From contig NZ_JAJIRO010000002.1 in NCBI RefSeq assembly GCF_025717535.1, positions 62,001 through 126,000 of the forward strand: a stretch of 64,000 nucleotides of DNA, read 5' to 3'. A program made the position numbers and the translations under genes. This document shows, piece after piece, positions 1-64,000 of the stretch; the stretch's first letter is position 1; each line of letters starts with the position of its first letter. The notes under the pieces were generated by a model that made no database searches, was not told the origin of the DNA, and worked only from the letters and a program-made list of their open reading frames with translations. The stretch comes from Paucibacter sp. Y2R2-4. GTDB lineage: Bacteria > Pseudomonadota > Gammaproteobacteria > Burkholderiales > Burkholderiaceae_C.

Positions 1-1138
1 TCTGAGCCGGTGAATCATCCAACAGGCTGGCTGCGGTGATCAAGCGCTTCTCGATCGCCTGCGCATAAACAAAGGGTTTGAGGGTGGAGCCCGGCTGACG
101 ACGGGCCAACACCCCGTCCACCTCGGCCGCTGCCGACAGGCTGCCGCTGGAGCCCACCCAAGCCAAGACAGCGCCTGTGGCGTTGTCCAAGACCAGCACC
201 GCGCCATCCTCGACATTGCGGCCCGACAGCTCGGCCAGTTGCGTTTTGAGCAGGCTCACCGCCAGGCGCTGCAAGCCGGCATCCAGACTGCTGCGCTGCC
301 GCGCTGGGCCGTCCGAGCGCAAGACCTGGCGGGCGAAATGCGGCGCCCAGCTCTCGCCCAAGGCACGCCCGGGCCGCTGCGCCAGCAGAGCTTGTGCTTG
401 GCCGATCAGCGGCTCGCAGCTACTCGATTTGAGCGGAGCTTTCATTTGCTGCAGCAAGCCGCAGGCGCGTTGGCCCAATTGCACGGCAGAGGCATTGGGC
501 GAGCGCACCATGGCGGCCACCAAGACGGATTCCTCAGCGCTCAAGCCGTCTGGATGCTTGCCAAGCAAGGTTTGCGACAGCGCATTGAGACCCAGCAACT
601 CACCGCGCAGCGGCACAAGGTTCAGGTAGGCCTCCAAAATCTGTGCCTTGCTCCAAGTGCGTTCCAGGCGCAAAGCCAGGGCGGCTTGGCCGAGCTTTTG
701 GCCGACCGAACGGCCACCCGATGGCCGCGACAAATCGGCGTCGATGAGCCCGGCCAACTGCATGGTGATGGTGGAGGCGCCGCGGGTGCGCCGGTTCCAC
801 AAATTGGCCCAGGCACTGCTGGCCGCAGCGCTCCAGTCCACGCCGCTGTGCTCATAAAAGCGCCGGTCCTCGCCGAGCAGCAAGGCATGCAAGAGCTGAA
901 GGGAAACTTGCTCCAGCCCCACCCATTCGAGCGCACGGCGGCTGTGGTCGAGCCGCAAAGTCTGCAAGGGTTCGCCGCGACGATCCAGCAAGATGAAGTC
1001 CGAGACCCGGTGCGCCGCGCGCAACTCGCTATAGCTGGGCAACTGCGCTTGGGCGGGCGCGGCCCAGGCCAGCGTCAAGCTCAAAGCCAAAGCCAGCGCC
1101 GAGGAAACAAAGCCGCCCCGGCGTCGCTTGCTTCTCAA
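1..1138 (-). CDS. pbpC: Penicillin-binding protein 1C, 3' end outside the window
   Basis: Bifunctional peptidoglycan glycosyltransferase/transpeptidase of the PBP1C class, membrane-anchored and acting in the periplasm. About 379 residues are visible. A hydrophobic signal/anchor lies at residues 10-30. The GT51 motif EDRRFYEHSGVDW begins at about residue 90, with E90 the expected catalytic Glu, and is followed by the conserved GASTITMQLA motif. The transpeptidase SxxK motif (STLK, inside QPGSTLKPFVYA) is at about residue 350, just before the window edge, so the other transpeptidase motifs and the C-terminal domain are not visible. No ATG fits. The only start that gives the full signal peptide is a TTG at 1138-1136, which overlaps the TGA of the upstream macroglobulin gene (1137-1135). 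Pairing with an alpha-2-macroglobulin is the usual bacterial arrangement. Confidence 0.93.
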   Translation of the reverse strand, partial: MRSKRRRGGFVSSALALALSLTLAWAAPAQAQLPSYSELRAAHRVSDFILLDRRGEPLQTLRLDHSRRALEWVGLEQVSLQLLHALLLGEDRRFYEHSGVDWSAAASSAWANLWNRRTRGASTITMQLAGLIDADLSRPSGGRSVGQKLGQAALALRLERTWSKAQILEAYLNLVPLRGELLGLNALSQTLLGKHPDGLSAEESVLVAAMVRSPNASAVQLGQRACGLLQQMKAPLKSSSCEPLIGQAQALLAQRPGRALGESWAPHFARQVLRSDGPARQRSSLDAGLQRLAVSLLKTQLAELSGRNVEDGAVLVLDNATGAVLAWVGSSGSLSAAAEVDGVLARRQPGSTLKPFVYAQAIEKRLITAASLLDDSPAQ

Positions 1139-4100
1139 GGCGCCACCTCCAGCAGGGCCTGCGGCAACTCACCCGCCACATCCGGGGCATACATGGCTTC
1201 GGCCCGGCTGCCGGGCAGCATGAAGCGGCCGGCGTTGTTCAGCCGCACGGTGTACTCCATCACATGCTTGCCACGAGGCAAGTATTCGAAATAAGCACGC
1301 CAGGCCTCGAAGCTGCGTTCTTCATAGCTGGGCCGCATGCCAGCCAGCTCACTGCGCTCGCCATTGCTGGGCTGCAGGGCCAAGCTCGATTGACCGCCCA
1401 GGCCCCCGCCCAAAATGAGCGCGCCCGCCGGCACCGGGTCAGACAAGGCCACCCAAGTCATATCGCTTTGTGCATCCAACTCCAGGCGCACCCGCATCAA
1501 ATCGCCGCGCGACCAACGTCCGGCCGTTTTTTGCTCCACGGCTTGCACCGTGCGAGTGATGCGGTAGCCACTGTTGAGCGCCGTCTTGAGCGGCACTGCC
1601 GCCAAGGACTGCAGCGTCACCCAAGGCTTGGCCGATGCAGTGGCCCCCTCTTGCTGCAGCTTCAAGGTTGCAGGCGCCGCTGGCGTCGCATTGGCGCCCC
1701 AAGGCAGTAAGAAGGCGCCGCCTTCGGGCTTGCTGGCCCATTCCAGGCTCTGGCTTTGCGCTCCCAAAGTCGCCTGTGTCTTGCCAGTGAGCTTGGCACC
1801 AGATTCAAATCGAGCCGAGAACTTATCCAGCGCCAACACGCCCCACAAATTCGCCGTCGTATTGCGCCAGGCGCCCTGGCGCTGGCGCGCCAAAGTACCC
1901 TGCACCAAACGTGGCATTTCAGCGGCCCAAGCGGGATCGTCCACCACCGCCAAGATCAGCCGCGAAGCATTGGCGTCGGCGCTGTCCATCAGCCACCACC
2001 AGTCGTCTTCCTGCTCGGTGCTGAAGCCCAGCCGCGTGCCGCTGTAGGTTAAGCGGCTGCGCAGCAAAGACTGCGCCTCGGCGATACGGCGAGCGCGGTC
2101 GGGCGCTTGAGCCATGCGGCGATGCAGATTCAGCCAATCAATCAGCGCCGCCGTCGGCCAGGCCGGCAAGCCCGCCGTATCCAAGGCACTCAAGCCCGCC
2201 TGCGTGGCCCGACCATAGCGCGACAAAGCCTCCAAGGCCGCCACCCGACGCACGGCAAGGTCCAGCTGCGCTGAGCGCGGCGACCAGGCTTTGCGCTGAA
2301 TACGCCCCTCAACAAAGGCGGCCAAACCATCGAGCATCTGACGCCGCTGCGCCTCGGGAATCTCGCGCCCCGCTTCATGGGCAGCGGCCAGCAGATGCGC
2401 CGTCAGGCGGTCGCTGCCCCGATCGGCCGCGCCCGCCTGCGGCGGAAAGTAACTGGCCAGGCCATCGGCATCCAAATAGCCAGGCAGACGCGTCATCAAG
2501 CTTTGCCACTGGGCGGCGTCATGCAAGCCCAAAGCCTTGGCACTGAGCTGCTCCAAACAGCTGTAGGGGTAGTTCTCAAAGTAGCGCCGCGGCCCCGCCA
2601 AATCGCCGCCCAGCTTGGCCTGCAAGAACACATTCACCCCCCCCCGCTTGACGCCTTGCATAGGCAAGGCATCGGCGGGCGGCGCCATCGCCAGGTTCAT
2701 GCTGCCGTCGAGTTGGCTGAGGCTGGCCTGTTGCACCTGCAAGGCGACAGCGGGCCGGACCTGCTGCTGCACCTTCAGGCGATCTGCGGCCAGGGCGACG
2801 CTCCCGGCCGCCGCGGAGCCGCCGCCTAGCTCTTGAACCTGCGCCTCCCAGTTCAAAACGCTGACACCGTCAGGCACCGTGACCATCCAACGCGCCTCGC
2901 CGGCAGCGCCAGCGGCCAGGCTCAGCTCTTGGGCTGCCAAAGCCGGCATCGCGGCTTGGCCGGCCTGCGCTTGCAAACCCACCCGCAACTTCATGGCCCG
3001 GCTGCTGCTATTGCGCAGGGTCAGCATGGCCTGGAACTGATCGCCCTCACGCACCAGTGGCGGCAGGCCCGAAAGGACTTGCAGATCTTGCGTCACCCGC
3101 AGCGTGGCTTGGCCGGTGCCAAAGCGCTGCGCGCCAGCATCTGCCACCGCCACCAGCCGGAAACTGCTCAGCGAGTCATTCAAGGGCACCTCAATCAAGG
3201 CTTCGCCCTTGGCATCCAACTTGACCGAAGGCTTCCAGAGCAGCAAGGTCTCAAACAACTCCCGCGTCGGCGCTCGCCCGCCGCCCCCGCCTGCGGCCAC
3301 CGCCTTGCGGCCATAGTGGCGCCGGCCAATGATCTCGCTTTGCGCGGTGGCGGTTTCAACACCCCAGGCGCGCTTTTGAATCAAAGCGGGCAAGAGCTCC
3401 CAAGAGGCGTTATTGCGCAAGGCCAGCAGGCCTTCGTCCACGGCGGCAAAAGCCACTTCGGCATCGGCCAAGGGGCGGCCGTCTTGCGTGACCTTGATAC
3501 GAGTCTGCACCGTTTGCCGCACACCGTACTGCGGCTTGTCGGTGCTGACCTCCACTTGCAGCTGATGGGCGGCCAGGCCCACTTGCAGCTCCGCCATACC
3601 CAGCTTGTAAGACGGCTTGGCCAAATCGATCAGGGCCGTGGGCGCTTGGTAATGCTTGGCGGCATCGCGCCAGGCATGCCACCAGCCCACGGGCTGGCGC
3701 CAGCCCCATTGGAAGAAGCTGTACCAAGGCACTTCAAAAATCCGCCCCCGCAGCGCGAGCACCGAGACATAGACATTCGGCGCCCAGTTCTTCTCGATCT
3801 TGAGCTCCACCGTCGGGTCGCTGCCGCGCAGCTTGACGATGCGGCTTTCGATCACGCCTTCGCGCTCTATGGTGAGCAGCGCCGTTGCCTCCCGGTAAGG
3901 CATGCGCACTTGCAAGCGCGCGGTTTCGCCGGGCTCATAACGCTTCTTTTCAGCGAGTACGTCGATGCGGTCATCGTTGTCCTGGGCAAACCAGAGCTCG
4001 CCTTGCCGCGTCATCCAGACACTGTTGGCGGCCACGCTGGCGCGCCCGTCGGCATCTTTGGCCGAGGCGATCAGCTCCACCTCACCCGAGACATCGAGTT

Positions 4101-7100
4101 TGGCTTCGCAGCTCAACAAGCCTTGCGCATCGGTGCTGCCGCTGCACACCGAACCCAGGTCTTTCAGCTCTTGCTGGTTGTCATAGGCATAGAAGCCGCC
4201 CACCATGCGTTTGCGGCTGCTGATGGTCTGACGCAAGCGAGCCTGCACCTCAATGCGCTGGCCCGCCTGCGCTTTACCTGCAGTGTCCAGCGCCACCACG
4301 CTAAAACCCGCCTTGCCCACATTGCTGGCCCAGCCCTGGCTGCGTAAACCCAAGACCAGCTTGGAGGGCCACAGGGGCAGCGTGCGCGCAGCGGTCTTGA
4401 TCTCGCCATTGGGGTCGCTGTAGCTAAGTTCGGCCACGAGTTCGCTGGGGCGCTCAATCTTCGGCAACGTTTTGATCAGCAGCTCCGCTGCGCCGTTGCG
4501 GTCGGTCATGCCCGGCTGCTTGTCCACCACCAAGCGGGAGCCGACCGCCGCGCCGCCATTGCCCTCATCGCCGCTCTCGCTGTCATCCATCATCGACGAA
4601 GCACTCGCATCGACGGAACGCGGGGGCTCAAAGGCAAAGGCCTCGTAACCCGCAAAGCTGACGGCGCGCGGTCGCATCACAGCGCTCAGTTTCAGCGGCG
4701 CCGGCCCGACGCCGCCGCCAGACAAATAGTTCAGCTGCGCGGACAAGCGCAACTCGCGCGGTGCTATTGGAATGGCTTTGGGGCCACTCAAGCGCGCATC
4801 AATCAGCGGCACTCGGAACTCTTCGACACGGAAGTCACCGCTGGGCCAACTGTGTTGCCGCTCTTCGCCCATGTCCGTCTTTTCACCCGTCCCGCGCTCT
4901 TTCTCCAGCGTGATGCGATACAGGCCCAGCTTGGCATTGGCCGGGATCTGCCATTGCGACACGCTGCTGCGCGGCGAAGGCCAGCTCAGTGGCAGGTCAA
5001 TTTGCTGGCCGCTACCTTCATGGGTGAGCCTGACGCGCGTCGGCAATTGATCGGCTCGCGCCAGGCTCAGGCCTTGGCTGTTCTCGAATCGAAAGAAGTG
5101 TTTCATCGACACGGTCTCACCAGCGCGCAGCAGGCTACGGTCGAGCACCGTGTGCGCGCGGGCATCAGACTCGGCACCGCGCGCGGTCGGCACAGCGAAG
5201 CGCCAGTTCTCGATGCCTCGGCTCCAGTTGCTGAAGACAAAGCTCATGTCTTGCTGAAGCTTGTCGCCTGGGCCAGGCGCGCTCTTGCGCGCGGTGACGA
5301 AAAAGCCTTGCTCGTATTCGCAGCGCTCTTTGTCGTTCCAGGCCGGCAGCTTCAGGGCGAGAGGCACCGGGGCCAGGCCTTGCGCATCGGTGCGGCCCGT
5401 CCAGAGCGGCTTGCCTCGGCAATCGTTCACCGTCACCTCGGCCTGCGCGACCGGCTGGGCTTTGTCCAGACTGGTGACCCAGACCAAGCTGTTCTCGCGT
5501 CCCCATTTGAAGTGCACGCCCAGATTCGTCACGAGCACGCCGGTGCGCACATACATGGGCGCCGCCTTGTCCAGCAGCGATACGCCCAAACGCCGCGAGC
5601 TCAGTTCGACGACGTGATAGCCGGGCTCAGCCAAAGGCAGGCCGATCACCTCAAAGGGCCGGCTCTCGCCGCCCTTGCCCTCTTGTGGAGCCGGCAGAGG
5701 CAGGACCTGGACCGAGGCATCTGCCGCCAGCAAAGCGACTTCTCGGCTGCCGACATAGCGCGGCTGACGTCGCTCAACTTGCTGGCCTCGACCGTTGTCC
5801 AGCTTGACCGTTTCCTCCCACTGCGAAGACGGAAAACCGGCCTCTTGGGCACTGAGTTGGCTCTCATGGAACTTGCGCAGCTTTTGGTACCAAGCAAAGA
5901 CCTCGGCATCGCTTTGCAAACGCTTGATTCGAATTTCACCTGGCACCGGCTTGGACGGGGCACCCGCCGATGGCGACCAGTCGGACTGCACATGGCGCAT
6001 GGTGATCGGCAGCATGGCGGGCCCTTGCGCTTCTCGTTCGATCACACCAAAGGGTGCAGCGGCAAATTTGGCCAAAGGCGGCGCTGCACCTGTGCTGATC
6101 TTGAGCGGAAAGCTGGCCCCGTTGCTGACAGAGCGCCCACTGCGGTCCTTCAGACTGGCCGGCAACTCAATAGTGAATTGCGCGTTCTCCGCCAGCGGCA
6201 TGGGAAAGCGCAACTCATTCAGTTCAGGCTGTTTGTCCTCCGGCGCGACCTTGGGAGCTAGCGCCGCACCTTGTTGTGGCTTCAGACGAATCTTCAGCGC
6301 CTCTTCGCGCGGCACCGGCTCGCTGAAGACCACACGCATGGGGCGGATCGGCAAACAAGGCGCATTGGCCCGCTCACGCTCGCAGGTGAAGTCCACTGTA
6401 AAGGGCCTGCGCACGGTGTACTCGAAGCGCTGTGCCGCGCGTGCGTTCGCTCCCTCAGCTTGCCATAGCAATTGCACCTTCGCCCCAGGGGCCAATGGCC
6501 GCTGGCAGTGCAAGAGCCAAACCCGGTCTTGGCCCTTGCGGACCTGCTGAGACTTCAACACGGCGTCCCGCACCGGACCCGTCACCACTTGTACCGGCAG
6601 TCGTTCGCCAACGCCCTCGACCTCACACCAAGCTTGGCGCGCCACGGCCGCAGCTTCGATCACCCCGTTCAAATGGAGCAGAAAATGCTGATCTTCTTCA
6701 ATGTCGCTGCCCGGCCAGGGCGAGGCATTCAATGCGATCGCTGCCCCGGTGGCAAAGTTGAATTCACGCGCGCCCTGCAAAGGCGATCCGAGGGGCTTGA
6801 AGCTGTCTTTGATCTGAAGCTTGCACTTCTTGCCCGCATCCAAAGGCTCGTTCAGATCGAACAGCCATTCATTCGGGCGAGACCAGCGGCCCGAACCAAC
6901 AAGCTTAGTCACGCCCTCACAGCTCAGCTCCGCAGGAACTGGCAACTGCGCGTCGCCACCGGGCACCGCCGCTTCTGAAAACGCCAACCGAATCTGCCGC
7001 ACTTGCGCCACGGTGCCGCTCGGGCTAACGCTCACGGTCGTCGCATAGGCCTGCGAGCATGCGCCCGCAAAAAGAAAGCCCGCCACCAAGCTCGAAAATC

Positions 7101-7143
7101 GGCGGCCCAAGGTGACCCCGAGTCCAGCTGCTCTATGTTTCAT
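1135..7143 (-). CDS. Alpha-2-macroglobulin family protein (YfhM-like), thioester-containing
   Basis: Large periplasmic protease-trapping protein of the bacterial alpha-2-macroglobulin family, thought to protect the cell when peptidoglycan is breached and repaired by PbpC. The protein has 2,002 residues, longer than the roughly 1,650 of E. coli YfhM. It starts at the ATG at 7143, preceded by GGAGGGCAG, with a signal peptide at residues 1-34. Its end (FAGAC) loosely fits a lipobox, but signal peptidase I cleavage after SQAYA is also possible. MG-type beta domains fill the first two thirds. The thioester motif CLEQ lies in YSCLEQL at C1529-Q1532 and is intact. An alpha/alpha-toroid TED domain and receptor-binding-like domain follow. 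The next gene, pbpC, starts inside this stop codon. Confidence 0.93.
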   Translation of the reverse strand: MKHRAAGLGVTLGRRFSSLVAGFLFAGACSQAYATTVSVSPSGTVAQVRQIRLAFSEAAVPGGDAQLPVPAELSCEGVTKLVGSGRWSRPNEWLFDLNEPLDAGKKCKLQIKDSFKPLGSPLQGAREFNFATGAAIALNASPWPGSDIEEDQHFLLHLNGVIEAAAVARQAWCEVEGVGERLPVQVVTGPVRDAVLKSQQVRKGQDRVWLLHCQRPLAPGAKVQLLWQAEGANARAAQRFEYTVRRPFTVDFTCERERANAPCLPIRPMRVVFSEPVPREEALKIRLKPQQGAALAPKVAPEDKQPELNELRFPMPLAENAQFTIELPASLKDRSGRSVSNGASFPLKISTGAAPPLAKFAAAPFGVIEREAQGPAMLPITMRHVQSDWSPSAGAPSKPVPGEIRIKRLQSDAEVFAWYQKLRKFHESQLSAQEAGFPSSQWEETVKLDNGRGQQVERRQPRYVGSREVALLAADASVQVLPLPAPQEGKGGESRPFEVIGLPLAEPGYHVVELSSRRLGVSLLDKAAPMYVRTGVLVTNLGVHFKWGRENSLVWVTSLDKAQPVAQAEVTVNDCRGKPLWTGRTDAQGLAPVPLALKLPAWNDKERCEYEQGFFVTARKSAPGPGDKLQQDMSFVFSNWSRGIENWRFAVPTARGAESDARAHTVLDRSLLRAGETVSMKHFFRFENSQGLSLARADQLPTRVRLTHEGSGQQIDLPLSWPSPRSSVSQWQIPANAKLGLYRITLEKERGTGEKTDMGEERQHSWPSGDFRVEEFRVPLIDARLSGPKAIPIAPRELRLSAQLNYLSGGGVGPAPLKLSAVMRPRAVSFAGYEAFAFEPPRSVDASASSMMDDSESGDEGNGGAAVGSRLVVDKQPGMTDRNGAAELLIKTLPKIERPSELVAELSYSDPNGEIKTAARTLPLWPSKLVLGLRSQGWASNVGKAGFSVVALDTAGKAQAGQRIEVQARLRQTISSRKRMVGGFYAYDNQQELKDLGSVCSGSTDAQGLLSCEAKLDVSGEVELIASAKDADGRASVAANSVWMTRQGELWFAQDNDDRIDVLAEKKRYEPGETARLQVRMPYREATALLTIEREGVIESRIVKLRGSDPTVELKIEKNWAPNVYVSVLALRGRIFEVPWYSFFQWGWRQPVGWWHAWRDAAKHYQAPTALIDLAKPSYKLGMAELQVGLAAHQLQVEVSTDKPQYGVRQTVQTRIKVTQDGRPLADAEVAFAAVDEGLLALRNNASWELLPALIQKRAWGVETATAQSEIIGRRHYGRKAVAAGGGGGRAPTRELFETLLLWKPSVKLDAKGEALIEVPLNDSLSSFRLVAVADAGAQRFGTGQATLRVTQDLQVLSGLPPLVREGDQFQAMLTLRNSSSRAMKLRVGLQAQAGQAAMPALAAQELSLAAGAAGEARWMVTVPDGVSVLNWEAQVQELGGGSAAAGSVALAADRLKVQQQVRPAVALQVQQASLSQLDGSMNLAMAPPADALPMQGVKRGGVNVFLQAKLGGDLAGPRRYFENYPYSCLEQLSAKALGLHDAAQWQSLMTRLPGYLDADGLASYFPPQAGAADRGSDRLTAHLLAAAHEAGREIPEAQRRQMLDGLAAFVEGRIQRKAWSPRSAQLDLAVRRVAALEALSRYGRATQAGLSALDTAGLPAWPTAALIDWLNLHRRMAQAPDRARRIAEAQSLLRSRLTYSGTRLGFSTEQEDDWWWLMDSADANASRLILAVVDDPAWAAEMPRLVQGTLARQRQGAWRNTTANLWGVLALDKFSARFESGAKLTGKTQATLGAQSQSLEWASKPEGGAFLLPWGANATPAAPATLKLQQEGATASAKPWVTLQSLAAVPLKTALNSGYRITRTVQAVEQKTAGRWSRGDLMRVRLELDAQSDMTWVALSDPVPAGALILGGGLGGQSSLALQPSNGERSELAGMRPSYEERSFEAWRAYFEYLPRGKHVMEYTVRLNNAGRFMLPGSRAEAMYAPDVAGELPQALLEVAP

Positions 7144-7307
7144 CTGCCCTCCCAAGCATGCACAAGTGCTGCGCAGGGCAGAGTCTAAAGCGAGCACGCA
7201 TGGCGCCACGTTCACTGGTGAGGTGCAGACTACCGCCCCTCAGGCCGAGAATGCTGAGGCTGATAAGTTCAGGGGCTTCAAATGATTGGCGAGACCCAGA
7301 AAGCCGA

Positions 7308-7337
7308 AAGGCCTAGTTCATTGTTGAACTAGGCCTT
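7308..7337 (-). terminator. Hairpin downstream of tRNA-Pro
   Basis: A perfect 13-bp inverted repeat (AAGGCCTAGTTCA and its complement) with a 4-nt TTGT loop lies 8 nt beyond the tRNA 3' end. The following T-tract is weak (TTTCGGCTTTC), so this may be a terminator or a 3'-end processing/stabilising hairpin. Confidence 0.7.
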
Positions 7338-7345
7338 CGATTCAA

Positions 7346-7422
7346 TGGTCGGGACGGTGGGATTCGAACTCACGACCCCTTGCACCCCATGCAAGTGCGC
7401 TACCTGGCTGCGCTACGCCCCG
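7346..7422 (-). tRNA. tRNA-Pro (anticodon GGG)
   Basis: A 77-nt cloverleaf on the minus strand. The 7-bp acceptor stem CGGGGCG/CGTCCCG has one G-U pair, followed by discriminator A and an encoded CCA. The anticodon stem CTTGC/GCAAG encloses loop ATGGGGT, giving anticodon GGG. The T-loop GTTCGAATC is intact. It sits 34 nt downstream of the MerR gene, the usual position at the end of the pheST-ihfA-merR operon in betaproteobacteria. Confidence 0.97.
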
Positions 7423-7456
7423 ACTGAGCCTGAAAGTATAACCTAGTTTTTGACTC

Positions 7457-7963
7457 TCAAGCAAGAAGAACATCGCGAATCGAGATTAACTCGGCGCGCA
7501 CCTGCTCAATGGTCAGCTTTTCTTGGCCTGCACCAACCGTTGATGAGCCAAAGCCATTCAGAGGCATCAACTCAATGCCATCGAGGCGCACATGATGGGC
7601 GCTGGCATCGACTGCCCCTTCGCCTTCTTCGAGCATCTCCTCATCGAGCAAGGCGCCATCGAAGCCCAGGTCGGCCATGGCATCCGTTTCCCCACGCGCC
7701 GGCACACCGCCACCATCCAGCAACTGATTGCGCGCGCCGCTGATGGTGAAGCCTTGGTCGTACAACAAGCCGCGAATGCGGCGAATCAACAGCACCTCGT
7801 GATGCTGGTAATAGCGCCGATTGCCGCGCCGCTTCATCGGCTTGAGTTGGGTGAACTCCTGCTCCCAATAGCGCAGCACATAGGGCTTCACGCCGCACAA
7901 ATCACTCACCTCACCGATGGTGAAGTAGCGTTTGGCAGGGATGGCGGGCAGCGCGATTTCCAT
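7457..7963 (-). CDS. MerR-family transcriptional regulator
   Basis: DNA-binding regulator of about 168 residues. The N-terminal MerR winged helix-turn-helix starts near residue 12 (YFTIGEVSDLCGVKPYVLRYWEQEF) and continues through the RRYY wing motif. The C-terminal half is acidic and lacks the conserved cysteines of metal-sensing MerR proteins. It is the MerR-like gene habitually found after ihfA in beta- and gammaproteobacteria, whose target is generally unknown. I chose the ATG at 7963; a TTG at 7972 in the same frame is the alternative, and neither has a convincing ribosome-binding site. Confidence 0.88.
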   Translation of the reverse strand: MEIALPAIPAKRYFTIGEVSDLCGVKPYVLRYWEQEFTQLKPMKRRGNRRYYQHHEVLLIRRIRGLLYDQGFTISGARNQLLDGGGVPARGETDAMADLGFDGALLDEEMLEEGEGAVDASAHHVRLDGIELMPLNGFGSSTVGAGQEKLTIEQVRAELISIRDVLLA

Positions 7964-7997
7964 TGAAATCAAGAGGTTCGGATGGGGAGGTCAGACT

Positions 7998-8372
7998 CTA
8001 CTCGAAGTCATCTTCGGCGCAAACCTCGCCTTGCACCAAACTTTTCAGTTTGTGGCTGGCGTGAAAAGTCACCACGTCGCGGGCCTTGATCGGGATCGAC
8101 TCTCCGGTGCGCGGATTGCGCCCCGGCCGCGATGCCTTGCGGCGAATATTGAAGTTGCCATAACCGGACAGCTTGACGTCATCGCCACGCACCAAGGTGT
8201 CATGGATGATGTCAAAGAAGGCCTCGACCATGTCCTTGGACTCCCGCTTGTTCAAGCCCAGCTTGTCGAACAAGAGTTCGGCCAACTCGGCCTTGGTCAG
8301 CGTGGGCGTTTCAATACTGGGCAGCAGAACCACAGCGCCTGAGGTCGGGCGTTTGACTTCTTCGTCGCTCAT
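7998..8372 (-). CDS. ihfA: Integration host factor subunit alpha
   Basis: DNA-bending nucleoid protein (IHF alpha) that works as a heterodimer with IhfB. It has 124 residues; the HU/IHF core starts at [21 protein letters not shown], with the DNA-clamping arm [22 protein letters not shown] containing the conserved Pro that intercalates into DNA. An N-terminal extension of about 22 residues and an acidic tail (AEDDFE) make it longer than the 99-residue E. coli protein, as in many betaproteobacteria. It lies 24 nt downstream of pheT. IHF is likely relevant to the sigma-54-type glnA promoter elsewhere in the window, but no IHF site was assigned. Confidence 0.96.
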
Positions 8373-8396
8373 CTCAAGTCCTCCTTTGCCTGAGCC

Positions 8397-10823
8397 TCAA
8401 GCACGCAGGCGCGCGCCCAAGCTTTCGGACAAGGCGGTCAGCACCTTGGCGATGGTTTGCTCGATGCGCTCGTCGGTTAGGGTCGCCTCGTCATCCAGCA
8501 ACTCCAGACGCACGGCCATGCTGCGTTCACCCTCTTTCAACTCGCCACCCGCTTGCGTCGGTTTGAAGACGTCGAAGAGGCGTGCCGAACGGATCAAGCC
8601 ATCATGTGCCGAGGCAATCGCCTGCATCAGCGCGTCATGAGTCACATGCTCGCCAACGATCAGCGCCAGATCACGCAGGACCGATTGTTGACGGGGAATT
8701 GACTGTGCCGCCGGCAGCTGACGCGCCAGCACGGCGGGCAGATCCAATTCAAACAAGACCGGAGCGCTGGGCAGCTCATAGCCCTGGCGCCACTTCGGGT
8801 GCAACTCGCCGATCACGCCAATGTCTTGGCCATCGAGTTCCACCCGAGCGCTGCGACCGGGGTGCAGGGCCGGATGCGAGGCTGCCTTGAAGCTCAGCTG
8901 ACGCGGCGCGAACAAGGCCTCCAGATCACCCTTGACGTCGAAGTAATCGACCAGGCGATCACGCTGACTCCACTGCTGCTGATCCGCCGGGCCAAAAGCC
9001 AAGCCCGCAAGGCGCATCGGCTGAGCCACGCCGGCAATGCTGCTATCGCTCTCTTGTACCGAGGCGTCACGCAAGAAGACACGGCCGATTTCGAACAAGC
9101 GCACCCGCGAGGCCTTGCGGCTCAGGTTGTAGCGCAGCGCCTGGATCAAGCTGCCAATCAGGCTAGAGCGCATCACGGCCAAAGGCGCGGCGATTGGGTT
9201 CAGCAGCTGGATCGGGTTCGTGTTACCCGCCAGTTCGGCTTCCCAGCGCGCTTCGACAAAGCTGAAATTGATGGTCTCGAAATAGTCCCTGGCTGCCACG
9301 GCATGACGCAAGGCATGAATGGCGCGGCGCGACTCGGACGCCACCTTGGCCACCACCGGCGCTAAAGGCGGGGTGTTAGGCAGGCTGGGGTAGCCCATCA
9401 CGCGGATGATTTCCTCGATCAGGTCTTCTTCGATCTGAATGTCGAAGCGCCAGCTTGGTGGCGTCACCGTCAGCACGCCGGGTGCTTCGGTGAACTGCAG
9501 ACCTAAACGGCTGAACACGCGAGCGCAGTCTTCTTGCGCCACCGGCATGCCAATGATCTTGGCGGCCCGGGCCACGCGCAGCGCCACCGGCTTGCGCTCG
9601 GGCAACTGGGTGATCTGGTCGTCCATCGGGCCGGCTTCGCCGCCACAGATTTCCAAAATCAGCTGAGTGATGCGCTCGATATGCTCCACCGTGCCCACGG
9701 CATCCACGCCGCGCTCGAAGCGATGACCGGCATCGGTCGAGAAATTGAAGCGGCGCGAACGGCCGGCCACGGCCTTGGGCCACCAGAAGGCGGCTTCAAC
9801 GTAGACGTTCTTCGTGTCGTCCGACACGGCGGTCGCATCACCGCCCATGATGCCGGCCAAGGACTCGGGTGCCGAGGCATCGGCCACCACACCGACAGTC
9901 TCGTCCAACTCGACCGTATTGCCGTTCAGCAACTTCAGCGTCTCGCCCTTCTTCGCCCAACGGATCACCAGTTCACGGTCGATCTTGTCGAGGTCGAAGA
10001 TGTGGGACGGGCGACCCAACTCGAACATCACATAGTTGGAGATGTCGACCAGCGGAGCCACCGAGCGTTGGCCGCAACGGGCCAGGCGATCGACCATCCA
10101 AGCGGGCGTCTTGGCCTGCGTGTTGACGCCGCGCACCACGCGACCGGAGAAGCGACCACACAGGTCGGCGGCTTCGATGCGCACCGGCAGCTTGGCGTCG
10201 TGCTTGGGTGCGGCCGGTGTGATGGCGGGCGCCAGCAATGGCGCTCCGGTCAAAGCCGAGACTTCACGCGCGATGCCGTAAACGCTCAGGCAATGGGCCA
10301 GGTTGGGCGTCAGCTTGAGGGTGAAGAGCTGGTCATCCAGATTCAGATGATCGCGGATGCTTTCGCCCACAGCAGCATCGGCCGCCAGTTCCAACAGGCC
10401 GCCGTGTTCTTCGCTGAGCTTGAGCTCGCGCGCTGAGCACAGCATGCCGAAGCTCTCCACGCCGCGCAGCTTGCCCACGCCGATCTTGAAAGGCTTGCCG
10501 TCTTCGCCCGGCGGCAATTCGGCGCCTACGGTCGCCAGTGGCACCTTGATGCCAACACGCGCATTCGGCGCACCGCAGACGATTTGCAGCGGCTCGCCAT
10601 TATTGAAAGCCGCGCCGGCATTGACCTTGCAAATGCGCAGCTTGTCGGCGTTAGGGTGTTGCTCGGCTTCGAGGATTTCGGCAACGACGATGCCATGGAA
10701 AGGCGGCGCCACCGGGCGCAGCTCTTCGACCTCCAGGCCCGACATGGTCAACAGCTCGGCCAGCTCTTGCGTATTCAGCGAGGGATTGCAAAAGCTCCGC
10801 AGCCAGGATTCAGGGAATTGCAT
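8397..10823 (-). CDS. pheT: Phenylalanyl-tRNA synthetase beta subunit
   Basis: Beta chain of the (alpha-beta)2 PheRS, 808 residues, a normal length. In order: N-terminal tRNA-binding EMAP/OB domain (about residues 40-150, VVAEILEAEQHPNADKLRICKV), B3/B4 editing domain (about 210-390), B5 domain (about 400-475), core catalytic-like domain, and the C-terminal ferredoxin-fold anticodon-binding domain ending in LGARLRA. It begins 50 nt after pheS and is co-transcribed with it and with ihfA. Confidence 0.97.
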   Translation of the reverse strand: MQFPESWLRSFCNPSLNTQELAELLTMSGLEVEELRPVAPPFHGIVVAEILEAEQHPNADKLRICKVNAGAAFNNGEPLQIVCGAPNARVGIKVPLATVGAELPPGEDGKPFKIGVGKLRGVESFGMLCSARELKLSEEHGGLLELAADAAVGESIRDHLNLDDQLFTLKLTPNLAHCLSVYGIAREVSALTGAPLLAPAITPAAPKHDAKLPVRIEAADLCGRFSGRVVRGVNTQAKTPAWMVDRLARCGQRSVAPLVDISNYVMFELGRPSHIFDLDKIDRELVIRWAKKGETLKLLNGNTVELDETVGVVADASAPESLAGIMGGDATAVSDDTKNVYVEAAFWWPKAVAGRSRRFNFSTDAGHRFERGVDAVGTVEHIERITQLILEICGGEAGPMDDQITQLPERKPVALRVARAAKIIGMPVAQEDCARVFSRLGLQFTEAPGVLTVTPPSWRFDIQIEEDLIEEIIRVMGYPSLPNTPPLAPVVAKVASESRRAIHALRHAVAARDYFETINFSFVEARWEAELAGNTNPIQLLNPIAAPLAVMRSSLIGSLIQALRYNLSRKASRVRLFEIGRVFLRDASVQESDSSIAGVAQPMRLAGLAFGPADQQQWSQRDRLVDYFDVKGDLEALFAPRQLSFKAASHPALHPGRSARVELDGQDIGVIGELHPKWRQGYELPSAPVLFELDLPAVLARQLPAAQSIPRQQSVLRDLALIVGEHVTHDALMQAIASAHDGLIRSARLFDVFKPTQAGGELKEGERSMAVRLELLDDEATLTDERIEQTIAKVLTALSESLGARLRA

Positions 10824-10873
10824 GGTGTGACTCTTCTTCTCTTTGACGTGTTCTTGAGGATGGATCTCAAGGC

Positions 10874-11911
10874 TTACTTGAACTGTGTCAAGAAGCGCAG
10901 ATCGCCATCAAAGAACAGGCGCAGATCGTTGACGCCATAGCGCAGCATGGCCAAACGGTCGATACCGGAGCCAAAGGCAAAACCGATGTAACGCTCTGGG
11001 TCCAGGCCCATATTGCGGATTACTTGCGGATGCACCTGGCCGGAGCCGGACACCTCCAACCAACGGCCCTTGAGCGGGCCGGACTCGAACATGATGTCGA
11101 TCTCAGCGCTAGGCTCGGTGAAGGGGAAATAGCTGGGGCGGAAGCGCAGTTCCAGCTGATCGGTTTCGAAGAAGCTGGTGATGAAGTTCAGATAAACCGA
11201 CTTCAAATCTTTGAAACTGATGTTCTCGCCCACCCACAGGCCTTCGACCTGATGGAACATCGGCGAGTGTGTGGCATCGCTGTCCACACGGTAAGTGCGG
11301 CCCGGCGCGATCACGCGGATCTCAGGCATGGGCTGACCGGCGTCGATCAAGGCCTTGTGCTTCTTGACATGCTGCACCGCATAGCGGATTTGCATCGGGC
11401 TGGTGTGGGTACGCAAGACATGACCCCCTTCCACATAGAAGGTGTCGTGCATGGAACGCGCCGGATGGTCTTCCGGCGTATTCAAGGCCGTGAAGTTGAA
11501 CCAATCGTTTTCGATTTCGGGGCCATCGGCCACATCGAAACCCATAGACCCGAAGATGCCCTCGATGCGCTCCATCGCGCGGGTGATCGGGTGCAGGCCC
11601 CCGGTGCCACGCTGGCGGCCGGGCAGGCTGACGTCCAAGGCCTCGGCCTTGAGTTGCAATTCAAGTTCCGCGTCAGCCAGGGCTTGGCGGCGGGCGGTCA
11701 GTGCGGCTTCGATGCCGGACTTCAGTACATTGATCTCGGCGCCACGGGCTTTCTTTTCCTCGACCGGCAAGGCGGCCAGGCTCTTCAACAATTCGGTCAC
11801 GCGACCGGACTTGCCCAGAAAACGCGCCTTGGCATTTTCCAGATCGGCGGGCGTGGAGGCGGCGGCGAATTCGCCTTGGGCCGTTTGCAGCAGTTGATCG
11901 AGCTCGTTCAT
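10874..11911 (-). CDS. pheS: Phenylalanyl-tRNA synthetase alpha subunit
   Basis: Catalytic class II subunit of PheRS, 345 residues. It has an N-terminal coiled coil (about residues 1-90), motif 2 around [16 protein letters not shown] and motif 3 in [18 protein letters not shown] placed the start at the ATG at 11911 (MNELDQLLQ), matching the family N-terminus. The frame is open upstream to 11989, but that extension is translated through the T-run of a terminator and is not protein-like. A terminator or attenuator lies 53 nt upstream. Confidence 0.96.
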
Positions 11912-11963
11912 CGCGGTGCCGTTTTCATCAAGCGGGTCTTGAATGCAGGAAATGGGGGAAGGC

Positions 11964-11995
11964 AAAAAAAAAGGCCGAGCGCTGCGCACGGCCTT
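11964..11995 (-). terminator. Intrinsic terminator or attenuator between rplT and pheS
   Basis: On the minus strand, a stem AAGGCCG/CGGCCTT (11971-11995) is followed by nine T residues, a strong intrinsic terminator inside the operon just before pheS. A second hairpin, GAGCCAC-loop-GTGGCTC at 12042-12059, lies directly after the rplT stop. No phenylalanine-rich leader peptide (pheM-like) is visible between them, so how read-through into pheST is set is unclear. Confidence 0.75.
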
Positions 11996-12066
11996 GAGGT
12001 TGCTGACCCCGGATCAGACAGTGCCGACCCAGGGCTGCCGTGAGCCACTTGCGTGGCTCGCGGGCA

Positions 12067-12423
12067 TTAAGCGAGAGCGGCCTTGACCTTGGCGAAGATG
12101 CTGGCAAAACCAGCAGGATCGTGAACAGCCAGATCAGCCAGGACCTTGCGGTCGATGTCGATCTCAGCCTTCTTCAGGCCAGCCACAAACTTGCTGTAGG
12201 TCAGACCCAGGCCACGGCTTGCTGCGTTGATACGAGCAATCCACAGGGCACGGAAGACACGCTTCTTGGCACGACGGTCACGGTAGGCGTATTGGCCTGC
12301 CTTCATCACTGCCTGTTTGGCAATGCGGAAGACATTCTTACGACGACCACGGAAGCCCTTGGCTAGTGCCAGAACCTTTTTGTGACGAGCACGTGCGGTA
12401 ACACCACGTTTAACGCGAGGCAT
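12067..12423 (-). CDS. rplT: 50S ribosomal protein L20
   Basis: Ribosomal protein L20, 118 residues, with the basic N-terminal tail ([27 protein letters not shown]) and conserved globular domain. It acts early in 50S assembly and in other bacteria represses its own operon by binding the rpmI leader mRNA. It lies 23 nt downstream of rpmI. Confidence 0.98.
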
Positions 12424-12446
12424 AGTATTTCTCCTTCAGAAGTCGA

Positions 12447-12650
12447 TCAGAGGCCAGCGCCGGGCAACATTTGAGCCATGTGGCCCATGTTGGTCTCGTG
12501 CACAGCGGCAGAACCACGCAGGTGGCGCTTGTTCTTGGTGGACTTCTTCGTGAGGATGTGGCGCTTGAACGCCTGTCCGCGCTTGACCGTACCACCCGGA
12601 CGAACGCGGAAGCGCTTCTTGGCGCTGCTCTTGGTCTTCATTTTGGGCAT
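12447..12650 (-). CDS. rpmI: 50S ribosomal protein L35
   Basis: Ribosomal protein L35, 67 residues, starting [20 protein letters not shown], a near-canonical family N-terminus. It lies between infC and rplT as usual. A stable hairpin at 12728-12755 is in its 141-nt leader. Confidence 0.98.
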
Positions 12651-12727
12651 GTTATTGCTCCTTTTAAGTACGTCCCAGGGGCGATTGCGGGCCTCGCAAT
12701 ACTTTGACCAGCCTCTGGAGACTAATA

Positions 12728-12755
12728 AGCCTGCCGACGACCAAATCGGCAGGCT
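12728..12755 (-). promoter_or_regulatory. Hairpin in the infC-rpmI intergenic region (candidate L20 control element)
   Basis: A perfect 10-bp inverted repeat, AGCCTGCCGA / TCGGCAGGCT with an 8-nt loop, lies 36 nt after the infC stop. On the minus strand it is followed by TATTAGTCTCC, so it is a poor terminator. Its place matches where L20 autogenous control acts in E. coli; that role is an inference from position only. Confidence 0.5.
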
Positions 12756-12791
12756 GAAACTTTGAGACCGAAGTCTCGATGACCTTGCTGC

Positions 12792-13337
12792 TTAACGCTT
12801 CTTCGGCGCCAGCACCATGATCATTTGCCGGCCTTCCAGCTTGGGCATGTTTTCCACCACGGCCACATCGGACAACTCGTCGCGGATACGCTCCAGCAAA
12901 CGCATGCCGATGTCTTGGTGGGTAATTTCACGGCCGCGATAACGCAGCGTGACCTTACCCTTATCACCGTCTTCAGCGATGAAGCGACGCAGATTGCGCA
13001 TCTTGATCTGGTAGTCGCCTTCGTCCGTACCCGGGCGGAACTTGACTTCCTTGATCTCGATGACCTTCTGCTTGGACTTGGCCTCGGCTGCGCGCTTTTG
13101 CTCGATGTATTTGAACTTGCCGTAGTCCATCAAACGGCACACCGGAGGTGTCGCCGTGGCGGAGATTTCGACAACGTCCACATCCAACTCACCCGCCATG
13201 CGGAGTGCTTCGTGGATGCTCACAATACCGAGCGGCTCATTTTCCGGGCCGTTCAAACGGACTTCGGGAGCCATGATTTCGCGGTTCAGCCGGTGCTTGC
13301 GCTCCGGGATCGCTCGACGATCAGCAAAAGTAGCGAT
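12792..13337 (-). CDS. infC: Translation initiation factor IF-3, AUC start codon
   Basis: IF-3 of 181 residues that prevents premature joining of ribosomal subunits and checks start codons. The first ATG (13274) would give MAPEVRLNG and lose the conserved N-terminus. Reading upstream in frame gives [20 protein letters not shown], the normal start of the family, beginning at ATC (13337-13335) 7 nt after an AAAGG ribosome-binding site. IF-3 genes classically use a rare AUU/AUC/AUA start so that IF-3 represses its own translation, and this sequence fits. Both IF-3 domains are complete, ending VLAPKKR. It lies 71 nt after thrS. Confidence 0.95.
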
Positions 13338-13408
13338 GGTGCATACCTTTCAACGAGCCCCAAGGCGAGAGGCCCAAACAAAGCAAAAGCGCGCCTGAAT
13401 GGCAGGAA

Positions 13409-15328
13409 TCAGACCTTGTCGGCAATGTCTTTGGAGAGCTTCGCAATGAAGTCTTCCAGAGCCATCACACCCAGATCCTGGTTGCCACGGGCGCGCACCG
13501 CAACGGCTCCATTTGCCTTCTCCTTGTCGCCAACGACGAGGATGAACGGAACCTTTTGCAAAGAATGCTCGCGGATTTTATACGTGATCTTCTCGTTGCG
13601 CAAATCGGCCTGGACCCTAAGCCCTTGTTTTTGCAGAACTTTCACGATTTCCGCGACGTAATCGGCCTGCGCGTCGGTGATATTGGCCACCATCACCTGG
13701 GTCGGCGCCAGCCAAACTGGCAGCGCACCTGCGTGCTGTTCGATCAAGATACCGATGAAACGCTCCAAGCTGCCGACGATGGCGCGATGCAACATCACCG
13801 GGGTCTTGCGCTGGCCGTCTTCATCGACAAACTCGGCATCCAGGCGATGCGGCATATTCGAATCAATCTGAATCGTGCCGCATTGCCACTGACGGCCCAG
13901 CGCGTCCTTCAGAGCGTACTCAATCTTCGGCGCATAGAACGCACCCTCGCCGTGAGCGATTTCGAACTCACAGCCTGAGCGACGCAGCGACTCCATCAGC
14001 ACCTGTTCGGTGCGATCCCAATACTCATCGGTGCCGATGCGCGCTTCGGGGCGCGTCGCTACTTTGTAGACGATGTCGGTAAAGCCAAAATCGGCATAGA
14101 CCTTCTTCAGCAAAGTCGTGAAGTTGGCGCACTCTTCCAAGATCTGGTCTTCGGTACAGAAGATGTGGCCGTCGTCCTGCGTGAAGCCGCGCACCCGCAT
14201 GATGCCGTGCAGACCCCCTGTCGGCTCATTGCGGTGACATTGGCCAAACTCACCAAAACGCAGCGGCAGATCGCGATAGCTCTTGATGCCGTGCTTGAAG
14301 ATCAGGATGTGACCCGGGCAGTTCATCGGCTTCAAAGCGTAGTCGCGCTTCTCCGACTCGGTGATGAACATATTGTCCCGGTACTTGTCCCAATGACCGG
14401 ACTTCTCCCACAAGCCTTTGTCCAAGATTTGCGGGCCCTTGACCTCCTGGTAGCCGTTGTCACGATAGACCCGGCGCATGTACTGCTCGACTTCTTGCCA
14501 GACTGTCCAGCCCTTGGGGTGCCAGAACACGGTGCCAGGCGAGTGCTCGTCGATATGGAACAGGTCGAGCTCACGCCCCAACTTGCGGTGGTCGCGCTTC
14601 TCCGCCTCTTCCAACATCAAGAGGTATTTCTGCAGATCATCCTTGGTCGCCCAGGCGGTGCCGTAAATACGCTGCAACTGCTCGTTACGGTGGTCACCGC
14701 GCCAGTAGGCGCCGGCCACCTTCATCAGCTTGAAGTGCTTGAGCTTGCCGGTGGAGGGCACGTGCGGGCCGCGGCACAGATCGGTGAACTTGCCTTCGGC
14801 ATACAGCGACACATCCTGATCAGCCGGGATGCTCTCGATGATCTCGGCCTTGTAGGCCTCGCCGATGCTCTTGAAGTAAGCGACGGCCTCGTCGCGCGGC
14901 AGCACGCTGCGGGTGACCTTCTCATCCTTCTTGGCCAGCTCTGTCATCTTTGATTCGATGGCGGCCAAGTCTTCCGGCGTGAAAGGGCGCTTGTAGCTGA
15001 AGTCGTAATAAAAACCGTGCTCGATGACGGGGCCGATGGTGACCTGCGCCTCGGGGAACAACTCCTTCACCGCATAGGCCAGCAAGTGAGCGGTTGAGTG
15101 GCGAATCACTTCCAGACCGTCGGCATCCTTGTCGGTAATGATGGCCAGCTGCGTATCAGACTCCATCAAGTAGCTGGTATCCACAACCCGAGCGGCATCA
15201 CCACTGCCCACACGGCCCGCCAAGGCGGCCTTGGCCAAACCCGCACCAATCGAAGCGGCGACGTCGGCCACGGTGACAGCTTGCGGGAATTCGCGTTTGG
15301 AACCGTCAGGCAATTGAATTGAGATCAT
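13409..15328 (-). CDS. thrS: Threonyl-tRNA synthetase
   Basis: Class II synthetase of 639 residues, a normal length. In order: TGS domain (residues 1-61), editing domain with [16 protein letters not shown] and the SAD motif region, catalytic core with the zinc-ligand segment [13 protein letters not shown], and the C-terminal anticodon-binding domain ([11 protein letters not shown]...). It starts at the ATG at 15328 after GGAGTGCCTC. It is the first gene of the translation operon and follows a leader with a Thr-rich peptide, an antiterminator and a terminator (15385-15530). Confidence 0.98.
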
Positions 15329-15384
15329 GAGGCACTCCGAGTTTCGGCAGGTCTAACGAATTGAAATGGGGGCCGAGCAAGGGC

Positions 15385-15418
15385 AAAAAAAAACGCGGCT
15401 GGTTGCCGCGCTTTTTTT
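15385..15418 (-). terminator. Attenuator terminator in the thrS leader
   Basis: On the minus strand: A7, G, then CGCGGC-AACCA-GCCGCG and T9, a textbook intrinsic terminator (stem 15394-15410, U-tract 15385-15393). It ends 57 nt before the thrS ATG. Its 5' arm (15405-15414 on the + strand) is exactly complementary over 10 bp to the antiterminator arm at 15471-15480. Confidence 0.9.
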
Positions 15419-15470
15419 GGAAACTACCCCGTTGACGAGGCAGCTCAGACTGGAAAGATAGGGCGTGACG

Positions 15471-15480
15471 AAAGCGCGGC
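15471..15480 (-). promoter_or_regulatory. Antiterminator arm of the thrS attenuator
   Basis: The RNA segment GCCGCGCUUU, 5 nt after the leader-peptide stop codon, can pair perfectly over 10 bp with AAAGCGCGGC, the 5' arm of the terminator. A ribosome at the leader stop codon would cover this arm and allow termination. A ribosome stalled on the Thr codons 22-36 nt upstream would leave it free. Confidence 0.8.
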
Positions 15481-15483
15481 CGA

Positions 15484-15499
15484 CTTCACCCCTGTGAAG
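15484..15499 (-). promoter_or_regulatory. Small hairpin overlapping the end of the thrS leader peptide
   Basis: CTTCAC-AGGG-GTGAAG, 6 bp with a 4-nt loop, covers the last codons and stop of the leader peptide. It is in the position of the 1:2 pause hairpin of amino-acid attenuators. Confidence 0.55.
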
Positions 15500-15530
15500 G
15501 TGTGGTCGTAGTTCGCGGTGTCATAACCAT
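15486..15530 (-). CDS. Threonine-rich leader peptide of thrS
   Basis: A 14-codon reading frame, MVMTPRTTTTPSQG, begins at the ATG at 15530 after GAGAAAGG with a 4-nt spacer. Five of 14 residues are Thr, four of them consecutive, and those four codons (ACU ACG ACC ACA) are the four different Thr codons. The next structures are an antiterminator arm, a terminator and then thrS, so the peptide is read as the sensor of Thr-tRNA charging. The product itself probably has no function. The longer frame through the same region (15445-15672) is not protein-like. Confidence 0.85.
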   Translation of the reverse strand: MVMTPRTTTTPSQG

Positions 15531-15567
15531 GATGCCTTTCTCGCCCTTGTTCGTTGCTGATGGGCCA

Positions 15568-15573
15568 ATTGTA
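15568..15573 (-). promoter_or_regulatory. Candidate -10 element for the thrS operon
   Basis: TACAAT on the minus strand matches the sigma-70 -10 consensus at five of six bases and lies 38 nt upstream of the leader-peptide ATG. No good -35 is seen at 16-18 bp spacing, so the promoter assignment is tentative. Confidence 0.4.
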
Positions 15574-15595
15574 GCCATGCTTGAAGACAAGCGGT

Positions 15596-16693
15596 TTACA
15601 AAGGCAAGGCCTGAATCGATGACTGCTCGCAGGCCTTAGCGAATTCATCACGCAGGCGCTGGCTTTCGGCAATGGCGCGCAACCACGCCGTCGCGCGCGC
15701 GCTCACGTCATCACCGTAATGCTGAAAGTCAGCACGATCGGGCAGCTTACCCAGGGGCAAGGTCTTGATCCAGGCCTGACTCGGCGCCAGCAGCACCACA
15801 TTGTCGAGAAAGGCGCTGGCGCGATGGCGCGACTTCAAGGCCTTATCCAACCAACCCGGAATGACTTGCTGCTGGAAATGCGGGTACAGCACCAGCCCCT
15901 CGCCCGCCATGGCCGCATAGTCCAGATGCAGGTGATAGTCGGTGATGCCGCCGTCCCAGTAGGCACCGCGCGGTGCGCCTGGGATGTCGTGCACCGCTTG
16001 CAGCCAAAAAGGAATCGAGCAACTGGCCAGCAAGGCCGGCTGAAAGTTTTGTGGCGTCAACTCGACCCGATGACTGCGGTAGTCATGCAACGGCACGGCC
16101 AAAGCTTCGCCCGGTGCGGAGAACACCACCCGGTCCAGCCAACGCCCAAGAGACCGTCGATGCAGGAGATTCGCCATGAAAGCGCCGGTGTAACCCAAAG
16201 GCGTGCGCCAGCGCCCTTCCCGCCCAAGCAAATGCTGGCCCCGTGAAGTGAACAGATGCAAGCGGTAACGCGGGTGGCTGAGGGCTATCTCCTCCCGTCC
16301 ACCAAAGAATTCATCGAGCTTCGCCGCAAAGCCCCGAGTCACGTCTTTGGCCTTGGGCATCTTGCCGGGCAGGCTGTCGTAACGCTGATGCACATAGTCA
16401 TGCGCCAAGCGCTCAAAGTTGGCTTGAGCATCCGCGTCTGAGCGGCCCAAACAAGCGGTGGCCATGCGCCAGGCACCGATCGAAGCGCCCAGCAGATGCA
16501 CCTGTTGCGAACTCCGTGCCAACCAGTCGCCAAAGAGATACCGATCCAAAGGCCCGAGGATCAATCCCTTGGGACCACCGGCGGCGGCCGGCACCACGCG
16601 GATGTCTTCGGGGCGCAGACCCCGCTCCGCCAGACGCGCCAGCGCGCGGGGGCCGGCGTAGATTTGCAGCGCTTGTTGACCGCTAGAGCTCAT
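15596..16693 (-). CDS. Patatin-like phospholipase family protein
   Basis: Serine acyl hydrolase of about 365 residues with the patatin fold. The nucleophile elbow GASIG places the catalytic Ser at about residue 71, and the Asp of the dyad is in DGGITD. The oxyanion region AAAGGPKGL lies at about residues 36-44. No signal peptide is seen. The start is the ATG at 16693, 13 nt after the stop of the TonB-dependent receptor; an in-frame GTG at 16705 is possible. Substrate unknown. The gene end at 15596 abuts the thrS promoter region. Confidence 0.87.
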   Translation of the reverse strand: MSSSGQQALQIYAGPRALARLAERGLRPEDIRVVPAAAGGPKGLILGPLDRYLFGDWLARSSQQVHLLGASIGAWRMATACLGRSDADAQANFERLAHDYVHQRYDSLPGKMPKAKDVTRGFAAKLDEFFGGREEIALSHPRYRLHLFTSRGQHLLGREGRWRTPLGYTGAFMANLLHRRSLGRWLDRVVFSAPGEALAVPLHDYRSHRVELTPQNFQPALLASCSIPFWLQAVHDIPGAPRGAYWDGGITDYHLHLDYAAMAGEGLVLYPHFQQQVIPGWLDKALKSRHRASAFLDNVVLLAPSQAWIKTLPLGKLPDRADFQHYGDDVSARATAWLRAIAESQRLRDEFAKACEQSSIQALPL

Positions 16694-16706
16694 GCACCCG
16701 ATCACA

Positions 16707-19004
16707 TCAAAGCTTCAATTCCAAGGCCAAGCCAAACTGGGTCCGGCCTTCGCGCAAGACCTGGGTGCTGCCGCCATCGCTGATCAAGGTCAGCGAGCGC
16801 GAGTCCAGCGGCGCCAGATTGTTGGCCGAAAAGCGCAGCGAGGCTGACTTGCTGAACACCCACTGCGCATACACATCCAGCGAACGCGTATTGGACAGAT
16901 CAAAAGACTGAGTCAAGGTCTGCTGGGTCACATAGCCTGGCGTGTAGGCCAAAGACACACCGGTGCTCAGAGGCAGGCTGCTGAGGCGATAGTCAAAACC
17001 GACATTGGCCGACCAAGGTTGTTGGCCGTCCAAGCGGTTGTTGGCCATCGGCAAGGCATCAACATTGGAGTGGTAGATGCTCAAATTGCCGCGCAAATTC
17101 AGCGCTAGCTTGGGGTCAAACACCGAGGGCAGCAACTCGCCCGCGCGCCCTTTGACCTCCAGCTCCAGGCCCATAGTCTGGGCATTCGAGAAGTTCACCG
17201 GCCGCGTGACATAACGCTGCAGCGGCGACCAATCCACTGTTTCCAGCGCCACGCGGTTGCGAATCAGGTCGCTGATGCCGCGATAGAACACGCCGACGCT
17301 GGCCATGCCGCCACCACTCAGATATTTCTCAAAGGCAATGTCCAGGCCGGTCGCCAACTCAGGCTTCAGATTCGGATTGCCCGCGCGGTCGGGGTTGAGC
17401 TCGTCATTCGGCAAAGGCGTCACGCCGTCCGGGCCGAAGACCGGTTTCACGCTATTGGTCAGCGGGCGTGCCAGCAAGGCATTCAGATCGGGCGCCTTGT
17501 AGCTGCGCGTCAGGCTGGCGCGAATCATGTCGCGCCCCTTGGGGTCAAGCTTGTAGTTCAGGTGCCACAAGGGCGTGATCACGGTGCTGACATTGCTGAA
17601 CTGCTGGTCGGTACCGCGGCTGCTGGACTTGATTCGCTCACCGCGCAGGCCCAGATAGGTGGACCACTGCGGCGACAGTTCCCACTCATCCTGCGCAAAC
17701 AAAGCTTGGCGCTCGATGTTGGCGGAGAAGAGCTGGTTGTCGTACTTGGGCTGCAGGATCTGCCCGTTCTGAGTTTGGGTGCGCAGTTCATCGCGCTTGC
17801 GCCACTCCAGCTCCCAGCCCACGGTCAGACTGTGCTCATCGCCCAGCAGATGCCCGTACTTGCCCCCCTGAATCACACTTTGATCGTGGTTATCACCCAC
17901 CGTATTGCGGAAGGGCTGCAGGCCGGCGCCCGGTGTCGGCTCGCGGTAGCTCAAATTGTCGAAAGTGCCCTTGGAGTCTTGCAGGGTGAGCTTCAACTCC
18001 ACGCGCTGCGTGTCGCTGAAACGATCGATCCATTGCGCATTGCCGCGAATGTTTTGCCAGGTGCCGTGATTCAGCGCATCATCATCGGCAAAAGGGAGGT
18101 TTTGCGCAGCTATCTTGTTGAAGGTCTGGCGGTTGTTCCAGTAGCCCTTTTGCACAAAGGCTTGCAGGGCCAAGCTTTCCTCGTCGCTGATGCGCCAGTT
18201 CAGGCGCGGCGCGGTGTTAAAGCCATGGCCCCAGTTGTCTTGTTCGCCCAAGCGGCTGTAGCTCAGGCGAGTCTTGTCCGCTGCGACCAAAACCCGGTCG
18301 GTGGTGAATTGATTCTGGCCGCGCCACTCAAAGGCCGACACCGGCACCGACACCGACACATCGCCAATGCGCTCCCCATAGGTGAAAGTCGCCGAGGGCG
18401 TGGGCCGCACCGCGCTGTAGCCAGTGCCCAGGCGCAGATCCCGCTGGCTGACGCGAGGCGCGTCTTTCAAGATGATGTTGATGGCCCCGGCCACCGCTTG
18501 CGCGCTTTGGTCTGCGCTCGGGCCCTTGGTCACTTCGATGCGTTCCACTTGCGAAGGGCTGAGCTGGTCCAACGCAAAGCCTGGAGGCGCTGGGTCGCCA
18601 TTGATCAGGATCAGCGTGTAGCCCGAGCCCAGGCCGCGCATGCGCGGGCCGCCATCTTGCACCGTCACACCGGGCAGGCGTTTGAGCACATCGGAGACAT
18701 TGGTGTCGCCGTATTTGTCCATCTCCTCGCGGCCATAGATCTGCTTGGCCACCTGCGACTTGCGGCGCAGATCGGTGTCGCTTTGGCGCGCACTGATGTC
18801 CACCCGCTCCAGACGGCTGCTGGACTGGCGCTGCGGCGTGTCGCCCATGCCGGGAGGGATGTCTTGGGCTTGTGCAGCCCCCATTCCAAGGCCAAGGCCT
18901 AGCCCTAGGCCTAGGCCTAAGCCCAGCACAAGCAAAGAACTCAAGGTGGCGCAGGCGGCCGGCACGGCACGCAGGGTCAAAGGCTTCAAGACAGTGGCGG
19001 ACAT
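16707..19004 (-). CDS. TonB-dependent outer-membrane receptor
   Basis: Beta-barrel receptor of about 765 residues. I chose the ATG at 19004 (MSATVLKPL), which gives a signal peptide ending GAAQA before QDIPPG; upstream in-frame starts add a non-signal extension. A TonB-box-like segment (LERVDISA) is followed by the plug domain (EEMDKYGDTNVSDVLKRLPGVTV, GSGYTLILINGDPAPPG, VERIEVTKGPSADQSAQAVAGAINIILK) and a 22-strand-type barrel with the receptor C-terminus. The last residue is Leu rather than Phe. The signal-peptide core is a run of Leu-Gly repeats encoded by tandem hexamers. The ligand cannot be told from sequence. Confidence 0.93.
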   Translation of the reverse strand: MSATVLKPLTLRAVPAACATLSSLLVLGLGLGLGLGLGLGMGAAQAQDIPPGMGDTPQRQSSSRLERVDISARQSDTDLRRKSQVAKQIYGREEMDKYGDTNVSDVLKRLPGVTVQDGGPRMRGLGSGYTLILINGDPAPPGFALDQLSPSQVERIEVTKGPSADQSAQAVAGAINIILKDAPRVSQRDLRLGTGYSAVRPTPSATFTYGERIGDVSVSVPVSAFEWRGQNQFTTDRVLVAADKTRLSYSRLGEQDNWGHGFNTAPRLNWRISDEESLALQAFVQKGYWNNRQTFNKIAAQNLPFADDDALNHGTWQNIRGNAQWIDRFSDTQRVELKLTLQDSKGTFDNLSYREPTPGAGLQPFRNTVGDNHDQSVIQGGKYGHLLGDEHSLTVGWELEWRKRDELRTQTQNGQILQPKYDNQLFSANIERQALFAQDEWELSPQWSTYLGLRGERIKSSSRGTDQQFSNVSTVITPLWHLNYKLDPKGRDMIRASLTRSYKAPDLNALLARPLTNSVKPVFGPDGVTPLPNDELNPDRAGNPNLKPELATGLDIAFEKYLSGGGMASVGVFYRGISDLIRNRVALETVDWSPLQRYVTRPVNFSNAQTMGLELEVKGRAGELLPSVFDPKLALNLRGNLSIYHSNVDALPMANNRLDGQQPWSANVGFDYRLSSLPLSTGVSLAYTPGYVTQQTLTQSFDLSNTRSLDVYAQWVFSKSASLRFSANNLAPLDSRSLTLISDGGSTQVLREGRTQFGLALELKL
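18886..18927 (-). repeat. Imperfect hexanucleotide tandem repeat in a signal peptide
   Basis: Seven 6-bp units (CCAAGG, CCAAGG, CCTAGC, CCTAGG, CCTAGG, CCTAAG, CCCAGC) encode alternating Leu-Gly in the hydrophobic core of the TonB-receptor signal peptide. Changes in copy number would keep the frame but alter signal-peptide length. Confidence 0.85.
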
Positions 19005-19108
19005 CTCAGGGCTCACAAAAACTTTGGCAAAAACGCCCGCCACCATAGCGCGCCTGCGCTTGGTTTGCAGCAGCAGAGCGATCAGACAAGGAATCAATGG
19101 GGCGATCT

Positions 19109-19134
19109 GCGGCGATTCGGGCCTGAATCGCCGC
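19109..19134 (-). terminator. Hairpin after tex
   Basis: A perfect 10-bp stem, GCGGCGATTC/GAATCGCCGC with a GGGCCT loop, lies 48 nt after the tex stop. No T-tract follows, so it may be a Rho-related or stabilising hairpin instead of an intrinsic terminator. Confidence 0.5.
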
Positions 19135-19181
19135 CATTTCGCCACAGACGGAGGGCGAGCGTGCCGCCGCCCCCAAGCCGC

Positions 19182-21557
<2,376 letters not shown>

Positions 21558-21817
21558 AACGTGGGGAACCAGTCAAAAACACGAAGCCGCGCAGTTTGCC
21601 ACAGGGCCCATCGGCGGCTTCTCAGCCACCGCGAACGACACTCACCTCGCCCTTTTCAACCCAGAACTGCATGGCCTGCTGCACTTGCGTGGAGAATCCA
21701 ACCATCAGCAAGCGTCACAGACTTCGGTCATAGTGCCCCCCTTAGCTCAGGCCTCGCTGCTTCATTCGAGCCGGGCCTTTCACTGCAACTTCCAAAACTG
21801 AGTCCTCCAAGCCAGCC

Positions 21818-22627
21818 ATGAAAAACACCGCCCGCCACACCTTTGCCGCCACCTTCATCGCCTGCCTGGGCCTGATGAGCGCTTCGGCAGCACAGGCCCA
21901 AGCCTTTGACGCCGCGCGCATTTACGGTGCCGTGCCCGATCGCGATGGCGGTGTGATGGGTCTGGGCGTGGCCGCTGGCCCGAAATTCCTGGGTTCGCAG
22001 GAAACCCGTGTCATGGCCTTGCCGGTGATTGACTATCAATGGAGCAATGGCTTCTTCGCGGGCACCGGCAACGGCCTGGGCATCAACTTCTCCAAGCAGG
22101 CCCATATGAGCTATGGCCTGCGCATCACCGCCGACTTCGGCCGTGATGAAGACCTGTCGCCTGCTCTGCGCAGCCTGGGCGACATCAGCATCCGCCCCGA
22201 GGCCGGCGCTTTCTTGAACTTCAACCTGAGCCCCAGCTTTGTGCTGACCTCGTCGATTCGCTATGGTTCAGGCAATGATCGCAAGGGTCTGCAACTGGAT
22301 CTGGGCGCGGCCTACAACATGGCGCTGGCACCGCAGTGGCGCGCCGGCATGGGTGCCGCCATGACGGTGGCCAATGCCGAGTACATGCAGTCGTACTTCG
22401 GCGTTACCCAAGCGCAATCGGCCAATAGCGGCTGGGCCGCCTACAAGCCCGCCGCCGGCGTGCGCGATGTGCGCGCCAATTTCTCGCTGACCTATGCCAT
22501 CGACCAGCGCATGGCCGTGACCGGCGTGCTCTCGGCTCGGGCCTTGCAAGGCGACGCCAAGAAGAGCCCGCTGAGCCAGAAGGACAACAGCGCCAGCGGC
22601 GTGGTGGCCTTCAGCTATCTGTTCTGA
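21818..22627 (+). CDS. MipA/OmpV family outer-membrane protein
   Basis: Outer-membrane beta-barrel of 269 residues, with a signal peptide at residues 1-29 (cleavage near AQAQAFD). The family signature region GPKFLGSQETRVMALPVIDYQWSNGFFAG is present, and it ends with an aromatic C-terminus (FSYLF) typical of barrel assembly. MipA is a scaffolding protein for peptidoglycan enzymes in E. coli; the role here is not known. It is transcribed divergently from tex, with a 260-bp gap where I see no clear promoter. Confidence 0.9.
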   Translation: MKNTARHTFAATFIACLGLMSASAAQAQAFDAARIYGAVPDRDGGVMGLGVAAGPKFLGSQETRVMALPVIDYQWSNGFFAGTGNGLGINFSKQAHMSYGLRITADFGRDEDLSPALRSLGDISIRPEAGAFLNFNLSPSFVLTSSIRYGSGNDRKGLQLDLGAAYNMALAPQWRAGMGAAMTVANAEYMQSYFGVTQAQSANSGWAAYKPAAGVRDVRANFSLTYAIDQRMAVTGVLSARALQGDAKKSPLSQKDNSASGVVAFSYLF

Positions 22628-22650
22628 GGCACTCAATCCCAATGAGGCCA

Positions 22651-22681
22651 AGCGAGCGCTGTGCGAAACACAGCGCTCGCT
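22651..22681. terminator. Bidirectional hairpin between convergent genes
   Basis: A perfect 13-bp inverted repeat (AGCGAGCGCTGTG and its complement) with a CGAAA loop lies between the mipA-type gene and the PEP-CTERM gene. No strong T-tract is present on either side. Confidence 0.65.
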
Positions 22682-22685
22682 GAGC

Positions 22686-23324
22686 TCAAAGTGCAGCCTG
22701 AGAACGCCGGCGTTGCTGGCCAGCCAGCAGCAACAAGCCAAGCACACCCAGGTAGGCTGTGGTCGGCTCAGGCACGGCGGCGCTGATTTGCAGCGTCGGG
22801 TTCAAGCTGAAAGCCTGAACCTCTGAAATGGCATAGCCCAGGCCATGGCTGAGATTACCGGCAGCGCTGTAAAGCTTGATCTCGGCCGGCCCCTCGCTCA
22901 ATAGCTCGAAGCGCAAGTTGGCCAAGCTCAGCAAAGCCTGGGCCTGATTGGCCAAGCCAGGGAAGTGCGAGCCGCCGAACTCGTCGGCGCCGAGAAATCC
23001 GCTGTCGTCATCCCAGCCGGCCGCCACCTCAAAGCCGCTGAACTTCAAACGGCTGTGGTCATAGTCCAGCTTGAAGCCAAAGTACAAAAGCTCCTCGTCG
23101 GCACTCTTTTGCTCAAAGGCATTCGACACTTGCAACTGCAGATCAATCGCCTGGCCGACCTGCAAGGCAGACGGTGACTGGAGCTGCACGCTGGCCGCTT
23201 GCGCCGAAGCCGCCGCCAATGCGGCCAGGCTCAAGGCGGCCTGCAGCACGGTCTTGGCAAAGCCCTGCGCCGGGCTTGAGCGCTTTGCGGCCATGACGGC
23301 GGTCTTGCTTGTTTGCTGTTTCAT
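22686..23324 (-). CDS. PEP-CTERM protein with a cohesin-like domain
   Basis: Secreted protein of about 212 residues. After a signal peptide (ALAAASAQA), a beta-sandwich of about 140 residues resembles cohesin-type domains (QVGQAIDLQLQVSN, then YFGFKLDYDHSRLKFSGFE, then ALLSLANLRFELLSEGPAEIKLYS). It ends with a PEP-CTERM sorting signal: VPEPTT, a hydrophobic helix, then RRR. The exosortase that would process it is outside the window. The start is the ATG at 23324 after GTGAGGGGG; a GTG at 23342 overlapping the phospholipase stop is possible. It lies 14 nt after a phospholipase C that ends in a dockerin. The cohesin assignment rests on the pattern of conserved hydrophobic strands read by eye and is the less certain part. 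Confidence 0.82.
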   Translation of the reverse strand: MKQQTSKTAVMAAKRSSPAQGFAKTVLQAALSLAALAAASAQAASVQLQSPSALQVGQAIDLQLQVSNAFEQKSADEELLYFGFKLDYDHSRLKFSGFEVAAGWDDDSGFLGADEFGGSHFPGLANQAQALLSLANLRFELLSEGPAEIKLYSAAGNLSHGLGYAISEVQAFSLNPTLQISAAVPEPTTAYLGVLGLLLLAGQQRRRSQAAL

Positions 23325-23338
23325 GGTTTCCCCCTCAC

Positions 23339-25969
23339 TCACTGTTTGCTGAAAATTTCGTACCAGCCGCGGTAGTCGGCCTGGGTGATGCAGTTGTCGG
23401 CATCAAAATTGGCCAGCGGCTGATAGCGCGTATCGCCGACGCAACTGCCCATGGCCGCGCGCTGCGCATCGCGGTCGGCGGCGTCAATACGGCCATCGCC
23501 ATTGATATCGCCGCGTTTGAGCAAGCGCAGGTTCAGGCGCGGCGCCGCCTCTTCATAGCCATCGTTCAAGAACAGGCCGAAGAAATACTCGCCCTCGGCA
23601 AAGCCGGCCAGGCTGAAGCTCTGGCTGCCGGCCGGCGCGGCCACATAGTTCCACTTCAAAGAGCCCGGGCCGCCAGGCGTCATGCCCTTGCGATAAAAGC
23701 CCAACCAATGCTTGCTGCCAGCGGGCAGGCCTTGCCAGCTCAGGTTCAGGCTGTCACCGATGCGGGACACGCCCGTTGACGCGCTGAACTTGACGGTGTT
23801 GACCGGCGGCGGCAGCACGCCCGGCACCGGGGACGGCGCGGCTTGCGCCAAGCCGTTCAAAACCGGGTCGGTGTAGTCCAGGCCGGCGCCTTCCAAGTGA
23901 CCAGCCAAGCGACGCCAGAACAGCGCCTCGCCCTCCAAGGTCACGCCGAGGTCGTACCAGCCTTGGCTGTAGTCCAGGGTGCGCACATAGCTGCGCGTTT
24001 GACCGGCTGGCACTTCGATCAGCAGTTCGCTGCGATCCCCATAGGCCAGGTCCTGCAATTTGAAGCGCAGCGCCTGAGTACCACCGTTGCTGAAATTGAT
24101 ACGCACGCTGCGGGCTGCCGGGTCTTCGCGCAGGCTCACCTCGCCCAAGCGGGCCGCCGTGCCCAAGCTGCCGATGAATTCGCGCACAAAGCCGTTCTGG
24201 CCATGGACGTTGAGTTGGTAGCTGTCGCCAGTCCAGTTCCAGACCTCGCGCTCGATGCGCTTGGACGGCTCCACCGTGTAGTGCCAGGGGCCATCGCTGC
24301 GCAAAGCGGAGTAGACGATGAAGGCATCGGTAGCGCTGCCGGCATTGCCAAAGCTGAGGGCGAACTGGCGCGCCGTGCCTTGCACTGCGCCGTCCACCTC
24401 GGCCCGGTAAGGCATGGCGCAGGCGGGACGCGGCTGACCGGTCGTCACACGTTCCTGCCGCGGCAAGGTCTGCACCGCCGGTGGCAAGGCGTCTTTGCTG
24501 CCCCAGTTCTTGAAGTAATTGGCACTGCGCGGCACACCCGCGGGCCAGGTTTTGTTGGGCTCGGCGAAATTGAAGGCGCTGCGCAAATCGCCGCAGACCG
24601 CACGCCGCCAGGGCGAGATGGCCGCGCACTGCACCGCCGAGCGTGGCAGGCCCTTACCCTGCACCAACCACTCTTCAACAAAGCGGATCAAGGAGGTGTG
24701 ATCGAAGAGCTGCGAGTTGACCCGCCCGCCCTTGCTCCAGGGCGAGATCACCAAGGTCGGCACGCGTGGCCCCAAACCGATGGGCTCAGTGCCGGCATAG
24801 ACCTCGCCTTGCAAGCTGTTGGCCACGGTGCTGCGGCCCCGATTGGCATCCAGCGGCGGCATGGTCGAAGGCATGTGATCAAAGAAGCCGTCGTTCTCGT
24901 CATAGGTGATGACCAAGGCCGTCTTGGACCAAATCTCTGGGTTGTCCACCAAGGCGGCCAAGAGGCGGGCGCTGAAGTTCTCGCCGGCATTGGGCGTTTC
25001 TTCCGGGTGCTCGCAATACTCGGTGGGAGCACAAATCCAGGACACCGCCGGCAAGCGCCCCGCTTTCACATCCGCTGCGAACGCATCGATCAAATATTGC
25101 CCGGTGGTGCCCTTGGCATTGCCGGCGTTGGAGCCAGGCGCCATTGCGCGGCATTTTTGATAGAGCGGCGAGTCCGGGGTCAGCTTGCGCCCTTGGGCGT
25201 CGACACGGAAGTTCTTGAAGTACTGCAGGTAGTTGTCGCCGTAGTTGTCCCACTCCTGGTAGACCTTCCAGCTGATTTGATTGGCCTCCAAGACTTCGGC
25301 ATAACTCTGCCACTCGATGCCTTTGGCCGTCGCCGAATCATTGGCGATGTCGGCGTTGTAGATGCCGTTGGTGACGTTGTAGAGGGCCGAATCAGAGATG
25401 CCCGTCATCACCCCGCCGGCATGGCCGCTCAAGGCGTAAAAGCGATTCGGATCGGTAGGGCCAAACACCGAGCAGTGGTAGGCGTCGCAGGTGGTGAAGG
25501 CGTCAGCCAATGCGTAGTAAAACGGCAAGTCGGCTCGGTCAAAGTAGCCCATGGTGCGTGGGCTCTTCTTGGGCACCCAGGCATTCCAGTCCTTCCACGC
25601 GGCTTCGCTGCCCTTCCAGGAATGGTTCAGGCCCACGCGCAAGGCGTTGGTGTTCTTGATATCGAAGTGATAGGGCAGCACATGGCTGGCGCCACTGGGC
25701 TGGTACCACACCGGCTTGCCCGAAGGCAGGGTGATGGCGCGCGGATCGTTGAAGCCACGCACGCCGGCCAGCGCCCCAAAGTAGTGGTCAAAGGAGCGGT
25801 TCTCTTGCATCAGGAAGACGATGTGCTCGATGTCTCCGATGCCGCCGCTGCGCTGGTTGGCCGGCGTGGCCAGGGCGCGCGCAATCGTCTTGGCAAAGCT
25901 AGGCGAGCTGGCCAGGCCCAACGCGCTGGCGGCCATGAAGCCGCGGCGTGTGGATTTGTGTGCAGACAT
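23339..25969 (-). CDS. Phosphocholine-type phospholipase C with a C-terminal dockerin
   Basis: Exported phosphoesterase of 876 residues. It begins with a Tat signal (STRRGFMAAS). The phosphoesterase domain carries HIVFLMQENRSFDHYFGAL near residue 48 and covers about residues 45-450. Two C-terminal beta domains of the phospholipase C family follow, then about 60 residues that form a dockerin. The first calcium loop is DINGDGRIDAAD, a perfect match to the DxNxDGxxxxxD pattern, and the second is NFDADNCITQAD. Two Cys residues (GSC, DNC) could bridge the repeats. A dockerin on this family is unusual and would bind a cohesin, and the next gene encodes a cohesin-like PEP-CTERM protein. Substrates are probably phospholipids such as phosphatidylcholine. 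Confidence 0.92.
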   Translation of the reverse strand: MSAHKSTRRGFMAASALGLASSPSFAKTIARALATPANQRSGGIGDIEHIVFLMQENRSFDHYFGALAGVRGFNDPRAITLPSGKPVWYQPSGASHVLPYHFDIKNTNALRVGLNHSWKGSEAAWKDWNAWVPKKSPRTMGYFDRADLPFYYALADAFTTCDAYHCSVFGPTDPNRFYALSGHAGGVMTGISDSALYNVTNGIYNADIANDSATAKGIEWQSYAEVLEANQISWKVYQEWDNYGDNYLQYFKNFRVDAQGRKLTPDSPLYQKCRAMAPGSNAGNAKGTTGQYLIDAFAADVKAGRLPAVSWICAPTEYCEHPEETPNAGENFSARLLAALVDNPEIWSKTALVITYDENDGFFDHMPSTMPPLDANRGRSTVANSLQGEVYAGTEPIGLGPRVPTLVISPWSKGGRVNSQLFDHTSLIRFVEEWLVQGKGLPRSAVQCAAISPWRRAVCGDLRSAFNFAEPNKTWPAGVPRSANYFKNWGSKDALPPAVQTLPRQERVTTGQPRPACAMPYRAEVDGAVQGTARQFALSFGNAGSATDAFIVYSALRSDGPWHYTVEPSKRIEREVWNWTGDSYQLNVHGQNGFVREFIGSLGTAARLGEVSLREDPAARSVRINFSNGGTQALRFKLQDLAYGDRSELLIEVPAGQTRSYVRTLDYSQGWYDLGVTLEGEALFWRRLAGHLEGAGLDYTDPVLNGLAQAAPSPVPGVLPPPVNTVKFSASTGVSRIGDSLNLSWQGLPAGSKHWLGFYRKGMTPGGPGSLKWNYVAAPAGSQSFSLAGFAEGEYFFGLFLNDGYEEAAPRLNLRLLKRGDINGDGRIDAADRDAQRAAMGSCVGDTRYQPLANFDADNCITQADYRGWYEIFSKQ

Positions 25970-25981
25970 GACAAGAGATCC

Positions 25982-26024
25982 TGTGTAGTGACGATCTACA
26001 CATTCTCAAAAGCTAAAAAGTCAA
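25982..26024 (-). promoter_or_regulatory. Candidate promoter and operator of the phospholipase operon
   Basis: On the minus strand, TTGACT (26019-26024) and TGTAGA (25995-26000) are spaced 18 bp apart. The -10 lies inside a perfect inverted repeat TGTGTAG-N7-CTACACA (25982-26002), 13 nt upstream of the ATG. A regulator binding there would block the promoter. It does not match the PhoB box. Confidence 0.45.
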
Positions 26025-26038
26025 CAAACCACACGCAA

Positions 26039-26056
26039 CTAGGCCATTTGGCCTAG
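26039..26056. terminator. Palindrome CTAGGCCA-TT-TGGCCTAG
   Basis: A perfect 8-bp inverted repeat with a 2-nt centre lies between the flavoprotein stop (26086) and the phospholipase promoter. It could be a terminator for the upstream gene or a regulator site. Confidence 0.4.
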
Positions 26057-26085
26057 GTCACCACAAAAAGAGTGTGTCTTGCCTT

Positions 26086-27375
26086 TCAGGGATTGGCATT
26101 CAACCAGGCTGCCGCACCCTCGCCCGCCACCATGCCACTGGCCATGCAGGCGGTGAGCAAATAGCCGCCGGTAGGGGCTTCCCAGTCGAGCATCTCGCCA
26201 GCGCAAAACACGCCGGGCAGTTGCGTCAACATCAGGCCATCGTCCAGCTCCGGCAAGCGCACGCCGCCGGCGGTGCTGATGGCTTCGGCCACCGGCCTGG
26301 CCGAGCGCAGCCGCAAGGGCAAGCGCTTGAGGGTGGCGGCCAGGGTCGACACATCGGTGTAGTCCTGCTTGCTCAGCACCTCGTGCAACAAGGCCGCTTT
26401 CAAACCATCAATGCCCAAGCGGCTTTTCAGATGGGTGGACATGGAGCGAGTGCCGCGCGGCCGAGCCACCTCGGCGGCCACGAAGTCGACGCTGCGATCG
26501 GGCAGCAAGTCCAGATGGATCAAGGCTTCACCAAACTCGGCAATCTCCTCGCGCAGCAGGCTGCTGGCGGCATAGATCAAAGAGCCTTCCAGGCCGCCGG
26601 CAGTAATCACAAATTCACCCTGGCGGGTAAAGCTGCGGCCGCTCTGCCCTTCAAACTGCAAGGCCACCGGCTTGACCGGCAGACCGGCAAATTTCTCTAC
26701 AAAGAAGGGGCTCCAGCCCGGGTTTGCGGCGTCTTGGCGGGCCAAGCCCAAATCAAACCCGCAATTGGCCGGGCGCAGGCCCGCGATGTCCACGCCGCGT
26801 GCGGCCAATAGAGGCACCCAACCGGCATTCGAGCCCAGCTGCGGCCATGAGGCGCCACCCAGGGCCAGCACCACTGCTTTGGCCGCCACACTGTGTTCTT
26901 GACCGGCATGGCCAAAGCGCAACTCCCGCGCTTCATTCCAACCCAACCAGTGGTGGCGCATATGAAAACGCACGCCCGAGGCGCGCAGCCGACTCAACCA
27001 AGCGCGCAGCAAGGGCGCCGACTTCATATCGACCGGAAAGACGCGGCCCGAACTGCCCACAAAGGTCTCAACGCCCAAGCCCAAAGCCCAGGCACGCAAG
27101 CCTGGGCCATCGAGGCGATCCAGCCATTGCTTGACCTCAGGGCAGGCCTCGCCATTGCCGCTGCTGAAGCGGCTGGCAAAAGCCTCGCCGACCTCCGAAT
27201 GGGTCAAATTGAGCCCGCCCTTGCCGGCCAATAGAAACTTGCGTCCCACCGAGGCCATGGCGTCATACAAGTCCACCTCGATGCCTGCTGCGCGCAAGCG
27301 CTCGGCCGCCATCAAACCCGCTGGTCCGCCCCCGATGACGACGACATGGTGGGGAAGCTCGGACAAAGATGACAT
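26086..27375 (-). CDS. NAD(P)/FAD-dependent oxidoreductase (TIGR03862/BaiN-like flavoprotein)
   Basis: Flavoprotein of about 429 residues of the HI0933/BaiN-like family. The N-terminal dinucleotide-binding motif VVVIGGGPAGLMAAERL lies near residue 10 and is followed by the family motif SVGRKFLLAGKGGLNLTHSE. A C-terminal FAD-binding segment reads LPGVFCAGEMLDWEAPTGGYLLTACMASG. I chose the ATG at 27375 (MSSLSELPH) over upstream in-frame starts, because it places the Rossmann motif at the usual distance. Substrate unknown. Confidence 0.9.
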   Translation of the reverse strand: MSSLSELPHHVVVIGGGPAGLMAAERLRAAGIEVDLYDAMASVGRKFLLAGKGGLNLTHSEVGEAFASRFSSGNGEACPEVKQWLDRLDGPGLRAWALGLGVETFVGSSGRVFPVDMKSAPLLRAWLSRLRASGVRFHMRHHWLGWNEARELRFGHAGQEHSVAAKAVVLALGGASWPQLGSNAGWVPLLAARGVDIAGLRPANCGFDLGLARQDAANPGWSPFFVEKFAGLPVKPVALQFEGQSGRSFTRQGEFVITAGGLEGSLIYAASSLLREEIAEFGEALIHLDLLPDRSVDFVAAEVARPRGTRSMSTHLKSRLGIDGLKAALLHEVLSKQDYTDVSTLAATLKRLPLRLRSARPVAEAISTAGGVRLPELDDGLMLTQLPGVFCAGEMLDWEAPTGGYLLTACMASGMVAGEGAAAWLNANP

Positions 27376-27486
27376 GGTGAATGAGGGCGCAGCGCGGGTA
27401 GAAAGACCCGCCAGTGTGCCAGAACGTGCCACCGGTGAGTCAATCACGAGCAAGCCCTCAGCCACCGAAAGGCGACCCTCGCGCCC

Positions 27487-27960
27487 TCAAACTTGGCGGG
27501 CGGGCCTTTGCATATCGATGTGCATGATGCCGTCTTCGTCATAGGGCGATGAGGTCTGCACAAAGCCCTGGCTGGCGTAGAAGTCCAGCAAATAGGCCTG
27601 CGCATTGATGGCAATCGCCTGGCCCGGCCAGAGGCGCTCGCACTCTGCAATCGCCTGCTGCATCAAAGCGCGACCCGCGCCCGTGCCTCGCGCGGCCGGC
27701 GCGCTGACCACGCGACCGATCTCCGGCAGCAGATGCGTCGGCCCTTTGGCCTGAGGCGGCAACAAGCGCGCATTGGCGAAGAGCTCACCGCTGTCTTCGT
27801 CATGCCCGAGCAGGTGCCAAGCCAACAGGTCCACACCGTCGGGGTCCAGGTACACGCAGGCCTGCTCCAACACAAAGACCTGCGAGCGCAAGGCCAGCGC
27901 CTGATACAGGGCCAGCGGGCTCAGGTCCTGCAGGCGCGCGCACGTCCAACGCAAGCCCAT
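27487..27960 (-). CDS. ElaA-type GNAT N-acetyltransferase
   Basis: Acetyl-CoA-dependent acetyltransferase of 157 residues with the ElaA N-terminus (LYQALALRSQVFVLEQACVY) and the acetyl-CoA loop EIGRVVSAPAARGTGAGRALM. Its ATG (27960) shares one base with the stop of the upstream reductase gene, so the two are probably translationally coupled. Substrate unknown. Confidence 0.9.
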   Translation of the reverse strand: MGLRWTCARLQDLSPLALYQALALRSQVFVLEQACVYLDPDGVDLLAWHLLGHDEDSGELFANARLLPPQAKGPTHLLPEIGRVVSAPAARGTGAGRALMQQAIAECERLWPGQAIAINAQAYLLDFYASQGFVQTSSPYDEDGIMHIDMQRPARQV

Positions 27961-28982
27961 CAGACCAGCCTCACCAGTTGTTTGCCAAAGTTACGGCCCT
28001 TCAGCAAGCCCAAAAAGGCTTCGGGCGCGCTGGCCAGGCCTTCGCTGACGGACTCGCGGAACTTCAGCCGGCCGGTGGCCACCAGCGTGCCCAACTCCTT
28101 CAAGGCCTCGGGCCAGACCTCCATATGCTCGCTGACGATAAAGCCCTCAACCTTCATCCGATTCACCAGGATCAGCTGAGGCGCACTCATCGGAATCGGT
28201 TCGCCGTTGTAGCCAGCGATCATGCCGCACATGGCCACCCGGCTGAAGGCGTTGGCGCGGGACATCACCGCGTCCAAGATCAGGCCGCCGACGTTCTCAA
28301 AATAGCCGTCGATGCCGTCCGGGCAGGCGGTCTTCAGAGCCGCCGACAAAGACTTCACATCGGCATGCGGCTTGTAATCGATGCAGGCATCAAAGCCCAG
28401 TTCTTCCTGCACGTAACGGCATTTCTCCGCGCCGCCCGCCAGGCCCACCACTCGCGCACCGCGGGCCTTGGCCAGTTGCCCCACCACCGAGCCCACCGCG
28501 CCACTGGCGGCGCTCACCACCACCGTCTCGCCGGCCTTGGGATTGATGATCTTGACCAAGCCATACCAGGCGGTCACGCCGGGCATGCCCACGGCGCCCA
28601 AAAACGCCGACAAAGGAATATGGGTGGCATCGACCTTTTGCAGCATACCGCGCTGGCTGGCATCGACGATGAAGTAGTGTTGCCAGCCGCCCATGCCCAC
28701 GACCTTGTCACCGACGGCGAAGCTGGCATTTTTGGAAGCGACGACCTCGCCCACCGTGCCACCCAACATCACCTCGTTCAAGGGCTGCGGCTGGGCGTAG
28801 CTCTTACCCTCGTTCATGCGGCCGCGCATATAGGGGTCCAGGCTCAGGAAATGGTTTCGCACCAAGACCTGGCCGTCCTGCAACTCAGGCATGGCGACTT
28901 CCACGAGCCTGAAGTTGTCCGCACTGGCCTCGCCATGCGGGCGTGAGACCAGCTGAATTTGTGGATTGATGGTGACACTCAT
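27960..28982 (-). CDS. CurA-type NADP-dependent oxidoreductase (zinc-free MDR)
   Basis: Medium-chain dehydrogenase/reductase of 340 residues resembling curcumin reductase and leukotriene B4 dehydrogenases. The N-terminal catalytic domain has SLDPYMRGRM. The NADPH Rossmann motif reads VVVSAASGAVGSVVGQLAKARGARVVGLAGG. The zinc-binding Cys/His residues are absent, as expected for this branch. The start is the ATG at 28982 behind GAGGAG; a TTG at 28991 sits too close to the ribosome-binding site. A palindrome resembling a TetR operator lies 147 bp upstream. Confidence 0.92.
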   Translation of the reverse strand: MSVTINPQIQLVSRPHGEASADNFRLVEVAMPELQDGQVLVRNHFLSLDPYMRGRMNEGKSYAQPQPLNEVMLGGTVGEVVASKNASFAVGDKVVGMGGWQHYFIVDASQRGMLQKVDATHIPLSAFLGAVGMPGVTAWYGLVKIINPKAGETVVVSAASGAVGSVVGQLAKARGARVVGLAGGAEKCRYVQEELGFDACIDYKPHADVKSLSAALKTACPDGIDGYFENVGGLILDAVMSRANAFSRVAMCGMIAGYNGEPIPMSAPQLILVNRMKVEGFIVSEHMEVWPEALKELGTLVATGRLKFRESVSEGLASAPEAFLGLLKGRNFGKQLVRLV

Positions 28983-29373
28983 GGCAATCAAACTCCTCGA
29001 TCAATGGCGGGTGCCGCCTGATGCAGATTAGCGCCTACCCGCTGCGGCAGGCACTTCGACATCCGGCACCGGATAGGCCTGCATTGAATCATGCAGGAGG
29101 CCCGAAATAGGTCTGGGCGGCGACATTTCAGCACGATCGTGCTTTTTTGTTGCCCATCAAGGGGCGATGCCTCGCCCAGCCTCGGCATTCAAGTTCCCCG
29201 CGCCGGGGCCGATAGCCCGACATGCGTCCTTGATGGATGCGCGAGGCCTCATGCGGCGGCAGTTTGAAACATCCGCCCTCGCATGGCGCCGAAGTGTGCC
29301 CTCTTTGCCAGCCAGCCTTGTGCGAATTTTCGCGACAGGGTTCCGCCAGCCCGATAAGACAGGAGCCCGTTTC
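28983..29373. other. 391-bp divergent intergenic region
   Basis: The region separates the reductase (minus) from chemoreceptor 1 (plus). It contains a palindrome at 29130-29143 and the chemoreceptor ribosome-binding site AGGAG at 29361-29365. A CCCGATAA at 29350-29357 resembles a sigma-28 -10 but is too close to the start and has no -35. I see no small gene in it. Confidence 0.6.
29130..29143. promoter_or_regulatory. Palindrome AGCACGATCGTGCT, candidate TetR-type operator
   Basis: A perfect 14-bp palindrome lies between the divergent reductase and chemoreceptor genes and is followed by a T6 run on the plus strand. It shares the core ACGATCGT with the site upstream of the beta-oxidation operon at 39188-39199. 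A short terminator (AGCAC-GATC-GTGCT-T6) is the alternative reading. Confidence 0.45.
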
Positions 29374-30936
29374 ATGAATCTGTCCAACTACAAAATCGCC
29401 ACCAAGCTGATCGCGGCGTTTTTGCTGATCTCCGCCCTTGGCGCGCTGATTGGCACTTTGGGTCTTTTCAATATGCGCGCCATGGCCCAAGCGGCCGACG
29501 AAATGTTCGAGAAAGAACTGCTCGGCGTCTCGCTGATCAAAGAGGCCAATATCGACCTTCTTTATGTCGGCAGAGACGCTCGAAACGCCTTGCTGGCTAC
29601 CACGCCGGAGGTGCGCAACAAGGCACGGACCAACCTGCGCAAGAACCTCGATCTGATCAAGAGCAATATGGGAAAAGCCGAGCCCTTATTCTGGAGCGAA
29701 AAGGGCAAAGCCGAGTTCGGCAAGCTCAAGGGCATGTGGTCCGAATATGAGTCGGTCCTGAATACGCTGGACGGAAAGCTAGCGGATGACTCCTTAGCGG
29801 GTAATGCGGAGGCCGTGGACTATCTATTCAAGAGCTTCGCCCCCGTAGTCAACAAGGTCGACGACCAAATGACTACTCTGTCCCAACTGAAAGAGGCCAA
29901 TGCCAAGCGCGTCAATGATGAAACCGAAGCCACCTACCTGAGCAGCCGCAATTTCACCCTGGCCTTGATCGTGCTGGGCGTGGCCGGAGGTATTGCCCTG
30001 GGCCTGCTGATCAGCCGCAATGTGGTGAGCTCGCTGCAAACTGCGCTGGGCGCCGCCGAGCGCATGAGCGAAGGCGATATGAGCCAGCCGCTACAAGCCC
30101 AAGGCCGGGACGAAACTGCCGACCTCTTGCGCGCCCAGGAAAGCATGCGCCAGCGCCTGCAAGACATCGTCACCCAGGTGCGCGACAACGCCGAGAGCGT
30201 AGCCACCGGCAGCGGCCAGATTGCCCAAGGCAATGCCGACCTGAGCCAGCGCACCGAAGAGCAAGCCAGCGCGCTGGAGCAAACCGCCGCCACCATGGAC
30301 GAGCTCAGCTCCACCGTGCGCAACAACGCAGACAACGCCAAGCAGGCCAATCAATTGGCGCTGGGCGCTTCGCAGGTCGCCATGCAAGGGGGCGAGGTGG
30401 TGGGCCAGGTGGTGGAGACGATGAAGGGCATCAACGACAGCTCGAAGAAGATCTCCGACATCATCAGCGTCATTGACGGCATCGCCTTCCAGACCAATAT
30501 CTTGGCGCTGAACGCGGCTGTCGAAGCCGCACGCGCTGGCGAGCAAGGGCGCGGCTTTGCGGTGGTAGCCAGCGAGGTGCGTTCACTGGCGCAGCGCAGC
30601 GCCGAAGCCGCCAAAGAGATCAAGGTCTTGATCAACGCCAGCGTCGAGCGGGTCGAGCAAGGCACGGCCTTGGTGGACAAAGCCGGCGTGACCATGGACG
30701 AGATCGTCAGCGCCATCCGACGCGTCACCGATATCGTCGGCGAGATCAGCTCGGCCAGCACCGAGCAAAGCTCGGGCATTGCCCAGGTCGGCGAGGCCAT
30801 CACCCAGATGGACAAGGTCACCCAGCAAAACGCGGCCCTGGTGGAAGAAAGCGCGGCCGCCGCCGAGAGTCTGCGTGGACAAGCCGCTCAGCTGGTGCAG
30901 GCGGTGGCCGTCTTCAAACTCAGCCAGCAACGCTGA
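29374..30936 (+). CDS. Methyl-accepting chemotaxis protein 1
   Basis: Transmembrane chemoreceptor of 520 residues. TM1 is at about residues 10-32, followed by a periplasmic four-helix-bundle sensor (about 33-190), TM2 at about 192-212 and a HAMP domain ([26 protein letters not shown]). The cytoplasmic signalling helices carry the hairpin tip motif [44 protein letters not shown]. No C-terminal NWETF-type tether is present. The start is the ATG at 29374 after AGGAG; the longer in-frame extension to 29167 is not plausible. Its signalling half is nearly identical to that of receptor 2, 126 nt downstream. Confidence 0.95.
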
Positions 30937-30981
30937 GCCAGCGTTGCCGCCGACAAACACCTATTGCTTCAAAACCACAGC

Positions 30982-31016
30982 CAAGCCCCGGCAAACCCTG
31001 CGAGCAGCGGGGCTTG
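30982..31016 (+). terminator. Hairpin between the two chemoreceptor genes
   Basis: CAAGCCCCG pairs with CGGGGCTTG (9 bp, 17-nt loop), followed by AAAACAGAC and no T-run. It may reduce read-through between the genes without being a full terminator. Confidence 0.45.
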
Positions 31017-31062
31017 AAAACAGACAGAATCAACCATCGCATGCATCGCAGGAGCCCGCAAC

Positions 31063-32616
31063 ATGCAACTTTCCGACTACAAAATTTCCACCAAGCTGGT
31101 GGCCGCCTTCTGTGCCGTCGCGCTGATTGGCGCCGCACTCGGCGGCTTCGCGATCTTCAATATGAAGCGCATCAACGATGCGGACACCCAGCTGTACGAA
31201 CAACAACTGGTCGGCGTTTCCCTGATCAAAGAAGCCAATGCGCAGCGCCTGCAAGCACTGGTAGCGGTGCGCGAGGCACTGCTGGCCACCGATGCGCAAG
31301 AGCGGGATCAGGCCCTGCGCCTGATGAGCGACTCGCGCAAGAAATGCGGCGAGCTGCTGGATCAAGCGTCTAAGCTGCAACTCGACAGCAAAGCCCGCGA
31401 CAACACCAACAAGCTGCGCGCGCTGTGGGAGAAAGATCAGCAGATCGCCCAAGAGCTGCTGGCCCGGATTCAGAAGACCGATCTGAGTGGCTCCAATGAG
31501 GCGATCAAATACATCAAGTCCGATGTCACGCCGCAAGGCATCTTGGTCGACCAAGCGCTCAGCGCCTTGTCGCTACAAAAAGAGACCGATGCCAAGGCGG
31601 TCTCAGACGCCAATGACGAGCTTTATCACAGCAGCCGCAATATGACCGTAGTGCTGATCGTGCTGGGCGTGGTAGTCGGCGTCGGCTTGGGCTTGAGCAT
31701 CAGCCGCAATGTCACCCAACCGCTGGCCCGTGCCGTGGAAGGCGCGCAAGCCATGAGCGACGGCGATATGACGGTGCGCTTTGACGTCAGTGGCCGCGAT
31801 GAAACTTCGCAATTGCTGCAGGCCTTGGACCATATGCGTGAACGGCTGCGTGAGATTGTCTCCACGGTGCGTGGCAATTCGGAGAGCGTGGCCACCGGCA
31901 GCGGCCAGATTGCCCAGGGCAATGCCGACCTGAGCCAACGCACCGAAGAGCAAGCCAGCGCGCTGGAGCAAACCGCGGCCACCATGGACGAGCTCAGCTC
32001 CACCGTACGCAATAACGCCGACAACGCCAAGCAAGCAAATCAACTCGCCCTGGGTGCCTCGCAAGTGGCCAGCCAAGGCGGCGATGTGGTCGGCGAAGTC
32101 GTCGAGACCATGAAGGGCATCAATGACAGCTCGAAGAAGATCTCCGACATCATCAGCGTCATTGACGGCATCGCCTTCCAGACCAATATTTTGGCGCTGA
32201 ACGCGGCGGTGGAAGCCGCCCGCGCCGGTGAGCAAGGCCGCGGCTTCGCGGTGGTGGCCAGCGAGGTTCGCTCACTGGCGCAGCGCAGTGCCGAAGCGGC
32301 CAAAGAGATCAAGGTCTTGATCAATGCCAGCGTCGAGCGGGTCGAGCAAGGCACCGTCTTGGTCGACAAGGCCGGCGTGACGATGACCGAAATTGTCACT
32401 GCCATCCGCCGCGTCACCGACATCGTCGGCGAGATCAGCTCGGCCAGCTCCGAGCAAAGCTCAGGCATTGCCCAGGTGGGCGAGGCCATCACGCAGATGG
32501 ACAAGGTCACCCAGCAAAACGCCGCCTTGGTGGAAGAAAGTGCAGCCGCCGCCGAAAGCCTGCGTGTCCAGGCCGATCAGTTGGTGCAGGCGGTGGCTAT
32601 CTTCAAGCTGCGCTAA
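31063..32616 (+). CDS. Methyl-accepting chemotaxis protein 2
   Basis: Chemoreceptor of 517 residues with the same architecture as its neighbour: TM1 at about 10-32, four-helix sensor to about 190, TM2, HAMP and a signalling domain with the conserved tip motif. The sensor domain differs clearly from that of receptor 1, while the signalling domain from about residue 285 onward differs at only a few positions. The start is the ATG at 31063 after AGGAGCCCGCAAC, a leader matching that of receptor 1 (AGGAGCCCG). This indicates tandem duplication followed by sensor divergence or gene conversion of the signalling half. Confidence 0.95.
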
Positions 32617-32632
32617 AGGCCTGAGAGGCCCA

Positions 32633-32662
32633 GGCCGAGGAAGCAGTACTCAGTCCTCGGCC
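32633..32662. terminator. Hairpin shared by convergent genes
   Basis: GGCCGAGGA pairs with TCCTCGGCC (9 bp perfect, 12-nt loop), followed by CTTTG on the plus strand. It lies just after chemoreceptor 2 and overlaps the last codons of the convergent thioesterase gene. Confidence 0.65.
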
Positions 32663-33120
32663 CTTTGCAAGGGCTTGATGCTGCGGCCGCGCCCCGGCAA
32701 GGCCTTCAGGTATTTGAAAGTGGCGGTGGCGTGGGCGCAGAGCTTGCCGTCCTCCCCAATCACCCGGCCCTCGCAAAAAGCCAGGGTCACCGTGTGATCC
32801 AAGAGCTTGGCGATGGCGCGCAGCTCGCCCTCGCCAGGCCGCATGAAAGAGGTCTTCATCTCAATGGTGACCACCCCGGGGCCCATGCCGTTCTCGCCCA
32901 TATGGATGCTGCGCGCCGCATGCGCCATGGCCACGTCCAGCATGGTCATCAAGACCCCGCCATGGGCCACTTCCCATGAATTGAGATGCCCCTCGTTCAG
33001 GTCGACCCGCAACTCGGCCTGACCGTCGCCCATGCTGTGCAACTCCAAACCCAGTTGTTCAACAAAGGGGATGCGCACCGGGAATTTCAAAGCGGATTTG
33101 GCGTTCTTGCGGTCTGACAT
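32650..33120 (-). CDS. PaaI-family hotdog thioesterase
   Basis: Hotdog-fold acyl-CoA thioesterase of 156 residues. The active-site helix region reads LNSWEVAHGGVLMTMLDVAMAHAAR, with the HGG motif. Its substrate is not identifiable. It stands alone upstream of the chemoreceptors' terminator, 124 nt from the membrane protein at 33245. A second thioesterase of the same family is in the beta-oxidation operon. Confidence 0.88.
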   Translation of the reverse strand: MSDRKNAKSALKFPVRIPFVEQLGLELHSMGDGQAELRVDLNEGHLNSWEVAHGGVLMTMLDVAMAHAARSIHMGENGMGPGVVTIEMKTSFMRPGEGELRAIAKLLDHTVTLAFCEGRVIGEDGKLCAHATATFKYLKALPGRGRSIKPLQRAED

Positions 33121-33244
33121 GAGGCGACTTGATCAAATACGATAAGGAGTGAGCAGGCCCAACTTGCATGAGCAAAGGGCGCAGCAGCAAGTGCAGCTCC
33201 TATCATCGCCGAAACGAGCGGGCCTAGCGCCGCTAGCCTCAGTC

Positions 33245-33511
33245 TCACTTCCAGCGCGAGCGCAGCCAGATCACCACGACGCCGGCCGCCACGGCAATCG
33301 CGCCTTTGGCCAAGAGGAAGTACCCAAGCACCTCAGCGTCGGTCATGCCGTCTCCTTTGCCACCCAGGCTGTGTGGCCCGAACTGCAGCACTGCCAGGCC
33401 CAGCACAAAGACCAGCAGGCCGCCATAAACCAAGATCCAAACCAGCCGCTCCATCCACAGCAAGGCCTGCGCGCTGCGCCCCGACTTGCCAAGCTCTTCT
33501 TCACCGGCCAT
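33245..33511 (-). CDS. Small two-helix membrane protein
   Basis: An 88-residue protein with a hydrophobic helix at about residues 22-43 (LVWILVYGGLLVFVLGLAVL) and another near residues 63-82 (LGYFLLAKGAIAVAAGVVVIWL), ending RSRWK. It starts at the ATG at 33511 behind GAGAGGCAGGG. It follows the acyl-CoA dehydrogenase by 21 nt and is probably the last gene of that operon. No family recognised. Confidence 0.72.
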   Translation of the reverse strand: MAGEEELGKSGRSAQALLWMERLVWILVYGGLLVFVLGLAVLQFGPHSLGGKGDGMTDAEVLGYFLLAKGAIAVAAGVVVIWLRSRWK

Positions 33512-33532
33512 GCCCTGCCTCTCAAAAATCAA

Positions 33533-35347
33533 TCAAAACCAAGCGTCTGCCATGTCTTTGCACAAGGGCTCGCGGCGGCTGACCACCGCCAACCAAGCCT
33601 CGATCTTGGGCAGCTCATAAGCATAAAAATAACGGCAAGCGGCTTGCTTGCCTTGGGCGAAGTCACTGCCCTGCCCGGCCGTCAAGGCCAGATCCAACCA
33701 GACCCAGGCTAGCACCAAATGGCCAAAAGCCTGCAAGTAAGGCGTGGCATTGGCCAGGGCTTCTTCCGGCTCGCCGCTGCTCCAGGCTTGCTTGGTGGCG
33801 CGGCCGACGCGGGCCATGGCGGCCGCCAAGGCATTGCCCATCTCATCCAGACCGGGCTGCTGCAGAGCAGCCTCGATCGTGCGATTGATGCGCGTGGCCA
33901 GCGCCATCAGCGCCCGCCCGCCCTGCATCAGCACCTTGCGGCCCAAGAGGTCCAGGCCATGAATGCCGTGCGTGCCCTCGTGAATCATGTTCAGGCGGTT
34001 GTCGCGCCAATACTGCTCCACCGGAAAGTCGCGGGTGTAGCCATAGCCACCCAAGACCTGGATGGCCAGCGAGTTCGCCTCCAAGCCCCATTCGCTGGGC
34101 CAACTCTTGACGATGGGGATCAAGACCTCCAGCACCAGGCGGGCCTCTTCTGCAGCCTCAGCTTCGCCGGTGTGCTGCTCGTCCACCAGCCGCGCACAAA
34201 GCAAGGCCAGGGCCAGCGCGCCTTCCACATAGCTCTTTTGCGCCAAGAGCATGCGTTTGACGTCGGCATGCTCAATGATGGGCCGCTGCGGCTGCGAGGC
34301 GTCTTTGCCGCCCACGCCGACAGGCCGGCCTTGTGGCCGCTGGCGTGCATAAGCCAAGCTGGCTTCATAGCCGGCATAGCCCAGCATCGCAGCCCCCAGG
34401 CCAACGCCGATGCGCGCCTCGTTCATCATGTGGAACATGCACTTCAGGCCTTCGCCGGGCTGTCCGACCAGATAGCCCACGGCGCCGGCTTGGCCTCCAG
34501 GCAAGAACTGACCCTCGCCAAAATTCAACAAGCAGTTGCTGGTGCCGCGAAACCCCAGCTTGTGGTTCAGGCCAGCCAGCGCCACATCATTGCGCTCGCC
34601 ACTCAGCTGGCCATCGGCCCTCACCATGCGCTTAGACACGATGAAGAGCGAGATGCCTTTGGCGCCCGGTATGGTCTGGCCATCCGGCCCGGCAATCTTG
34701 GCCAGCACCAGATGCACGATGTTCTCGCGCAACTCGTGCTCGCCACCCGAGATCCACATCTTGTGGCCTTTGAGGCGGTAGCGCGGACCTAGGGGCTCCT
34801 CGGCAAAGTCCGCGCCGTCTGGGAGGGCGCGAGTGCTGATGTCGGACAGCGAAGACCCCGCTTGCGGCTCGCTCAAGCACATGGTGCCAAACCAGCGCCC
34901 GGCGAACTGCGCTTGCGCGAAAACCTCGCGCTGCCTGGGGCTGCCATGGGCCATCAGAAGATTGGCATTGCCGCTGGTCAACATGGCGTAGGCGCCGATC
35001 GACACATTGGCCTTGCTGAAGAAGGCATTGGCGGCCATCTCGATCACGCAAGGCAGCTGCATGCCGCCCCATTCATGATTCTGCGAGGCGGCCAACATGC
35101 CAGAGGCCACATAGGCGTCCAGTGCCGCCAGCGTGCCTTCGGGCAGAAGCACCCGCTCGCCGTCAAAGCGCGGCTCCTGGGTGTCGGTGAGGCGATTGAT
35201 GGGGGCGAACTTGTCTCGTGCAATGCGCTCGCAAGTGTCCAGCACCGCTGCAAAGGTCTCGGCCGAATGCTCGGCAAAACGATCGCGCTGGTTCAGGTTT
35301 TGCACCTGCAGCCAGTCATTGAGCAAGAAGTCCAAGGTCTGGCGCAT
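33533..35347 (-). CDS. Acyl-CoA dehydrogenase (long form)
   Basis: FAD-dependent acyl-CoA dehydrogenase of 604 residues. It has the N-terminal and middle domains (TMCLSEPQAGSSLSDIST...), the FAD-binding C-terminal domain and an extra C-terminal domain that accounts for the length beyond the usual 380. The expected catalytic Glu is in IHEGTHGIHGLDLLGRK. The start is the ATG at 35347 (MRQTLDFLLNDW). It catalyses the first step of beta-oxidation and lies 19 nt downstream of the thioesterase gene. Chain-length preference cannot be told. Confidence 0.92.
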   Translation of the reverse strand: MRQTLDFLLNDWLQVQNLNQRDRFAEHSAETFAAVLDTCERIARDKFAPINRLTDTQEPRFDGERVLLPEGTLAALDAYVASGMLAASQNHEWGGMQLPCVIEMAANAFFSKANVSIGAYAMLTSGNANLLMAHGSPRQREVFAQAQFAGRWFGTMCLSEPQAGSSLSDISTRALPDGADFAEEPLGPRYRLKGHKMWISGGEHELRENIVHLVLAKIAGPDGQTIPGAKGISLFIVSKRMVRADGQLSGERNDVALAGLNHKLGFRGTSNCLLNFGEGQFLPGGQAGAVGYLVGQPGEGLKCMFHMMNEARIGVGLGAAMLGYAGYEASLAYARQRPQGRPVGVGGKDASQPQRPIIEHADVKRMLLAQKSYVEGALALALLCARLVDEQHTGEAEAAEEARLVLEVLIPIVKSWPSEWGLEANSLAIQVLGGYGYTRDFPVEQYWRDNRLNMIHEGTHGIHGLDLLGRKVLMQGGRALMALATRINRTIEAALQQPGLDEMGNALAAAMARVGRATKQAWSSGEPEEALANATPYLQAFGHLVLAWVWLDLALTAGQGSDFAQGKQAACRYFYAYELPKIEAWLAVVSRREPLCKDMADAWF

Positions 35348-35366
35348 GATGGAAAAACCTCCGGTC

Positions 35367-35783
35367 TCAGGCCTGTTTGACGATGGTGCCCTGGGCCAGG
35401 GCGCAGAGTTTTTCCAGTTCGTCCTGCACCGCGAACACCTCACAGCGGCACACGGCTTGCGTCTTGCTCACTGCCTCGGCATGGGCTCGCACAATCAGGC
35501 GCTCCCCAACACCGGGCCGCACATAGTTGATTTTGAATTCCGAGGTCAGCACCGGCGCGTGCAAGGCGCTGCCGCCGGCAAAGGTCAAGGCGTTATCGGC
35601 CAGATAGCTGATGACGCCGCCGTGGGCAAAGCCGTCTTGTTGTTTGAGCTGATCGGTCAAGCGCAATTCCAGCTGCACCTTGCCGGGCGAAAACGCCGTC
35701 AGCTCGGCGCCCAGCAGGACGCTGAAGCCCTGCTGAGCCAAGACGGCGCGGCCCATGGCCAAAAACTCTTCCGGGCTGAGCAT
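35367..35783 (-). CDS. PaaI-family thioesterase of the beta-oxidation operon
   Basis: Hotdog thioesterase of 138 residues, starting at the ATG at 35783, 2 nt after the thiolase stop. The active-site helix is DGFAHGGVISYLADNALTFAGG. Upstream in-frame starts would read through the thiolase gene and are not plausible. It could release CoA from stalled intermediates during fatty-acid degradation. Confidence 0.9.
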   Translation of the reverse strand: MLSPEEFLAMGRAVLAQQGFSVLLGAELTAFSPGKVQLELRLTDQLKQQDGFAHGGVISYLADNALTFAGGSALHAPVLTSEFKINYVRPGVGERLIVRAHAEAVSKTQAVCRCEVFAVQDELEKLCALAQGTIVKQA

Positions 35784-35785
35784 GC

Positions 35786-36961
35786 TCACAAGACCTCGAA
35801 CACGCCGGCCGCACCCATGCCGCCGCCGATGCACATGGTCACGCAGACCCGCTTGGCGCCGCGACGCTTGCCCTCGATCAAGGCATGACCGGTCAAGCGC
35901 TGACCCGACACGCCGTAAGGGTGACCCACCGCGATGGCGCCGCCATTGACATTGAGCTTGTCCATCGGAATACCCAGGGTGTCGGCGCAGTACAGCACTT
36001 GCACCGCAAAGGCTTCGTTCAATTCCCACAAGTCGATGTCGGCCACCGTCAGGCCCAGGCGTTTCAAGACCTTGGGCACGGCGAAGACCGGGCCAATGCC
36101 CATTTCATCGGGCTCACAGCCGGCCACCGCAAAGCCCAGGAAGCGCCCCAGCGGCTGCAGACCGTGGCGCTCGGCATAGCTTTCACTGGCCAAGACACAA
36201 GCCCCGGCCCCGTCGGAAAACTGGCTGGCATTGCCGGCCGAAATCAGACCGCCGGGCATGGCCGAACGCAGGTCTTTGATGGCCTCATAAGTGGTGCCCT
36301 CGCGCAGGCCTTCATCGGCGCTCACGGTCACTTCACGCGTCATCAAGCCCATCAGCTTGTCGGCCACACCCATGGTCACGGTGATGGGCGCCAACTCGGC
36401 GCTAAAAAGCCCAGCGGCCTGAGCGGCGCAGGCTCGCTGCTGGCTCTGCGCGCCGTACTGGTCCATGCGCTCGCGGCCGATCTTGTAGCGTTGCGCCACG
36501 TTCTCGGCGGTCTGCAACATATTCCAGTAGATCTCGGGCTTGGCTTTGAGCAGCACCGGGTCGGTGCTCATATGGCGGTTCGCCTCGTTCTGCACGCAGG
36601 AAATACTCTCCACGCCGCCGGCCACATAAACATCACCTTCACCGGCCATGATGCGCTGCGCCGCCATGGCGATGGTCTGCAAACCGCTGGAGCAAAAACG
36701 ATTGACGGTGACACCGCTGACCGACACCGGCAGGCCGGCGCGCAAGGCGATTTGCCGCGCGATATTGCTGCCGGTGGCGCCTTCGGGCGCAGCGCAGCCC
36801 ATCAAAACGTCTTCGATGTCGGCTGCTTGCACGCCGCTGCGGGCCACGGCGGCGGCCACCGCATGGCCACCCAAGGTGGCGCCGTGGGTCATATTGAAGG
36901 CGCCCTTCCAGCTCTTGGCCAGGGGCGTACGGGCGGTCGAAGCAATCAGTGCTTTGCTCAT
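35786..36961 (-). CDS. Acetyl-CoA C-acyltransferase (thiolase) of beta-oxidation
   Basis: Thiolase of 391 residues. The nucleophile is C90 in [10 protein letters not shown], with H347 in GHPYGVSG and the second Cys C377 in [11 protein letters not shown]. It lies between the bifunctional dehydrogenase and the thioesterase, so it performs the last cleavage step. It is distinct from the phaA thiolase at 51944, which sits in the polyester gene cluster. Confidence 0.94.
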
Positions 36962-36987
36962 GGTATGGATTCCTTTGGCGATGCGGC

Positions 36988-39096
36988 TCAGCCGGTGAAA
37001 GAGCCGCCTTCGGCGACCAGACGGGCCAGCAGCGGCGCGGGCTCCCAGAACTTCGCGTCATCCAGCGGGTTCTTGGCAAAGCGCTTCATCGCCTGCAGCA
37101 CATTGAACAAACCGACCGTGTCGGCGTAGCACATCGGGCCACCGCGCCAGAGCGGGAAGCCGTAGCCGGTCAGGTAGACCATGTCCACGTCTGAGGCCCT
37201 TTGGGCAATGCCCTCCTCCAGCAAACGCGCCCCTTCATTGACCAGGGCAAACACCAAGCGCTGCACGATTTCATCGTCGCTGATGCTGCGCGCGCTGATG
37301 CCCAAAGCCGAGCGGTGCTGAGCCAGCATGTCGGCGACGACGGCCGAAGGCAAGGCCTCACGTTTGCCCTCTATGTAGTCATACCAACCGGCCTGCGTCT
37401 TCTGACCAAAACGACCCAGTTCACACAGTCGATCGGCGCTGGCCGAGTAGCGCAGGCCCGGCTGCTCCTGATAGCGGCGCTTGCGTATCGCCCAGCTGAT
37501 GTCATTGCCGGCCAGGTCCGACATGCGGAACGGCCCCATGGCAAAACCAAACTTCTCCAAAGCGCGATCCACCTGGCTGGGGCTGCAGCCCTCGTCCAGC
37601 AAGAAGCCGGCCTGACGGAAATACTGCTCGATCATGCGGTTGCCGATGAAGCCGTCGCACACGCCCGAGACCACCGCCGTCTTGCGGATCTTCTTGGCCA
37701 AGGCCATCACCGTGGCCAAGACATCCTTGGCCGTCGCCGCACCGCGCACCACTTCCAAGAGCTTCATCACATTGGCCGGGCTGAAGAAATGCAAGCCCAG
37801 CACGTCTTGCGGACGCTGGGTGAACTGGGCGATGGTGTTGATGTCCAACGTGGAGGTGTTGCTGGCCAGAATGGCGCCGGGCTTCATCACCGCATCCAGC
37901 TGTTTGAACACCGCCTCTTTGACGCCCATCTCTTCAAACACCGCCTCGATCACCAGATCGGCCTGGGCGATGTCGGCATAGTTCAGCGTGCTGCTGAGCA
38001 GGCCCATGCGCTGCTGGAACTTATCTTCCTTCAGCTTGCCCTTTTTGACCTGGGCTTCGTAGTTTTTTCGGATGGTGGCCAGGCCACGGTCCAAGGCGTC
38101 CTGCTGGGTTTCCAAAATGATAACGGGGATGCCGGCATTCAAGAAGTTCATGCTGATGCCGCCACCCATGGTGCCCGCGCCGATGACGGCGACGCGCTCA
38201 ATCTTGCGAAGCGGTGTGTCGCTGGGCACATCGGCAATCTTGCTGGCGGCGCGCTCGGCAAAAAACGCATGGCGCAGCGCCTTGGACTCAGGCGTCATCA
38301 TCAGCGCGGCAAAGCCTTCGCGCTCGGCCCGGATGCCGTCGTCGAACTTCATCGTCACCGAGGCGGCCACGGCCTCCAGACAGCGCAGTGGGGCCGGGAA
38401 GTTGCGGCTTTGTGCGCCCACCATATTGCGTGCGAATTGGAAGTAAGCCTGCGGGTCGACTTGTGGGTCTGTCAGTTGAGCCTTCAAGTCACGCACCCGT
38501 GGCAAAGGCCGCTGCTGCGCCACTTCAGCCGCAAAAGCCAGCGCCTCCTCCAGCAGGTCGCCCTTTGCCATCCGGTGAAAGAGCTGTTGGCCCGGCACCT
38601 GAGCCAGCAACTCGCTGAGCACCGGCTCGCCGCTGACGATCATGTTCAGCGCCGGCTCCACGCCCAAAGCGCGCGGCAGGCGCTGCGTACCGCCCGCGCC
38701 GGGCAGCAGGCCGAGCTTGACTTCAGGCAGCGCGACTTTGGTGCCGGCCGCAGCGATGCGGTAGTGGCAGGCCAAGGCCAACTCCAAACCGCCGCCCATG
38801 CAGACCGTGTGAATGGCCGCAACCACGGGCTTGGCACAGGCTTCCACCAGCAAGACCAAGCTCAGCAGATTGGGTTCCGCCAAGGCCTTGGGGCTGCCGA
38901 ACTCCTTGATGTCGGCCCCGCCCGAAAACGCGGCGCCTGCGCCGGTGATGACCAGAGCCTGCACGGCCGCGTCGGCCTCGGCTTGCTCAATGGCCGCGGC
39001 CACGGCTTGGCGGGTGGCCAAACCCAGGCCATTGACCGGCGGATTGTTCAAAGTGATCACGGCCACCGGGCCGCGAACTTGGTAGCTGGCTGTCAT
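36988..39096 (-). CDS. Bifunctional enoyl-CoA hydratase / 3-hydroxyacyl-CoA dehydrogenase
   Basis: FadB/FadJ-type multifunctional enzyme of 702 residues. The N-terminal crotonase half has [25 protein letters not shown] and [20 protein letters not shown]. The dehydrogenase half has the NAD motif [18 protein letters not shown] and the catalytic His in [15 protein letters not shown]. The C-terminal domain follows. The start is the ATG at 39096 behind GGGGAC. It is the first gene of the operon with thiolase, thioesterase, acyl-CoA dehydrogenase and a small membrane protein. A palindromic operator lies about 90 bp upstream. Confidence 0.94.
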
Positions 39097-39187
39097 GCGC
39101 TGAAGTCCCCACAGATTGAATGACGATGGCTGGGCCATCGAACACCAAGGCAGTGAGGCTCGCGCCCAGAACTGCCCTGCAAAAATA

Positions 39188-39206
39188 GAACGATCGTTCG
39201 ATTCTA
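39188..39206 (-). promoter_or_regulatory. TetR-type operator and -10 of the beta-oxidation operon
   Basis: A perfect 12-bp palindrome, GAACGATCGTTC, at 39188-39199 lies immediately downstream of TAGAAT (39201-39206), so a repressor would cover the transcription start. Similar palindromes bind TetR-family fatty-acid regulators in betaproteobacteria; the regulator gene is not in the window. Confidence 0.55.
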
Positions 39207-39280
39207 GGCAGCAATCAGGCGGCAAAGATGTCCCAGCCGTGACAGCTGGGGTTTATGCGGAGCTCCAGCGAGACCCGAAC

Positions 39281-40780
39281 TCAGGCGTCCAGCCCTAACT
39301 CTTGAATTTTGCGGGTGATGGTGTTGCGACCAATGCCCAGCTTTTGTGCCGCCTCGATGCGGCGCCCACGGGTCAGCTCCAGCGCGGCCAAGATCAGACT
39401 GGCCTCAAAGCGGCGCGTCAAAACATCCCAAACATCGGGCTCACCGGCAGCCAACAAGCGCCGTGCCTCGCGCGCCATTTCGGCCACCCAGGCGTCCGGG
39501 CCCGCACCAAAGCTGGGCATCACCGCCGCCACCGCGCTGGCTTGTGGCGCCGTGCTGCTTGCAGCGCTGCGGGACAGATCCGGCTCCTCCACCAAGGCCA
39601 GATCGACGGGCAGATTCGCAGCCGTGGGCTGCAGCAATTCCTGCGGCAAATCCTTGGCCTCGACCATCTGGCTGGGCGCCATCACGCTGAGCCAGTGGCA
39701 GATGTTTTCCAACTGCCGCACATTGCCGGGGAAGTCAAAACTGGTCAGCTGCGCCAAGGCGGCGTCGCTCAGGCGCTTGGCCTCCACGCCCAACTCGGCG
39801 GCACTGCGCTGCAAGAAGAAGCGCGCCAGCACCGGGATGTCTTCGCGGCGCTCGCGCAGCGCCGGCAGGCGCAGGCGAATCACATTCAGGCGGTGGAACA
39901 AGTCTTCACGAAACGCGCCTTGGCGCACCCGTGCTTCCAGATTTTGGTGGGTGGCTGCGATCACCCGCACGTTGCTGCGCAAAGGGCTGTGGCCGCCGAC
40001 GCGGTAGAACTGGCCATCGGACAAGACCCGAAGCAGCCGGGTCTGCAACTCCAGCGGCATATCGCCGATTTCGTCCAAGAACAAGGTGCCGCCATCGGCT
40101 TGCTCAAAACGCCCGCGCCGGGTCGCTTGCGCGCCAGTGAAGGCGCCACGCTCATGGCCGAAGAGCTCGCTCTCGAGCAAATCCTTGGGGATGGCAGCCG
40201 TGTTGATGGCAACGAAGGGGCCTTCGGCGCGCGGGCTGTGCTTGTGCAGCGCGCGCGCCACCAACTCCTTGCCCGAGCCCGATTCGCCGGTGATCAAGAC
40301 CGTCACATGGCTTTGGCTCAAGCGCCCAATGGCGCGAAACACATCTTGCATGGCCGGGGCCTGGCCCAGCATCTCGGGCACCTCGGCTGCCGACTCTTCG
40401 CCCTGGGCTTCTTCGCGCTGGCTTTCTTCTTGAGCGCGCCGAATCAGCTCCACCGCGCGCGGCAAATCAAAGGGCTTGGGCAGGTACTCGAAGGCGCCAC
40501 CTTGGAAGGCGGAGACCGCGCTGTCCAGGTCGGAATAGGCCGTCATGATGATGACAGGCAGCTGCGGCAGCCGCGCCTTCACCTTGGCGAGCAAGTCAAG
40601 ACCTGACCCCCCGGGCATGCGGATGTCGGAGACCAAGACCTGCGGACTGTCTTCGTCCAAGGCCGCCAGCAGATCGCGCGCATTGCTGAAGCAGCGCACC
40701 GGTAGGCCCTCGCGGGTGAGCGCTTTCTCCAGCACGAAGCGGATGGAATGGTCGTCGTCTACAACCCAGATCGATTTCAT
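39281..40780 (-). CDS. ntrC: Nitrogen regulation protein NR(I), sigma-54 activator
   Basis: Response regulator of 499 residues. The receiver domain has D52 in SDIRMPG with acidic residues D8-D10 and the conserved Lys in LPKPFD. The AAA+ domain has the Walker A motif GESGSGKE and GAFTGA, which contacts sigma-54. A long linker is followed by the Fis-type HTH at the C-terminus (GRRIEAAQKLGIGRNTITRKIQELGL). It is phosphorylated by NtrB, 44 nt upstream, and activates nitrogen-limitation promoters such as the candidate one in front of glnA. Confidence 0.97.
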   Translation of the reverse strand: MKSIWVVDDDHSIRFVLEKALTREGLPVRCFSNARDLLAALDEDSPQVLVSDIRMPGGSGLDLLAKVKARLPQLPVIIMTAYSDLDSAVSAFQGGAFEYLPKPFDLPRAVELIRRAQEESQREEAQGEESAAEVPEMLGQAPAMQDVFRAIGRLSQSHVTVLITGESGSGKELVARALHKHSPRAEGPFVAINTAAIPKDLLESELFGHERGAFTGAQATRRGRFEQADGGTLFLDEIGDMPLELQTRLLRVLSDGQFYRVGGHSPLRSNVRVIAATHQNLEARVRQGAFREDLFHRLNVIRLRLPALRERREDIPVLARFFLQRSAAELGVEAKRLSDAALAQLTSFDFPGNVRQLENICHWLSVMAPSQMVEAKDLPQELLQPTAANLPVDLALVEEPDLSRSAASSTAPQASAVAAVMPSFGAGPDAWVAEMAREARRLLAAGEPDVWDVLTRRFEASLILAALELTRGRRIEAAQKLGIGRNTITRKIQELGLDA

Positions 40781-40824
40781 GCAAAGGCTTCCAAAGGCAA
40801 TTCAGCGCGTCTGACTTGCCCGGT

Positions 40825-41937
40825 TCAGGGCAAGGGCAAAGTCAATCGAAAATCCGTTCGGCCCGGTTCACTCTCACAGTCCAACATGCCTTGATGCTGC
40901 TGGGCGATGGTCTGCGACAGCGTGAGGCCCAAACCCGAGCCGCCATCTCGCCCCGACACCAGCGGGTAAAAGATGCGATCGCGAATTTCGGCCGGCACCC
41001 CGGGGCCGTTGTCCTCCACATGCAATTCCAATGCCAGGCGCCAGCGCTGCTTGCCAATGGTGACCTGGCGGGCCACACGGGTGCGCAGGCGGATGCAAGC
41101 CGGGTCTTCGGCATCGGCCTCGGCAATGCGCGCTTGCAGCGCCTGCGCCGCGTTCTGCACAATGTTCAAGACTGCTTGAATCAGCTGTTCGCGATCGCCC
41201 CGGAAATCGGGCAGCGAGGTGTCGTAGTCTCGAATGACCTTCAATCCACGCGGATACTCCACCAAGATCAGCGCCCTCACCCGCTCGCAAACTTCGTGGA
41301 TATTGACGTCGCCCAAGACCGGCGCATGGCGGTGCGGCGCCAGCAAGCGATCGACCAGCGACTGCAGCCGGTCCACCTCATGAATGATGACCTGGGTGTA
41401 CTCGGCCAACTCGGGGCCCAGCTCGGTCGGTGCCAACTCCATGGCCAGCAACTGGGCCGCGCCGCGAATGCCGCCCAGCGGGTTCTTGATCTCATGGGCC
41501 AGATTGCGGGTCAGCTCCTTGGTGGCCTGCACCTGATCGAGCGTGCGCTCTTCGCGGTCTTGGCGGTTTTGCTGCGCGTTCTCGATCAACTCGACCAGCA
41601 CCTGCGAGTCCGAGTCCATTTGGGACACGATCACATGCACCGGCAGCAAATCTTCAAATGGCCGGCCGGCGCGGCGCAACATGGCGTCAAAGCGGCTGCT
41701 TGAATACGCATTGCGAGCCACGCCGCGCACCGTGTCGCTCAGGCGGCTGGCATCGGCAAACCAGTCGTAGAGATTGCTGCGCTCCACCGCACGTCGCGAC
41801 AGCCGCATCACATTCTCAAAAGCCGCATTCGCGAACAGACATTCGCCGTCGGGCTTGACCACCGCGACCATGGTGGCCAGGGTGTCAAAGGCATCAAAAG
41901 CGCTGTGGGATGCGGGCAGTGCTCGGGTCTCGCTCAT
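40825..41937 (-). CDS. ntrB: Nitrogen sensor histidine kinase NtrB
   Basis: Cytoplasmic two-component kinase of 370 residues. The N-terminal PAS domain covers about residues 15-125. The H-box LTRNLAHEIKNPLGGIRGAAQLL puts the phosphorylated His at 148. The kinase domain shows N-box NIVQNAAQA, VEDNGPGV and GGSGLGL. Its activity is normally controlled by PII. It lies 45 nt downstream of the DUF4124-like gene. Confidence 0.96.
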   Translation of the reverse strand: MSETRALPASHSAFDAFDTLATMVAVVKPDGECLFANAAFENVMRLSRRAVERSNLYDWFADASRLSDTVRGVARNAYSSSRFDAMLRRAGRPFEDLLPVHVIVSQMDSDSQVLVELIENAQQNRQDREERTLDQVQATKELTRNLAHEIKNPLGGIRGAAQLLAMELAPTELGPELAEYTQVIIHEVDRLQSLVDRLLAPHRHAPVLGDVNIHEVCERVRALILVEYPRGLKVIRDYDTSLPDFRGDREQLIQAVLNIVQNAAQALQARIAEADAEDPACIRLRTRVARQVTIGKQRWRLALELHVEDNGPGVPAEIRDRIFYPLVSGRDGGSGLGLTLSQTIAQQHQGMLDCESEPGRTDFRLTLPLP

Positions 41938-41982
41938 GGTGTCTAGGCCTCAAGCCCCAACACCTGCGCGGTGCGAGGGCCG

Positions 41983-42513
41983 TCAAGGCAATTTGCTGAT
42001 CTCGCGCTTGAGCGCTTGAACATCGGTTTCTTGGCGCACGATGCTGGCCTTGAGCTCAGCCATGCGGTCCAGGTATTTTTGATAGTTGCGCTCATCGCCG
42101 CGCCGCTCGGCCGCGCCGCCTGCGTACTCGCGCTGCAAAGACGCGAGGCGATCTTCGGCCTCACGCAACTCGGCTTCCAGCACTCGTCGACGTTCGCCGT
42201 CACGGGACTTTTGTTGATTGGGGTCGATGCGCCCCTCGCCGCTGCCGCGCGCTGCATCACCTGCCCCCGCCGGCGGCGCCGAGGCATTCGGACGCGCACG
42301 CGGTGGCGCTTGCAGCACCGTGATAGGCGTGCCCTCGATGGAGCGACAGCCTTTGTCCTGCGCCTCTTTGGCCGACAAGGCGTCGGTGTAAAGCACCGGC
42401 GGGCCTGGGCAGCGATAGACGGTGGACTGGGCCACAGCCGTGCCGCTTTGCGCCGCCAGCAAGACCAGCGCGGCCAACAAGCTCAATCGTGAGGTACGGA
42501 GTCGGATCAGCAT
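41983..42513 (-). CDS. DUF4124-like exported protein
   Basis: A 176-residue protein starting at the ATG at 42513. The signal peptide ends at TAVAQS. A short domain follows with Cys residues (YRCPGPPVLYTDALSAKEAQDKGCRSIEG), the DUF4124 pattern. Then come a low-complexity Pro/Ala/Gly segment and a predicted coiled coil (RRRVLEAELREAEDRLASLQREY...). It sits between glnA and ntrB, beyond the glnA terminator, in the same direction as ntrBC. Function unknown. Confidence 0.8.
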   Translation of the reverse strand: MLIRLRTSRLSLLAALVLLAAQSGTAVAQSTVYRCPGPPVLYTDALSAKEAQDKGCRSIEGTPITVLQAPPRARPNASAPPAGAGDAARGSGEGRIDPNQQKSRDGERRRVLEAELREAEDRLASLQREYAGGAAERRGDERNYQKYLDRMAELKASIVRQETDVQALKREISKLP

Positions 42514-42600
42514 GGCGGCATTGTGGCGTATCGCGCGCCACAGCAGCACGCAAATAGGCGCTCTTTGCAGCCCCAATGTCGAACATCGCTTTGCCGCGCC

Positions 42601-42630
42601 CAAAGAAAAGGGACGACCGAAGTCGTCCCT
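42601..42630 (-). terminator. Intrinsic terminator of glnA
   Basis: AGGGACGAC-TTCG-GTCGTCCCT (9 bp with a UUCG-type tetraloop), followed by TTTCTTT on the minus strand, 61 nt after the glnA stop. It separates glnA from the DUF4124-ntrB-ntrC unit. Confidence 0.9.
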
Positions 42631-42690
42631 GGTTCGCGCCTTGCAGGCCGAGCGACGTCACGTGAGATTCACGCACGCCGCTCACCGGCA

Positions 42691-44106
42691 TTACAGCGAG
42701 TAATACATATCGAATTCGACCGGGTGCGTGGCCATGCGCAGACGGGTCACTTCCTGCATCTTCAACTCGATGTAGGCATCCAGATAGGCATCGGTGAACA
42801 CGCCACCCTTGGTCAAGAACGCGCGATCCTTGTCCAGGGCTTCCAGAGCCTGGTCCAGGCTGTGGCAGACGGTCGGCACCAATGCGTCTTCTTCCGGCGG
42901 CAGGTGGTACAGATCCTTGGTGGCGGCTTCGCCCGGATGGATCTTGTTTTCCACGCCGTCCAGACCGGCCATCAGCAGCGCTGCGAAGCACAGGTAGGGG
43001 TTGGCCGATGGATCGGGGAAGCGCGCCTCAACACGGCGACCCTTGGGGTTAGCCACGTAAGGAATGCGGATCGACGCCGAGCGGTTCTTGGCCGAGTAAG
43101 CCAACTTCACCGGGGCTTCGTAGCCAGGCACCAGACGCTTGTACGAGTTGGTACCGGGGTTGGTGATGGCGTTCAGCGCGCGAGCATGCTTGATGATGCC
43201 GCCGATGTAGTACAGAGCGAAGTCAGACAGACCGGCATAGCCGTCGCCAGCAAACAGGTTCTTGCCGTCCTTCCAGACCGACTGGTGCACGTGCATGCCG
43301 GAACCGTTGTCGCCAACGATAGGCTTGGGCATGAAGGTCGCGGTCTTGCCGTAGGCGTGAGCGACGTTTTGCACCACATACTTTTGCAGCTGGGTCCAGT
43401 CAGCGCGCTGCACCAGCGAGCTGAAACGGGTGCCGATTTCCATTTGGCCGGCGTTGGCCACTTCATGGTGATGCACTTCAACCGGGATGCCCAGTTGCTC
43501 CAAGATCAGGCACATTTCCGAGCGCATGTCTTGGCCGCTGTCGACCGGAGGCACGGGGAAATAGCCGCCCTTGACGGTCGGGCGATAGCCGGAGTTGCCG
43601 TGCTCGTATTCCTTGCCGGTGTTCCAAGCGGCTTCTTCAGATTCGATCTTGAAGAAGGAGCCGGACATGTCATTGCCCCAGCGGATCGAGTCGAAGATGA
43701 AGAATTCTGGCTCGGGACCGAAGTAGGCGGTGTCGCCCAGGCCGGAAGACTTCAGATAGGCTTCAGCGCGCTTGGCCAGCGAACGCGGATCGCGCTCATA
43801 GGCCTTGCCGTCGGCCGGGTCGACCACGTCGCAAGACAGGATCAGGGTCGGCTCTTCGAAGAAGGGGTCGATGTTGGCGGTGTTCGGATCGGGCATCAAG
43901 AGCATGTCCGAAGCTTCAATGCCCTTCCAGCCGGCGATCGAGGAGCCGTCAAATGCGTGGCCCGACACGAACTTGTCTTCGTCGAAGTGCGAGACGGGCA
44001 CGGTCACGTGCTGCTCTTTGCCACGGGTATCGGTGAAGCGGAAGTCAACGAACTTGACTTCGTTCTCTTTCACCATCTTGATCACGTCTGCGACGGTCTT
44101 GGCCAT
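42691..44106 (-). CDS. glnA: Glutamine synthetase, type I
   Basis: Dodecameric glutamine synthetase of 471 residues that combines ammonia and glutamate. The beta-grasp domain is followed by the catalytic domain ([21 protein letters not shown]). The adenylylation Tyr is Y400 in [10 protein letters not shown], so it is probably modified by GlnE. The start is the ATG at 44106 after AGGAG with a 6-nt spacer; the in-frame TTG at 44109 is less likely. A sigma-54-type promoter lies about 85 nt upstream. Confidence 0.98.
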
Positions 44107-44190
44107 CAAAAACTCCTAGCGGGAAAAACTTTTGGGGACTCGAATGAATTCGGCACGCGCCGCGTCTTTAGGCGTCGCGATCTAGAACAA

Positions 44191-44207
44191 GCACTTTGTG
44201 TGCCAAC
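44191..44207 (-). promoter_or_regulatory. Candidate sigma-54 promoter of glnA
   Basis: TTGGCAC-N5-GTGC on the minus strand has GG at -24 and GC at -12 with the required 10 nt between them, and lies about 85-100 nt upstream of the glnA ATG. This fits nitrogen-controlled glnA transcription by the NtrB-NtrC pair encoded just downstream. Confidence 0.7.
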
Positions 44208-44332
44208 TTAAGACCAGCCACTGCGGCTCGTCTAAAAATCTGCACCAAAGCTGCGCTACACCGCCTTCCATCGAGCAGGCGGGCGAATTATGGCGCCGCC
44301 CAGCGGCGCGCAACAGCGTTTGAGATCAAGTT

Positions 44333-44350
44333 CGCACCCTTTTGGGTCTG
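44333..44350. promoter_or_regulatory. Candidate NtrC enhancer site
   Basis: CGCACC-N6-GGTCTG resembles the NtrC dyad TGCACC-N6-GGTGCA, matching 8 of 12 arm bases, about 155 bp upstream of the predicted transcription start. A half-site TGCACCA lies at 44241-44247. Confidence 0.35.
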
Positions 44351-44373
44351 AAGCTATGTAAAAACAGGAGACC

Positions 44374-45168
44374 TTATCGCACCATTTCGGTGCTTATTGA
44401 TGCACCAAACTCGATCACGCCCGATTTCAGTGCGCCGTAAGCCGCATCCAGTTGCGCGGCCTCGCCTTTCACGCCCAACTCGATATGGCGACCCCATTGC
44501 GGATGATCGACGCTGGGCAGGCTGAAGACCTTGATGCCCGGAAAATCGTTCTCCACCGCCTCCATCAAGGGGGTCAGGCTGGCCTCCATCGCACCCTTCA
44601 CGATCAAGGACTTCTCTTGCACGCCGCGCACCCGATGCAGATCGGCATGCTTGTGGTCCAGCACCCAGGCCATCATCGGGTGGGCCATGACCGGAAAGCC
44701 CGGCACAAAATAAACCGAGCCATAAGAGAAGCCCGGAATTTTGTTGAAGGGATTGGGCACGATCTCGGCGTCTTTCGGAAACACCCCCATCTCCAGCCGA
44801 CGCAAGGTATCGGGATGATCCGGGTCCACCGTCTCGCCCTTTTCCGCCGCCATATCGCAGATACGCTGCCAAATCAGTTGCCGAGCTTGCGGGTGCAGGG
44901 CCAGGTCTTGCCCCAGCGCGGCAGCTGCGGCCTGGCGGGTGTGATCATCCGGCGTAGCGCCAATGCCGCCGCAGCTGATCACCAAGTCACCGCTGGCAAA
45001 GGCTTGCTGCAGCTGAGCGGTGATGTGTTCGCGGTCATCACCCAGGTATTGCGCCCAATCCAGACTCATGCCCCGCTCGGCCAGCAATTCGATGAAGGCG
45101 CTCAGATGCTTGTCTTGGCGCTTGCCGGACAAGATTTCGTCGCCAATGATGATCAAACCAATTTTCAT
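44374..45168 (-). CDS. CinA-like molybdopterin-binding-domain protein
   Basis: A 264-residue protein with the MoaB/CinA N-terminal domain (GDEILSGKRQDKHL, VISCGGIGATPDDHTRQAAA, FVPGFPVMAHPM). The C-terminal nicotinamide amidase domain of full CinA is missing, which is common. I chose the ATG at 45168 (MKIGLIIIGDEIL); a GTG at 45174 is possible. The family has roles in pyridine-nucleotide turnover, but the function of the short form is uncertain. It lies 18 nt downstream of the EI24-family gene. Confidence 0.87.
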   Translation of the reverse strand: MKIGLIIIGDEILSGKRQDKHLSAFIELLAERGMSLDWAQYLGDDREHITAQLQQAFASGDLVISCGGIGATPDDHTRQAAAAALGQDLALHPQARQLIWQRICDMAAEKGETVDPDHPDTLRRLEMGVFPKDAEIVPNPFNKIPGFSYGSVYFVPGFPVMAHPMMAWVLDHKHADLHRVRGVQEKSLIVKGAMEASLTPLMEAVENDFPGIKVFSLPSVDHPQWGRHIELGVKGEAAQLDAAYGALKSGVIEFGASISTEMVR

Positions 45169-45186
45169 GTCCACACTTTCAAAAGC

Positions 45187-46083
45187 TCAAGGCAAGGGCG
45201 GGAATGGCGGCAAGGGCGCCGGAGGCGACTGCAGCACTTCATCCACTGTAGGCAAGCTGGGCGGGGTGGGCGCCACCCGCTGCTGACGCATCTCCTGCAA
45301 AGCGGCCAGGCAATAGTGAGTGAACCACAAGGTGGAGAAAGCAAACACCAGGGTGTAGAGCCAAATGGAGGCCAAGATCAAAAACGGGGCCAGCGCCACG
45401 GCCATCACCCCAAAGGCCCAGATCGCCGCAGGCGCTGCGCCGAGATAGCCCGTCACCAAACCGAGCAGCAACAAGGGCAGACGGTGAGCGCGCATCAGCT
45501 GGCGGCGCTCGGCCACCGAGGCATGCTCGGCCAGCGCATCAAAGCTGAAGACCTTGTAGCCCAGCCAGCCCCAGATCAAGGGTGGCAAGATCAGCACCAG
45601 CGGAGGGATCAACCAAAACGGCATGCTGACCACCAGGGCGAACAATGCCAACACCGCATGCCAGGCCGACCAGGCCAAAGACTTCCACCAGGGGCCGCCA
45701 TGCTTGCGCTCCAAGCCCATGAAGCGACGGTCAGCCACCAGCTTGACCAGGGTCGGCGTCATCAGCAAAGCCACCAGCAAGAGGCTGAGCACCACGATTA
45801 CCGGCAAAGCCAGGGCCAGCACCAAGAGCGGCGCCAAGACGCTGCGCAAGCCGGAGGCGCCCACATGGTCCAACCAGCCGAGCAAGGTCTCGACCAAACG
45901 CCAAGAGTCCAAGGTACTGCGCACGCCGGATACCGCCGCTTCCCAAAAGAAGTAGCCCAGACCGAAGGCCAGACCGGCCGCCAGCAGCAGCGGCAAGATC
46001 GACAAGGCGATCACGCGTGGGTGCAGGCAGTAAGCGGCAGCGCGCCAGAAGGCGTCACCCACACGACTCATCGAATTGACCAT
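45187..46083 (-). CDS. EI24-domain membrane protein
   Basis: Inner-membrane protein of 298 residues with about six hydrophobic segments, including PRVIALSILPLLLAAGLAFGL and APLLVLALALPVIVVLSLLL. The family (EI24/CysZ-like) includes the sulfate transporter CysZ, but transport by this protein is not shown. The cytoplasmic tail is Pro-rich (PAPLPPFPPLP). Confidence 0.85.
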   Translation of the reverse strand: MVNSMSRVGDAFWRAAAYCLHPRVIALSILPLLLAAGLAFGLGYFFWEAAVSGVRSTLDSWRLVETLLGWLDHVGASGLRSVLAPLLVLALALPVIVVLSLLLVALLMTPTLVKLVADRRFMGLERKHGGPWWKSLAWSAWHAVLALFALVVSMPFWLIPPLVLILPPLIWGWLGYKVFSFDALAEHASVAERRQLMRAHRLPLLLLGLVTGYLGAAPAAIWAFGVMAVALAPFLILASIWLYTLVFAFSTLWFTHYCLAALQEMRQQRVAPTPPSLPTVDEVLQSPPAPLPPFPPLP

Positions 46084-46195
46084 CGATTGCTGTCCTCCGC
46101 TTGTTGTGCGCTCGTTGTTCGCTTGCGTCGCCCAGGGCGAGCGCGGCTATCTTAGCGAGAGCCTGCTTCGCTTGCCGCCTTGCCGCCTTGCGGAA

Positions 46196-47161
46196 TTAAC
46201 GCCGGCCTAGCAGTCGCCCAAGGCCCAGTCGCTGCTGAGCCCAAAAGCCTCGGCCATAGTCACGCCCGCCCTCTTCCGGCAACTGGTCGCGCACACCTGT
46301 TGCATCCCAGCGCAAATCGAAGTTAGCGGTGCCGAACACAATATCCCAGATCGGGAACAGCACGGCAAAATTGTGCCCACCCAAAGTGCCCCGCCCGGCC
46401 GACTCATGGCCGACGCCAATCGAGTGGTGCAGGCGATGAAAACGCGGGCTGACCACCACACGCTCCAACACTGGTCCAAACCAGAGCTTCACATTGGCGT
46501 GCTGCAGGTTTTCCATCAACTGCGACACGGCGACCAGTGCCACGAACTGGCCCGGTTCTACCCCAATCAAACGCGCCAGCAGCACAAAGGCCGAATCGCG
46601 TAAGAGGTCGTCCAACAAATGGTTGCGGTTGTCGCTCCACATCGTCATCTGGCGCTGGCTGTGATGCAGCGAATGCAGCGCCCACCACCAGTTCCAGGCA
46701 TGCTGCCCCCGGTGCAGCCAGTAATTGACCAGATCAAAGACCAAGAGGTAGATGCAAAAGCTGATCAAGGGCACATCGGTCACGCCGGGCCACAAGGCAT
46801 CGAGCTGAAAGGTCGGCAGACCGGCCAGACGCGCTTGGCCAAACAGCGCGTCCCACATCGGGTCAATGCTGAAGAACATCGCCAGACGGAACAGACCGAG
46901 GCGATGAATCAAGGTGTAGATCACATCGACGCGCACCGCTGCGCGGTCTTGCAGCGGTTCCACCGGCCGCCAACGCTCCAGCGCACCAATCACGATCAGC
47001 ATCACCGTGATTTGAATCAGCCCGACCAGCAGCCAACCGGTGGCGGCAAAAGCGTCTTCCAAAAGATTGCCGCCACCGAGCGAAAACACCAGCGGCTGCA
47101 CCACAGCTTCAAACAAAAACAGCTGCGCCTGCTCGAAGGCATCGCTGAACCATTCCATCAT
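46196..47161 (-). CDS. Sterol desaturase / fatty-acid hydroxylase family membrane protein
   Basis: Di-iron membrane hydroxylase of 321 residues. His-box motifs HRGQH, HSLHHS and HRLHHS provide the iron ligands, set between hydrophobic segments such as FISFCIYLLVFDLVNYWL. Its ATG (47161) overlaps the stop of the deacetylase gene by 4 nt (ATGA), so the genes are translationally coupled. Substrate unknown. Confidence 0.9.
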   Translation of the reverse strand: MMEWFSDAFEQAQLFLFEAVVQPLVFSLGGGNLLEDAFAATGWLLVGLIQITVMLIVIGALERWRPVEPLQDRAAVRVDVIYTLIHRLGLFRLAMFFSIDPMWDALFGQARLAGLPTFQLDALWPGVTDVPLISFCIYLLVFDLVNYWLHRGQHAWNWWWALHSLHHSQRQMTMWSDNRNHLLDDLLRDSAFVLLARLIGVEPGQFVALVAVSQLMENLQHANVKLWFGPVLERVVVSPRFHRLHHSIGVGHESAGRGTLGGHNFAVLFPIWDIVFGTANFDLRWDATGVRDQLPEEGGRDYGRGFWAQQRLGLGRLLGRR

Positions 47162-48006
47162 TTCTCGCGAGTTTCCTGAGTTGCGGGCAACGGTGCTGTC
47201 GGCTTTTGCAAGACCGCCGCTACCTTGAACAACAAGGCATAGCGCGGATGTTCACGCAGCGGCGCGAAGCACATGCCTTTGTCCTTCAGACCCTGCATCA
47301 AGGGCGCCAACACTGCCGGGGCCCATGCATCTTGGCGCGACCAAATGCCCAGATGCGCCATCAAGATATCACCGGGCCGGATGTTCTGCAGCGCGCGCTG
47401 CAACAGCTGCTCGTTGGGGTAGCGGTCGCTGGGCAGTTCATCGCCCAGGAAGCCGGCCGCATCCCAGCCCACATGCACATAACCACAGCGCTGAGCGGCT
47501 TGCTGCAAGGCGGGTGAAGTCCTGCCGGCCGGTGCGCGGAAGATCGGGCCCAGGGTCTGGCCGGTCATCTCAGCAAAGCGAGTTGCCACCTGCTTGAGAC
47601 TGGCGCAGTACTGCTCGGCGCTCCGTTCACGGTAGACCGGCTGGTTCTCACCCGCGACGGTGCGCACCTTGAAGGCAGCGCCCCCCTTGGAGTCGGCCAA
47701 CCAGATGTCGTGGTCCCAGGTGTGGCTGCCGAAGTCATGGCCCTCTTGGGCACGCGCCCGCCACCATGGGGCCCATTGCTCGTCCAGCGTCGTGCCGCCA
47801 TCCTTGGTCGGCTCATTGGCCAAGAAGAAGGTGGCGCGGGCATCAAAGCGCTTGAGCGTCTCGGCGATCAAGGGCGCCACGGCCATATGGCCGGTGTCAA
47901 AAGTGAGGTAAACCGGCTTGTCGCAGGTCTGCGCGGCAATCGATGCCGGCAATACGGCCAAAACCAGAACCTTGGCCAGGGCTAGAGGAGCCCAGCGCTT
48001 GCTCAT
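47158..48006 (-). CDS. Polysaccharide deacetylase (NodB-type) family protein
   Basis: Secreted protein of about 282 residues. The signal peptide ends at SIAAQ. The NodB motif 1 is TFDTGH, with Thr where most members have the second Asp of TFDDG. Motif 2 is SHTWDHD, and motif 3 is RAPAGR. A late helix region carries DILMAHLGIW. It starts at the ATG at 48006, whose A is shared with the upstream propeller gene's TGA. A deacetylase role is likely, but the changed motif 1 leaves some doubt. Confidence 0.87.
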   Translation of the reverse strand: MSKRWAPLALAKVLVLAVLPASIAAQTCDKPVYLTFDTGHMAVAPLIAETLKRFDARATFFLANEPTKDGGTTLDEQWAPWWRARAQEGHDFGSHTWDHDIWLADSKGGAAFKVRTVAGENQPVYRERSAEQYCASLKQVATRFAEMTGQTLGPIFRAPAGRTSPALQQAAQRCGYVHVGWDAAGFLGDELPSDRYPNEQLLQRALQNIRPGDILMAHLGIWSRQDAWAPAVLAPLMQGLKDKGMCFAPLREHPRYALLFKVAAVLQKPTAPLPATQETREK

Positions 48007-49052
48007 CACTGCCTCGGCCGATGATCCAAGGTCCACACGCCGTGCGGCGACTTGCCAACCTTGACCTGCTTCACCACCTTCTTGGTCTGCGTGTCAATCA
48101 TGGTCAACTTGCCAGCCCAGCGTGAGCTCACCAGCAGCGTCTTGCCATCGCCCAGCACTTCCATATCGTCCGGGCCGCTGGGGCCGGGGAATTTGTCCAC
48201 CACCGCAAAACTCTGCAGATCGATCTTGCTGATGGTGTTAGCCGCGCGGTTGCTGACCAGCACATGGCGACCATCGCCCCATGCGCGGAAGGAGTGAGCG
48301 CCATCGCCGGTCGGGACGCGCTTCACCAACTTGGGCGCGGCGCCGCTGACGTCATAGACCTCAACCAGCTTGTCGCCGGTCAAGGCCACCAAGATGTGCT
48401 TGTCGTCCGGCGTCAAGAAGATGTCCGCCGGCATCTTGCCGACCGGCACCTTCCAGCGCGGCGCCTGAGTCGCCAAATCCACCGCCAGCAATTCATCGCT
48501 GTCTTGCAGGCTCACATAGAGCACGGTGCTCTTGCTGTCGATGAACAGATGGCTGGGCGTCTTGGGCGCTGGAATCTTCTTCACCAACTGCATCGGCTTA
48601 TCCGCGTCGCTGGGCACCCAGCGATAGATGGCCACATGATCGAGTCGATTCGCGGCGGTCACGAACCACTTCATGTCCGGAGAGAAACGCAGGTGATAAG
48701 GGTCGTGAATACCTTGCAGTACCCGCTGAACTTCGGCGGTACTGGGGTTGATGAAGGTCAGCGAATCGCCCAGAGCATTGGCCACCACCAGCGATTTTTC
48801 ATCGGGGGTCAGGTAGAGGTGATGCGGCTCTTTGCCGGTGGGGATGCGTTTGATCTGCTTGAAGCTGACCGGGTCCACCACGCTGATGTCGGCGTCCAGC
48901 GAATTCAGCACAAAAATCGGCCGAGCGGGCTTTTCACTTGCAGGGGCTGCCTGGGCAACACCGGAGGTAGCGACTGAAGCAAGCAAGGTCAAGCACAAGG
49001 GCAAGTACAAGCTCAGGGTCCGCAGTTGGCGCGGCCGGGGCTGAAAAAACAT
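48006..49052 (-). CDS. YncE/YVTN-type beta-propeller protein
   Basis: Exported seven-bladed-type beta-propeller of about 348 residues. The signal peptide covers about residues 1-35 (LLASVATSGVAQA). It has repeated blade motifs of the YVTN type, such as PTGKEPHHLYLTPDEKSLVVAN and FLTPDDKHILVALTGDKLVEVYDVSG. It starts at the ATG at 49052 behind AAGGA; the frame extends to 49073 but lacks a better start. It is the first gene of a unit with the deacetylase and desaturase genes. Function unknown; it may bind a substrate or surface component. Confidence 0.86.
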   Translation of the reverse strand: MFFQPRPRQLRTLSLYLPLCLTLLASVATSGVAQAAPASEKPARPIFVLNSLDADISVVDPVSFKQIKRIPTGKEPHHLYLTPDEKSLVVANALGDSLTFINPSTAEVQRVLQGIHDPYHLRFSPDMKWFVTAANRLDHVAIYRWVPSDADKPMQLVKKIPAPKTPSHLFIDSKSTVLYVSLQDSDELLAVDLATQAPRWKVPVGKMPADIFLTPDDKHILVALTGDKLVEVYDVSGAAPKLVKRVPTGDGAHSFRAWGDGRHVLVSNRAANTISKIDLQSFAVVDKFPGPSGPDDMEVLGDGKTLLVSSRWAGKLTMIDTQTKKVVKQVKVGKSPHGVWTLDHRPRQ

Positions 49053-49245
49053 CGGGAGTTCCTTGAACGACACGGAGCAGAGAGGTCGGGCGGCGCCGCA
49101 GATAGCGCCGAAAAAAGCAAATCAATGCAGCATCGCCAGGCGACACCGCTCAGACCGAGTGTAGTGCCGCGCGCCAAGTTGGGCTTTGCGCTGCCTCATG
49201 CTTCGGACGACCCAGGGCCAGCCGTGAAGCCGGCCCGGAGCCGGC

Positions 49246-50061
49246 TCACTCGTCGCTGTCGCCCCCGAGCAAACCACCCAACAAGCCTGCGCCCGCGAAG
49301 CCGCCGAGCACCGAGCCCTCTTCCCGGCTGCCGCCGCGCTGCGGGGCAGCCGCAAACACGCGCGAAGCCAAGCGCGAGAAGGGCAGGCTTTGCAGCCACA
49401 GCTCACCCGGCCCGGTCAGCTTGGCGAGGAACAAGCCCTCGCCGCCAAACAGCGCGGTTTTGATCTTGCCCACATACTGAATTTCGAAATTCACGCTTGG
49501 CGTGTAGGCCACCACGCAGCCGGTATCGACCAAGAGCGTTTGCCCCGCTTGCAGCGTGCGCCGCACCACGGTGCCACCGGCATGCACAAAGGCCAGGCCA
49601 TCCCCGTCGAGCTTTTGCATGATGAAGCCCTCGCCGCCGAAAAAGCCGGTCGAGAGCTTTTGCTGCAAGGCAATGCCCAGCGAGACGCCACGCGCCGCGC
49701 ACAAGAAGGCGTCTTTCTGGCAGATCAGCGTGCCACCCAGCTGGCGCAGGTCCATGGGCAAGATCTTGCCGGGGTAAGGCGCGGCAAAGGCCACCCGGCG
49801 CTTGCCTGAGCCTTGGTTGGTGTAGATGGTGGTGAACATCGACTCACCGGTCACCAGGCGCTTGCCTGCCCCCATCAACTTGCCGAAAAAGCCGCCTTGT
49901 TGCGGGGCGCCATCACCAAACACGGTGTCCATTTGGATGTCTGAGTCCATGAACATCATGCTGCCGGCTTCACCGATCGCGGCTTCGCCAGGGTCGAGTT
50001 CGACCTCGACGAATTGCATCTCTGCGCCCTTGATCTCGTAATCGACTACATCCATGGCCAT
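49246..50061 (-). CDS. AIM24-family (TIGR00266) protein
   Basis: A 271-residue protein of the TIGR00266/AIM24 family, predominantly beta-structured, with family signatures GEAGSMMFMDSDIQMDT and GGEGFIMQKLDGDGLAFVHAGG. The C-terminus is Gly-rich with an acidic end (GGLLGGDSDE). It starts at the ATG at 50061 after GGAGAG. Molecular role unknown. Confidence 0.88.
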   Translation of the reverse strand: MAMDVVDYEIKGAEMQFVEVELDPGEAAIGEAGSMMFMDSDIQMDTVFGDGAPQQGGFFGKLMGAGKRLVTGESMFTTIYTNQGSGKRRVAFAAPYPGKILPMDLRQLGGTLICQKDAFLCAARGVSLGIALQQKLSTGFFGGEGFIMQKLDGDGLAFVHAGGTVVRRTLQAGQTLLVDTGCVVAYTPSVNFEIQYVGKIKTALFGGEGLFLAKLTGPGELWLQSLPFSRLASRVFAAAPQRGGSREEGSVLGGFAGAGLLGGLLGGDSDE

Positions 50062-50170
50062 GACTCTCTCCGGTTGGCAACTCACTCATTGAGCGGCATC
50101 CTAACCAAAGTTGCCCACCTCTTGCTGCGACCCAAGCAAGCCCATCGTCAGGCCTGCAGCGCAGCGCACG

Positions 50171-50896
50171 CTAGTCGGCGCGTGCTGCCAAAGCCTCAGC
50201 CTCTGAAAGGCCATTCTTGGCCCTGAGAGAAAGCTCGCTGCGCTGAGGCTGCCAGGCAGCCACCAAGTCTTGAGCGCGCTGCAACTGCTCAGCCGACAGC
50301 GAGCGCCCCATCTCATCCAAGGAACTCTGAGCGCGCGGATTGACCTGCCCCGTCGAGGCCAAATGGGCCAGCTTGAAGTAGGCGTAGCCGAGGGCCGCAT
50401 CTGCCTCGGGCCACAAGCCTTTGCTATGGCCCGCTGCAAGGTTGTAGAGCGACTGTGCCTGCCCTTGCGCGGCCGCCCTTTCGAGCCACTTTCGAGCCTC
50501 GGTGCCCTTGGCGCGCTTCAGATACATCTGGGCTACGTCCAACTGCGCCAGGTCGTAGCCCGCCTCGGCGGCGCGCAGCTTTTGGGTGAGCGCTTGTTCA
50601 AGATCCAGGGGCACCACACTCGGGAATTGCCCGGCGAGATAGCAACCCACTTTGTAAGCCCCCAAGGGATCGCCGGCAGCGGCGGCCGCCACAAAGCTGC
50701 GGTAGGCGCGCTGCAGGTCTTTGTCCACGCCAATGCCATTGTTGTAGAGCATGCCCAGGTGATAGTGCGCCTGCGCATCGCCCCGCTCGGCCAACAGTTG
50801 CAGGCGGTCCACCAGTTGCTCTCGGGGCATTGGCGCGGCCATGCTCGACAGACTGGCCAGCAGCACGGCAGCCAACAGCGTTTTCTTCAAATTCAT
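50171..50896 (-). CDS. Exported Sel1-repeat protein
   Basis: A 241-residue protein with a signal peptide (MNLKKTLLAAVLLASLSSMAAPM) and Sel1-type helical repeats (AHYHLGMLYNNGIGVDKDLQRAYRSFVAAAAAG, AQLDVAQMYLKRAKGTEARKWLERAA). These act as protein-interaction scaffolds. The start is the ATG at 50896 behind GGGAGG. Located between the AIM24-family and pha genes; partner unknown. Confidence 0.85.
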   Translation of the reverse strand: MNLKKTLLAAVLLASLSSMAAPMPREQLVDRLQLLAERGDAQAHYHLGMLYNNGIGVDKDLQRAYRSFVAAAAAGDPLGAYKVGCYLAGQFPSVVPLDLEQALTQKLRAAEAGYDLAQLDVAQMYLKRAKGTEARKWLERAAAQGQAQSLYNLAAGHSKGLWPEADAALGYAYFKLAHLASTGQVNPRAQSSLDEMGRSLSAEQLQRAQDLVAAWQPQRSELSLRAKNGLSEAEALAARAD

Positions 50897-51094
50897 TGCT
50901 TGCGCCTCCCGCGCATCTGAGTCTCGCTGAACAAGCGCGGCAAGCCACGGCACAAGCCGTGGCTCTCGCAAAGCGATCAAAGGGTTTGTTCAGCCTTGGT
51001 GGATGAAGGCCGGGCTGCGTTTCTTGGCGCAGTCCTCGGCCAGCTACAGCCATTAGCGAGCCTTAGGGCAAGGCTGTTCCAAGACGGGCAACAA

Positions 51095-51832
51095 TCAGCC
51101 CATGTGCAAGCCGCCATTGCAGCTGAAGTCGGCGCCGGTGGTGAAGCCAGAATCATTGCCGGCCAGCCAAGCGACGATGGCGGCGATTTCTTCAGGTGTG
51201 CCGAGGCGCTTGATCGGGATGGTGGCGACGATTTTTTCCAGCACATCAGGCTTGATGGCCTTGACCATATCGGTGCCGATATAGCCTGGGCTGACGGTGT
51301 TGACCGTCACGCCCTTGCTGGCCACTTCTTGAGCCAGAGCCATGGTGAAGCCGTGCATACCGGCCTTGGCAGCCGAATAATTGGTCTGGCCGAACTGACC
51401 TTTCTCGCCGTTCACCGAGGAGATATTGATGATGCGACCCCAGCCCTTGTCGAGCATGCCTTCGATCACCTGCTTGGTGACGTTGAACATGCTGTCCAGA
51501 TTGGTGTTCATCACCGCGTCCCAGTCTGCCTTGCTCATCTTGCGGAACATGCCGTCGCGCGTGATGCCGGCGTTGTTGACCAGCACATCAATGCTGCCGT
51601 GTTCAGCCTTGACCTTGTCAAAGGCGGCGACGGTCGAATCCCAGTCGCCCACATTGCCCACCGAGGCGTAGAAGGTGTAGCCCAAGGCGGCTTGCTCAGA
51701 CAACCACTTGTCGTAGTCGCGGCTAGGGCCGCAACCGGCGATGACCTTGAAACCTTCTTTGTGCAGGCGCTGGCACATGGCGGTCCCGATGCCACCCATG
51801 CCGCCGGTAACGTATGCAACTTTCTGACTCAT
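51095..51832 (-). CDS. phaB: Acetoacetyl-CoA reductase (NADPH)
   Basis: Short-chain dehydrogenase of 245 residues that makes (R)-3-hydroxybutyryl-CoA for polyhydroxybutyrate. The cofactor motif TGGMGGIG is at 9-16, with S139, Y152 and K156 as the catalytic triad. It starts at the ATG at 51832 after GGAGACATCAAA. It follows phaA by 111 nt. Typical family length and Gly-rich region. Confidence 0.95.
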   Translation of the reverse strand: MSQKVAYVTGGMGGIGTAMCQRLHKEGFKVIAGCGPSRDYDKWLSEQAALGYTFYASVGNVGDWDSTVAAFDKVKAEHGSIDVLVNNAGITRDGMFRKMSKADWDAVMNTNLDSMFNVTKQVIEGMLDKGWGRIINISSVNGEKGQFGQTNYSAAKAGMHGFTMALAQEVASKGVTVNTVSPGYIGTDMVKAIKPDVLEKIVATIPIKRLGTPEEIAAIVAWLAGNDSGFTTGADFSCNGGLHMG

Positions 51833-51943
51833 TTTGATGTCTCCACAATAAATAGGCCGATCGGCACACTCAGGCTCCCGCAAGCCCCAGTTCGGGTCAA
51901 GCGGGTTGGCCCCTAGTGCTGCCGTTTTTGTCGTTTCTGGAAC

Positions 51944-53122
<1,179 letters not shown>

Positions 53123-53195
53123 CTCTTCACTCTCCGTTAGAAATCAGGGTTAGGCGCTGGGCGACCACCAAGAGCCGCCATCAGCACAGCATCGA

Positions 53196-54995
53196 TCAAG
53201 CTTTTTGTTGGACGTAACGGCCCGGCGCGGGCTCAATGGCTTTGTACTTGCGGTTGCCCGGCGCCTTGGGTGCGGGCTTCAGGGCACCGGCGTGGCTCGC
53301 CAACCACTCGGCCCAGACCGGCCACCAACTGCCCGCACGCTCTTCAGCCGCAGCCAGCCACTGCTCGGGCGCGGCTGGCAGCTTGGCATTGCCGGCGACC
53401 CAATGGCTGCGCTTGTTCTTGCTGGCAGGGTTGATCACGCCGGCAATGTGGCCGGAGGCACCCATCACAAAGGTGCGCTCACTGGTGAAGACCTGGGTGG
53501 AGCGATAGGCCGCTTCCCAGGGCACGATATGGTCTTCACGCGAGCCGTAGATAAAGACTGGCGCCTTGATCTTGCTCAAGTCCAGTTTCTCGCCACAGAC
53601 CGTCAGCTTGCCCGGCTGCTTCAACTCGTTTTGCAAATAGGTGTGGCGCAAGTACCAGCAGTACATCGGGCCGGGCAGATTGGTGGAGTCACCATTCCAG
53701 TACAGCAAATCGAAGGGTGGCGGCGCCTCGCCCTTCAGATAATTGGCGACCACATAGTTCCAAACCAGATCGTTGGGTCGCAAGAAGCTGAAGGTGGTGG
53801 CCAGCTCCTGGCCCTTCAGCAAGCCTGGACCCTTGGGCGATTGCAGGCCCAAAGTGGTTTCGCGCTGATGCACCGAGGCTTCGTCGACAAAGATGTCCAG
53901 AATGCCGTTGCTGGAGAAATCGATCAGCGTGGTCAGCAAGGTCATGCTGGCGGCCGGGTGCTGGCCGCGCGCCGCCAAGACGCCCAGGCCGGTGGCCAGC
54001 AAGGTGCCGCCGACGCAAAAGCCCAGGGTGTCAATCTGCTTAGCGCCGCCGATGTCTTGCACCACGGCAATCGCCTGGATCACGGCCGACTCGACGTAGT
54101 CGTCCCAGGTCCAAGTCTTGCAATGATCATCCGGATTGCGCCAGCTCAGCACGAACGTGCGGTGGCCTTGTGACACCGCATAGCGGATCAAGGAGTTGTC
54201 CGGCTGCAGATCGAGGATGTAGTACTTGTTGATGCAAGGCGGCACCAACAAGAAGGGCCGCTCATGGACCTGTTCGGTCAGCGGCTTGTACTCGATCAGC
54301 TGAAAAAAGTCGTTCTCAAAGACGATGTCGCCAGCGGTGGTGGCCACATTGCGGCCCACCTCGAAGGCGCTCTCATCGGTTTGCGAGACATGGCCGCGCT
54401 GCAAATCGTCCCAGAGTTGCTGCATGCCCTTGGCGATGCTCTCGCCCTTGCTTTGCAGGGCCAGGGCCTGGGCTTCCGGGTTCAGGGCCAGAAAATTGCT
54501 CGGCGAGGCGGCGTCCACAAACTGCTGCACCGCAAAGCGGATGCGAGCCTTGGTTTTGTCTTCGCCTTCGACCTTTTCGGCGAGTTGCTGCAAGGTCTTG
54601 GCATTGAGCAAATACAGCTGGGCCATGAAGGCGCTGGCCGGATTGCTGCTCCAGGCAGGGTTGGCAAAGCGCCGATCTTTCAACGCCTGCGGTGCTTCGG
54701 CCACGCTGCCGTGCAAAGAAGCATTCCAGAGCTCGGTGGCCTGCTTGAGGTAGTCACTTTGCAGCGCTGCCAGGGCATTCATGGGGATTTGCAGGCCGGA
54801 GAAGGCAGAGAAGGACTTCCAGATCTCAGCAAAACCATCGCCGGGCTTGGTCTCGGCCTGAGGTGCAGCAGCGCCTGCGGCCTCGGTTTTCTCTGCAGCG
54901 GCGGCTGTAGCGCGAGGGCTGCGCCTCTTGACTGCCGGGCCGGTGGTGCTCGCGCCCTCGCTGGCCGAGGCCGGGGCTCTTGTTCTACGGGTCAT
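53196..54995 (-). CDS. phaC: Class I polyhydroxyalkanoate synthase
   Basis: PHA polymerase of 599 residues that polymerises hydroxyacyl-CoA into cytoplasmic granules. The lipase-like box is GFCVGG with C327, and the triad is completed by D488 (REDHIVPW) and H516 (SGHIAGV). The N-terminal 40 residues are rich in Ala, Thr and Arg and probably disordered. It starts at the ATG at 54995 after GAGGAG. First gene of phaC-phaA-phaB. The class I assignment follows from its length and the absence of a phaE/phaR partner nearby. Confidence 0.97.
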   Translation of the reverse strand: MTRRTRAPASASEGASTTGPAVKRRSPRATAAAAEKTEAAGAAAPQAETKPGDGFAEIWKSFSAFSGLQIPMNALAALQSDYLKQATELWNASLHGSVAEAPQALKDRRFANPAWSSNPASAFMAQLYLLNAKTLQQLAEKVEGEDKTKARIRFAVQQFVDAASPSNFLALNPEAQALALQSKGESIAKGMQQLWDDLQRGHVSQTDESAFEVGRNVATTAGDIVFENDFFQLIEYKPLTEQVHERPFLLVPPCINKYYILDLQPDNSLIRYAVSQGHRTFVLSWRNPDDHCKTWTWDDYVESAVIQAIAVVQDIGGAKQIDTLGFCVGGTLLATGLGVLAARGQHPAASMTLLTTLIDFSSNGILDIFVDEASVHQRETTLGLQSPKGPGLLKGQELATTFSFLRPNDLVWNYVVANYLKGEAPPPFDLLYWNGDSTNLPGPMYCWYLRHTYLQNELKQPGKLTVCGEKLDLSKIKAPVFIYGSREDHIVPWEAAYRSTQVFTSERTFVMGASGHIAGVINPASKNKRSHWVAGNAKLPAAPEQWLAAAEERAGSWWPVWAEWLASHAGALKPAPKAPGNRKYKAIEPAPGRYVQQKA

Positions 54996-55090
54996 AAATC
55001 TCCTCAAACAATGCTGCTGTACTGAAGGGGCCTCGCCATTCGGCCTAAGCCCTGTTGTAACCTTCTCGCCTTACCAACCGATGACATGCC

Positions 55091-55393
55091 ATGTATCTGA
55101 TTGCAATCGCCTGGGGCTATGTGGCCTTGATGATGGCGCTGGCCGAAGCGACCAGCAGCCAGGGCTCCATCCTGGGTGCCATCGTAACTTTGTTTCTGTA
55201 CGGGATTCTGCCCATCTCCATCGTGATGTATATCTTGGGCTCAGGCCCCAGAAAAGCGGCCCGCAAGCGCGCGGAGCTGGCCGAGCAGGCCGCAGCGATG
55301 GCCCAGACAGCGGCGCCAGAATCAGGCTCGCAGGCTGATAGCAGCCACCATGCGGCCACAGCGGGGCTCGCGCCGGAACGAAAAGAACCGTGA
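55091..55393 (+). CDS. Small single-pass or two-helix membrane protein
   Basis: A 100-residue protein with hydrophobic helices at about residues 1-17 and 26-48 (GAIVTLFLYGILPISIVMYILG). A polar, Ala-rich tail follows (RKRAELAEQAAAMAQTAA). It is transcribed away from phaC and ends inside the 3' end of the convergent pgeF gene, overlapping it by 72 nt. No ribosome-binding site is obvious. Family not recognised. Confidence 0.65.
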   Translation: MYLIAIAWGYVALMMALAEATSSQGSILGAIVTLFLYGILPISIVMYILGSGPRKAARKRAELAEQAAAMAQTAAPESGSQADSSHHAATAGLAPERKEP

Positions 55394-56116
55394 AGCTTCG
55401 CTGAAGGTACAGGCTTGGACGCCGCTGACAAAGCCCAGGCCTAGCGCCTGCAGCCGCTGGCGCGCCAGCCCAGCCAAATCGGCTCGCCAACGGGGCTGAC
55501 CGGCCGCATTGGGCTGGTACTTGAAGAACTCGCGATCGATCGGGTCATCGCTCGCGCCGAAGGCCGCCAACACATCGGGCCCCACTTCAAAAGCCTGCGG
55601 GCCGATGCAAGCGCCCAGCCAGGCTTGCACCTGATTGGGGCGGCAATGCGCCGCTGCGCACAAGGCAGCCACGGTGTTTTCCAGCACCCCGGCGCTCAGC
55701 CCGCGCCAACCGGCATGCGCGCCCGCCACGCCGCCCGGCGCGGCGAACAAAACCGGCAGGCAATCGGCCACTTGGATCACCACACCCAGGCCGGGCGTCA
55801 CGCTGACACTGGCGTCCGCAATCAGCGTTGGCGCCCCGGCTTGCACATGCTGCGGCTGCAAAAGCACAACATCTGCGCCATGCACCTGCTGCAAAAACAC
55901 CGCGCGTGCGCCCAGCGCCTGCTCGATGCGCGCCCGGTTCTCGGCCACCGCCGCCGGCTCATCGTGCACCGCCACGCCCACATTCATGCTGGCATAAGGC
56001 CCTTGGCTCACACCGCCCGAGCGGGTGCTCATCAAGGCCGTCACCGGCAGATCAGAGCCCGGCGCCCATGCCGGCCTCAGCCAGTCTTGAGCATAGGCCG
56101 CAGCCTCATTCAGCAT
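55322..56116 (-). CDS. pgeF: Peptidoglycan editing factor PgeF (YfiH/laccase-domain)
   Basis: Cytoplasmic copper-oxidase-fold protein of about 264 residues. The domain starts at STRSGGVSQGPYASMNVG, with metal-ligand-rich motifs QVHGADV and GAHAGWRGLSAGV and the C-terminal SFRREPRCGRM. The family limits mistaken incorporation of L-Ser into peptidoglycan. I chose the ATG at 56116, overlapping the maleylacetoacetate isomerase gene by 11 nt; a GTG at 56128 is possible. Confidence 0.93.
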   Translation of the reverse strand: MLNEAAAYAQDWLRPAWAPGSDLPVTALMSTRSGGVSQGPYASMNVGVAVHDEPAAVAENRARIEQALGARAVFLQQVHGADVVLLQPQHVQAGAPTLIADASVSVTPGLGVVIQVADCLPVLFAAPGGVAGAHAGWRGLSAGVLENTVAALCAAAHCRPNQVQAWLGACIGPQAFEVGPDVLAAFGASDDPIDREFFKYQPNAAGQPRWRADLAGLARQRLQALGLGFVSGVQACTFSEASRFFSFRREPRCGRMVAAISLRA

Positions 56117-56738
56117 CGGGGCAAGCACTCGGCTGCGTCTTAGCGAAAGCGTCCAGGGCCATGCAGTTCTCGAACACCCGCATCACCTCAGGCACATGCT
56201 CGAGTCGGCACTCAAAGCGTTTGGCATTGAAGATCTGCGGCACCAACACGCAATCGGCCAAGCCCGGCGTATCGCCATGGCAGAAGCGGCCCGCGCCCTG
56301 CTTCAGGCGCATTTCCACCACTTCCAGCCCGCTTTCCACCCAATGGCGGTACCAGCGGTTCTTGTTGTCTTCGTCCAGACCCAGGTCTTTGCTGAGATAG
56401 CGCAGCACCCGCAGATTGTTCAAGGGGTGGATCTCGCAGGCGATGTCTTGCGCCAACGCGCGCACCTGGGCTCGGCCCAATGCATCAGCCGGCAGCAAAG
56501 GCGGCTGCGGATGGGTTTCATCCAGGTATTCGATGATGGCCAGGGACTGGCTGATCAGCGCATCGCCGTCCCGCAGCAAAGGCACCAGCTTGGACATGGA
56601 GGCGCTGGCATAAGCAGGATCGAACTGCTCATTCTTGGCCAGATGCACCGCGCGGTAGTCGTAATCCAGCCCCTTGAGCGCCAGCGCAATGCGCACGCGG
56701 TAGGAGGCCGAGGAGCGAAAGTAATTGAAGAGTTCCAT
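56106..56738 (-). CDS. maiA: Glutathione S-transferase family, probable maleylacetoacetate isomerase
   Basis: A GST-fold protein of 210 residues. The thioredoxin-like N-terminal domain has FNYFRSSASYRVRIALALKGLDY, matching the zeta-class motif, and SKLVPLLRDGDALISQSLAIIEYLDETHP contributes the glutathione-binding Ser. The helical C-terminal domain follows. The start is the ATG at 56738. The isomerase role in tyrosine degradation is inferred from the motif; there are no other tyrosine genes here. pgeF overlaps its 3' end. Confidence 0.87.
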   Translation of the reverse strand: MELFNYFRSSASYRVRIALALKGLDYDYRAVHLAKNEQFDPAYASASMSKLVPLLRDGDALISQSLAIIEYLDETHPQPPLLPADALGRAQVRALAQDIACEIHPLNNLRVLRYLSKDLGLDEDNKNRWYRHWVESGLEVVEMRLKQGAGRFCHGDTPGLADCVLVPQIFNAKRFECRLEHVPEVMRVFENCMALDAFAKTQPSACPDAE

Positions 56739-56789
56739 GGCTGCGGATGATGCCACGGCTGATTCAAACAGGGCCGCTAAACTGGGCCT

Positions 56790-57362
56790 ATGTGGATCCC
56801 TCGACGCTTCAAGTTTTGCCCCAGTTGCGGCGCCGCCGTCGACTACGCCGTGCCGGCCGACGACAACCGCGAACGCGCCACCTGCACGGTCTGCAGCAGC
56901 ATCCACTACGAAAACCCGATCAATGTGGTGGGCACCCTGCCCATCTGGGAACCCGAAGGCGCGGACCGCGGGCCGGTGCAAGTGCTTTTGTGCCGCCGCG
57001 CCATCGAGCCTCGCCATGGCTTTTGGACCCTGCCGGCCGGTTTTTTGGAGCTGGGCGAAACCTCAGCCCAAGGTGCAATGCGCGAAACCGATGAAGAAGC
57101 CGGGGCGCAAATCGAGTTGCTGCCGCTCTACTGCTTGATGAATGTGGTCAAGGTGGGGCAGATTCACCTCTACTACCGCGCGCGGCTGCTGTCGGATCAA
57201 TTCAACCCCGGCCCCGAAACCCTGGAAGCCAAGCTCTTTCATGAGCATGAGATCCCTTGGGATGAGCTGGCCTTTCGCACCGTGCGCGAGACCCTGCAGC
57301 GCTTCTTCGAAGACCGCCGACTCGGCCGCCCCTTCGGTTTGCATTGTGCCGATATCGGCTAA
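56790..57362 (+). CDS. NUDIX hydrolase with N-terminal zinc ribbon
   Basis: A 190-residue NUDIX pyrophosphatase. The zinc ribbon has C10, C13, C32 and C35 (FCPSCG and CTVCSS). The Nudix box is complete: G84, E90, R98-E99, E102-E103 and G105 in GFLELGETSAQGAMRETDEE. The order zinc ribbon then NUDIX is that of the NudC-like family, but it is shorter than NudC. Substrate unknown. Divergent from maiA by 51 nt. Confidence 0.9.
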   Translation: MWIPRRFKFCPSCGAAVDYAVPADDNRERATCTVCSSIHYENPINVVGTLPIWEPEGADRGPVQVLLCRRAIEPRHGFWTLPAGFLELGETSAQGAMRETDEEAGAQIELLPLYCLMNVVKVGQIHLYYRARLLSDQFNPGPETLEAKLFHEHEIPWDELAFRTVRETLQRFFEDRRLGRPFGLHCADIG

Positions 57363-57597
57363 AGCCCAATTCAAGCGCAAGCCGCCAAGTTGTAGCCGAC
57401 CTGAGCCCCAAGTATGCGCTGGACCTCGGTAAATGGGGCTCTCGTTCGCCCTCGTGAATTGAACGAATGGCATCTGCGCCCTCTGTTCCAAGCGCCCCTT
57501 GTCCTGCGTGACCAGCGGCAAAGTCCCCGGAGTGGACTGTTTGGTTTTACGTGTGAGGCACGGCAGCCCGGGCCGTCGCCGGGCTCATGGCTCGGGG

Positions 57598-57617
57598 GTC
57601 GGCCCCGGTGGGCCGAC
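57598..57617. repeat. Hairpin GTCGGCCC-CGGT-GGGCCGAC
   Basis: A perfect 8-bp stem with a 4-nt loop at the edge of the repeat region. Confidence 0.75.
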
Positions 57618-57640
57618 TGCCTTGCGCTGCTCGCAACTTG

Positions 57641-57783
57641 GGGCCGGCTCCGAACTCACTTCACTCGCTGCGCTCGTTCCGTTCAAACATGCGGAGCCAA
57701 GCTAGAGGTGGAAGCGCGCTGCGCGCGCGCCCCAAGTCGCTGCGCTGCTCAGCCCCTCACAAATCGCCCAACAACGGCCCGGG
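57641..57783 (+). repeat. Left copy of a diverged intergenic inverted repeat
   Basis: Contains GAAGCGCGCTGCGCGCG (57711-57727) and CACAAATCGCCC (57758-57769), each of which has a reverse-complement match in the right copy at 57855-58041. The shared order of several blocks shows one element in two orientations, with diverged spacers. Confidence 0.7.
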
Positions 57784-57854
57784 CTGCCGTGCGCTTGCAT
57801 CGCCAACGTACTGCCTCAACACCCTTGCCCAACGCCCACTTCGATTTGACTCGG

Positions 57855-58041
57855 CCCGCCGACGGGCGATTTGTGCCCGGCCGAGAGCGCAGCGGAGCGG
57901 GTCAGGCGCGCGCAGCGCGCTTCAACGTCTAGCTTGGCGGCACCTGTTTGAGCGCAGTGAGCTTGAGCGAACGGAGCGAGTTTGCCGCCGCTGACCCGCG
58001 CAGTGAGCACCGAGGGAAGCTGGCTCGCCAGAGCCGGCCCG
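57855..58041 (-). repeat. Right copy of the diverged intergenic inverted repeat
   Basis: Contains GGGCGATTTGTG (57864-57875) and GCGCGCGCAGCGCGCTTC (57906-57923), the reverse complements of blocks in the left copy. It also contains a TCTAGCTTGGC segment matching GCCAAGCTAGA in the left copy, and ends near GCCGGCCC. Confidence 0.7.
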
Positions 58042-58171
58042 GGCACCATGAGCACGGCGGCGGGCCGAGTCAAAGCGCGCAGCAGAGCATCAATCGGGCT
58101 TCCGCTCAGGGACATTGCCGACCCATACCGCCAGGAATCATCCGCCCGAGCCGTAGCTCTGACGGCCCGGA

Positions 58172-60103
58172 TCAACCCTTGTGCTGCGAGGTGGCCCAGG
58201 GCCCGGTCACCCCATCCAGCTCACAGTCCCAGAGCGCTTGCACATCCATCTCGTCGCGCAAGCCTTCGGCATAGACCTTCAGCGCCAGGCTGCGCAGCAT
58301 CACCAACATGCCGCGCACGAAGGCGGCACGGGCGGCGTCGCCTGAGACGCCGGTGACCACCGCCACGTCCAGCTTCACATAGTCCAGACCCGCCTGGTAA
58401 AGACGCTCCACCTGAGCCAGGCCGGCGCCGGCGTGCTCCAGCCCCAGCTTGACGCCCAAGGGCCGCAGCTGTCGGCCCATTTCGAACAAGAGATCGAAGT
58501 GATGGATGGCTGCGCCCTCGGCCAACTCCAGGCCCAGCTTGCGGGCCGCCTGCGGCGCATGAAAGACCTGTTCACGCAGGCGGGCCACAAAGCTGCCATC
58601 CAGCAAGCTGGCCGGCGCGATATTGACGCAGCGCTGCAAGCCGTCTGCGGCAATCGCTTCCAGCGCCAGCGAGACCGCCAGCAAATCGACATCGGCCGTC
58701 AAACGGCTGCGCACCGCCAAGGGCAGCCAGCGGGTGGCCGCCTCGAACTCGCCCTGCGCATCTAACTGCAACTGCAAAGGGCACTCCAGATGAAGGACCC
58801 GACCCTCGCGGTCCAAGACAGGGTACTGCAGCAAACGGCCGCGGCGGTCCTTCAAGGCCTCGCCAATCTGTGCCCGCCATGCACGCTCGCCCTGGGCCTT
58901 TTGCATCAAGGCGCCCTCGGTTTTTGGCGCCGTCATGGACTCGACCACAAAGCCGGCCTGATTCTCTGCGCGCGCCAAGGCCGCGTCGGCCTCACCAAAC
59001 CAGACGCCCATCTGCGATTCGCGTGGCAAGTCCACCGCGCCCAGAGCGACCTGAATGCCGCCGCCAAAAGCCGGCAGGCTGGCACGCAAGGCATCGGCCA
59101 GAGCCTGGGCGGTTTCTGCCGCCACATCGGGCGCCGGCAACCACAGGGCAAAGTCGGCACCGTTGAGGCGGCCGGCCAAGCAGCCGCGCACCCGCTCGGG
59201 GTAAGCCATCACCGCGGCCGCCATGCTGACCAGCACTTGGTCCACCGCCGGGCGACCGAGGCGCTGATTCAGACCGGCCAGATCACGCAAACGCAGCAGC
59301 ACCAGGCCGCCACGCGCCGGGCCTTCATCGCGGGTCAGGGCCGACTCCAGCTCAGCCAGGAAATGCTTGCGCGTGCTCATGCCGGTCAACGGGTCGCAAT
59401 GGGCTTGCACTCGCAAGACTTGCAATTGCTCGGCCTGCGCTTCAAACATGCTTTTCACGCGCATCACCATCGCATTCATGGCCTCGGTCAGGCCTTTCAA
59501 CTCGGGCACGGTGGACACTTCAATCAGGCCAAAGCTGCCCTCCATCACAGAGCGGGCTTGGGCCACGGCGCTGTCCAGCGGCCGCCGAATCCGGTGCAAG
59601 GCCAAATAGGCGCCCATACCTGCGAGCAAGGCCACGCCGCCCAGCAAGGCCGTGATGCGGGTCAGGCTGCGCCACAACTCGTCATGGGCATAGGCCGAAT
59701 GCGAGAGCACCTCCACCGAGCCGATGGCATTCCAGCCGTTTGAGACCTGGGCCACGCCGGCCTGGGTGGCAATCGGCAGGCTCTGCACAAACCAAGCCGG
59801 GGCATGGCTGGGCTTGGCCGCCGCGCTGCGCTCAAACGCCACCTTGCCATCGGCAGCACGCCAGACCACGCTTTGGTAATAGCCAGTGTCGAACTGAGCG
59901 GAGATCAGCAATTGCATCAACTCGGCATCACCCTGCTGCTGCGACAAAGCCAAGGCCAGAGCGGCCGCGTTATCGCTGTTCTTGATCTGCATTTGCGATT
60001 GCAACAACTGGCGCACCGACAAGGTCGAGACCGCCACGCTGCCGGCCAGCGCCAGCAAGACCGCGCCCACCACCAGTAACCAAACTTGACGCATCAAGGA
60101 CAT
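58172..60103 (-). CDS. lapD: LapD-family c-di-GMP receptor
   Basis: Inner-membrane inside-out signalling protein of 643 residues. TM1 is near residues 7-27, followed by the LapD periplasmic output domain (about 30-140, containing DTGYYQSVVWR), TM2 and HAMP. The cytoplasmic GGDEF-like domain is degenerate: LNGADFAL stands where GGDEF should be. The EAL-like domain is also degenerate (LHLECPLQL in place of EAL; EGLRDE near the end). This is the LapD type: a receptor, not an enzyme. The start is the ATG at 60103. It lies 49 nt downstream of lapG; LapD-bound c-di-GMP sequesters LapG. Confidence 0.93.
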   Translation of the reverse strand: MSLMRQVWLLVVGAVLLALAGSVAVSTLSVRQLLQSQMQIKNSDNAAALALALSQQQGDAELMQLLISAQFDTGYYQSVVWRAADGKVAFERSAAAKPSHAPAWFVQSLPIATQAGVAQVSNGWNAIGSVEVLSHSAYAHDELWRSLTRITALLGGVALLAGMGAYLALHRIRRPLDSAVAQARSVMEGSFGLIEVSTVPELKGLTEAMNAMVMRVKSMFEAQAEQLQVLRVQAHCDPLTGMSTRKHFLAELESALTRDEGPARGGLVLLRLRDLAGLNQRLGRPAVDQVLVSMAAAVMAYPERVRGCLAGRLNGADFALWLPAPDVAAETAQALADALRASLPAFGGGIQVALGAVDLPRESQMGVWFGEADAALARAENQAGFVVESMTAPKTEGALMQKAQGERAWRAQIGEALKDRRGRLLQYPVLDREGRVLHLECPLQLQLDAQGEFEAATRWLPLAVRSRLTADVDLLAVSLALEAIAADGLQRCVNIAPASLLDGSFVARLREQVFHAPQAARKLGLELAEGAAIHHFDLLFEMGRQLRPLGVKLGLEHAGAGLAQVERLYQAGLDYVKLDVAVVTGVSGDAARAAFVRGMLVMLRSLALKVYAEGLRDEMDVQALWDCELDGVTGPWATSQHKG

Positions 60104-60152
60104 GACAAAACCCAATCGACAGTGTTCATGATCAAGAAACAACAACGCTCAT

Positions 60153-60857
60153 TCAAAACCCTTCAGCCCTGACCTTGGCCAACAGGTCCCGCCACTGCGA
60201 CAAGCGTGCCAGCGGGTCGCCCGCCGAGGTGGCCCCCACGCCTTGCCACAGGCCTTCGCTGTTGAAGCTGAAGACCGGCTGCAGATCGGGCCGCTGCGAG
60301 GCGGGCCGCACCACGCCAATCAGATTGTCCAGAATCAGCGGCTCAGCATTCGGTTCGGCATAGTAGGCCAGCACCATATGAGCCAGCGAGCGCCCGCCCA
60401 CCGTGGCTCGCACATAGACCATGCGCAGCTTGGCCACCGGCACCCCCGCCGAGACCAGACTGAAGTACTTGGCGATGGCGTAGTCCTCGCAGTCGCCCCG
60501 CCCCTTGTCCAGCGCTTCTAGAGGGCTGGCCCAGTAGTCCACCTTGCCCCAGACCTCGACATCGTCGCGAAACTCGATGCGGCGGTTCAGATAGCTGTTG
60601 ATCGTGCTCAGGCGCGCCTCTTCGTCTTGGGCGCCTGCTTTTTCAATCATCTGCAACAAGGCCTGGGCTTCGTTCACCGTGCGCTGATTGAATTTTGCAG
60701 CGGCCTCCAGCAAGCGCGCCTGGTCCAGCGCGCTGCCTGGCGCGGGCAGCAGGCTGAGCAATCCGCCGATGCACCACGCACCCAGCCAAGCCCCCAGCCA
60801 CCGACGCGGCGGAGCCCAGGCCCGGAGCATATTCAGGGTGATGAAACCGGCAGGCAT
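60153..60857 (-). CDS. lapG: LapG-type periplasmic cysteine protease
   Basis: Transglutaminase-like protease of 234 residues. The Cys-His-Asp triad is C123 (GRGDCEDYA), H160 and D177 (LILDNL). The spacing of 37 and 17 residues matches P. fluorescens LapG (C135, H172, D189), and D122 and E124 match its calcium-binding residues. A signal peptide is near residues 20-43. It cleaves the N-terminal retention module of LapA-type adhesins. No such adhesin is in the window. The start is the ATG at 60857; 60830 is an alternative. Confidence 0.93.
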   Translation of the reverse strand: MPAGFITLNMLRAWAPPRRWLGAWLGAWCIGGLLSLLPAPGSALDQARLLEAAAKFNQRTVNEAQALLQMIEKAGAQDEEARLSTINSYLNRRIEFRDDVEVWGKVDYWASPLEALDKGRGDCEDYAIAKYFSLVSAGVPVAKLRMVYVRATVGGRSLAHMVLAYYAEPNAEPLILDNLIGVVRPASQRPDLQPVFSFNSEGLWQGVGATSAGDPLARLSQWRDLLAKVRAEGF

Positions 60858-61017
60858 GCGAAAAAATTGGGGGCGCCTGAGCGACGAGCAAAGATATAAA
60901 GCACTTTACAGGCTGGACAAGCCCGCCATCGGCCTGCGCGATCAGAAACAAGGGAAAACTTTGAGGGGCAGCGATGATGAGTTCACGCCCGGCCTAGCCA
61001 GCCAGCCTTCACAATTA

Positions 61018-61048
61018 GGCTTGACCGTCTTCATCCCAGGGTCAAGCC
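61018..61048. repeat. Inverted repeat GGCTTGACC-N13-GGTCAAGCC
   Basis: Perfect 9-bp arms separated by 13 nt. It could be a regulator site shared by the divergent lapG and HDOD genes; its right arm overlaps the -35 of the sigma-28 candidate. Confidence 0.5.
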
Positions 61049-61068
61049 CCGGCCCGGCCTGCCGATAA
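61042..61068 (+). promoter_or_regulatory. Candidate sigma-28 (FliA) promoter for the HDOD gene
   Basis: TCAA-N15-GCCGATAA: the -10 octamer is an exact match to GCCGATAA and the -35 matches three of four core bases (TAAA). It lies 107 bp upstream of the ATG at 61175, in the same direction. Confidence 0.5.
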
Positions 61069-61174
61069 TGCAGACTGATGAGCCCCGCCGGCGGCGAGAC
61101 TGCGCCTGTCCCCAAGTTTTAGTTTGTTCGTTTCGCGCCTGCAGCGCAGACACCGGCCCCAAAGCATTGATCCC

Positions 61175-62038
61175 ATGAGCATCCAGACGGTCCAGCAAGA
61201 AATTGAGCAATCTCGCAAGAGCGGCGGACTCAAGCAAATTGTGATTCCGCCCTGCCCCGAGTTGCTGGCCCGCTTGCAGCAGGCCATGGCTTACGCCGAA
61301 CCCGACCTGACCGAAGTGGCCCGCATCGCCGCCAGCGATGTCGCCATGTCGGCCACCCTGCTGCGCCTGGCCAATAGCCCCATGCATTTATCCGACGGGC
61401 TGCCCTGCACCACGGTCGGCCAGGCCATGACCCGCATCGGCCTGCGCGAAACCGCTGCGGTGATGACCGGCTTTTTGCTGAAGAACTCGATTCCCGTCAA
61501 CAGCCCGCACCTGGCGCGCTTTTGGGAGCGATCGACCAAACGGGCCATTGCCATGGCCTTCGTCGCACGCCAGTTGCCAGGTCTATCGCCCGACTTGGCG
61601 CACACCTATGGCTTGTTTTGCCATGTGGGCATGCCGGTGCTGCTGCAATGTGTGCGCGGCTATGGCTCCACCATGGTGGAAGCCTCGGCCCGGGTGGACC
61701 GCAGCTTCGTCGCCACCGAAAACGCCAATCACCGCACCGACCATGCGGTGGCCGGTGCCCTGTTGACCCGAGCCTGGAATATGGCGCCGGAGTTGATGGC
61801 AGCCATTCGCCTGCACCATGATCTGGGCTCACTGGGCCACGGCGGCATCGAGCCTGAAGTGCACACCCTGATTGCCGCCGGCCTGATCGCCGAGCACTTG
61901 ATGCGTCAACACGAAGGCCTGCCTGACGATGCCGACTGGGGCGCGCACCGCGAGTCAGTGCTGGACTGGCTGCAAATCAGTCAGGCTGATCTGGAGCAAT
62001 GGGACGATCAACTCCGTCCCATGCTCGACGAAAGCTAA
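61175..62038 (+). CDS. HDOD-domain signalling protein
   Basis: A 287-residue protein in which an HDOD domain covers most of the length (SATLLRLANSPMHLSDGLPCTTVGQAMTRIGLRETAAVM). HDOD lacks the catalytic HD residues of phosphodiesterases and generally takes part in regulation of motility, biofilm or stress. I chose the ATG at 61175 (MSIQTVQQEI). The promoter resembles that of flagellar genes. Convergent with the nitroreductase gene, separated by 7 nt. Confidence 0.88.
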   Translation: MSIQTVQQEIEQSRKSGGLKQIVIPPCPELLARLQQAMAYAEPDLTEVARIAASDVAMSATLLRLANSPMHLSDGLPCTTVGQAMTRIGLRETAAVMTGFLLKNSIPVNSPHLARFWERSTKRAIAMAFVARQLPGLSPDLAHTYGLFCHVGMPVLLQCVRGYGSTMVEASARVDRSFVATENANHRTDHAVAGALLTRAWNMAPELMAAIRLHHDLGSLGHGGIEPEVHTLIAAGLIAEHLMRQHEGLPDDADWGAHRESVLDWLQISQADLEQWDDQLRPMLDES

Positions 62039-62045
62039 AGCCGAC

Positions 62046-62630
62046 TCAGAAGCTGAACTTGCCTTCGGCCACGATTTCAGCCATGGGCTTGCGCGGGCTG
62101 GGCGCCTCGCGCTCTTGCAAGGCTTGCGGCAACACGGACTTGTCGGTTTGCTTGCCCAGGGCGACCACGGCCTCGATGGCATAGTCCGCCGGCACCCCCA
62201 AGGCCTGCGCCAAAACCGCAGCATCAAAGCCACCCATGGCATGGGCCACCCAACCGGCGTGATGCGCTTGCAGGGCCAAGCTCATCCAGGCAGAGCCGGT
62301 GTCAAAACTGTGCGAGCCAAATGGCTTGGTCTCAAAACCCTCTCGCGCTGGCCAGTTCTTGGCCGAGATCACGGCCACCAGGGCTGACGCCTTTTGCGCC
62401 CAGTCTTTGTTGAACTGCACCAGGCTGCCGAAGATGGCGTCAAAGCCCGGCGTGCCCGCCAAGCCGTAGACAAAGCGCCAAGGCTGCACATTGGAGGAAG
62501 ACGGCGCCCAGCGCGCGGCCTCGAAGAAGCTCATCAAGGTGTCCAGCGGCAAGGCTTCGCCGCTGAGTGCACGCGGGCTCCAGCGCTCGGTGAACTGCGG
62601 ATTGACGGGGTATTCGGTTTGGCGAGTCAT
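62046..62630 (-). CDS. Nitroreductase-family protein
   Basis: FMN-dependent nitroreductase-fold protein of 194 residues with the family start (RWSPRALSGEALPLDTLMSFFEAARWAPSSSNVQPWRFVYG). The later segment ALQAHHAGWVAHAMGGFD contributes to the flavin site. The ATG at 62630 is best supported, although AAGGA is about 14 nt away. It is convergent with the HDOD gene. Substrate unknown. Confidence 0.9.
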   Translation of the reverse strand: MTRQTEYPVNPQFTERWSPRALSGEALPLDTLMSFFEAARWAPSSSNVQPWRFVYGLAGTPGFDAIFGSLVQFNKDWAQKASALVAVISAKNWPAREGFETKPFGSHSFDTGSAWMSLALQAHHAGWVAHAMGGFDAAVLAQALGVPADYAIEAVVALGKQTDKSVLPQALQEREAPSPRKPMAEIVAEGKFSF

Positions 62631-62708
62631 GATGATGTGGCTTTCCTTGAGTGTTGCTGTTGAGGATTTGAAAAAATGGCCCGTGCTTGGCGCCTTAGGC
62701 CTCAATCT

Positions 62709-62729
62709 TTAGACCTTAGACCTTAGACC
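62709..62729. repeat. Three tandem copies of TTAGACC
   Basis: Three exact 7-bp copies span the stop codon of the GNAT gene. It is a short local repeat of no known role. Confidence 0.8.
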
Positions 62730-63250
62730 TGCCGGGCCAACCAATCGCGATCATTCATTTGATAAACCGCCGTGTCCATGTCGTACCAGCGCTCGCGGCC
62801 CCGGTAGCTCATGCCCAGACGTTCCATCACGCGTGAGGAGCCGGTATTGGCCGGGTCGCAGACCGCCACCAAGAGCTTGGTCTTCAGGGTCTCGAAGGCA
62901 AAACTGGCCATGCACTGGGCGGCCTCGGACGCAAAGCCCTGGTGCCAACGGTCTTTGCGCAGGCGCCAGCCGATCTCCAAAGGATTGGCCGCATCCCGAC
63001 CCAGATGCTGGATGCAGCCCGCGCCGATGATTTGGCCGTTCTCTTTGTCTATGAAACTCCACCAAGAGTAACCGGTGTCTGCCCAGCGCGCTTTGACCCG
63101 GTCAATCATGGACTTTGTGTCTTCGGGTGTATCGGGCTTGCCGGTGATGTAACGCATCACCTCTGGGTCGCTATTGAGCGCATACAAGCCCTCGAAATGC
63201 ACATCGGTGCAGGGTTCGAGTCGCAAACGCTGGGTGTTCAAGACGGTCAT
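62723..63250 (-). CDS. RimJ/RimL-type GNAT acetyltransferase
   Basis: A 175-residue acetyltransferase with N-terminal TQRLRLEPCTDVHFEGLYALNSDPEVMRYITG and the acetyl-CoA loop region WRLRKDRWHQGFASEAAQCM. It may modify ribosomal proteins or small substrates. The start is the ATG at 63250 after GAGGCC; the longer in-frame extension is Arg-rich and not plausible. Confidence 0.9.
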   Translation of the reverse strand: MTVLNTQRLRLEPCTDVHFEGLYALNSDPEVMRYITGKPDTPEDTKSMIDRVKARWADTGYSWWSFIDKENGQIIGAGCIQHLGRDAANPLEIGWRLRKDRWHQGFASEAAQCMASFAFETLKTKLLVAVCDPANTGSSRVMERLGMSYRGRERWYDMDTAVYQMNDRDWLARQV

Positions 63251-63550
63251 GGAGGCCTCAGGCGATGGAGATAAAGATGGGAGCGGCCTGCGCAGTCTAG
63301 CGAAGCGCCTCGTCTCGCGCGCCCATCGTCGCACCCCCGCGAAAACCCTGAGTCCAGCATCCCGCCCCCGGAATCGGGGCTGGGTATTTCGCTACAAATT
63401 TGTGACATATTTCTCATTTGAAGCGGCGAAACTTGCGCCCAGCACCCTGAGCCGGCCGGCGCTGTCAAAAACAGCCTTCTGCGCAAAGGGGCAAGCATCA
63501 AGCAAACAGCCTGCTTGCAATCTGTGGCTTTGAATTGGAGAGCAGCCCTC
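63251..63550. other. 300-bp intergenic region
   Basis: Contains a short palindrome ACAAATTTGT (63394-63403) and a weak hairpin (GCCCC/GGGGC near 63365-63380). No confident promoter found; the ribosome-binding site GGAG of the next gene is near 63537. Confidence 0.5.
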
Positions 63551-64000
63551 ATGAATGAAGCAAAAACATCGATCTCCTCGCGCTTGTCTGCGCGCTGGAA
63601 AGTCAGCGGCCAAGCCGCCTTGGCCGCCACCAGCCTGGCCCTCAGCTTAGGCAGCGCCCCCTCCGCACAGGCCCTGACCATCGTGCTGGACTTTGTACCC
63701 GCTGCGACCACCGATCTTTTTGGCGTCGGCACCCTGCCTGAGACTTTTGCAAGCTGGGGTTTCAGCGCGGCGAACCTGGCCAATCTGCGTGAAGCCACCT
63801 TGACGGCGGTGAACAAAGACTATCTGGGCTACCCCAGCTTTGGTGCCAATGCCCTGAGCCCATTGCCCAATGGCAAAGAGCTGAATATCAATTTCACGTT
63901 CAGCAGCGGTTTGACCGGCCCCGGCAATGGCGACAGCGAGTGGTACTACGTGGCGATTGGCGACGCCAACCCCAACCAGGGCTTTCTGGGCCAGGCTTGC
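63551..64000 (+). CDS. Secreted protein of unknown family, 3' end outside the window
   Basis: The first 150 codons of a gene that runs off the window. The Sec signal peptide covers about residues 1-42 (LAATSLALSLGSAPSAQA). The mature part has LTIVLDFVPAATTDLFGVG, then NINFTFSSGLTGPGNGDSEWYYVAIGDANPNQG. It starts at the ATG at 63551 after GGAG. The look is that of PEP-CTERM secreted proteins of this group, but the C-terminal sorting signal is not visible, so the class is not shown. Confidence 0.75.
   Translation, partial: MNEAKTSISSRLSARWKVSGQAALAATSLALSLGSAPSAQALTIVLDFVPAATTDLFGVGTLPETFASWGFSAANLANLREATLTAVNKDYLGYPSFGANALSPLPNGKELNINFTFSSGLTGPGNGDSEWYYVAIGDANPNQGFLGQAC

Follow-up and report, generated by a model that had tools for sequence, protein, structure and literature searches.

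The thrS locus and its upstream region

The window is a 64,000-nucleotide stretch of a Paucibacter contig that carries thrS, encoding threonine--tRNA ligase, on its minus strand (13409..15328; TIGR00418, 732.8 bits). Downstream and in the same orientation lie infC, encoding IF-3 (TIGR00168), an ORF at 12447-12650 (minus strand) that is presumably rpmI, judging by its position, rplT (12067-12423, minus strand; TIGR01032), and pheS, whose identity was confirmed. From its first in-frame ATG, infC spans 12792..13274 on the minus strand. However, the first 12 positions of the IF-3 profile are missing from the match, and therefore a non-AUG start is likely; the probable true start is an in-frame ATC (13335-13337, minus strand, starting at 13337) that lies 21 codons 5' of that ATG and is preceded by GAAAGG. 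The infC gene of E. coli also has a non-AUG start. Between rplT and pheS, a terminator-like hairpin (AAGGCCG...CGGCCTT, 11964-11995, minus strand) is followed by nine T, and inspection by eye showed no Phe leader ORF at this hairpin before pheS.

The 267-nt gap between thrS and the adjacent gene, whose product is a patatin-like protein, houses in order a Shine-Dalgarno (SD)-like site, a leader ORF, a hairpin at the leader stop codon, a segment that we call segment 2, and a terminator, all read on the minus strand. The SD-like site GAGAAAGG, read from the sequence at 15542-15535 (GAGAAAGGC over 15534..15542), precedes the 14-codon ORF MVMTPRTTTTPSQG (15530-15486), which ends in TGA at 15488-15486. 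Codons 7 to 10 of this ORF are ACT ACG ACC ACA, all four synonyms for threonine, and codon 4 (ACA) is an additional Thr codon. The stop codon is spanned by the hairpin CTTCAC-AGGG-GTGAAG (15499-15484), likewise read from the sequence. Segment 2, the 5' strand of the antiterminator (GCCGCGCTTT, 15480-15471), is a perfect complement over 10 pairs of segment 3, the 5' arm of the terminator (AAAGCGCGGC, 15414-15405), and this pairing has z = -5.4 against segment shuffles. The terminator stem GCGCGGC-AACCA-GCCGCG(T), whose 3' arm GCCGCG (15394..15399) is segment 4, runs into a T9 tract (15393-15385) located 56 nt upstream of the thrS ATG at 15328. The leader region as a whole was more stable than 200 of 200 shuffles (z = -4.24). 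An earlier note on this DNA had described a leader-peptide attenuator here, and its coordinates, leader ORF, stop-codon hairpin, 10-bp antiterminator pairing, and T9 terminator were all confirmed on the minus strand, with a terminator-to-thrS distance of 56 nt.

A consensus terminator scan reported the hairpin on the plus strand only, and its yield of 1 terminator-like site compares with 0.8 expected in shuffles. As A and T runs flank the hairpin on both sides, the terminator may be bidirectional. No sigma-70-like promoter was detected by a consensus scan of window positions 15300-15800.

A conserved leader start among Burkholderiales

We compared 239 thrS upstream regions, 237 of them unique after removal of duplicates (L192 and L217), consisting of the window, 78 of 80 named loci, an order sample of 100, and a family sample of 60 (58 unique). 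Two named loci (L079 and L082) were left out, as their thrS match sits at a contig start and has no upstream region. The order sample was drawn from 216 matching Burkholderiales genomes among the matches listed, the family sample from 109 matching genomes, and an outgroup sample of 20 from 57 genomes; all are biased toward better thrS matches. Because the upstream regions come from related organisms, the counts below are not independent. For structural comparisons we hand-picked two alignments, A1 (18 rows, window-like) and A2 (32 rows, Comamonadaceae-like), a choice biased toward regular structure.

The motif ATGACACCGCG[AG]AC[TG] was found 120 to 196 nt upstream of thrS in 49 of the 78 named loci as well as in the window. 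By a fixed rule, leaders were recognized in the window, in 52/78 named loci, in 55/58 family loci, and in 46/100 loci of the order sample, where they are spread over 18 of 31 families. By the same rule no leader was recognized in 83 of 237 loci, or in 78 after five leaders seen by eye were reassigned. A Polaromonas leader with its start codon changed from ATG to ATA (L020; GGCTATAACACCGCGAATT) looks like a leader in decay. Nine other loci (L023, L026, L032, L038, L039, L042, L050, L061, and L064) are without the leader core, yet have a hairpin and T run shortly 3' of a TAAAAT-like box, and the gene upstream of thrS in several of them is one that we take to be ilvC.

The part of the leader that recurs is its start. 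The conserved start codon is the second ATG of the window ORF (15524-15522, minus strand), which is ATG in 130 of 131 leaders, whereas the codon at the first ATG of MVMTPRTTTTPSQG is variable in relatives. It lies within the conserved core GGTTATGACACCGCGAACT (15510..15528, minus strand), which encodes MTPRT, and this core is shared across families in which the residues that follow are unrelated (for example, MTPRTCFFLR, MTPRTFPSLI, MTPRTWSFHSGL, and MTPRTSRTQGVFS). The hexamer CGAACT occurs in 130 of 237 upstream regions, compared to 18.3 expected (standard deviation of 4.5 over 20 shuffles). Among 134 CGAACT matches, 126 have a short ATG-initiated ORF open in phase 0 and 4 have one in phase 1; phase 2 is open at none, and 8 matches have no open phase. 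Where exactly one phase is open, it is phase 0 in 122 of 122. Within the window's own genome, an exact match to the core motif was found at thrS only, and there were four copies with 3 mismatches against 2 control matches. Across 369 genomes of the class, the 14-mer ATGACACCGCGAAC matched in 12. The window's own genome and two others from its family account for three of these, and the other nine compare with five for a reversed control.

Codon choice in the core is close to fixed. Among 131 core leaders, chosen by a peptide pattern that sets Pro and Thr while leaving their codons free, ACA is codon 2 in 127, CCG is codon 3 in all 131, CGA is codon 4 in 116, and ACT is codon 5 in 119; GGTT stands directly 5' of the start in 121. 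In the ThrS coding sequences of 47 of the same loci, used as a control, 0 of 51 invariant Thr, Pro, and Arg positions have one codon in 95% of sequences, and mean top-codon shares are 0.62 (Thr), 0.60 (Pro), and 0.69 (Arg). None of the 34 Thr and Arg positions in this control has ACA, ACT, or CGA as its most frequent codon, while CCG is an ordinary choice for Pro. The majority of the SD-like columns are likewise invariant or almost so in A1 and A2. On these counts, the leader start MTPRT is conserved as nucleotides, synonymous positions included. The first codons are probably frozen at this level because the same bases serve as the start site, the sensor codons, and strand 1 of a pairing with segment 2 (the 1:2 pairing).

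Beyond the core, threonine is the residue that stands out. In the six codons after [RLP]T, Thr accounts for 301 of 916 residues, with Ser the runner-up at 93, and 133 of 154 leaders have at least one further Thr there. The number of Thr per leader ranges from 1 to 9 (median of 4), with one or two in 28 of 154. In ORFs that start at GTTATG (n = 132), residue 5 is Thr in 126, and the remaining six are five unrelated ORFs and MNILRTATLM, in which the Thr comes one codon later; at residue 4, 117 of the same ORFs have Arg, 7 have Leu, 4 have Pro, and 4 have other residues. Deep lineages have otherwise unrelated peptides built around a shared Arg-Thr, such as MSFRTTTTGTLNLG, MFRTCTTTWC, MLFRTRTRTF, MNTNTTRTTTTRHT, and a GTG-started peptide with WRTTTTRYSHAS. 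Three deep leaders hold a single Thr, and there is no further Thr in, for example, MIIRTCVAVLKS and MFRTCSLALYC. That Thr is the constant leader residue fits threonine sensing. The alignment of related thrS upstream regions proposed in the earlier note supports its attenuator, in that leader, terminator, and antiterminator segment all recur and Thr is enriched even in unrelated peptides. Its Thr run did not hold up as a conserved feature: the run of four synonyms is local to the window, and the constant part is MTPRT.

This last point could favor arrest by the nascent chain, in which the MTPRT peptide itself stalls the ribosome on some signal other than a shortage of charged tRNA-Thr, since MTPRT varies less than the Thr run and further Thr are few in some leaders. 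We consider such arrest improbable. It would not account for bases being conserved at synonymous positions rather than residues alone, the deep-lineage peptides have in common only Arg-Thr or Thr codons, and position 4 tolerates Leu or Pro. Moreover, a five-residue core counted from the start would barely enter the exit tunnel.

Conservation at the nucleotide level, including the GGTT before the start codon, could instead point to an RNA operator whose constant bases bind ThrRS, another protein, or a small RNA, with the ORF incidental. E. coli ThrRS does control its own expression, which is the only thrS-relevant content in the available text of PMC2965389. An operator of this kind is nonetheless quite unlikely here, as nearly all matches to the motif fall in phase with a short ORF and no Rfam family reaches its gathering score on the leader. 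The eight Rfam matches at the leader with E values up to 10 include no amino-acid-leader family. One Burkholderia sRNA, NcS25 (RF02869 ncS025), was considered as the leader transcript and rejected, as it scores 28.3 bits against a gathering score of 46 and its genomic place differs, ncS25 being located between BCAL3007 and BCAL3008 according to the available text of PMC10117139.

The outgroup also argues against an operator of the known type. The sequence TC[AG]CCACTG, which we take to resemble or belong to the E. coli ThrRS operator, precedes thrS in 10 of 20 gammaproteobacterial outgroups and in 0 of 237 Burkholderiales regions. Conversely, CGAACT was absent from all 20 gammaproteobacterial thrS regions outside Burkholderiales. 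Burkholderiales therefore seem to have exchanged one thrS control for another. A rule for the anticodon-like hairpin of the ThrRS operator found 1 of 20 gammaproteobacterial and 1 of 237 Burkholderiales regions and is too strict to inform this comparison.

Terminator, alternative pairings, and ribosome position

A terminator follows in 128 of the 131 core leaders, with its stem a median of 42 nt 3' of the stop codon. Nevertheless, of the 78 loci in which no leader was found, 50 retain a terminator, and tRNA-Val lies upstream in many relatives, but an ordinary terminator of an upstream gene or tRNA behind a chance ORF is very unlikely given that the start, frame, codons, and SD-like site are conserved, that Thr is enriched, and that 155 of the 159 leader-bearing loci keep the terminator. 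The tRNA-Val gene (GAC) was found 5' of thrS in 20 of 20 loci checked, which were selected after a by-eye sighting (L093, L098, L101, L106, L107, L110, L111, L118, L121, L123, L139, L140, L142, L145-L148, L155, L160, and L169). The unrelated peptides of the deep lineages, too, often follow such a gene. As thrS stands behind this tRNA gene, the leader terminator there may also end the tRNA transcript.

Judged by complementarity, segment 2 has two alternative partners, leader bases (1:2) and the terminator 5' arm (2:3), and the pairing of segments 3 and 4 is the intrinsic terminator. In the 32 leaders of A2, the 1:2 pairing joins CGCGAAC to GUUCGCG 3' of the stop codon, with 95.1% of cells paired and no changes on both sides; three pairs of its outer helix depart by mismatches only. 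Across loci, the core was paired downstream at 0.53 against 0.36 when shuffled, with the greater value in 108 of 128. The 2:3 pairing in A2, UUCGCGC with the terminator arm, is kept in 99.5% of 211 cells, compared to 19 to 62% in slid registers, and 6 of 500 letter shuffles equal it. In the window and its 17 relatives (A1), the pairing of GCCGCG with CGCGGC is kept in 97.2% of 108 cells against 18 to 53% in slid registers. The segment 2 core GCCGCG is largely constant in these 18 sequences, and 237 of 500 letter shuffles reach the observed values, i.e., there is no covariation beyond shuffles in the window's clade. The stop-codon hairpin, by comparison, has both-side changes at 5 of 6 pairs among the 32 A2 leaders, with 82.8% of cells paired.

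Covariation in both alternative pairings, to which the earlier note had looked for support, was thus found in few cases: two 2:3 pairs in A2 and one in A1 have both-side changes, and the 1:2 outer helix has none. RNAalifold covariation terms were -0.4 and -0.15. Covariation is thin because the arms hardly vary. Duplex energies, calculated for 70 of 73 leaders with the three lacking a terminator omitted, were modest for single leaders and gave a mean z of -0.97 for 1:2 (median P of 0.175, with 16% at P ≤ 0.05) and of -0.89 for 2:3 (median P of 0.26, with 21% at P ≤ 0.05). One three-way compensatory case was seen in L063, in which a C-to-T change in segment 2 is coupled to a change from G-C to A-T in both terminator arms.

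To model the position of the ribosome, each leader was folded up to the terminator 5' arm with the bases beneath the ribosome forced to be single stranded. Over 128 leaders, antiterminator pairing had a mean of 0.59 for a ribosome stalled with the fifth MTPRT codon in its A site, of 0.19 for one that had reached the stop codon, and of 0.28 when no ribosome was placed; the corresponding values for the window were 0.97, 0.01, and 0.24. The difference between stall and stop was 0.40, compared to 0.13 when the intervening region was shuffled (four shuffles per locus), and exceeded the shuffles in 87 of 128 loci. None of 40 shuffles reached the switch value of the window. The averages barely shift when the footprint is altered by 3 nt, although in the window a longer footprint makes codon 7 (0.82) a better stall site than codon 5 (0.35). 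The masking logic of the earlier note, in which a ribosome at the stop codon hides the antiterminator and a stall on the Thr codons exposes it, is reproduced by this model.

Proposed mechanism and comparison with known systems

The locus combines a short ORF with an SD-like site, Thr enrichment, a terminator before thrS, and, in the folding model, an antiterminator that depends on ribosome position. We propose, with a probability of roughly 80%, that thrS and the genes that follow it are controlled here by a threonine-sensing, ribosome-mediated transcription attenuator, in which the Thr-rich leader and terminator probably turn thrS on during threonine shortage. When charged tRNA-Thr is ample, the ribosome would run to the stop codon and mask segment 2, and the terminator would halt transcription. 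When charged tRNA-Thr is scarce, the ribosome would stall on the start-proximal Thr codons and block pairing of the leader strand with segment 2, which would then take the terminator arm and let RNA polymerase continue into thrS. In the absence of translation, the 1:2 pairing would favor termination. As infC, the rpmI-like ORF, and rplT lie 3' of thrS in a putative operon, a lack of threonine could in addition govern how much IF3 and ribosomal protein is supplied.

We give even odds to a broader scenario, that of an ancient thrS attenuator over much of Burkholderiales that occupies the place of the gammaproteobacterial thrS operator. Its sensor would in places have been cut to one or two Thr codons beside CGA, and its first five codons would be base-locked because the same 15 nt are the start site, the sensor, and the strand that needs masking. 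Such frozen codons offer a clear case in which to test how coding and RNA constraints bear on shared bases. The attenuator would also represent a third solution to thrS control, present across many Burkholderiales, and would show how readily an essential synthetase swaps its sensor.

In E. coli, thrS is the textbook case of translational repression, in which ThrRS binds a tRNA-like RNA in the 5' leader and blocks translation. The proposed attenuator is similar in exerting thrS feedback through a 5' leader but differs in that the TC[AG]CCACTG motif is missing from the Burkholderiales regions. The T-box RNAs on thrS of Firmicutes also act by transcription antitermination, in response to uncharged tRNA-Thr, but have no translated leader. 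T-boxes of any kind are counted in 2 of 125 proteobacterial genomes, in each case before leuA, in the available text of PMC2494555. A T-box covariance model had no match at the leader.

No description of a thrS leader peptide in a proteobacterium was found in the literature searched, which covers few subscription papers and some sources in part. The available portions of PMC2330054 and PMC3997798 mention thrS in other contexts, and that of PMC5688073 describes 82 short transcripts from 5'UTRs of B. cenocepacia and refers to other synthetase genes by their locus tags. A threonine-dependent leader peptide 5' of thrS has already been proposed in Streptomyces lividans, thrL (MKRVRPFLETTPGFVPAR; PMC8079986, available text), and the Burkholderiales leader is similar in this respect. 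However, S. lividans is an actinobacterium, and thrL belongs to a leaderless transcript, has two Thr codons and, per its authors, no clear terminator, and encodes an unrelated peptide. The proposed switch itself is of a classical type, for which we found no earlier report before thrS in Burkholderiales within these sources.

Leader-peptide attenuators are well known for amino acid operons and pheST in E. coli. The thrS leader of Burkholderiales shares with them a short ORF with cognate codons, the 1:2, 2:3, and 3:4 pairings, and a terminator before the structural gene; unlike them, it precedes thrS and has a start-proximal core frozen at the nucleotide level.
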